Shown here: piece by piece, positions 1 to 25,986 of the stretch | How the letters are laid out: each line of letters starts with the position of its first letter | Numbering within the stretch: position 1 is the stretch's first letter | Virus record (IMG/VR): IMGVR_UViG_3300009428_000062 | Span: 1 to 25,986 of that record | Length of the DNA stretch: 25,986 nt | Direction: 5' to 3' (one strand) | From: a virus | The notes under the pieces: generated by a model | Told to the model about the DNA's origin: nothing | Seen by the model: only the letters and a program-made list of their open reading frames with translations | Databases searched by the model: none | Translations under genes and position numbers: made by a program

Positions 1-930
1 GCAGGTCGTTTAACAATGACTCAAACGGCTGATGGACCTAGTGGTTTTGCTAACTGCATGAAACTTGATTGCACAACAGCAGATACAAGTATTGCAACCG
101 CAGAGTATTTACTTTTACAACACAAAATTGAAGGTCAAAATTTACAACGATTAAAAAAAGGCACTTCAGATGCAGAACAATTTACAATTAGTTTTTACGT
201 AAAAGGAAATGCTTCTGCTACTTATGCGTTAAGTTTACTTGATAACGACAATAACCGTTCAGTTTCAAAACTTTTTGCTGTTACTACCGCTTGGAATAGA
301 ATTGAAATGACTTTTCCTGCTGATACAAGCGGGGCATTTGGTGATGACAATGGAGCAGGTTTAACATTAGATTTTTTTCTTCATGGTGGTGCGACTTATA
401 CAGGTGGAACATTAGCAACTGCTTGGGCTACTACTAATAATGCTAACAGAGCAGTAGGTATATCGTCTTTTTTTGATGCTACATCTCGTACATTTTTTAT
501 GACTGGATTGCAATTAGAAGTTGGCTCGTCAGCCACACCCTTTGAGCATAAAACTTTTGCAGGTGATTTAAAAGAGTGCCAACGGTATTGTCAAAGATTA
601 CCTGCTGTTGACCAAGCAGACGGAGGAGACTTTTCAAATTTAGGTTATGGTTTTGCAGATACTACGACAACAGGTCAACTAGCAATTTCTTTAAAAACTA
701 CTATGAGATTAGAACCAACAGCCACCTTTAGTGGAAATTGGAGATTTATACACGAAAATACTGCCACTGCAATTTCTTCTGGACCTACTGTAACAGACGC
801 ATTTTCAACGGCAGGTATCATTGGTTTAGCAGCAACAGTTGGTAGCACAGCATTGACATTAGGGTCAGGGCTTGCTCTTACACAAAATGATGATGTTGAT
901 GCTAATATAATTTTTGATTCGGAGTTATAA
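1..930 (+). CDS. Tail fibre / receptor-binding-like protein, C-terminal part (5' end outside window)
   Basis: The frame is open from base 1, so the ATG at 16 is probably an internal Met and the true start lies upstream of the window. The visible 309 residues are rich in Thr, Ala, Gly and aromatic residues with few charges, and look beta-rich. The part around FTISFYVKG, then a W-x-R-I strand, then MTGLQLEVGSSATPFEH followed by a Cys-containing C-terminal stretch (ECQRYCQRL) is a pattern I know from marine phage tail fibres and related virion proteins; it resembles carbohydrate-binding jelly-roll modules. The inferred role is host surface binding at the tip of a short tail. It is the first of a run of late genes on the + strand, with a 57-aa gene starting three bases after its stop. 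I cannot say which receptor it binds, and no trimerisation or chaperone domain is evident. Confidence 0.65.
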   Translation, partial: AGRLTMTQTADGPSGFANCMKLDCTTADTSIATAEYLLLQHKIEGQNLQRLKKGTSDAEQFTISFYVKGNASATYALSLLDNDNNRSVSKLFAVTTAWNRIEMTFPADTSGAFGDDNGAGLTLDFFLHGGATYTGGTLATAWATTNNANRAVGISSFFDATSRTFFMTGLQLEVGSSATPFEHKTFAGDLKECQRYCQRLPAVDQADGGDFSNLGYGFADTTTTGQLAISLKTTMRLEPTATFSGNWRFIHENTATAISSGPTVTDAFSTAGIIGLAATVGSTALTLGSGLALTQNDDVDANIIFDSEL

Positions 931-932
931 TA

Positions 933-1106
933 ATGGATATAAAAGAAGTAAAATATTATAAACATCAAGACAAAATATCAGGTATTAAACTTACATTAAC
1001 TGATGACTCTGTTTACTATGTACCAAGGCGAGTAGGCAACAGACACTACGATGAGATTAAAAAACAAGTAGACGCAGGTGACATAACTATAGCGGATGCT
1101 GATTAG
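933..1106 (+). CDS. Small conserved-looking protein downstream of tail fibre (57 aa)
   Basis: This 57-codon frame starts two bases after the tail fibre stop, and its ATG is the first available. The product begins MDIKEVKYYK and carries a short pattern of the form YYVPRRVGNRHYDEIKK followed by V-x-A-G-D-I-T-I-A-D near the C-terminus. Small proteins with a 'VP...NRHY..I..WV..GN.I' pattern commonly follow tail fibre genes in marine phages, which supports this being a real gene. Their function is not known to me. No membrane segment or signal peptide is seen. It is tightly coupled to the tail fibre gene and would be expressed with it as a late gene. Confidence 0.7.
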   Translation: MDIKEVKYYKHQDKISGIKLTLTDDSVYYVPRRVGNRHYDEIKKQVDAGDITIADAD

Positions 1107-1131
1107 TATTAACAAGTAGTGAAGGATTAAA

Positions 1132-1560
1132 ATGGACCCTATTAGCATAGCCTTATTATCATTTACTGCCCTCAAAAAGGGTATTGCTTTAGGCAAAGAC
1201 CTTTCAGCTATGGGCAAAGACCTCAACAAGGTTTTTGATTTCATTGATGGAACAAAGGAAGCCCAGAAGTCTGGTAATAAAAATGACCCACTCTCCGATT
1301 ACATTGCCTATGAGAAGGCACTGGACATGGAGAAGCAACTAGAGCAGGTCATATGGGAAACCAGAGGGTCAAAGGGTGTAGCTACATTTAAACGCATGAG
1401 AGCACAAGCCACAGAGCGAGACATACAATCTAAGTATGCATCTGTAAAAAGACGTAACAAGATAATGAATGGACTGTCTATAGCATTTGGTTTAGTAGTA
1501 TTTGCAGGTGGCATAGTGGGCATGGTATTCTTAGCTAAGTATCTACAAGAAATACAATGA
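1132..1560 (+). CDS. Hypothetical protein with one C-terminal membrane segment (142 aa)
   Basis: The start ATG has an AAGGA ribosome-binding site six to seven bases upstream. The first 110 residues are soluble, helical and charged. Residues about 112-136 form one strongly hydrophobic segment with glycines, flanked on the inside by the basic stretch KRRNK, so the bulk of the protein is predicted to stay in the cytoplasm with a C-terminal anchor. The gene overlaps the next one (77 aa, also one membrane segment) by four bases (ATGA). Position between tail genes and internal virion genes, plus the paired membrane proteins, makes a lysis role (holin or spanin-like partner) possible, but there is no recognised family motif and a structural role is equally open. 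Confidence 0.75.
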   Translation: MDPISIALLSFTALKKGIALGKDLSAMGKDLNKVFDFIDGTKEAQKSGNKNDPLSDYIAYEKALDMEKQLEQVIWETRGSKGVATFKRMRAQATERDIQSKYASVKRRNKIMNGLSIAFGLVVFAGGIVGMVFLAKYLQEIQ

Positions 1561-1790
1561 TGGAAATAACACCGTGGATACTATGGAACGTAATATTAAG
1601 TTTAGTTATAGCACCTGTAGTATGGGTCTTTAGGGGAATTATCGTGGAAATGAAACGCATAGACATACTACTGAATAGAACTAGGGAAGACTACGCTACT
1701 CGTACAGAGATGAGAGATGACATGAAGGTTGTCGTTGATGCACTGCACAGAGTAGAAGATAAATTAGATAGAGTATTGAGCAAGGATTAA
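1557..1790 (+). CDS. Small membrane protein, holin candidate (77 aa)
   Basis: Residues about 7-30 are a single hydrophobic segment beginning with Trp and Pro residues. The remaining 45 residues are highly charged and read as an amphipathic helix or coiled coil (for example a V-x-x-L-H-R-V-x-x-K-L-x-R-V-L heptad-like run near the end). This N-terminal-anchor plus coiled-coil design is common among small phage proteins annotated as holins or holin-like, but no diagnostic motif is present. The start overlaps the upstream stop as ATGATG, so translation is probably coupled to the 142-aa membrane protein; the second Met is an equally good start. The call is an inference from topology and position only. 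Confidence 0.7.
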   Translation: MMEITPWILWNVILSLVIAPVVWVFRGIIVEMKRIDILLNRTREDYATRTEMRDDMKVVVDALHRVEDKLDRVLSKD

Positions 1791-1795
1791 AATAG

Positions 1796-4078
1796 ATGGC
1801 AACAGCAGAACAAATACAGAAAGCTAGAATGATGCAAAGCACACCTTCTGTAACTCAAAGAACTAAGTTTAGAAAGTTTAAAGGCTTTAACCCTAAACAA
1901 CGAGCTATGGTTCTTGAAGCTGCAGGGCAATTAGATGATGGCAGTTCTAATGCAGCAACTGTACTAGCTGAAGCTACTCAAAGTGCTACAAATCAAATAA
2001 ATAAAATGTATAATGGTGGAATGATACATGCTGCAGAAGGTAAACTAGTTAAAGGAGCAGGAGATAAACATTGGCAAATAGAGTCTACTGACCCTGCTAC
2101 AGGTGATGTAATACTAATTGATACAGGTAGAAAAAGTGAAGGAGATGCAGCTAAAGCTCTAGGTGCGTATGAAGCTGTTACATCTAGTGAAGCTACTGCT
2201 ACAGGAGAGTTAGTCAGAGAAAATGGTCAATGGTCTGTAGAGATGCAAAATGCAGATGGAACAAAATCTAATGTTCCAACAGGTAAAACTAATAAAAATT
2301 TAGCTACAGGTTTAGCTAATCAATTTGTACAAGACCCTCAAGGTGGCGGTGATGACGAAGAGGGAGACCCTGTAGTAGAAGAAGAAGCTCCTATTAATGC
2401 TTTAGATTATACACAAGATATTTTAACTGGAGAGCAAGGGTTAAATCCAAATGCTAAAGCCGTAGCTACAAATATAACAGATGCCCAAGTAGCAGCAGGT
2501 AATATAGACTCCTCTGTAGGCAGTGTAGACATAAATACAACACCTACTGTAACCGCAGCACAAGCTCCTACAACTACAGCAGCGACTCCTACAGGAAAAG
2601 ACGCTGTACAAATAACAGACCCTGTATTAACTCAAGACGCTATAGATGCTGCAGCACAAGTAGATGCAACTAAAGGCATAGTTAGTGCAGAAGCTCAAGT
2701 AAATGCTGAAACTATGGATGCATCAGATTTAGCTGCTTTAGATTTAGAAGCAGCACAGATAGCAGACGAAGATGTAACAAAAGTAGAAGGTGCTCCTGTA
2801 CGAGAAGAAGTAGAAGGAGAGATGATTAGCAAGTACGATGCAGATGCATCTACTGCAGCAAAGTTTGCTGAAGAAGTACAAGCAGCCCAAGGAACAGTAG
2901 GAGTATTATCTACAGTTAGAGGTCAATTAGCTGAGATACAGAGGGAATTTGATAACGGTGAAATACCTATGTGGGCTGCAGGTCCATATAGACAAACTCA
3001 ACAAGCGTTAGCAGCTAGAGGTATATCTGGCTCTAGTATGGCAGGTCAAGCTTTAATTCAGTCTTTAATGGAAGCTTCAGTGCCTATAGCTACAATAGAT
3101 GCTAAAACTTATGCTGACATGGATATGCAAAACTTGTCTAATAGACAAGCTAGAAACATGTTAGCTGCAGAGCAAAGAGCTATATTTATCGGTCAAGAGT
3201 TTGACCAAGCATTTAAAATGAGAGTAATAAATGCAGGTAAAGTAGAAGATAGAGCAAATATGAACTTTACTGCTCAACAACAAATAGCTCTTGAAAATGC
3301 TAGAATAGCTGCTACAGTAGATTTAGCTAATTTAAATAATAGACAAGCTAAGATTATGGCAGACGCAGCAGCTATGACTCAAATAGATATGATTAATCTT
3401 AATAATAGACAGCAAGCTGCAGTAGCTAATGCTCAAGCTTTTTTACAGATGGATTTAACTAATGTAGCTTTTGACCAACAGGCAGCTATGTTTGAAGCTC
3501 AATCTAGAGTTCAAGCTTTGTTTACAGATGCAGCAGCAGAGAATGCAGCTAAAAATATAAATGCTCAAAGCTCTAATGATATGAATAAATTTTTTGAATC
3601 TTTAATTAACAACACAGATATACAAAATGCTGCATCTGTTAATGGCATGAATCAATTTAATACTAATGCTGTAAACTCTATAGCTGAATTTAATTCACAA
3701 ATGATAAATCAAAGAGAGCTATGGAATGCAGAAAACGCTAGGGTAATAGCTGAATCTAATGCTAACTGGCGAAGGGCTGTAACAACTACAAATAATGCTA
3801 CGGAAAACGCAATAAATCAAATAAATGCTCAAAATGAATTTGGATTACAAACACAAGCCTATGCTAATACGTGGCAACGAGATAGAGACATTATGAATAT
3901 GACATTTCAAACTCAAATGACTATAGAACAACAAGCACATGAAATTGTAGTAGCTAAAATGGGGCAAGCAGCAGCGGAGTCAGAAGCAGGTGGTATATTA
4001 GTAGGTGCTGTAATTAATGGTATATTTGAGAATTATTCAAGTATATTTGGTGGAGCAGTAAAAGCAGTGACAGCATAA
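1796..4078 (+). CDS. Large internal virion / structural protein with Asn-Arg-Gln repeats (760 aa)
   Basis: The start has AAGGA eight bases upstream, and the stop overlaps the next start by one base (TAATG). Residues 1-180 are mixed and include a small beta-like region. Residues 180-345 are very acidic and Ala/Thr-rich and likely disordered. Residues 375-435 contain a conserved-looking segment (GEIPMWAAGPYRQ, then RGISGSSMA, then VPIATIDAKT) that I have seen in marine phage virion proteins. Residues 440-720 are an Ala/Asn/Gln-rich helical region with repeated LNNRQ motifs. The last 35 residues contain a hydrophobic Gly-rich segment. No enzymatic motif is seen. Size, composition and position at the head of the ejection-protein cluster suggest an internal core or tail-tube-associated protein, comparable in place to T7 gp14/gp15, but I see no homology to those. 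Confidence 0.7.
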   Translation: MATAEQIQKARMMQSTPSVTQRTKFRKFKGFNPKQRAMVLEAAGQLDDGSSNAATVLAEATQSATNQINKMYNGGMIHAAEGKLVKGAGDKHWQIESTDPATGDVILIDTGRKSEGDAAKALGAYEAVTSSEATATGELVRENGQWSVEMQNADGTKSNVPTGKTNKNLATGLANQFVQDPQGGGDDEEGDPVVEEEAPINALDYTQDILTGEQGLNPNAKAVATNITDAQVAAGNIDSSVGSVDINTTPTVTAAQAPTTTAATPTGKDAVQITDPVLTQDAIDAAAQVDATKGIVSAEAQVNAETMDASDLAALDLEAAQIADEDVTKVEGAPVREEVEGEMISKYDADASTAAKFAEEVQAAQGTVGVLSTVRGQLAEIQREFDNGEIPMWAAGPYRQTQQALAARGISGSSMAGQALIQSLMEASVPIATIDAKTYADMDMQNLSNRQARNMLAAEQRAIFIGQEFDQAFKMRVINAGKVEDRANMNFTAQQQIALENARIAATVDLANLNNRQAKIMADAAAMTQIDMINLNNRQQAAVANAQAFLQMDLTNVAFDQQAAMFEAQSRVQALFTDAAAENAAKNINAQSSNDMNKFFESLINNTDIQNAASVNGMNQFNTNAVNSIAEFNSQMINQRELWNAENARVIAESNANWRRAVTTTNNATENAINQINAQNEFGLQTQAYANTWQRDRDIMNMTFQTQMTIEQQAHEIVVAKMGQAAAESEAGGILVGAVINGIFENYSSIFGGAVKAVTA
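3131..3412 (+). repeat. LNNRQ-type protein repeats inside the 760-aa virion protein
   Basis: Three copies of an N-L-(S/N)-N-R-Q motif occur at residues 446-451, 512-517 and 534-539, each preceded by a hydrophobic/Asp-Met or Asp-Leu step and followed by an Ala-rich helix. The last two copies are 22 residues apart; the first is 66 residues upstream, which equals three times 22. The surrounding residues 440-580 continue the same Ala/Asn/Gln-rich heptad-like texture without a perfect motif. This looks like an irregular helical repeat, possibly a coiled-coil rod. The DNA copies are diverged, so it is a protein-level repeat rather than a recent duplication. Confidence 0.5.
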
Positions 4079-4929
4079 TGACAGTTCTATCAGAAAAATT
4101 TACAAAAGATATTGATGAGTCTGTAAAAGCAGTTACAGATAACAGACCTCTTGCTAGACCTTTAAAAATTAATACGGCTGCTCAAGAGGGTAAAAAAGAT
4201 TTTACATCAGATTTTAGTTCTTTTATAAATGAAGCAGTAGAGTCTGTAGTAAATGATAAATCAATAGTTTCTCAACCTGCAATTAATGAAGAATTAACAG
4301 ATTTTCAACCTGTGGTTTCAGTTACTCCAAGTAATGTAATGTCACTTATAAAAAAAGGAACACCTACTCTTCAATCTTTTATGGAAAATTTAACTAAAGA
4401 AGAGTCTTCTGAAACACTAAGAATGTTAAAACAAGAACAAGTTGAAGATAGTGTTAAACCTATAGATGTACCTATAGATGTATCTATAGAAGAAAGTCTT
4501 AAAAAAGTAGTATTATCAGATAAGAGTATAGAAAGTTTTATAGAAAAGTTAGCTTTAAAAGAAAGTAGCGGTAATTATCAAGCTGAATATAAAGATAGTA
4601 AAGGAAGAAGATTTGTAGGTTTATTAAACATAGGTCAAAGAAGACTTAATGATTATAATAAAGAGTATGATACAAATATTACTTTAGATAAACTTAAAGC
4701 TAATAATGCTCTACAAGATAAATTTAATATCTGGCACATAAAAAATATAGACAAAAAGTACGATGAAAGAGATAGAAATATGGGTAGAGATTCTTTTCGT
4801 GCAGTAGCTCATTTAGGTGGAAAAACTGGAGCACTTAAATATTTTAAAACAGGCGGTAAATACGACGAGCCTGATGAGCTAGGTACAAAACTAAGTAAAT
4901 ACGATAGAGACTTTAGGAGAGAAATGTAA
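4078..4929 (+). CDS. Internal virion protein with lytic transglycosylase-like domain (283 aa)
   Basis: The N-terminal 145 residues are charged and probably disordered. From residue about 150 to the end lies a compact domain with an SLT/lysozyme-like fold signature: a helix ending in LALKESSGNYQA with candidate catalytic Glu162, then a short beta segment (GRRFVGLLNIG) and, after a helical stretch, a helix reading RAVAHLGGKTGALKYF. The E-S-S-G core followed by a G-L-L-x-I-G stretch is the usual active-site arrangement of Slt-type transglycosylases. It would cleave the glycan backbone of peptidoglycan so that the ejected proteins can cross the cell wall. In T7 this activity sits at the N-terminus of gp16; here it is a separate gene next to the other ejection proteins. 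It overlaps both neighbours by one base (TAATG). Confidence 0.75.
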   Translation: MTVLSEKFTKDIDESVKAVTDNRPLARPLKINTAAQEGKKDFTSDFSSFINEAVESVVNDKSIVSQPAINEELTDFQPVVSVTPSNVMSLIKKGTPTLQSFMENLTKEESSETLRMLKQEQVEDSVKPIDVPIDVSIEESLKKVVLSDKSIESFIEKLALKESSGNYQAEYKDSKGRRFVGLLNIGQRRLNDYNKEYDTNITLDKLKANNALQDKFNIWHIKNIDKKYDERDRNMGRDSFRAVAHLGGKTGALKYFKTGGKYDEPDELGTKLSKYDRDFRREM

Positions 4930-5513
4930 TGTATAATTTTAAATCACCTATTCCAGGGGAATCATTAACTAGAGAACTAGGTAATTATCCTTGGGAACAA
5001 CCTGCTAAGTTTGATAAAGTAGAAGATGCATTAGATGACTATCTTGAATTACTTCAAGATGAAGACACAAAAGATAACTTATTTAACATGATGGAAATGG
5101 GTGTTCCTTTAGATATATTAGTTGAAACAACAACTATGCAAGGCACTATGCAAGGTAAACACACATTAGATGTTTCATATCTTCTTAATCCTATGCTTCA
5201 CGAATATTTGAAAGCTATGGCTGATATAATGAAAATAGACTATATAAATAAAATAGCGGATTTAGATAAAGGAACAAAAGCTAAAGAACAAAAAGAAAAA
5301 GCTAGATTAGCTAATCTTTTGCAAGCAGAATTAAAAGGTTCAACAGCTAAACAAATAAAAGAAGATGGTGGGTTAACTTTAATGCAACAAGTAGAAGATA
5401 CTTTGCAAGAAGGTGAAACAATAGAACCTAAAGAATCAGATATAGAAATGAGTGCCACACCCTCTGGTGAATTAGAACCACCTAGAAAAGGGTTAATGGG
5501 AAAGGTTAATTAA
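4929..5513 (+). CDS. Conserved-looking virion-cluster protein (194 aa), function unknown
   Basis: The start overlaps the upstream stop by one base. The N-terminus carries PIPGESLTRELGNYPWEQP, followed by an acidic helix (DDYLELLQDED). A 'P.PG.SLT...GN.PWE.P' opening is one I have seen repeatedly in marine phages in the neighbourhood of virion proteins, but no function is known to me. The middle is helical with several Met residues, and the last 50 residues are acidic and Pro/Gly-rich, probably unstructured. There is no membrane segment or enzymatic motif. The tight packing between the transglycosylase-like gene and the next large internal protein suggests a virion or assembly role. Confidence 0.7.
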   Translation: MYNFKSPIPGESLTRELGNYPWEQPAKFDKVEDALDDYLELLQDEDTKDNLFNMMEMGVPLDILVETTTMQGTMQGKHTLDVSYLLNPMLHEYLKAMADIMKIDYINKIADLDKGTKAKEQKEKARLANLLQAELKGSTAKQIKEDGGLTLMQQVEDTLQEGETIEPKESDIEMSATPSGELEPPRKGLMGKVN

Positions 5514-5514
5514 G

Positions 5515-7638
5515 ATGAGTTTTGCTGTAGGATTAATGAAGTCATTAACTAAAGGTATAGATGAGCGTTCAGCTAGAAGAAAAAAGATAATAGATGAACA
5601 GATGTTGTTAGCTAAGACTAAAGGTGTATCAGCTAGAAATAAAATGAAAGCCACTGCTCAAAGTTATAAAGATATGATTACCCAAATTAAAGGTAATGTA
5701 AATGGGCAACTAAGTGATTCTTATTTACTAGCGTTAGCTTCAGGTAAAGGGGGAGCAGATTTAAAAACTGTGCATGGGTTAGTTACATCTAGAGCAGCAA
5801 ATGGTAAAACGCAACGATACACAGCAGAAGATTTAAATGCTATGATAAATTTAAACTCATACGCATTACCTAAAGGTATGGACTTAAATAAAGGATTAGA
5901 ACAACTTGCAGGGCTACAACAAAAAAGAGAAGAAACAGATACTAGTAGACCTAGCGACTCTAAGTTTGGTAAGAATTTACTATTAGCAGGATTTCAAATA
6001 GACCCTCAACAAAATGCAGAAACATATTTAAAGAAGGCACACTATGATGGCTTACCTGTAAATGAATTAATACAAGGAATAGGTTTTTCAGGTAAAGGTA
6101 AAATAGAAGGAATGGGTGTTGTTCAAACTGGTAAAGGATTAAGTGCATTATCAGGGGGAGATACGATTGCCAGTGTATACAGTAATCAAAAGTACTTTAC
6201 TAGTAATGTAGCTACTAAATTTTCTAGTGAGGTAGACGGTTTTTCAAATCAAGGTGGCTATTTTAGTGCTATAATGAGTACAAAAGATGGTACATTAAAA
6301 GGGGATGCTAAAATAGCTTTAAAATCTAAAGTAGAAGAATTAGCTTTTAAGGCTTCTGATGTGTATACATCTTTAAGTAGAGAGATAGGAGATAGACAAG
6401 CCCTTGCTTTAGTTAATCAAGCTTTAGGAGACAGTAGTATATCTGCAGAAGAAGCTTTTAGTAATTTAAAAAAGTTATCAGACGATAACAATCTACCTGT
6501 AAATTTTTCTTCTGCTGTAATTGTGCCTAAAGAAGAAGAAGAAGAACAGTTAGGATTTAAAGAAGGAGAAGTTGGAGAAAGCGATTTAAATGAAGGACAA
6601 GCTAATGTAGAAACGATAACTAATAGCGAGATAATTATTCCTGTAACAAAACCTGAAATAGAATCTCAAATAGTAGAAGTAGCTAAAAAGTTAGACGTAA
6701 ACTTGTCTACTCTTTCTGTTGAAACTATCAATAAAATAAATAATGAAATTTCTAAAATAAATTCTGATAAAATTCCTGCTGTTAAATTAGACTTAATAAA
6801 AATGTTTATACAACAAGATGACTCTACACCTAAATCTCCTGAAGTAGATACGGAATCTAAATCTAAACCAGAGGTATTTACAGAAACACCTAAGTTAACA
6901 GAAGATGAAAAGTTAACAGCAGATATGCAACAAAATATTTATGCAGGTTCAGAACAAGACAATGCTATGGCTAATTTGTATTTAGGTGCAGACTCACCTA
7001 CTTTAGGAGAAATAAATAATACAAAAATAAATTTAAAAGATTTAGATGATGATATGAAAGATAGATTAGTAGATGGTGCTCCTTCTCCATTATTAAAAGT
7101 ATTAAAAGATAAATTTACAGAATTGGATATAGGAAATATAGAAATTACTAAACTTGAAGATAAACCTGTAGCTAAAAAAATAAAGAAAAAAATAGAAAGT
7201 AGTGAAACTAAATTAAATAGAATTGCAGAAGGCTATCAAGAATATTATGAAAGTAAAGTTAAAGGAGAAGGTTTATTTTTTAATAGAAGTTTATTAAAGA
7301 AACAAACAGATAAAGATACAAAAACTTTAGATAATACTTTAAAAGATGCTGCACTAGCTTTAGATAGAGCAAAAGCTTTAGAGAGTAACGCCAATGAAAC
7401 ACAACGACAATTAAACATATTAGATAAACTAATGAATAAACTAGATAAACTTTTAGGTTTTGATAAAGTAAATACTAAAGAAGCATACGATAGTTTTTAC
7501 ACAAATAGACCCGATTTAAGAACTATTGCTGTTGACCCTGATGTAGAAAAACAAAGAGGGCTAATGTCTAAAAAAATAAATAATAAACTTTTATTAGACA
7601 GAATGCAAACAATACAAAGACAAAATAATAGTAGATAG
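5515..7638 (+). CDS. Large internal virion protein candidate (707 aa)
   Basis: The start has AAAGG eight to nine bases upstream, directly after the upstream stop. The protein is mostly helical. Residues 1-60 are strongly basic (a run RSARRKK at 19-25), residues about 340-370 are very acidic (a Glu run), and residues about 545-640 are a Lys-rich coiled-coil-like region. No enzymatic motif or membrane segment is visible. Its place between the 194-aa gene and the 1182-aa gp16-like gene, and its size, fit a second ejection protein (the T7 gp15 position). Homology to gp15 cannot be claimed from the sequence. Confidence 0.7.
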   Translation: MSFAVGLMKSLTKGIDERSARRKKIIDEQMLLAKTKGVSARNKMKATAQSYKDMITQIKGNVNGQLSDSYLLALASGKGGADLKTVHGLVTSRAANGKTQRYTAEDLNAMINLNSYALPKGMDLNKGLEQLAGLQQKREETDTSRPSDSKFGKNLLLAGFQIDPQQNAETYLKKAHYDGLPVNELIQGIGFSGKGKIEGMGVVQTGKGLSALSGGDTIASVYSNQKYFTSNVATKFSSEVDGFSNQGGYFSAIMSTKDGTLKGDAKIALKSKVEELAFKASDVYTSLSREIGDRQALALVNQALGDSSISAEEAFSNLKKLSDDNNLPVNFSSAVIVPKEEEEEQLGFKEGEVGESDLNEGQANVETITNSEIIIPVTKPEIESQIVEVAKKLDVNLSTLSVETINKINNEISKINSDKIPAVKLDLIKMFIQQDDSTPKSPEVDTESKSKPEVFTETPKLTEDEKLTADMQQNIYAGSEQDNAMANLYLGADSPTLGEINNTKINLKDLDDDMKDRLVDGAPSPLLKVLKDKFTELDIGNIEITKLEDKPVAKKIKKKIESSETKLNRIAEGYQEYYESKVKGEGLFFNRSLLKKQTDKDTKTLDNTLKDAALALDRAKALESNANETQRQLNILDKLMNKLDKLLGFDKVNTKEAYDSFYTNRPDLRTIAVDPDVEKQRGLMSKKINNKLLLDRMQTIQRQNNSR

Positions 7639-7647
7639 GTAAATTAT

Positions 7648-10600
7648 ATGTCATTAAATTGGTGGACTAAAGAAAACTTAGAAAATAAAACTATGCGTGA
7701 AGCTGTAGATAGTAATCCTCAAATACTATCTGATGCTTTAACATTTCTTCAAGGTGAAAGAAGAGGTTTTACAGATGAAGATTTAATGGATATGAATACA
7801 GAAGATGTAATGGATGAAGTTTATGAACACTTACGTCAAGGAGCACAAGGAGCAGCTAATACGATTACGGTAGCTAAAGATTTAAGTCATCTACGCAATG
7901 AATTAGTTCCTAAAGAAGAACGTGAAGCTTTCGCTAGATTATATGAGGGTTTTGGTAACCAAGGTGAAAAAGAAGGATTCTTTGATGCTTTTGGAGATTA
8001 CGCTGCAGGAGTAGCTTTTGACCCTACAACAGTAGCTAGTGTAGCTGTTGGAGCTATGACTGGTGGTGTAGGAACTGCTGCTGTTCAAGCTGCAAAAACT
8101 GGAGGAACAAGACTAGCATTTAAAGAATTAGTTAAAAGTACATTACTTAAAAATAGTTTATTAAATGCAGGTGCTGAAGGAGTACTAGGTGCAGGTGCAG
8201 GTCATCTAGCTGAAAGAGTAGAAGAAGAAACTAAAAAGAATACAGGTCAAGATTACGACTATAACTTAGGTAACGTATTAACTAGAGGTGCATTGTCTGC
8301 AGGACTAGGTGGAGCTATTACTTATGGCACAGGTTCGTTTAAACAAATAGGAGCTAGTCAAACATTCGATGCTCTAGAGGAAGGCATAGCAGCTAAAGGA
8401 GTAAGACTACAATCTGCTGAAGATGCTGCAAAGCTTACCTTAACTAAAGCCAATAAAGATGAAACATTAGATGGTAAAGCTACTCTTGAAGCTATAACAA
8501 GTAAGTTAAAAGCATTAGATAGAAAGCATGTAGGATTAGATGCCAATCGTGTAAAGAGAGGCATGGAAGTAGAACCCAAAAACTTAGAAGCTTTAATATT
8601 AAATCCTACAGTAAATTCTGTAGATGCAGTAGTAGGTGGATTTGATGTTAGTGCTTTAAAGAGAATTGCTGCAGCAGGAGTTGAACTATCTCAAGGGTTA
8701 GGTATAAAACCTTCTAAAACAGTTAAGTATCAATCGGATGGAGTATACGAAATTGTAGACCCTGAGATGACTGTTCGTCTTACTGATACATTAGCTAATG
8801 CATTTGAAAATGATAAGTTAGCTACTGTACCTAGAACTATTGCATTAGATTTAGTTGACAGCATTAAAGATAAATACAAACTTAATAATGCTCAGTTTTC
8901 TGCTTTGTTTGCTGCAGAGTTTTCTGAAGCAGGTAAAAAACTAAATGTAGCTAGTCAGATAGCTAAATCTAGAAGAAAGAAAGAACTAAAAAGATTGTTT
9001 GAATCTACTATGAATCTATCTGAGTATGGAGTAAAAGTACCTTTAACTAAAGAAGAATTAACTGAGTTACAACGATTAAAAGAATTATCTTCAGGTTGGG
9101 ATAAAGCTTGGGGATTTTTACGTTCTGTAGAAGACACTCGTATAGGATTAATGACCTCTCAAATAGCTACAACAACTCGTAATACTATATTTGGTGGAGT
9201 ATACGTAGCTATGGATGCAGGTGAACAAATTGCAGCAAATGTAGCTAGAAAAGCTACTGGCAATTCAAATGGTGGAAGTATATTTAAAGGTTCATTAGAT
9301 GTAATTAATAGACTTACATGGAATAGAACAGAATCAGAAGCTGCTATAGCTATGTTAGAAAAAGAATTTCCTAAAGAGTTAGCTAACTTATTTAATAAGC
9401 GAGGAATAATTGAAAGTGAATCTAGTTCAAGAGATAAAACAAGTAATGTCTTAGTTAACTTTGCTACTAAAATGAATGTGTTAAACTCTTTTAGTGATAT
9501 ACAATTTAAGAGAGCCGTACTGTTAGGTAATTTAAATAGAAGATTAGCTTCAGCTAATAATGCAGAAGAAGTAGGCAGTAGTATTGCAGAAGTAATGAAA
9601 AAAGGTACATGGGATAAAGTAGATAGAAGAGTATTTGATAAGTCTGTAGACGAGGCGTATAATAAATCTTTTCAAACACAATTTGGTTTAAAAGGAGAAT
9701 CTGCAATAAGTAAAGGAACTAAAGTTGCTGTAGATTTAACTAAAAGAAGCGTAATAGGTACTTTAGTATTGCCTTTTCCTAGATTTGTAGCTTCTCAAGC
9801 TAAGTTCATAAATGAATACGTTCCTTTTTCTTTTTTATACAAAGGTATATCTCAAGGCAATGAAGTGTACATAGATAAAAGTACAGGAAAATTAGTTAAG
9901 ACTGCAGTATCAGGGACTACCAAAGAAGAAGATTGGGCTAAATCTTTTATGGGTGCTGTGGGTCTATTTACAGGCTACAACCTTGCTGCGAGTAAAGCTA
10001 AAGATGGATACAGCTTTAATGAAATGGAAGCACAAGATGGTGGAACACTAAACATACAAGCTATGTTAGGACCGTTAGCTTTACACTCTTATGTAGGAGA
10101 TTTAGCATACAGATACCGTCACGGTATGAACTTACCTAAAGGTACAGAAATTAGTAAGCAAGTACAAAAACTTTTAATTGGTACAGATTTACGAGCACAA
10201 GGACCACTAGGTAATTTTGTAGAAGCTGCTTATCGTCAGGATGCAGACTATGTATTTAAAGGTTTATCTGATATATTAGCTTCTGTAACTTACCCTGCTT
10301 CTGTAATTAAAGATGCCTATGGACAAATGGACCCTCGTTCTGCTGCATTGCCTGAAACTAGAGATGCAGAAGTAATGATATTTGATTATTTTGGAGGGTT
10401 AGTAGAATTAGACAGGTCGTCTTTTCAAAGAGCTACACGTTTCTTACCTGATGTACCATTCATTGAAGGCACATCTAGTAAAACAAACAGACAAGAATCC
10501 TTAGATGAAGATAAACAAAATAGGTATGACCCATACAGGTATGACCCATTTACTACTCATCCTTTATATCTTAAAGACCCATTTATATCTAAACAATTAG

Positions 10601-11196
10601 GTGGAGCAGAAAAACAGCCGAAGAAAAGTTTATTACAAGCTGAAATGTCTAGATTGCAAATTAATTCATATGAAGCCTACAGAACATATGGTGTAAAGAA
10701 TACATATTTAGATGTAATGACTCGTATGCATATGTCATCTTATGTACCAAAAAAATACGAACAGATAATACAGTCACCCTTCTACAAGAATATGTCAGAG
10801 ACAGAAAAAAGAGAAGAGTTACTTGATGCTCTTAAAGCTGAAGCTAGTTTTAGTAGAGGAAATGCTAGAAACTATTTTGAAGCTGCAGAAAATAAAGACG
10901 ATGAAGATATACTATTTTATATGAGAGGTGAATACAAAGATAAAATTAAAGGCTTAGATATAAATAGAATAAATAATTTAGCGGAAGAACAAACTGGTGA
11001 AAAATCTAATATAGAAGAACAACTAAAGGAAGCTAGAGTAAATAAAGATGAAGCAGTAGAATTAGCTCTGTTAATGAATGTATTAGAAATTAAAAAACGA
11101 TACGATAAAGGTTCTAGAGGATTTACTAAAGCTATTGTACAAGACTTTGACGGTAAATTTGGTGAAGAGCTATTAGACTTAGGACCAAACCAATAA
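7648..11196 (+). CDS. Giant internal virion / DNA-ejection protein, gp16-like in position (1182 aa)
   Basis: The last and longest late gene in the window. The N-terminus (SLNWWTKENLENKTMREAV) is followed by a helical region. Residues about 112-215 are rich in Ala/Gly/Val with stretches hydrophobic enough to enter a membrane. A further apolar region lies near residues 500-535, and another around 700-735 (LVLPFPRFVAS). The C-terminal third contains a Tyr/Asp/Pro-rich segment (RYDPYRYDPFTTHPLYL) and ends in charged helices. Comparable very large proteins with scattered amphipathic helices form the trans-envelope channel in T7-like phages (gp16). Unlike T7 gp16, no transglycosylase active site is seen here; that domain is in the separate gene at 4078-4929. 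The stop codon lies in the A-run that precedes the convergent hairpin. Confidence 0.75.
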   Translation: MSLNWWTKENLENKTMREAVDSNPQILSDALTFLQGERRGFTDEDLMDMNTEDVMDEVYEHLRQGAQGAANTITVAKDLSHLRNELVPKEEREAFARLYEGFGNQGEKEGFFDAFGDYAAGVAFDPTTVASVAVGAMTGGVGTAAVQAAKTGGTRLAFKELVKSTLLKNSLLNAGAEGVLGAGAGHLAERVEEETKKNTGQDYDYNLGNVLTRGALSAGLGGAITYGTGSFKQIGASQTFDALEEGIAAKGVRLQSAEDAAKLTLTKANKDETLDGKATLEAITSKLKALDRKHVGLDANRVKRGMEVEPKNLEALILNPTVNSVDAVVGGFDVSALKRIAAAGVELSQGLGIKPSKTVKYQSDGVYEIVDPEMTVRLTDTLANAFENDKLATVPRTIALDLVDSIKDKYKLNNAQFSALFAAEFSEAGKKLNVASQIAKSRRKKELKRLFESTMNLSEYGVKVPLTKEELTELQRLKELSSGWDKAWGFLRSVEDTRIGLMTSQIATTTRNTIFGGVYVAMDAGEQIAANVARKATGNSNGGSIFKGSLDVINRLTWNRTESEAAIAMLEKEFPKELANLFNKRGIIESESSSRDKTSNVLVNFATKMNVLNSFSDIQFKRAVLLGNLNRRLASANNAEEVGSSIAEVMKKGTWDKVDRRVFDKSVDEAYNKSFQTQFGLKGESAISKGTKVAVDLTKRSVIGTLVLPFPRFVASQAKFINEYVPFSFLYKGISQGNEVYIDKSTGKLVKTAVSGTTKEEDWAKSFMGAVGLFTGYNLAASKAKDGYSFNEMEAQDGGTLNIQAMLGPLALHSYVGDLAYRYRHGMNLPKGTEISKQVQKLLIGTDLRAQGPLGNFVEAAYRQDADYVFKGLSDILASVTYPASVIKDAYGQMDPRSAALPETRDAEVMIFDYFGGLVELDRSSFQRATRFLPDVPFIEGTSSKTNRQESLDEDKQNRYDPYRYDPFTTHPLYLKDPFISKQLGGAEKQPKKSLLQAEMSRLQINSYEAYRTYGVKNTYLDVMTRMHMSSYVPKKYEQIIQSPFYKNMSETEKREELLDALKAEASFSRGNARNYFEAAENKDDEDILFYMRGEYKDKIKGLDINRINNLAEEQTGEKSNIEEQLKEARVNKDEAVELALLMNVLEIKKRYDKGSRGFTKAIVQDFDGKFGEELLDLGPNQ

Positions 11197-11236
11197 AAAA
11201 AATAGGAGAGAAAGCATTAATTGCTAACTCCCCTAT
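11195..11236 (-). terminator. Intrinsic terminator of the - strand operon at the convergence point
   Basis: A 9-bp stem (ATAGGAGAG at 11202-11210 with CTCCCCTAT at 11228-11236, one A-C mismatch) encloses a symmetric AA/AA internal loop, a second 4-bp stem (AGCA/TGCT) and a TTAAT loop. Read on the - strand it is followed by eight T residues (11202-11195), the classic rho-independent layout, so it should stop transcription of the early/metabolic block. Read on the + strand the hairpin is present but is followed by AAGTTGCC with no T-run, so it would end late transcripts poorly. It starts within the stop codon of the 1182-aa gene. Confidence 0.8.
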
Positions 11237-11260
11237 AAGTTGCCGTAGCCACCACAACTA

Positions 11261-11437
11261 CTATTGCATAGTATCACATATAAGCTTTACTTTGTCAAGT
11301 GATTCATCTAGTGTTTTATATATTTCTGTACTTGATTGATACGTTTCTTCTTCGGTACAACCACTATAATTAATTATGTATCCATTGTCAGCTATGTCTA
11401 TTGTAATACTTTTAACTTCTTTAACTATTGTTTTCAT
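11261..11437 (-). CDS. Small hypothetical protein (58 aa), last gene of the - strand operon
   Basis: The start chosen is the ATG at 11437, which has AGGAGA six nucleotides upstream inside the end of the preceding gene. An upstream in-frame ATG at 11476 has no such site and would overlap more. The product begins MKTIVKEVKSITIDIAD and has a G-Y-I-I-N-Y-S-G step and then an acidic helix. A small beta-beta-alpha-like protein with 'NG.I..Y.G' is a familiar type in marine phages, but no function is known to me. It is followed by the intrinsic terminator. Confidence 0.6.
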   Translation of the reverse strand: MKTIVKEVKSITIDIADNGYIINYSGCTEEETYQSSTEIYKTLDESLDKVKLICDTMQ

Positions 11438-11612
11438 GTGTCTCCTTGCTTCTTCGTTTAGTTTCATTTCTATCAACCCTTTCTAAGTTTCTAAAATATG
11501 CACTGTTAAAACCTCGTAACCACTCTCTGTTCCAGTGAGTGTTTTTTTTATATGGGTTGTTTATTTTTCCATATTTAAAAGCATCATTACCTTCGTTGTA
11601 TTTAGTTGCCAT
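11421..11612 (-). CDS. Small protein with ribosome-modulation-factor-like N-P-Y...W..GF pattern (63 aa)
   Basis: The ATG at 11612 has AGGAAG seven bases upstream; the ATG at 11630 lacks a good site. The product reads A-T-K-Y-N-E-G-N-D-A-F with a downstream NNPY and a W-x-x-E-W-L-R-G-F-N-S-A-Y segment. The spacing G..A...G....NPY......W..GF..A resembles the short Rmf (ribosome modulation factor)-like proteins often found in phages. That similarity is by eye only. If real it could bind rRNA or ribosomes, but this is a guess. It overlaps the next gene by 17 bases. Confidence 0.55.
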   Translation of the reverse strand: MATKYNEGNDAFKYGKINNPYKKNTHWNREWLRGFNSAYFRNLERVDRNETKRRSKETHENNS

Positions 11613-11654
11613 GTTATTGCTTCCTATCATCTAGTTAGAGGGGATGAGTTAAGT

Positions 11655-13580
11655 TTATGCTCCTATATCTACCATTTCACAGCTATCTCCACTACATGCA
11701 AAAGTTTGACTTCCTGATGTGCTATCTACTTTTTCATAGTCCATTAGTCTATTCCAATCTATATTGCCGTCCATTTTAGCTAACATATCATTGTACTCTT
11801 CTTTATCACATTCCTGATATGGTGCTTGTTGATATACATGGTCAGAGTGTGGCAAAAAGGATACACCTGACATGTCATCAAAGTGATTATATACATATGC
11901 ACCTACCTCTACCCACTCATGGTCACGTACTGTAACAGTGCAGCTAGGCTTGTGCTCGCACCAGTGATTTTGATATGCCATCCACATACGTAGTTGTTGA
12001 ACAGCAGTCATGTCGTTGCGTGTAACTGAACCTTCAGGTGACTTCATAGCAAAACTAAAAACTGTAGTAGCGTCAGGTTTCATTACATCAGGTTCATTAG
12101 GTACGCCTTGGTCAATCATAAACTGTGTCAATGGGTCTTTGTTGTCACCTCTCACAGTTCTGATATAGTACTCACTATGTCTAGCGTGAATGCCACTTGC
12201 ACTGTCACATAGTTGTGACACTGTTCCTGATGGCTTGACGCAAGATATAGCCGTGGACTGCGGTATGTTCCATTTCTTAGCGTACTCTTTGTTTGTATTT
12301 ATAGCTTCTTGTTTTAACTCAGGTAGTATAGTACTCAACTTTCCTTCGTGAGATAAAAACTCTTGATTACCATTTGTTAGTTGGTTGTCCATGATACCTG
12401 TAAGAGATACGCCTAAAAGTCTTTCTTCCTCTGTATTATTCTTCCATACTTTACGTAGATAAGGAAAGTGTACAAGAGTAGACTGTGCTGTACCTAGTAT
12501 GGTAGCAAGTCTTACCTTACGCTTTAGGTCTTTCAATGAGTCTGTAGCTCGTATAACTACTTCAGTTAAATTACAAAATTGGTATGGACGTAATATTATT
12601 TCCGAACAGGGATTTGTACCGAACTCATGTTCAGCATTTCTCCTGCCATTCTTAGCTGCTTGTTTCTTAGCTGCTACTCTATTGAAGATACCACGCTCAC
12701 CTGACTTAGATTCAATCAGAGATGTCCACTCACGCATAAATGTCTCTGCATTTGGCTTGTCCGTATATGAAACAGAGTTGTTAGATAACGCCATGTGAGG
12801 TGCAGTATCCCACCATTGACCTGATTTAGCTTGTCTCATACGAATGTCAGACAGATTGCTTAAACTAATCATAGCTGACCTACGTACGCCACCTACAACT
12901 ACAACCTCACCTATCTTACACATCAGGCTGTGACAGTCGTAGCTTGTTAGTTTCTTACTTGCATTGTTGTTAAACAAGTTGATAGTAAACTTAAACAAGT
13001 CAACTAAAGGTGCAGGTCCACTAGCTCTGCCACCAAATGTTTTAAGCCTAGCTCCTGCTGCACGTACTTTGCTGATGTCATACGTGGGTATCTCACCTGC
13101 ATACAACAAAGCAATCAACATACGTAGTGACTTAGCCCAACCTTCCTTGCTGTCTTTAACGACAATAGTAGTGTCGCTTTTGAACAACTCGTCAGGTATC
13201 TCAGGAAGCTTATCAATGTACTGACGCTCAACTGAAAAGCCTACACCTGTACCACAAAGTAAGATGTACATAGCTTCATCGAAACACTTAGGGTCATCTA
13301 CAGGTAGATAGCTACAGTTGTACCCTGCTGTGTTATCTCTTTCCAATGCATCTCCTGCTGTCATTAATGCTCTCATACTAGGCATAACTTCTAGCCCCAG
13401 TATAGCGTCATTAATTTCTATCTTATCTTGTGTAGAGAAGCTAACTTTATCATCCATATAATTTACATAGCGTGATACAGTCTCAGCCCATGTTTCTCTA
13501 CGTCCTTCATCGTCTAGCCATCTAGCGTAACGTGACGTAGCTATAAAGTTTTGGTAGTCTGTTGGTAGCATGTTATTCAT
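11655..13580 (-). CDS. nrdJ: Class II (adenosylcobalamin-dependent) ribonucleoside-triphosphate reductase, monomeric type
   Basis: This enzyme reduces ribonucleotides to deoxyribonucleotides in the cytoplasm using vitamin B12 as radical source. Expected residues of the Lactobacillus leichmannii type are present: Cys89 in NCSYLP (redox pair), Cys325 in NPCSEI (thiyl radical) with Asn323 and Glu327, Cys336 eleven residues later (second redox Cys, same spacing as 408/419 in the model enzyme), and a C-terminal C-x4-C pair (629, 634). A glycine-rich CGTGVGFSVERQ segment lies at 109-120. At 641 residues it is about 100 shorter than the L. leichmannii enzyme, but both ends look native, so it is not a fragment. 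The start has AAGG nine bases upstream and overlaps the 54-aa gene. It supplies dNTPs together with ThyX and makes phage replication dependent on host cobalamin. Confidence 0.93.
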   Translation of the reverse strand: MNNMLPTDYQNFIATSRYARWLDDEGRRETWAETVSRYVNYMDDKVSFSTQDKIEINDAILGLEVMPSMRALMTAGDALERDNTAGYNCSYLPVDDPKCFDEAMYILLCGTGVGFSVERQYIDKLPEIPDELFKSDTTIVVKDSKEGWAKSLRMLIALLYAGEIPTYDISKVRAAGARLKTFGGRASGPAPLVDLFKFTINLFNNNASKKLTSYDCHSLMCKIGEVVVVGGVRRSAMISLSNLSDIRMRQAKSGQWWDTAPHMALSNNSVSYTDKPNAETFMREWTSLIESKSGERGIFNRVAAKKQAAKNGRRNAEHEFGTNPCSEIILRPYQFCNLTEVVIRATDSLKDLKRKVRLATILGTAQSTLVHFPYLRKVWKNNTEEERLLGVSLTGIMDNQLTNGNQEFLSHEGKLSTILPELKQEAINTNKEYAKKWNIPQSTAISCVKPSGTVSQLCDSASGIHARHSEYYIRTVRGDNKDPLTQFMIDQGVPNEPDVMKPDATTVFSFAMKSPEGSVTRNDMTAVQQLRMWMAYQNHWCEHKPSCTVTVRDHEWVEVGAYVYNHFDDMSGVSFLPHSDHVYQQAPYQECDKEEYNDMLAKMDGNIDWNRLMDYEKVDSTSGSQTFACSGDSCEMVDIGA

Positions 13581-13737
13581 CTTGTGTAACCTTTATGTTT
13601 TTAATTTTAATTCCATCAATATCAAATATCATATCTTCTATCTTTTCTTGTATGCATTCACAATATCCTTCCTTATCTACAGGTAATATATTTTCTTCTT
13701 CGTCTACTTCTAATACTGTGAATACTCTAAATCTCAT
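13573..13737 (-). CDS. Small hypothetical protein between MazG-like gene and nrdJ (54 aa)
   Basis: The start overlaps the stop of the MazG-like gene as ATGA, and the stop overlaps the nrdJ start by eight bases, so the frame fills exactly the gap between two sure genes. The product starts MRFRVFTVLEVDEEENILPV, contains a short C-E-C and ends in a Lys/Asp segment. It is acidic, with a predicted beta strand followed by a helix, and has no membrane segment. Small proteins of this type upstream of phage RNR genes look familiar, but I know no function; a role linked to RNR is only guilt by association. Confidence 0.75.
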   Translation of the reverse strand: MRFRVFTVLEVDEEENILPVDKEGYCECIQEKIEDMIFDIDGIKIKNIKVTQDE

Positions 13738-14153
13738 TTAACTAAATCCTCTAAGTTGGGGGGTCTATAATTTGGTCCTTTTATTATCTTTCCATCTTCT
13801 CTATACACTGGTTTGCCGTTGTCATCTAGCTTAGACATATTACTATCGTGTACCCTATTAAATGCCACTTGTATATCTAAACCTAAAGCTACTGCTGCAC
13901 CAGATAGAACATACTGTAAGTCACATAACTCTTTTAACAAATTATTTTTCTGTTGTAAAGAGACATTTTTACCTCTCTCTAAATCAATAAGCATGTTACA
14001 GAACTCTTCCATAACTTCTCCTGATTCTTCCCTAATTAGTTTTAATCGGAACTCTAATAACTTAACAGTCCAAGGTTCATCTATTGGATGGTTAAACTTG
14101 CTGTGAAATTCTAATACAGTATCTTCTCTGTTATGCGTTTTCATCATATTCAT
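13734..14153 (-). CDS. MazG-like / PRA-PH-type nucleotide pyrophosphohydrolase (139 aa)
   Basis: All-alpha NTP pyrophosphohydrolase signature: E42-E43-x-x-E46 in the helix RLKLIREESGEVMEEF, and E75-x-x-D78 in the second helix (KELCDLQYVLSG). These four carboxylates bind Mg2+ in the MazG/HisE fold. The C-terminal part (VHDSNMSKLDDNG, then GPNYRPPNL) matches the tail seen in many phage members. The enzyme would hydrolyse a (d)NTP to the monophosphate and pyrophosphate; its natural substrate in phages is debated (non-canonical dNTPs or (p)ppGpp). The start has AAGG about eight bases upstream and overlaps the DUF3310 gene by 23 bases; Met3/Met4 are alternatives. Co-location with RNR fits nucleotide pool control. 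Confidence 0.87.
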   Translation of the reverse strand: MNMMKTHNREDTVLEFHSKFNHPIDEPWTVKLLEFRLKLIREESGEVMEEFCNMLIDLERGKNVSLQQKNNLLKELCDLQYVLSGAAVALGLDIQVAFNRVHDSNMSKLDDNGKPVYREDGKIIKGPNYRPPNLEDLVK

Positions 14154-14496
14154 TTATCAACCTTTTCAAATAGTATTCACATTTCTTTAAATCTTCAAGT
14201 GCTGTGCCTTTATATGGGTGTCTCCATATATACTTGAAAGCATTTTGCCAACAGTAGTGTGCGTGACTAGAAGGTAGTGTAGCACCATCAGACATGGCTT
14301 TCATAGCTTCTATACACTCTATACCTATAGTATTATAGTGAGGGGGGCTATTAACCATATCTGTCTCATTGTGGTCAAATGTTGTTTCGCCAGTTAATAC
14401 TATAGGATTACACACTTCGCATTCAGCACATTTTAAATCATCATCTAATATGCAACCACATTTAGAACATGTTTCTGTAGCCCATACGTTATTCAT
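14131..14496 (-). CDS. DUF3310-type phage protein with N-terminal zinc-ribbon-like cysteines (121 aa)
   Basis: Residues about 48-118 carry the DUF3310 signature: SPPHY...GIECIEAM, then a C-W-Q-N-A-F-K-Y-I-W-R-H-P-Y-K-G core and an EDLKKCEYYLKRL helix. Phage proteins with this domain are often labelled nucleotide kinase because T7 gp1.7, a dTMP/dGMP kinase, is of this general type; whether this protein is a kinase cannot be seen from the sequence. Residues 10-29 add six Cys (10, 13, 15, 23, 26, 29), an arrangement able to bind zinc that the plain domain does not need. The start has AAGGA six bases upstream. It lies between an unknown gene and the MazG-like gene in the nucleotide-metabolism block. 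Confidence 0.82.
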   Translation of the reverse strand: MNNVWATETCSKCGCILDDDLKCAECEVCNPIVLTGETTFDHNETDMVNSPPHYNTIGIECIEAMKAMSDGATLPSSHAHYCWQNAFKYIWRHPYKGTALEDLKKCEYYLKRLINEYDENA

Positions 14497-14497
14497 G

Positions 14498-14872
14498 TTA
14501 TATCCTTTTAGTAAAGTTAAATTTTATTACGTTGCCATTTTTTTGTATAATGTTAGGTTTATCCTCTACTAAAGTTTCCAACATGTCAAGTTGTTTTAAT
14601 GAACTAGATACATCAGGTTCTCTTATATCTATATCCATGTCGAGTTCATCTCTAGTTTCCCAAACTTTTTGAATAAAATCTTTATCTGTTTCTAATAACT
14701 TAACGCAAGTAGATAACAAAGTAAGCATGTTCATCATCATGTCTTGGGTGTCTGCACTATCTTTGTTTCTTTCAGAGATTACTATGTTACCATCTATATC
14801 TCCCATCCATTTGTTCTTATTGTCTTTATGTAAAGTAAATACGAGTGCGTAATCTTGGTCATTAATATTCAT
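14498..14872 (-). CDS. Hypothetical acidic protein (124 aa)
   Basis: The start overlaps the endonuclease I stop as ATGA and has AAGGA nine bases upstream. The product is acidic, with a beta-like N-terminus (DYALVFTLHKDNKNKWMGDI), a Met-rich helix (MMMNMLTLLSTCVKLL), an Asp-rich middle and a basic C-terminal end (VIKFNFTKRI). There is no membrane segment or enzymatic motif. I do not recognise the family. Its position between endonuclease I and the DUF3310 gene makes it part of the DNA-metabolism operon. Confidence 0.7.
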   Translation of the reverse strand: MNINDQDYALVFTLHKDNKNKWMGDIDGNIVISERNKDSADTQDMMMNMLTLLSTCVKLLETDKDFIQKVWETRDELDMDIDIREPDVSSSLKQLDMLETLVEDKPNIIQKNGNVIKFNFTKRI

Positions 14873-15315
14873 TTTATTAAATCCTTTCTAGGAGTTTTAA
14901 GTGTGATAACCGATAGTTTTATCTCTTTTCCTTTAGATGTCAACCATTTTTGTGGTATGACTCTATGAGAACATAAGAAACCTTTTTGTTCACACCAATC
15001 AGCATAAGTTGTTTTAGAACCTTTGTATAGTCTACCATTTACATTACTAAATACAAATCTAATGTCAAGCTCTGGGTGTTGTTTTTTAACTTCCATATGT
15101 TTATATCTGTCTTCTGCATCAAAAAATCCTTTTGTTTCTATTATGATTCCATTATCCAAAACAAAGTCAGGTGTGTAAGTCCTATATCTAAGGTCTTCCC
15201 ATTCTATTTTCAAGGCTTCATACCTGATTTTCTTTTGGTTTTCTTTTAAAAATAACGCAACATTCATTTCTAAACCGCTGCGATACCTAGACTTGTTGTG
15301 TCTTTTATACACCAT
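14869..15315 (-). CDS. Endonuclease I (T7 gp3-like Holliday-junction resolvase)
   Basis: Clear match in order and spacing to T7 endonuclease I: RSGLE (Glu16, T7 Glu20), Tyr-Glu (Glu33, T7 Glu35), YTPDF (Asp50, T7 Asp55), IIETKG (Glu60 and Lys62, T7 Glu65 and Lys67), QHPELDIRFVFS and LYKGS. All active-site residues of this PD-(D/E)XK-type nuclease are kept. It cuts branched DNA such as four-way junctions, resolving replication and recombination intermediates before packaging; in T7 it also helps degrade host DNA. I chose the ATG at 15315 (148 aa, T7 protein 149 aa), which overlaps the upstream exonuclease by 11 bases; an in-frame ATG at 15363 would add 16 residues with no counterpart. No strong ribosome-binding site is visible, so coupled translation is likely. 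Confidence 0.94.
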   Translation of the reverse strand: MVYKRHNKSRYRSGLEMNVALFLKENQKKIRYEALKIEWEDLRYRTYTPDFVLDNGIIIETKGFFDAEDRYKHMEVKKQHPELDIRFVFSNVNGRLYKGSKTTYADWCEQKGFLCSHRVIPQKWLTSKGKEIKLSVITLKTPRKDLIK

Positions 15316-16165
15316 CAGGTTCAGCCAAGGATATGTATTGAACCATAGGCGGTTCTTTAGCATTAGATACTAATGATGGTAGTTCTTGTAGTGTATCCCA
15401 ACAATCTTTCTTATACTTACAGAAGGTACAGCCTCTAGGTAAAATGTAATTGCCTGAAGGAACTTTACGATACGTTTCAGGTTCAGCTTCGTAGCATCTT
15501 TTAAATGGCTCATCATTCTCTATATAGTTAATTGTGTTTCTTATCTTGTCATTGACTTCATCTAAATTCATATCCTGTGCAGATACATATTTAAAATCTC
15601 CGTTGCCTTTATTTATTACCCACCAACCGCCTACGTCTACACCTAGTCCTTGTGCATAACCTGCAAGTTGAGGTACGTAACCAAAACTATCTTCTTTAGC
15701 TAAAGTTCCATATGATTCAAACTTATTTTTGTAGCTCCAAGGGGATGCAGACTTTATATCATCTACAGTATTTCCTATAGTTAAATCACATTCTCCTTTT
15801 ATTTCTTTATCATCAACTTTTAAAGTAACCTTTGTTGCATCGTTAAATTCTACATTGGCTTCTCTCAGTAAACCTTTAAAGACTGCTTCTACTAAATCTC
15901 CTAATACCATGTTCATTAGGAAATTAGACGGAAAAGGTTCAGCTATCTCAGGTTTGTTTTTATCATACCATAGTTGGCATGTAGGTCTACCTAAGTTTGA
16001 CATTCGTAATCTGAAGTCTCCTCTAGGTGGACCTGCAAACTGGCGTTTTAGTGCCGACTTAATATCAGAAGCTATATTATCTAAGTTAGCCTCAGATATA
16101 GTTCCTTTGCCTTTTACAGCCCGACTTAAGTACGCTCTAACCGCCAGTTCAGCAGGATGGTTCAT
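15305..16165 (-). CDS. PD-(D/E)XK exonuclease of the RecB/Cas4/AddB type with probable 4Fe-4S cysteines (286 aa)
   Basis: Motifs in order: a GDLVEAVFKGLL helix (Asp90/Glu93, the G/H-x-x-E motif), GECDLTIG (Asp127), VDDIKS (Asp136, Lys138) and the PQLAGYAQGLG helix (Gln166, Tyr170, the QxxxY motif). Cys63, Cys246, Cys249 and Cys255 have the separated C...C-x2-C-x5-C pattern that holds a 4Fe-4S cluster in AddB and Cas4. The predicted enzyme is a metal-dependent DNA exonuclease for recombination, the functional place of T7 gp6. It starts at an ATG with AAGGAG nine bases upstream, four bases after the ssDNA-binding-like gene, and its end overlaps endonuclease I. Whether it degrades 5' or 3' ends cannot be read from sequence. 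Confidence 0.88.
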   Translation of the reverse strand: MNHPAELAVRAYLSRAVKGKGTISEANLDNIASDIKSALKRQFAGPPRGDFRLRMSNLGRPTCQLWYDKNKPEIAEPFPSNFLMNMVLGDLVEAVFKGLLREANVEFNDATKVTLKVDDKEIKGECDLTIGNTVDDIKSASPWSYKNKFESYGTLAKEDSFGYVPQLAGYAQGLGVDVGGWWVINKGNGDFKYVSAQDMNLDEVNDKIRNTINYIENDEPFKRCYEAEPETYRKVPSGNYILPRGCTFCKYKKDCWDTLQELPSLVSNAKEPPMVQYISLAEPDGV

Positions 16166-16169
16166 ACCA

Positions 16170-17093
16170 TTATACTCCTTCTAGTTCATCTGTATCTATG
16201 AATTGGTCTATCAAACCTTTATCATCATCGGACATTTTATCCTTTGAGTTGGTGTGGTGCGTGTCAGACACCCAAGTATTAAATGCAGCAATCCAATCCA
16301 GAAAGTTTTGTAAGGTTACTTGGTCATCGACTGTTATATCAATAGACTTGCTATCTAATTTAGCAGTAATGACAAAGTATGTGCCACCCGATATCTTATC
16401 TTTTTCTTCAGTAGAGAAGTCAATAAGATGTTGGATAGGTAAGTGTTGCATAGATGCGAGTTTGTTAAAAGGCTCACCCATATTTTTAAAGGATACCTTA
16501 CTATCTGTCTCAAATAAAACAGGCATCTCAAAATCATCTACTGGAGAACCTATAGCATCCGTAGCATCTTTAACTACTGCAATACCGAAGATATGTCTCT
16601 GTCGTTTAATTTGAGAGTATATAGCTTTAGTTTTTTCAGGTAGAGAACTATAGTCCTGTATGTAACCTGCTGTTTTACCACAGTTAAATCCACCTGATGT
16701 ATCCATCAAGTCATTGTTTAAGCTATCGGACAGTACAGTTTTTATATACTCTCCTCTTTTGCCTGTATCCGCAGACTTCTTAGGGTCAAAGGATTGAAAC
16801 CTTTGGTAAGACTGTCGTTGCATAAAAGGTCTAAGAGAAAGAGTAGGCATGTATATCTCTTCGCCATCCGTCTTGCGAATAACTAAAGAACCCGCAGGAA
16901 CAACTTCCATTTTTACTTTCTTACCATTTACATCCTGTGTACCCATGATAGCTTCTCGTAATACTTTAACTCTAGCTAATTGAGAAGTCTTCTTATCCGT
17001 TCCAGAGTTAGTAGGTGCAGTCGCAACTCCCATAACTTTAGCCATGTCTGCAAAGTTTATAGAGCCGTTAGATGTTATTAATTCATTACTCAT
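16170..17093 (-). CDS. Probable ssDNA-binding protein, gp2.5-like in position (307 aa)
   Basis: The ATG at 17093 follows the polymerase stop by two bases and has AGGA about nine bases upstream, inside the end of the polymerase gene; a frame-extending ATG at 17120 is less likely. The middle of the protein has alternating beta strands and many Ser/Thr/Lys/aromatic residues (LRPFMQRQSYQRFQSFDP; a lone Cys in GGFNCGKTAGYIQDY). The last 20 residues are very acidic (SDDDKGLIDQFIDTDELEGV), as in SSB and T7 gp2.5, where the tail recruits polymerase and primase-helicase. Its position between polymerase and exonuclease matches a replication accessory. No sequence family was firmly recognised, so the call rests on tail, composition and context. 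Confidence 0.6.
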   Translation of the reverse strand: MSNELITSNGSINFADMAKVMGVATAPTNSGTDKKTSQLARVKVLREAIMGTQDVNGKKVKMEVVPAGSLVIRKTDGEEIYMPTLSLRPFMQRQSYQRFQSFDPKKSADTGKRGEYIKTVLSDSLNNDLMDTSGGFNCGKTAGYIQDYSSLPEKTKAIYSQIKRQRHIFGIAVVKDATDAIGSPVDDFEMPVLFETDSKVSFKNMGEPFNKLASMQHLPIQHLIDFSTEEKDKISGGTYFVITAKLDSKSIDITVDDQVTLQNFLDWIAAFNTWVSDTHHTNSKDKMSDDDKGLIDQFIDTDELEGV

Positions 17094-17095
17094 AT

Positions 17096-19141
17096 TTATA
17101 CGTCCTTTGTTTCTAGCCAATTTGGTCCTATCTTGGCTTCTAATAATAATGGTACGTTGAAGTCTACCCCATAGTACTCGTTAATTAGGTCGTGCAGATT
17201 TTCATTCAAAGTATTTACTGCTGCTATCACCTGTTGCTCTTCATTAGGGTGGACATCTACCACAATCGAATCATGTACCGTGTTTACCAGACAACTATAG
17301 TTGTTGTCAAGAAGTTTTTCAAACTCTAGTAAAACTATTGGAACAATGTCTCCTGTTGCAAATCCTTGCACAGGATAATTTTTTATCATAGTGAAGTTAG
17401 TTACGCTTCCATTGGCTCTCCTTTTCATATTTTCAAATTCATATTGTCTTCCAGAAGGTGTCTGTATTCTGCCTGTATTAATAGCTTCAGTAGCTAATCG
17501 ACTATGCCATTTACCTATGCCACTATACTTAGTTGTGAACTGTTTGTAGTAAGAAGCTTCAGCAGGTGTTCTACCATAACCACTAGCTCCGTACAAAGGA
17601 GCAAATGTATGAGCCTTAGCTTCTTGTCTAGACGTAGGTTGCCCTGCATCTGAGATAACCTTAGCAGTGTAAGCGTGGACATCAAAGCCTGTAGACACTT
17701 CCTTCATAGCTACTTCGTCTTGACCTAAGAATGCAGCGACTCTAAATTCTAACTGAGCAAAGTCAGCTTCCATTATTTGACCGCCTTCCCATCTGGATAC
17801 AAATACTTTCTTTACAGGAAACGTACCGCCTCTAGGCATGTTCTGCATGTTAGGATTACGTCCACTGAATCTACCTGTAGATGTAATGTGCTGAGTCAAT
17901 CCTACGTGCAAGAAGTTATCCTCTTTGGTAAATATATCTATAGATTTAATATACGTATTAAGATAAGTTTCAAGTGCTGAAAGTCTTCTCAAGTTCTTTA
18001 AAAAGTCTCGTTGCATAGTCAAGCCTTTACCGTTAGCTAATGTTTCTAGTTTTTCTATGTTTCCTTTTGATGTTGAGAATCCACCTGCGGATACCCAATT
18101 CTTGCTAGGTGCGGTAAAGCGTAAACCTGCCACACGATTAGTATCAACAAGATAATAGCCAGTTGCATCGCAAGACTTGCACTTCGTAGGCTTTTTAAAT
18201 AGTGAGCCGTCCTTCCTTCTTTTGTGAACATATTTATTTCCTTTACATTCATCACACATGTAAGCTTTAGTCTTGTACATAATCTGCATATTAACATCAA
18301 CAGACTTTTTAAACTCTGCGTCTGTAGAAGTATGCTCAAACAACTCTTCGCCCCATATATGTTTGTCTATTACCTTTCTACTAAATATAAGTTGAGATAC
18401 TTGCTCTGGTGAATTAAGATTGATAGGTGTGTCACCCATGAGTTCTTTAGTTGTTTTCTCTAAAGAATTTAGTATATCATTCCTTTCTTTTTCAAACTCA
18501 TCTCTTACTTCGTATAAGGTTTCTCGATTTACTTTCAAACCATTCATATACATTTTAGTTAAGGCTCTGCATACTTCGTTTGTAATCTTGAGTACATTAC
18601 ACAGTGAATGATTCTCTTGGTCTTTGTATCGTTTATCTAAAGCTAAGAACAGTGCTCTAGTTACAAATATATCCGCATCTAAGTACTCACTTAGTTCTGC
18701 ATGAGGTATATCTTTTGTGTTGTATCCTTTCTTGAAATACTCTTTAAGAGTGTCTTGTTTCTTGTATGGTAGCTTATACCTTTCAGCACAAGCCTCTAAA
18801 GACAAAGGTTTCTTAATTCCTCTGCATAGTATATACTCAGATAACATTGTATCATATATGTCACCATCGTATTTAAAACCACAAGACCATAGCCATTGCA
18901 AATCATGTTGAGCATTGTGCATAATAAGTAATGTAGTCTTATCTAATGTCTCCTGCAAACTATGAGGTAAGTCAGGAGTAGCTGTATCGGAGTGGTCGTA
19001 TGTATATATAGTCGGGTGCTCATCACTGTCAACATCAGCTAGACCAACCATAGTTAAAGAGTTCTGTGGTTCAAAAGGGTCTAAGTGTAACTTGCCCCCT
19101 CTTGTTGTTGTAGTATTTTCTACGTCTAAAGCTAATCTCAT
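17096..19141 (-). CDS. Family A DNA polymerase with internal DnaJ-like zinc finger (681 aa)
   Basis: Replicative polymerase with proofreading. The 3'-5' exonuclease domain has D6/E8 (ALDVEN), HNAQHD (Asp80) and YLDADIF (Asp157). Residues 241-252 carry the thumb motif N-L-N-S-P-E-Q-V-S-Q-L-I. Four cysteines follow at 296/299 (CDECKGNKY) and 321/324 (CKSCDATGYY), spaced as CxxCxGx...CxxCxxTGY like the DnaJ central zinc domain, and inserted before the STSKGNIEKL helix. The polymerase motifs are complete: A (Asp460 in DFAQLEFR), B (Arg505, Lys509, Phe513, Tyr517) and C (His623-Asp624). Phe513 aligns with E. coli Pol I Phe762. This polymerase-plus-DnaJ-finger layout is the feature I associate with HMO-2011. 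The start has AGAGG about ten bases upstream, 21 bases after the helicase stop. Confidence 0.96.
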   Translation of the reverse strand: MRLALDVENTTTTRGGKLHLDPFEPQNSLTMVGLADVDSDEHPTIYTYDHSDTATPDLPHSLQETLDKTTLLIMHNAQHDLQWLWSCGFKYDGDIYDTMLSEYILCRGIKKPLSLEACAERYKLPYKKQDTLKEYFKKGYNTKDIPHAELSEYLDADIFVTRALFLALDKRYKDQENHSLCNVLKITNEVCRALTKMYMNGLKVNRETLYEVRDEFEKERNDILNSLEKTTKELMGDTPINLNSPEQVSQLIFSRKVIDKHIWGEELFEHTSTDAEFKKSVDVNMQIMYKTKAYMCDECKGNKYVHKRRKDGSLFKKPTKCKSCDATGYYLVDTNRVAGLRFTAPSKNWVSAGGFSTSKGNIEKLETLANGKGLTMQRDFLKNLRRLSALETYLNTYIKSIDIFTKEDNFLHVGLTQHITSTGRFSGRNPNMQNMPRGGTFPVKKVFVSRWEGGQIMEADFAQLEFRVAAFLGQDEVAMKEVSTGFDVHAYTAKVISDAGQPTSRQEAKAHTFAPLYGASGYGRTPAEASYYKQFTTKYSGIGKWHSRLATEAINTGRIQTPSGRQYEFENMKRRANGSVTNFTMIKNYPVQGFATGDIVPIVLLEFEKLLDNNYSCLVNTVHDSIVVDVHPNEEQQVIAAVNTLNENLHDLINEYYGVDFNVPLLLEAKIGPNWLETKDV

Positions 19142-19162
19142 TGTGTGGTGTACCTCTCTATT

Positions 19163-20389
19163 TTATGCAGTGTATCTAGATATAGCACCGTCTAATACTA
19201 CATTCATACTACCATGCCAACCGCCTGTCAACTTATTTTTAGCTATAACTAAATATCGTACAGGGCTATCCTCTTCTTGTCCTTCTACAGGAGCGTTCTT
19301 ACCGATAAGAATCATAAGGTCAGCTTCCGCTGCTTTACCTGTTTTAGAACCTTCAAGCATAGATTGATTCAAGCTCTGAGCTTTACCTTCCGCTTCAGCA
19401 GATAGTTGACTCATCCAGAAGATAGCACAGTTGTGTTGTTTCGCTATGTTTCTAGCGTAGATAGCTGCATCTTTCAAGTATACGTCAGACTTGTCTCCTG
19501 TACGAGCAGCAAACTTGTCACCCATATCCATGACCACAACATCAGGACTGTAAGTCTTTACCACCTGTTCAACCCAAGCTAAGTCTTTGCCAGTACAATC
19601 TTTGATATGTAAGTTGCCACGAATCTTTTCATATAGCATACCTGCTTTGGCAGGATTATTCTTTACATCCATCAAAGACATTCCTGTAGCTGCACTGAGA
19701 TACCTAGCTCCAACTCTGTGATATGCTTCCTCGTTGAGAAGCACTAAACACTTAGCTCCTTGATGAGCAAAACCTTCTGGACCTGCAATCAAACTAGCGT
19801 GAAAGCTAGTCTTACCTGTATTAGGTCTAGCTCCTACTATAACTAAGTGACCGCCATTGATACCTTCAATACGTCCAGACAATGTAGGAATGTTGAACTT
19901 CCATTGAGCTTCCAAGTCATTGAGTTGCAATAGTGTATCTACAGAGATGTCTTCCCAATTAACTTTCATGTTCGGTAAGAAGTCATCGTTGTAAGACTCA
20001 ATCATTCTACGCAATGGCTCTAATGAGTTAGCTTCACCATTGACGTAATCAAATCCGATGTTCGCTATGTCCTCACCTATGCTTTGTCTGAATAAACTAG
20101 ATAGTACATCTTGAGCTATCTCTTTCGTCATAGGTTGTTCTTTCTGTAGCTGATAGAACAGGTTCTTATACATCTGCTTGTTGGCAGTTGTAATGGTCGT
20201 GTTGTTCGTCAAGAAGATAGCTTCTAGTTCTTCAGGTGTAAGAGTACGCTCATACTTATCCATAGCGTAATCTATAGTTTGTTTAAGCTTCCGTACATCC
20301 TTAGAGAATAGTTTGTCAGGACAGCGACTGCCTTTGTGGTCTTCGTAAAAGTCTCTGTCCATCAAAGACCGTAATAGTGATAGTTCCAT
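19163..20389 (-). CDS. Replicative DNA helicase, DnaB/T7 gp4 helicase-domain type (408 aa)
   Basis: RecA-fold hexameric helicase: Walker A GARPNTGKTS (residues 186-195), a LLNEE stretch after it, Walker B VVVMD (Asp288) and the SQLS motif (Gln328) typical of motif H3. Near the end are SKTGKAAEADLMI and IAKNKLTG with the Lys/Arg-finger region. The N-terminal 150 residues are helical and lack a primase zinc finger or Toprim, so primase function is in the separate gene at 21964-22773. The ATG at 20389, just after the ThyX stop, is preferred over the overlapping ATG at 20401 because GAAGGA abuts the latter directly. It should unwind the fork ahead of the family A polymerase. Confidence 0.92.
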   Translation of the reverse strand: MELSLLRSLMDRDFYEDHKGSRCPDKLFSKDVRKLKQTIDYAMDKYERTLTPEELEAIFLTNNTTITTANKQMYKNLFYQLQKEQPMTKEIAQDVLSSLFRQSIGEDIANIGFDYVNGEANSLEPLRRMIESYNDDFLPNMKVNWEDISVDTLLQLNDLEAQWKFNIPTLSGRIEGINGGHLVIVGARPNTGKTSFHASLIAGPEGFAHQGAKCLVLLNEEAYHRVGARYLSAATGMSLMDVKNNPAKAGMLYEKIRGNLHIKDCTGKDLAWVEQVVKTYSPDVVVMDMGDKFAARTGDKSDVYLKDAAIYARNIAKQHNCAIFWMSQLSAEAEGKAQSLNQSMLEGSKTGKAAEADLMILIGKNAPVEGQEEDSPVRYLVIAKNKLTGGWHGSMNVVLDGAISRYTA

Positions 20390-20390
20390 A

Positions 20391-21053
20391 TTATTTATCA
20401 TCCTTCATTAAATATTTCCAAGATACAGGAAACAATCGTTCCATCTCATCATTTACTTGGTCAGCAACCATTTTAGTTTCTACTTGTGCATCACCTGCAC
20501 ATCTTAGTCTGCACATGTCAGCAAATGCATCAAGGCTACCTGACCAAAACCATTCAGTCAAGTGGCTAATAGGCAACACCATACGAGCTTGCTCTTCACA
20601 TATACCTAGTTCTAATAGCTTACTGTACGATGCCATAGCTTCTGCTATTACTGCATTGTGATGAAAAGAAGCCAAGCTTTGAGTAGCTTCATCTTGAATT
20701 ACATCACCACTACCTTGCTTCTTGTCCTTAGTTTGTGAACGCCAGATAGCGGTATCAGGGTCATCCATACTAGGTCTATACCAATTAGGTCTGGTGTCTA
20801 CGTAGCGTCTACTGATTTCATTCCATCGTAAAAACTTGTGCTTCACTAATTGTCTAGCTACAAAGATTGGAGCTTGAACTTTGAATGAAGCAAAGCAATG
20901 ACCGAAAGGTGACATATGTTTATGCTTCGCTAGATACGCAATGAGTTTTGCATCTGCATCTATAAATGTTTTCTTATTTACATTAAAACTAACTCTAGCT
21001 GCATTGACTACAGTTAAGTCATTACCCATGTAATTTATTAGTTGTACTTTCAT
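20391..21053 (-). CDS. thyX: Flavin-dependent thymidylate synthase ThyX (220 aa)
   Basis: It makes dTMP from dUMP with methylenetetrahydrofolate, FAD and NADPH. The ThyX signature is present as K71-H72-K73-x7-S81-x-R83 in VKHKFLRWNEISRRYVD, so the usual RHR triad reads KHK while the downstream Ser and Arg are kept. HMSPFGHCFASFKV upstream and FLP/LP-type ending helices (ARMVLPISHLTEWFWSGSL) fit the family, as does the length of about 220. The start overlaps the upstream stop as ATGA. It works with NrdJ to supply thymidine for an AT-rich genome. Confidence 0.94.
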   Translation of the reverse strand: MKVQLINYMGNDLTVVNAARVSFNVNKKTFIDADAKLIAYLAKHKHMSPFGHCFASFKVQAPIFVARQLVKHKFLRWNEISRRYVDTRPNWYRPSMDDPDTAIWRSQTKDKKQGSGDVIQDEATQSLASFHHNAVIAEAMASYSKLLELGICEEQARMVLPISHLTEWFWSGSLDAFADMCRLRCAGDAQVETKMVADQVNDEMERLFPVSWKYLMKDDK

Positions 21054-21955
21054 ACGTGTGTTTCCTTATTTTCTAAATGCCTTATTTTGTTTTTGTAATA
21101 TTCTTGCATATCTTCATCGGGTTTTTCTTCAGTATACTTATTTAACTGAGATAAAAAGTATTCTTTTTTTTCTTCATCCCATTGTTTTTGTTTTTCTAAA
21201 TACTCTTTGTTATATTTATTAAAAAATCTTTCCGTAAAATCTTTTATTCCTTTGCTGTTGTAGTGCATATCCATGCTTTTACTTTTAGGAGACCACTTAC
21301 CTGTAGTCCAATAGTAGGTATAACATTTTCCAACTTCGTTTATTAAGTTAAACATAGTTGCACCTTCTTTGTATTCATGTTCGATACTATTTTCATTTAA
21401 AAAATCTATTACAAACTCCAGAGTTTCATTCGTATCTCTTCTAAATATATTTTCTCCTTTGCTGTTTTTTCTTACAAAAATCCACTCACTTTTACTTTTT
21501 GTTTTATCTATTTTAGTTTCTTCTAATATTCTTTTATTGATTCTTTCCTTCCAACTTTTTTGTTTAGGAGATAGCTTTCTTTTATTTTTTGTTTGCAATA
21601 AAAAAGAATAATCATGCTCGTATAAATAACCTAACTCATTTGCGTATTCTATTAGGTCTTTGTTAGGGTTAGCGTCTATTTTCTTAGCTATTCGTTTTAA
21701 ACCCTCAAAAATATTACCTGTATCTATATCCATAAATTTATTTACGCAGACATTACCTACATAGGTTTCATTACTGTTTAATGTATTCTTTATGTAACAT
21801 AGTTCTTTTATAGGATGATTGCATGGGCATCTATTCCAATCGTCATCTACTTCTACTCTTGATAGTTTCCATTCTAGTTTTGCTTTATTAAAATCATTAG
21901 ACTCAGATAAAGGCAAAATATGTTTCTTTAATGTTTCAATATTATGATGTTCCAT
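21050..21955 (-). CDS. Unrecognised Cys-knuckle, Lys/Asn-rich protein between primase and ThyX (301 aa)
   Basis: The start has AGAGGAAAAC before the ATG. Residues 43-74 hold Cys43-x-Cys45-x-His47, Cys53 and Cys70 in a pattern C-x-C-x-H-P-I...C-x-I-x-N...V-G-N-x-C...F. I have seen this pattern in scattered phage and large-virus proteins of unknown role; it looks like a small zinc-binding module. The middle is very Lys/Glu/Asn-rich, with a LSPKQKSWKERI helix. Residues about 200-255 have an aromatic stretch (CYTYYWTTGKWSP, then HYNSKGIKDFTERFF), and the end is a charged coiled coil. Base composition is visibly more AT-rich, with longer T/A runs, than the replication genes on both sides, which suggests a later insertion. 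DNA binding is plausible but unproven. Confidence 0.75.
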   Translation of the reverse strand: MEHHNIETLKKHILPLSESNDFNKAKLEWKLSRVEVDDDWNRCPCNHPIKELCYIKNTLNSNETYVGNVCVNKFMDIDTGNIFEGLKRIAKKIDANPNKDLIEYANELGYLYEHDYSFLLQTKNKRKLSPKQKSWKERINKRILEETKIDKTKSKSEWIFVRKNSKGENIFRRDTNETLEFVIDFLNENSIEHEYKEGATMFNLINEVGKCYTYYWTTGKWSPKSKSMDMHYNSKGIKDFTERFFNKYNKEYLEKQKQWDEEKKEYFLSQLNKYTEEKPDEDMQEYYKNKIRHLENKETHV

Positions 21956-21963
21956 GTTTTCCT

Positions 21964-22773
21964 CTATACAGATGTTATTCTATTCATATTAATTAAACCA
22001 TCTAGACGTTTCAAGTCTACATAGTTTTTGTATTTAATGTCATCCTGCAAAGACATAGCGTGAACTATAGACTGAGTAGCTCGTAGTTCTTTAGTCAATG
22101 ACAATGTTTTGTTTTTAGCATCAGGGTCAAGAGCTACAATAACTTTGTGGTACTTACATAACTCTTGTCGGCTTTTACTAGATAAGGATGTGCCTAGCAA
22201 CGCAAAGCCAGTAGCATCCATGTTCTCAGAGATAGCAATTGCACTGATGACATCTTCTACGACTACAGCACAGTATGTATTGTCTGTCTTAGATGATAGG
22301 AAGAAGTCTGCCTTACCACTGTAGCGTAGCCACTTAGGTTGCTTGCCAGTTAGGGAACGCCCAACAGCATCTAATACCATACCGTTACGACTACGGATAG
22401 GGAATACGGCTCGTTCATCTTTTACATCGTAAAGTAAATACGTATCCTGTAGATTCCATTTGTCTATAAACTTATGCATAAACTTGTTATCTATATCGTG
22501 AGATACATATTCAGGGAATACAAACTTCTGTGGCTCTTGCGTAGATACAGCAAGGTTATTCTTTTTATTTAATATAGTAGCTATATCTTCCTTAGAATAA
22601 CCAGAACGTACTGCACCCTTTGTACCACAACCTAGTTTGTAACAGTTAAATATAGTAGACCCATCCATCTTAATAGCTGTAAAAGTTTTCTTACCTCTAC
22701 AGGAAGGACAATCAATGCGTACACTTTCTGCTTCATTTAATGCTAAGTCATCTATAAATTGTTTAATATTCAT
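21964..22773 (-). CDS. DNA primase with zinc finger and Toprim domain (269 aa)
   Basis: The zinc-binding domain is at the N-terminus: Cys22-x2-Cys25 and Cys44-x4-Cys49. A Toprim domain follows with VVVEDVISAIA (Glu173) and VIVALDPDAKN (Asp216, Asp218). This corresponds to the primase half of T7 gp4, making RNA primers for lagging-strand synthesis; here it is a stand-alone gene, with the helicase encoded two genes further on. After Asp218 only about 50 residues remain, and no helicase motifs. The start is the first ATG after the 108-bp intergenic region, with only a weak GGAA upstream. It is the first gene of the replication run if a promoter lies in that region. Confidence 0.9.
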   Translation of the reverse strand: MNIKQFIDDLALNEAESVRIDCPSCRGKKTFTAIKMDGSTIFNCYKLGCGTKGAVRSGYSKEDIATILNKKNNLAVSTQEPQKFVFPEYVSHDIDNKFMHKFIDKWNLQDTYLLYDVKDERAVFPIRSRNGMVLDAVGRSLTGKQPKWLRYSGKADFFLSSKTDNTYCAVVVEDVISAIAISENMDATGFALLGTSLSSKSRQELCKYHKVIVALDPDAKNKTLSLTKELRATQSIVHAMSLQDDIKYKNYVDLKRLDGLINMNRITSV

Positions 22774-22803
22774 TTTATGTTTTCCATTTAATGTGTTTTA
22801 AAA

Positions 22804-22816
22804 ACCCTTACAGGGT
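22804..22816 (-). terminator. Short hairpin with T-run between integrase and primase
   Basis: Read on the - strand, ACCCT-GTA-AGGGT is a perfect 5-bp stem with a 3-base loop followed by TTTTTAAAA. It has terminator form but is short. It overlaps the edge of the candidate -10 element, so only one of the two readings may be right. Confidence 0.4.
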
Positions 22817-22844
22817 GTATCGTTTATAAATTTAGTATTGTCAA
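22816..22844 (-). promoter_or_regulatory. Candidate sigma-70-like promoter for the primase/replication genes
   Basis: On the - strand a perfect TTGACA (22844-22839) is followed after 17 bases by GATACA (22821-22816), three of six matches to TATAAT. It lies in the only sizeable gap in the - strand block, upstream of the primase. A separate TATAAT at 22851-22846 has no -35 partner. In so AT-rich a region such matches arise by chance, so this is tentative. Confidence 0.3.
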
Positions 22845-22868
22845 TATTATAACCTTTCTTTTTTATAA

Positions 22869-22883
22869 AAGTGTTGCACACTT
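22869..22883 (-). terminator. Hairpin at the integrase stop codon
   Basis: AAGTGT-GCA-ACACTT on the - strand is a perfect 6-bp stem with a 3-base loop and starts inside the integrase TAA stop. It is followed by TTATAAAAAA, a short and interrupted T-run. It may attenuate transcription leaving the integrase gene. Confidence 0.45.
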
Positions 22884-23787
22884 ACAACACATTCCTTCGT
22901 GCTGTTAGGGCATTCGTAGCTGAAGTTAACGTATTCTTCATATATGGGTTGACTGAGTTAGGATTTTTGTGACCGCTTACACTCATAATCTGAGCTAAGT
23001 CTACTCCTGCGTCTACCATCTGCGTTACACCTGTCCTTCGCATATCCATAGCGTATAAGCCTTTAGGAAGACCACTGGCAGACTTTATGGCATTTACGTG
23101 TACTGATACCTGCCATTTAGTATATGGTTTGTAGCCTCCAGAAATAGTCTTTACAGACGGTGCAACATAATCTTGGAATCCAAATGCATCTTTCTGATGT
23201 ATAAGCATAGCTAACAGATTCTCCTCTATAGGTAAGAATACTGTAGCTCTTCGCTTGGATTGTTCTAGTGTCAATAACTTTTTATCAAAGTTTATAGAAT
23301 CCCAAGTTAACTCACGCATATCACCTACTCTTTGCACAAATTCATACGCCATATGTACTATAAGACCTATGTTACGCCACTTGAACTGGCTGTAAGAAGT
23401 ATCTAAGAATGTTTTTACTTGTTCAGGTGTCCATGTTGTATTTCTAGAGGTCTCTACTTGAGTTTTTATACCAGATATAGGGTTGACATCTAATACCTCT
23501 AGGTCAATGCCGTAGTTCAATACTTTACGCACCACTGCATGAGTAATGTTAGCTGTTCGCACACCTCTATCTAACCAAGTGTCATAAGCTATCTTGAATG
23601 TGCGTCTAGATAGGTCACGTACTCGCATATTAGCTAGGGTTACGTTCTCTACCTTGGTCATCAAGGCTCTGTTAAGTATATTTTTGTAATCTTTTTGTGT
23701 TTGGTCACGCAACTTAGTAAAATCGTGTGACTCCTTGTAGTGTTTAACTAATGTATGTAAATTACTTGTTCGTTTTGGTGTCATCAT
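22882..23787 (-). CDS. int: Tyrosine recombinase / phage integrase (301 aa)
   Basis: Site-specific recombinase. The N-terminal SAM-like core-binding region covers residues about 10-100 and the catalytic domain about 115-295. Catalytic residues: Arg153 in FVQRVGDMRELTW, Lys178 in the beta-hairpin LEQSKRR, Arg250 in MDMRRTG, His273 in SVSGHKN and the nucleophile Tyr282 in NPYMKN. The box II His of H-x-x-R is replaced by Met247, a variation seen in some phage integrases. Length is normal and no frame break is seen. The start is ATGATG three bases after the upstream stop, with AGGA about ten bases upstream; Met2 is an alternative. It lies between small early genes and the replication genes, implying early expression and a possible temperate lifestyle. 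Confidence 0.92.
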   Translation of the reverse strand: MMTPKRTSNLHTLVKHYKESHDFTKLRDQTQKDYKNILNRALMTKVENVTLANMRVRDLSRRTFKIAYDTWLDRGVRTANITHAVVRKVLNYGIDLEVLDVNPISGIKTQVETSRNTTWTPEQVKTFLDTSYSQFKWRNIGLIVHMAYEFVQRVGDMRELTWDSINFDKKLLTLEQSKRRATVFLPIEENLLAMLIHQKDAFGFQDYVAPSVKTISGGYKPYTKWQVSVHVNAIKSASGLPKGLYAMDMRRTGVTQMVDAGVDLAQIMSVSGHKNPNSVNPYMKNTLTSATNALTARRNVL

Positions 23788-23789
23788 AT

Positions 23790-24011
23790 CTAGTGCATCC
23801 TATTTTTAATGTCTACATTGTAATGATAAGCGTTAGGTACGTTATCTATACAATCTTTTAGTACTGCCGTAGCTTCATCTTCTTTATCTATATACTGTAG
23901 AAGTATAGACAATACTACCATAAGAATATCTTCATTGTTTAAAGTTATAGGTAAAGACAGTCGTATATTATCCCATTCTTCTTCAGTTAAAGTTATCTCA
24001 TCTTCGTGCAT
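23790..24011 (-). CDS. Small acidic hypothetical protein upstream of integrase (73 aa)
   Basis: The ATG at 24011 has AAGGAG eight bases upstream and the gene ends three bases before the integrase start. The product is acidic and helical, with an amphipathic-to-hydrophobic stretch (ILMVVLSILLQYI, residues about 29-41) and an Asp/Glu-rich context, too short and too charged at the sides for a confident membrane segment. No family is recognised. Its place directly upstream of the integrase would suit a small regulatory protein, but there is no helix-turn-helix. Confidence 0.65.
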   Translation of the reverse strand: MHEDEITLTEEEWDNIRLSLPITLNNEDILMVVLSILLQYIDKEDEATAVLKDCIDNVPNAYHYNVDIKNRMH

Positions 24012-24013
24012 AT

Positions 24014-24244
24014 CTACTTCTCCTTCTTCTTTGGTGGTGGTGTAGCAGGATACATCTCATCGTGAGGGTCATCGTCCTCTCCATTGTCTAGTTCTTTAAC
24101 TTCACCAGTAAACATATCTATGTATACACCATCATAGTCTTCTACGTCAGGGTACTTATTCTTTTTCTTGTTAGGTATTACCTGTGGGCTACGCCTTAAA
24201 CTTAGCATAGCTTTAGCTATTGGATTTATTCTTGGAATTTTCAT
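24014..24244 (-). CDS. Small basic-N-terminus, acidic-C-terminus hypothetical protein (76 aa)
   Basis: I chose the ATG at 24244, with AAGGAG ten bases upstream; upstream in-frame ATGs at 24280-24250 either precede the site or sit too close to it. The product begins MKIPRINPIAKAML, has a basic run SLRRSPQVIPNKKKNKY, then an acidic middle and a PATPPPKKKEK end. It overlaps the nuclease-like gene by 32 bases. Small 'RRSPQV.PNKKK' proteins occur among early genes of marine podoviruses; I know no function. Confidence 0.6.
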   Translation of the reverse strand: MKIPRINPIAKAMLSLRRSPQVIPNKKKNKYPDVEDYDGVYIDMFTGEVKELDNGEDDDPHDEMYPATPPPKKKEK

Positions 24245-24665
24245 AATCATCATGCTCCTTAAATGCTTTGATGACATCACTAGAGAACAATTTCTGTATG
24301 TTTAACAAGTACATACGTGATGCATTGTGGTCTCCACCACTAACACTTTTCTTATAATCTAATGAGTCAATTATCTTACGTAGCACCTCTGTCTTAAATA
24401 CTAAGGTAGCATACGTGTCCTTACCTATACAGAGATTGTGAAACCAATACTCTGATTCAGTAGCTGCTATGCCTGACGGCTTACCGTAACTCTGGTACTC
24501 TATAGCTATGTTGCCTGTCTTCTGCCACATACCTCGCTCAGACTTAACTTCTATCTTAGAGTTCTGTAACATATCAGCAACAGCACCCTCTCTTACTTTG
24601 CCGTACTCTAAGTCTATATCAAACTTCTTACGGTTAGCTTTGGTAGGCTCTAATTTATTGTCCAT
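24213..24665 (-). CDS. PD-(D/E)XK nuclease-like phage protein (150 aa)
   Basis: The start has AAGGAG six bases upstream. The core reads Glu39-Val40-Lys41 in KIEVKSERGMWQKTGN, then IAIEYQSYGKPSGIAAT with Glu56, after an N-terminal FDIDLEYGKVREGAVADML helix. The E-V-K element after a helix, followed by a T-G-N-x-x-I-E strand, fits a minimal restriction-endonuclease-like fold, a group common in marine phages. A preceding acidic metal ligand is uncertain (Asp16/Asp18 or Glu26). The likely role is cutting or processing DNA early in infection; the target is unknown. The C-terminal 40 residues are helical and charged. Confidence 0.65.
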   Translation of the reverse strand: MDNKLEPTKANRKKFDIDLEYGKVREGAVADMLQNSKIEVKSERGMWQKTGNIAIEYQSYGKPSGIAATESEYWFHNLCIGKDTYATLVFKTEVLRKIIDSLDYKKSVSGGDHNASRMYLLNIQKLFSSDVIKAFKEHDDYENSKNKSNS

Positions 24666-24676
24666 TCGTTACTCCT

Positions 24677-24868
24677 TTAAATTGCTATCAGACGCTGTAG
24701 TTCTTTCTCAGCTATCTCTAAATTATTACCACACCGATTACCAATCCTAACTCTTTGTTTCTCAAGCAGTATTTTCTTCTTGACTATCTCAATGTGACCC
24801 TTGGCTACGCATTTCTCAGTCATCGTGTCAAACTTAAATGGTTTGCTGTGGCTGTAGTGTATACTCAT
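24677..24868 (-). CDS. Small basic hypothetical protein (63 aa)
   Basis: The ATG at 24868 has AGGGAG seven bases upstream; the in-frame ATG at 24886 would precede that site. It follows the stop of the 65-aa membrane protein by four bases. The product starts MSIHYSHSKPFKFDTM and ends in a Lys/Arg/Glu-rich helix (KKKILLEKQRVRIGNR...EKELQRLIAI). It is basic, with no membrane segment and no recognised family. Confidence 0.55.
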   Translation of the reverse strand: MSIHYSHSKPFKFDTMTEKCVAKGHIEIVKKKILLEKQRVRIGNRCGNNLEIAEKELQRLIAI

Positions 24869-24872
24869 AGTG

Positions 24873-25070
24873 TTACTCCCTCTCACAATTATCTATTACA
24901 TTATGTTTGTTGTCCTCATACCTGCATCTGTCAGGGTGAAACATCTCTTTGTATGTAGCTACCCAAGGGTCTCCCCACGCTAGGTAGCCTATGATGTAGG
25001 GCAGAGGTACAAGCATGAAGATGACTACCAGTGCTGCCTTGAAGAAGCCCTCGTTGTGGTATGATTTCAT
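24873..25070 (-). CDS. Small single-pass membrane protein (65 aa)
   Basis: A strong AGGAGA site lies six bases before the ATG. Residues about 10-31 (FKAALVVIFMLVPLPYIIGYLAW) form one membrane segment, followed by a soluble tail with two cysteines (RCRYEDN, DNCERE). The start overlaps the stop of the 43-aa gene as ATGA. It could act on the host envelope early in infection, for example in superinfection exclusion, but nothing in the sequence proves this. Confidence 0.65.
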   Translation of the reverse strand: MKSYHNEGFFKAALVVIFMLVPLPYIIGYLAWGDPWVATYKEMFHPDRCRYEDNKHNVIDNCERE

Positions 25071-25198
25071 CTAAAGTCTCCTATGAGTGGGTAAGTAAAC
25101 GTACTGAACCCTATCTGATTAGCCCAGTACTCTATGGTAGCACCCACCACAGCTATCGCTATGCAGATGTGTACCTCTAGTGGGTGTACCTTGTTCAC
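25067..25198 (-). CDS. GTG-start micro membrane protein (43 aa)
   Basis: A 43-codon frame fills exactly the gap between two supported genes. Its GTG start overlaps the upstream stop as GTGA, with AAGGA about nine bases ahead, and its TGA overlaps the next start as ATGA. The product begins MNKVHPLEVHICIAIAVVGA and has one hydrophobic segment at about residues 9-24, followed by an aromatic tail ending in FTYPLIGDFR. Stop-start overlaps at both ends and a hydrophobic core next to another small membrane protein support a real gene. No family is recognised. Confidence 0.6.
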   Translation of the reverse strand: MNKVHPLEVHICIAIAVVGATIEYWANQIGFSTFTYPLIGDFR

Positions 25199-25563
25199 CA
25201 CTCAAAATCCTTACAAGCTATCTTGCGTATACTCTCTGGTATAGGACGTTGCAAGTCATACATGACAGACATCATCCTGTCGAGTGCTTCAACTGTGTTG
25301 TTCACTGACGCTATCAACTCACGCTGTCTGTCTTCAGGCATTGCGTTCCACTTAGTCATAAGACGTAGTTCCCATTCCTTCCTACGTTCCTCGTAGTACC
25401 TGTTTTGTACATCACCATAGCAATCATCCCAATGTACACCCTCTTGCCAATCGGGTTGCCTAGCTACCCATAGTTCTTGTACTGCCTTGTAACTTTTACC
25501 TGCATCCTCATCATCTAGGATGGGTGTCTCACTCTTCTGGTATCTCTTGTCTGTGTTACTCAT
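25195..25563 (-). CDS. Hypothetical helical protein (122 aa)
   Basis: The ATG at 25563 has GAGGAG seven bases upstream. A longer in-frame extension to 25668 overlaps the 42-aa gene fully and is unlikely. The product begins MSNTDKRYQKSETPIL, has a Trp-rich centre (ELWVARQPDWQEGVHWDDCYGD) and a charged helix (NRYYEERRKEWELRLMTKWN), and ends DFEW. No membrane segment or known motif is seen. It is soluble and near neutral. I do not recognise the family. Confidence 0.65.
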   Translation of the reverse strand: MSNTDKRYQKSETPILDDEDAGKSYKAVQELWVARQPDWQEGVHWDDCYGDVQNRYYEERRKEWELRLMTKWNAMPEDRQRELIASVNNTVEALDRMMSVMYDLQRPIPESIRKIACKDFEW

Positions 25564-25684
25564 TGTCATTCTCCTCTTGTTGTATAGGGAATTGTACTTG
25601 TACATATCCATCTTCATCCCACAGTATCTCAGCCTTGTGGGTAGGGCAAGTGTAAATCCAATCGTCAAATTCTTTACGAGTCAT
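25556..25684 (-). CDS. Small hypothetical protein with CPTHK motif (42 aa)
   Basis: Three ATGs in a row (25690, 25687, 25684) follow an AAGGAG; the third has the best spacing. The product reads MTRKEFDDWIYTCPTHKAEI, then W-D-E-D-G-Y-V-Q-V-Q-F-P-I, and ends in acidic residues. The Cys-Pro-Thr-His element and the following beta-hairpin look like half of a small metal site. Short 'W.Y.CPTHK.EI.W' proteins are familiar from marine phages. It overlaps the next gene by eight bases. Confidence 0.6.
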   Translation of the reverse strand: MTRKEFDDWIYTCPTHKAEILWDEDGYVQVQFPIQQEENDNE

Positions 25685-25736
25685 CATCATTCTCCTTATC
25701 TATTGGAATTTTTTTGTACCATCTATAGTCACACAT
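25674..25736 (-). CDS. Possible 20-aa micro-protein
   Basis: ATG at 25736 one base after the upstream stop (TAA-T-ATG), 20 codons, product MCDYRWYKKIPIDKENDDDS. Its 3' end carries the ribosome-binding site of the next gene. The frame fills an otherwise empty gap in a tightly packed block and has a plausible peptide with an aromatic/basic core and acidic tail. There is no ribosome-binding site of its own, so it would depend on coupled translation. It could equally be spacer. Confidence 0.35.
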   Translation of the reverse strand: MCDYRWYKKIPIDKENDDDS

Positions 25737-25737
25737 A

Positions 25738-25965
25738 TTAACCAAACCTTTCCTGTAATTGTTCATACTGTTCCTTATCAAAGGGTAGCTCCTTGCCTAT
25801 GTTTATTAGGTAGTAAGTGTCTCCCTCATAAGTTCCATCCTCATTGTCTACGCCTTTGGTAAACCATACGTAGTCACCCACCACTGCTACTTTATTAAGC
25901 TTGGGTATAGACATACGCTTGTCACCTCTGGCTGTCTTATAAAACTTAATGAGTACATCATCCAT
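25738..25965 (-). CDS. Small hypothetical protein (75 aa; 5' end may extend or start later)
   Basis: The product starts MDDVLIKFYKTARGDKRM and continues with PKLNKVAVVGDYVWFTKGV, a Gly/Asp turn, and an acidic helix (FDKEQYEQLQERFG). It reads as a small beta-sheet domain. The start is uncertain. An ATG at 25914 has GAGGTGA seven bases upstream and would give 58 aa. The frame also remains open to the window edge, so the gene could begin outside. I kept the ATG at 25965 because the segment before residue 18 looks like part of the first strand. Function unknown. Confidence 0.6.
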   Translation of the reverse strand: MDDVLIKFYKTARGDKRMSIPKLNKVAVVGDYVWFTKGVDNEDGTYEGDTYYLINIGKELPFDKEQYEQLQERFG

Positions 25966-25986
25966 GTTAAGCAGACCATAACAACC

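Follow-up and report, generated by a model that had tools for sequence, protein, structure and literature searches.

The question raised by this locus is what a small, cysteine-rich insert contributes to the thumb of a phage DNA polymerase. The DNA analysed (the window) is the whole 25,986-nt stretch of IMGVR_UViG_3300009428_000062, which is from an HMO-2011-type marine phage; phages of this type have been described as widely distributed in the sea and dominant there (PMC9038755). A sequence-only reading had noted a DnaJ-like zinc finger within the family A DNA polymerase and had described the architecture as known from HMO-2011-type phages, with no function assigned to it. The published record agrees on both points: The GenBank record of HMO-2011 annotates DnaJ_CXXCXGXG in its polymerase, and three papers that appeared from 2019 to 2022 report that every HMO-2011-type polymerase contains part of a DnaJ central domain, with no function tested (PMC6918029, PMC8528129, PMC9038755). 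The finger architecture is already known and is not new. The useful additions of the present analysis are the predicted placement at the thumb tip, the charge, the sharing of the site with other polymerases, and the neighbouring gene; placement, charge, and the acidic-tailed neighbour turn a domain label into specific tests.

The polymerase and its replication locus

The window polymerase matched the Pfam families DNA_pol_A (E = 1.7e-50) and DNA_pol_A_exo1 (E = 4.6e-5), and was assigned to PHROG 17. It is 59.4% identical to the polymerase of Puniceispirillum phage HMO-2011 over 681 residues, and the nearest isolate polymerases are approximately 57–59% identical across the entire protein. Whole-length matches were obtained in 12 records with 34–59% identity; these represent 11 isolates, because HMO-2011 was entered twice. 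The polymerases of HMO-2011, CRP-1 to CRP-738, and HTVC033P are products of the same gene, have the same domains, and share the position of the 'partial DnaJ' insert. The exonuclease domain, the full-length similarity, the two CxxC pairs with their glycines, and the gene context together identify the window protein as an HMO-2011-type DNA polymerase.

The genes in the window are arranged in the order integrase, primase, helicase, polymerase, an unnamed gene, Cas4-like exonuclease, endonuclease, and ribonucleotide reductase. This order is like that of HMO-2011, in which the helicase and polymerase genes are also in the same order; the difference is that ThyX and one more gene separate the primase from the helicase in the window. 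The positions of the features discussed here are given in Table 1.

Table 1 Coordinates of features in and around the polymerase gene of the window
Feature	Position	Strand	Remarks
DnaB-like replicative helicase	19163..20401	minus	Upstream of the polymerase; Pfam DnaB_C E = 2.9e-11, PHROG 19
Family A DNA polymerase gene	17096..19141	minus	681 aa; 3'-5' exonuclease and polymerase domains
Thumb helix H, residues 206–235	18437..18526	minus	AlphaFold2 model; E. coli Pol I alignment
Thumb H1 motif and helix, residues 240–255 (INLNSPEQVSQLIFSR)	18377..18424	minus	Model helix 245–253; aligns with Klenow FNLSSTKQLQTILFE
First stalk strand, residues 285–295	18257..18289	minus	AlphaFold2 strands 285–287 and 289–295
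Predicted zinc finger, C296–C324 (CDEC...CKSC)	18170..18256	minus	Four Cys invariant in 69/69; DnaJ profile match
Basic hairpin, residues 300–320 (KGNKYVHKRRKDGSLFKKPTK)	18182..18244	minus	Net +8 in the window; among the most basic 21-residue segments
Second stalk strand, residues 329–337	18131..18157	minus	AlphaFold2 strand 329–337
Thumb H2 start and helix, residues 356–371 (STSKGNIEKLE...)	18029..18076	minus	Model helix 359–371; aligns with Klenow PSTSEEVLEEL
Candidate partner, next gene downstream	16170..17093	minus	307 aa; acidic C-terminal tail MSDDDKGLIDQFIDTDELEGV

Conservation, charge, and DnaJ-type character of the finger

The translated sequence around the finger is YKTKAYMCDECKGNKYVHKRRKDGSLFKKPTKCKSCDATGYYLV, and its four finger cysteines are at positions 296, 299, 321, and 324. 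The two CxxC pairs claimed for residues 296–324 are therefore present as C296/C299 and C321/C324, and the range originally proposed, 18150–18280, covers the actual finger plus a few residues on each side. The flanks are also as claimed: INLNSPEQ, an N-x-x-S-x-x-Q motif at residues 240–247, precedes the finger, and GGFSTSKGNIEKL (residues 353–365), which leads into the STS helix, follows it.

Conservation was determined in an alignment of 69 polymerase sequences that was non-redundant at 90%. In addition to the four cysteines, G301 and G328 were invariant. The two-CxxC pattern was found in 235 of 235 relatives whose sequence spans the region; of three further sequences that did not match, two were contigs ending before or inside the finger and the third was an unrelated finger-less polymerase (KBC54). 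Because the Cys and Gly residues are invariant in the alignment and the pattern is present in every spanning relative, the finger is, as judged by conservation, far beyond chance. The spacing between the fixed motif positions is 17 or 29–30 residues among the relatives. The motifs themselves are less uniform: 156 of the 235 relatives have the strict CXXCXGXG motif twice and 79 do not. Neither motif of the window finger is strict (CDECKGNK, CKSCDATG), and in the accepted isolate CRP-207, to which the window finger region is nearest (52.6%), the first motif is strict and the second is not. By these counts, the wording 'two CXXCXGXG motifs' used in the literature is looser than it sounds and needs correction.

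The finger is also where the positive charge of the protein is concentrated. When the 69 sequences were averaged, the most positive 21-residue segments of the polymerase started at residues 300–304, inside the finger, and mean net charge reached +7 in the top segment, as compared with a whole-protein median of +1. Lys or Arg occupied positions 290, 307, and 309 in 99–100% of the sequences and position 320 in 88%.

The insert had been described as having the look of half a DnaJ central domain, and profile comparisons support that description. The window polymerase scored 18.8 bits with Pfam DnaJ_CXXCXGXG, under the cut-off of 32.7; all 69 fingers matched PF00684 at E values up to 1, the best being 1.3e-7. 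When a profile of the finger family was compared with the PDB, it found the E. coli DnaJ Cys-rich domain (1exk) with E = 1.7e-5 and aligned to motifs 2 and 3; in DnaJ, these two motifs make up zinc centre II. The resemblance to PF00684 is thus seen through the family profile, the window copy itself being sub-threshold in Pfam. A model of the isolated finger was of moderate confidence (pLDDT 73.7). Its first Foldseek matches included BSD2, DnaJA2, UvrA, DnaJA3, and Anti-TRAP, each of them weak (E at least 0.26), and the highest-ranked fold matches, with Z about 3, were nearly all DnaJ-type zinc proteins, although individually not significant. The weak fold likeness extends to the zinc hairpins of UvrA, Anti-TRAP, BSD2, and lambda Q, which belong to different proteins and contexts. 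From profile and model together, we read the insert as a DnaJ-type hairpin that probably binds zinc.

The likeness is to motifs 2–3 of the DnaJ (Hsp40) Cys-rich domain, in which one CxxCxGxG starts a hairpin and a second CxxCxGxG closes it. DnaJ has four CXXCXGXG motifs, forming two zinc hairpins with two zinc ions, and a J domain, whereas the phage finger has two CxxC pairs in a single hairpin with a more basic loop, and Pfam scans of the polymerase found no J domain. The polymerase does not, then, have the composition of a DnaJ/Hsp40 chaperone.

Position of the finger in the thumb

Thumb helices are named according to the Klenow scheme (general knowledge and PMC12529929). An AlphaFold2 model made with the family alignment had a mean pLDDT of 91.5 and a pTM of 0.84, with values of about 87–92 in the finger, and its best structural matches were the Bst, Taq, and Klenow Pol I enzymes with DNA. 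The elements of the model follow one another in the order H (206–235), H1 (245–253), short helices (260–266 and 274–284), strands (285–287 and 289–295), finger, strand (329–337), H2 (359–371), and I (375–404). When the polymerase was aligned with its counterparts from E. coli (Pol I) and T7 (gp5), the insert fell between Klenow FNLSSTKQLQTILFE (H1) and PSTSEEVLEEL (H2), and the T7 thioredoxin-binding segment preceded the T7 H1 motif FNPSSRDHIQ. Because the helix order in the model and the alignment agree, the predicted finger is assigned to the tip of the thumb, in the H1–H2 loop, and is distinct from the T7 insert. The sequence-only reading had put it in the thumb between the NxxSxxQ motif and the STS helix, and had placed the T7 loop on the opposite side of that motif; both statements hold, the T7 loop being between H and H1.

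T7 gp5 is still a works-like comparison for processivity or docking: it, too, is a phage polymerase of family A, and its thumb has a large insert with basic residues nearby. Its insert, between H and H1, recruits host thioredoxin, whereas the window insert follows H1, and so is not a T7-type thioredoxin-binding domain, and has its own predicted zinc site. A short similarity between T7 DTREYVAGAPYTP and DTNRVAGLRFTAP was taken as chance, because the order of the elements differs.

The H1–H2 site is also occupied in family A polymerases that have no finger. An alignment of this polymerase family to its nearest finger-less relatives (Autographiviridae, Zobellviridae, and others) covered the helices H, H1, H2, and I (E = 4e-16). 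The H1–H2 inserts of these relatives (n = 84) are about 48–112 residues long and mostly basic, with a median net charge of +6. They lack cysteines, none of the 84 having two CxxC, and usually contain a basic hairpin turn such as YKNGKPKFK, SGKNKGxPKTK, or similar; StenR_269 has almost no insert at this site. Homology between the finger and the Cys-free hairpins was looked for and not detected: the profile–profile score of the inserts was 11.9, as compared with up to 13.4 for column shuffles, and in repeat comparisons 27, 71, and 56 of 100 shuffles were as good. We claim only that the site is shared. Because these Cys-free, mostly basic inserts share the H1–H2 loop, a basic thumb-tip hairpin may be a recurrent solution at the site. 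When 50,697 phage records were searched by tblastn with the finger region, matches were found only in the above 12 HMO-2011-type records, and the zinc version seems, within the records searched, to be specific to HMO-2011-type polymerases.

A conserved basic thumb hairpin was also noted in the finger-less phage polymerases of loci L282–L361, L087, L089, L092, and L266–L279. In Saratov-12, VP41s3, and QDWS535, the polymerase is split into two adjacent genes after approximately 400 residues (L087 156–2249, L089 153–2483, and L091 383–2298); scans of viral contigs with the N-terminal polymerase pieces of Saratov-12 and QDWS535 gave no matches.

Possible functions of the finger

The reading we prefer, to which we would give a probability of roughly one-half, is that the insert is a built-in, zinc-stapled basic arm at the thumb tip that holds the new duplex DNA and thereby raises processivity. 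A two-stranded stalk would grow from the thumb tip between H1 and H2 and carry the hairpin, whose base would be pinned by one zinc ion held by C296, C299, C321, and C324, and whose loop is rich in conserved Lys and Arg. Closure of the thumb on the primer-template would bring this basic knob alongside the backbone of the new duplex, behind the active site. The longer contact between polymerase and DNA would then raise processivity with no separate host factor such as thioredoxin. If this is true, it is another route to processivity for a small phage polymerase that has no sliding clamp.

Several observations support a grip on DNA: the H1–H2 location, the invariant cysteines, the peak of positive charge, and the near-invariant basic residues at 290, 307, and 309; the mostly basic inserts of finger-less polymerases in the same loop; and the occurrence of DnaJ-type zinc hairpins in DNA-binding proteins (UvrA and Q-lambda, both weak fold matches). 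The thumb is known to contact the minor-groove backbone (PMC12529929), and both fidelity and processivity fell when the thumb of E. coli Pol I was truncated (Minnick 1996, cited in PMC10061031). Given the conserved positive charge and the location at the thumb tip, the target is more likely to be DNA or an acidic tail, and the charge fits an acidic protein tail equally well as DNA. Two further points speak against the grip. Most DnaJ-type zinc hairpins of known role bind proteins, and no sequence homology was detected between the finger and the basic hairpins of other phages.

The main rival explanation, because of a conserved acidic tail and precedents from T7 and SSB, is that the basic finger is a docking knob that binds the acidic C-terminal tail of the downstream protein, perhaps a phage SSB, and so couples the polymerase to the rest of the fork. 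The C-terminal 20 residues of this neighbour are acidic in 54 of 54 family loci (median net charge −6.5) and are typically the most acidic stretch of the protein; the median for other long ORFs in the loci is −1. The 12 isolate records with relatives of the neighbour are the same 12 in which the finger occurs, although core genes belonging to a single phage clade would be expected to occur together. T7 offers a precedent for such docking: its polymerase has basic patches near the thioredoxin-binding loop, and the helicase binds to them by its acidic tails (PMC12593628). An SSB contact has also been predicted at a polymerase thumb tip (PMC10061031). However, the charges of finger and tail were uncorrelated (Spearman 0.07, p 0.63, 53 pairs). 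The neighbour matched no family in Pfam, PHROG, NCBIfam, or PDB, and comparisons with SSBs, T7 gp2.5 among them, detected no similarity. Its identity as an SSB is a guess; it is possibly an SSB that has no detectable relatives. We regard docking as a possible function and offer it tentatively.

The DNA grip and docking are not exclusive, and both may be true. The finger could then be a self-contained module for processivity and coupling, in which the zinc-stapled basic knob at the thumb tip grips duplex DNA and is also the dock for the acidic tail of the co-encoded protein, perhaps an SSB lacking detectable relatives. Such a module would be a counterpart of the thioredoxin-binding loop of T7, but made from a DnaJ-type hairpin and located elsewhere in the thumb; as a complete description of the finger, we consider it doubtful.

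Alternatively, zinc might serve only as a structural brace that stabilises a long thumb loop making no functional contact of its own. Folding alone would explain the invariant cysteines, and the length of the loop between them varies (17 or 29–30 residues), but the unusual net charge, together with basic residues that are nearly invariant although not at the zinc site, calls for a ligand, which makes a mere brace unlikely. A redox or zinc-sensing switch, in which oxidation of the Cys pairs frees the zinc and weakens the hold of the polymerase on DNA, would make use of four surface cysteines in CxxC pairs, and a passage of PMC9038755 has glutaredoxin encoded by some phages of the group; the pattern, however, is what an ordinary structural zinc site would show, and the DnaJ-like glycines are conserved as well, so that we consider such a switch very improbable. 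Recruitment of a host chaperone of the DnaK/DnaJ type, for which the resemblance to the DnaJ central domain and the mention of a DnaJ role in lambda replication (PMC9038755, ISME J 2022) provide an analogy, is highly unlikely, because the polymerase has no J domain by Pfam and only one of the two zinc hairpins, and its loop is far more basic than a chaperone contact needs.

Some other features of the window were noted. The phage may be temperate, since a tyrosine integrase (22882–23787, minus strand) is encoded upstream of its replication genes. The primase-like protein (21964–22773, minus strand) has Toprim matches and an N-terminal CPSCRGKK...CYKLGC that resembles a zinc site, and a DUF3310 protein (14131–14496, minus strand) has an N-terminal Cys-rich stretch, CSKCGCILDDDLKCAECEVC, with the look of a zinc ribbon. 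In the O helix of the polymerase, the residue equivalent to F762 of E. coli Pol I is apparently a Phe, F513 (17600–17620, minus strand), which all 69 aligned sequences share. An HMO-2011-type polymerase was also found on a contig (L264) of the alphaproteobacterial single-cell assembly AG-899-M17, a possible link to a host.

Follow-up and report, generated by a model that had tools for sequence, protein, structure and literature searches.

Two unnamed protein families fused in one protein, encoded between primase and ThyX of an HMO-2011-type marine phage: a possible accessory factor of phage DNA replication

The stretch of DNA considered here (the window, a viral record 25,986 bases long) carries, between its primase and ThyX genes, a gene for a protein of 301 aa that resembles no named family, and the question arises as to what this protein is and what its place among replication genes says about its role. 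The first-pass annotation had called a gene at this position; it is indeed present on the minus strand, beginning 8 nt behind the primase ORF and overlapping the start of the ThyX gene with its last 4 nt (Table 1). Because the DnaB helicase of the window is 60-67% identical to those of HMO-2011 and five CRP phages, and its PolA ORF (17096-19141), read from the translation, contains two CxxCxG-like repeats that form a DnaJ-like insert, the window is, by its sequence, that of an HMO-2011-type marine phage; PMC9038755 describes the DNA polymerase of phages of this type as containing a partial DnaJ domain in its centre. In the slot behind the polymerase (16170-17120), where an ssDNA-binding protein might be expected, the window encodes a 316-aa product without a PHROG match, and HMO-2011-type isolates have a similar-sized unnamed gene at the same place.

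Table 1. Coordinates in the window of the 301-aa gene, its parts and its neighbours
Feature	Coordinates	Strand	Evidence
Two-domain protein gene, 301 aa	21050..21955	-	ORF; dN/dS 0.098 against L001, 245 codons
ThyX, next downstream	20391..21053	-	Pfam Thy1 1.1e-40; 4-nt overlap with the 301-aa gene
Primase, next upstream	21964..22773	-	phrog_47 DNA primase 1.6e-19
DnaB-type helicase	19163..20401	-	phrog_19 7.1e-46; 60-67% identity to HMO-2011-type isolates
Four-Cys module, residues 1-148	21512..21955	-	Leave-out profile E 1.8e-52 (2-148); confident AlphaFold2 to about residue 140
Codons C43-C70 with conserved C43, C45, C53, C70	21746..21829	-	Cys conservation; metal binding inferred
TGKW domain, residues 153-251	21203..21499	-	Leave-out profile E 3.5e-29; AlphaFold2 residues 150-262
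Signature YYWTTGKW, residues 214-221	21293..21316	-	Invariant Y, G and W columns in alignment
C-terminal charged helix, residues 252-301	21053..21202	-	Predicted helix 235-277 and 281-300

Searches with the whole protein returned little. In Pfam the only matches were to DUF7660, at E 0.011 along the charged helix, and to MAS20; PHROGs and NCBIfam gave no match, and the best E against PDB sequences was 0.37, with 0.56 and 0.35 in profile searches. Four Curtobacterium records recovered by tblastn from INPHARED (E 4-6 only) were set aside, and a CliffHanger protein match was discarded since the TGKW motif is absent from it. No nuclease family (homing, HNH or GIY-YIG) was matched by the whole protein or its pieces, nor was any enzyme or DNA-modifying enzyme family matched by the 301-aa protein, so that the earlier suggestion of a DNA-modifying accessory found no support in the family searches. 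That the protein adds up to no nameable family was a sound judgement as regards curated collections, neither half having a Pfam or NCBIfam family or a convincing PHROG, and is explained by two unnamed families joined in one protein. When IMG/VR was scanned with all 301 residues, two near-copies (L001 and L002) came up, together with four proteins of 180-183 aa that resemble residues 9-145 only. The first searches with the C-terminal half gave near-copies only; 49 stretches fitted a DNA pattern written for YYxTTGKW, and 46 ORFs have the motif in frame (a count that takes in some long proteins unrelated to the family, as well as L128, which duplicates contig L002). A profile scan of IMG/VR confirmed 184 TGKW loci, the best 80 of which were kept. 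Profiles built without the window (and, for the TGKW domain, also without L001) recover the two parts of the window protein at the E-values in Table 1, and none of 1000 shuffles reached E<=10. The module match is full length and includes all four cysteines (CxC..C..GNxC), and the TGKW match includes the signature. These comparisons show that the 301-aa protein joins two families, each of which is also found by itself, with borders at residues 2-148 and 153-251 rather than at the segments 35-80 and 195-260 outlined at first. Among the loci compared (for TGKW, the best 80 of 184), both parts share one ORF only in the window and L001; L007 is the window itself, and L002 and L008 end at a contig edge inside the C-terminal half. 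Neither family was found described in the open-licence literature searched, which included PMC11092137, PMC9038755, PMC10904395 and PMC13373217; this does not show that the families are unpublished.

The gene is real and under purifying selection, with a dN/dS of 0.10 between the window and contig L001, the gene order of which is the same. Synonymous differences between the two amount to 5 at approx. 52 sites over residues 57-148 and 25 at approx. 51 sites over residues 149-251 (Fisher p 1e-5), and because they are far fewer in the former segment, recombination between the module half and the TGKW half is suggested, the two having perhaps had different recent histories. Insertion as a cassette with direct repeats was considered and rejected: repeats flanking the gene are short and imperfect in the window, as in L100, with none of note, and are absent at L083 and L092.

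The N-terminal module is best characterized by its cysteines. In the C-x-C-x-H...C...C pattern first noted here, the cysteines proved to be the conserved part, with C43, C45, C53 and C70 present in 44/44, 44/44, 42/44 and 44/45 of those distinct relatives in which the respective position is covered, but the histidine (H47) is retained in 26 of 44 only; besides the cysteines, S17, E28, W29, N57 and G67 are strictly conserved. Judging from the conserved cysteines, the module probably binds zinc or another metal. Profile scans extend the family to phages, chromosomes and plasmids, although it is sparse in bacterial genomes (3 of 398 and 2 of 296, where one positive in each count is a seed genome that was already known to carry it). 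The 44 distinct flanked loci comprise 28 from IMG/VR, 10 on chromosomes and 6 on plasmids. In 12 of the 28 virus loci the module lies near a primase, helicase, polymerase, ribonucleotide reductase (RNR) or ThyX gene, nine by BLAST against replication-cluster homologues and three by Pfam (L037, L059 and L060, where a helicase or D5-type primase-helicase adjoins it); the same screen found no replication gene near the module in the other 16 virus loci or in any of the 16 plasmid and chromosomal loci. The replication-cluster settings comprise several unrelated arrangements, such as integrase-module-primase/helicase-polymerase (L026), primase/helicase-module-nuclease-polymerase (L010) and RNR-module-ThyX (L005 and L006), and RNR adjoins the module in L003, L004 and L039. 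In L010 (4860-5468), the module is preceded by an N-terminal Cys ribbon that by eye is very like that of the neighbouring primase-helicase. Single relatives show further peculiarities: in L014 (4641-5489) the module stands behind what by eye is a DnaJ-like Cys-rich N-terminal segment; in L015 (1521-6416) it lies, again by eye, between an ATPase and S8-like peptidase pair and a SEFIR/TIR-type-looking gene; and in a Providencia plasmid (L021, 5986-6894) its last helical segment is seemingly repeated within a 302-aa relative, the neighbours of which include umuD, umuC and the gene for pol III theta.

The TGKW domain has a more uniform setting. The TGKW...KGI.DF segment reported earlier is present in the window protein, and a tandem double domain occurs in 23 of 70 distinct TGKW ORFs (the profile loci behind this and the context counts below being the best 80 of 184 from IMG/VR). 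Of the 55 distinct loci whose flanks are long enough, one of them being L002, the sister of the window, 53 have a replication-cluster homologue no more than 2.5 kb away; within the same distance there is a polymerase in 46, a primase-helicase in 36 and a Cas4-like exonuclease in 33 of the 55. It should be noted that these context counts, like those for the module, omit loci with short flanks and entries with identical C-termini; as the ORFs were called mechanically and BLAST was run against a reference set of small size, the counts are lower bounds. With the window, L001 and L002 left out, the nearest upstream gene on the same strand is the polymerase in 36 of 52 non-edge loci, the remainder of the 55 comprising 13 other genes, 3 contig edges, 2 DnaB genes and 1 integrase. 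An overlap of exactly 14 nt with the polymerase is found for 29 of the 36 polymerase-preceded genes (by a mechanical start rule), which suggests that translation of the TGKW gene is coupled to that of the polymerase. The window gene departs from this majority arrangement in lying between primase and ThyX instead of behind the polymerase. L196, with the same integrase-primase-helicase-polymerase order, has a separate TGKW gene between helicase and polymerase and an additional 198-aa gene behind the primase, and in L085 and L118 the TGKW gene directly precedes the integrase. The end of the TGKW protein of L100 (3083-3670) nearly copies the C-terminal tail of the upstream polymerase (1321-3096); both end in NWSETH followed by the stop codon, and each of the two tails contains the start of the gene that comes next. 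The domain was found in 0 of 299 bacterial genomes, a search that had no positive control and shows little. Three TGKW representatives and the window's own half had no convincing relative among 50,697 phage records, so a frequent part of replication clusters, standing behind the polymerase in many uncultured marine phages, may have gone unnoticed.

Structure prediction and fold search, proposed at first as a check, met with divided success, in that confident models were obtained for both halves but no PDB match at E<=0.001. In the AlphaFold2 model of the whole protein (22 sequences), the module is confident, with ten-residue means of 79-96 to residue 140, and the C-terminal half is poor; residues 150-262 modelled with 43 TGKW sequences reached a mean pLDDT of 87.3 and a pTM of 0.75, with two strands, a helix, four strands and a long helix in that order. 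Residues 235-300 are predicted to be helical, in keeping with the coiled-coil end described earlier. In the whole-protein model, C43 and C45 fall just past strand 29-42, C53 within strand 48-57 and C70 in helix 68-75, a placement that would fit what we take to be a treble-clef-like metal site. A resemblance to GRF-type zinc fingers is conceivable. Both the whole-protein and the 150-262 models were used as fold-search queries, and their best VIA-align Z scores (6.0 and 5.3, respectively) lie in the range that the VIA notes call uninformative, with unrelated rows for the better TGKW model. No DNA-binding family was matched by fold or sequence in searches with the whole protein and the TGKW domain, and no OB fold is named among the Foldseek and VIA rows listed for the two models. 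A KA1-like fold for the C-terminal half, at Z 6.0 on the first, low-confidence model, fell to Z 3.0 on the better one and is regarded as noise, as are the frataxin (CyaY) rows in both VIA searches; the C-terminal domain of T4 MotA (Z 3.1) is too weak a match. The best matches of the whole model in the viral structure library BFVD include uncharacterised iridovirus, pithovirus and entomopoxvirus proteins.

Base composition was the feature by which the gene had first stood out from its neighbours, and it is indeed extreme. With 27.6% GC (ThyX 38.2%, primase 36.7%) it is the lowest of the 30 ORFs, its 16.6 A/T runs of five or more per kb are the densest (mean 4.2), and Lys, Asn and Glu make up 35.5% of the protein, the highest share among the 18 ORFs of at least 150 aa and the second highest when all 30 are ranked. 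Most of the low GC of the window gene lies at codon positions 1 and 2 (lowest of 30); its GC3 ranks 7th lowest of 18, which is unremarkable, and its choice among synonymous codons is not unusual. A purely amino-acid-driven explanation drawn from these values was nevertheless dropped, since GC3 of module genes is lower across relatives too (median -0.079). Of 41 relatives, 38 have a module gene that is poorer in GC than the remainder of the locus, the surroundings ranging between 28% and 70% GC. The mean difference is -0.080 compared with +0.004 for 228 control ORFs (mechanical ORFs of 110-400 aa; Mann-Whitney p 1e-14), and at 23 of the 37 loci that offer three or more controls the module gene has a lower GC than all of them. 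Being AT-richer than the surrounding DNA is thus a habit of the module family at nearly all loci, and the low GC here does not point to a recent arrival.

The genomic context of both halves supports the view, already voiced in the first-pass annotation, that the protein is a replication accessory. Specifically, we suggest, with belief and doubt about evenly balanced, that its two domains together make up an accessory factor for the replication of phage DNA, which binds nucleic acid at the fork. The N-terminal half would be a four-cysteine, probably zinc-binding, metal-stabilised unit, and the C-terminal half a polymerase-linked unit that other marine phages encode on its own, as a small protein directly behind the polymerase. 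Each part would have an affinity for nucleic acid, probably DNA in single-stranded or forked form, and the bound protein would keep the primase, helicase or polymerase of the phage in place at the fork or regulate it. It must be kept in mind that gene neighbourhood is not function, which limits this reading. What began as one orphan gene has led to two recurrent, recognisable and unnamed families, the fusion of which suggests that they work together.

A different role may be hinted at by the plasmid relatives of the module. All of the top five plasmid matches (H47-H51) have a pair of genes for an HTH protein and an HExxH peptidase within 4 kb, and the only one of the five peptidases scanned, that of L019, matches PADLOC capP at 9.3e-59. 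Other neighbours, by annotation, are CBASS-like or ubiquitin-like: nucleotidyltransferase, HNH endonuclease and SIR2 in L018 and L019, nucleotidyltransferase and HNH endonuclease in L224, multiubiquitin, ThiF and DUF6527 in L225, and ThiF in L226. On the Croceicoccus plasmid of L225 (4063-6459), the module is the fourth gene of the multiubiquitin-ThiF-DUF6527 operon, beside an HTH-ImmA/IrrE pair. According to PMC10904395 and PMC13373217, CapH and CapP control operons such as CBASS and Bub, and CapP is activated by ssDNA. The module might therefore be kin to a partner of DNA-damage-inducible immune operons, and a phage copy tethered by the TGKW domain would hide ssDNA or block its sensing, a counter-defence role, rival or complementary to one in replication, with which the variable presence of the gene in the phage group would also agree. 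However, the pair occurs at only 6 of 49 distinct module loci (L081 among them being approximately the same element as L019), with a seventh (L049) showing a weak peptidase match; it is absent from the four other plasmid regions (L020-L023) and from the window, where the neighbours are primase and ThyX. Moreover, the module itself has no match in PADLOC, no defence link was seen for the TGKW half, and many phage relatives lack a fused partner. We thus consider counter-defence unlikely, although worth keeping in view. A combination of the two ideas, in which the phage fused a CapH-CapP-type operon partner to a polymerase-associated domain so that the module on fork DNA would shield ssDNA from host sensing, is a long shot; if true, it would make the module and the TGKW domain two new ssDNA-handling domains.

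Comparison with related phages, the synteny check proposed early on, bears on whether the gene is neutral or mobile cargo, i.e., an accessory gene at an exchange hot spot kept for reasons other than replication. Twelve records of marine helicase relatives were available (H94-H105, HMO-2011 being counted twice), six of which were examined. In CRP-603 and CRP-207 the primase directly adjoins ThyX with nothing between them, in CRP-2 a 56-aa ORF separates the two, and in CRP-345, CRP-1 and HMO-2011 the helicase comes after the primase. Neither the module nor the TGKW profile has a match in any of the six isolate regions (17-19 kb of approx. 54 kb each). The gene is variably present in the phage group, being absent from the six isolates in the regions examined, and because related isolates replicate without it, it is not essential to an HMO-2011-type phage. 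The integrase-primase-ThyX-helicase stretch does carry differing extra genes in CRP-603, CRP-2, CRP-345 and L196, including an HNH gene (CRP-603 and CRP-2) and one for endonuclease VII (CRP-345). The idea of later-acquired cargo is thus right about variable presence but gains nothing from composition, and the lack of a nuclease match, the low dN/dS, the lack of notable direct repeats and the recurrence of the TGKW half at one place behind the polymerase in many contigs all speak against it, which makes cargo a distinctly improbable explanation. An enzyme that modifies nucleotides or DNA in concert with ThyX and RNR, with the four cysteines as a catalytic or structural metal site, would suit the RNR and ThyX neighbours of the module and its strictly conserved non-Cys residues, but there is no enzyme family match, no catalytic pattern was recognised and standalone plasmid copies are not beside nucleotide genes, so that this reading is very unlikely.

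Returning to the proposed replication accessory, its two halves can be set beside a few known proteins. Among small phage proteins of unknown function, phrog_27571 is matched at 3.3e-11 by L104, a short TGKW-motif protein, and phrog_27453 at 0.03-0.09 by the window C-terminal half, L084, L092 and L118, all four aligning over the same positions; for the main TGKW group these matches are weak, and both families lack the four-Cys module. A divergent module relative (L037) matches the Cys region of phrog_2319, a 399-position family of unknown function, at 1.1e-4, whereas the window protein itself does not match it. In the structure search, the whole model matches, though with low TM-scores, two viral proteins of uncharacterised function, W8W1U3 of invertebrate iridescent virus 30 (Foldseek E 1.9e-4, prob 1.00; TM 0.22 on the query; 20% identity), the only match in the viral structure library at E<=0.001, and S5MST5 of Bacillus phage JL (E 4.3e-3, prob 0.97; TM 0.20 on the query; 19% identity), and according to the models the module may also be present in DNA viruses of eukaryotes. 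A further counterpart is found beside the CapH-CapP-like pairs of alphaproteobacterial plasmids, where the "hypothetical protein" encoded by the third gene is a full-length module relative with 57-60% identity to the L009 query; it differs from the phage protein in lacking the TGKW domain and in belonging to an immune operon instead of a replication cluster. The module thereby links phage replication clusters with plasmid immune-type operons under DNA-damage-type regulators.
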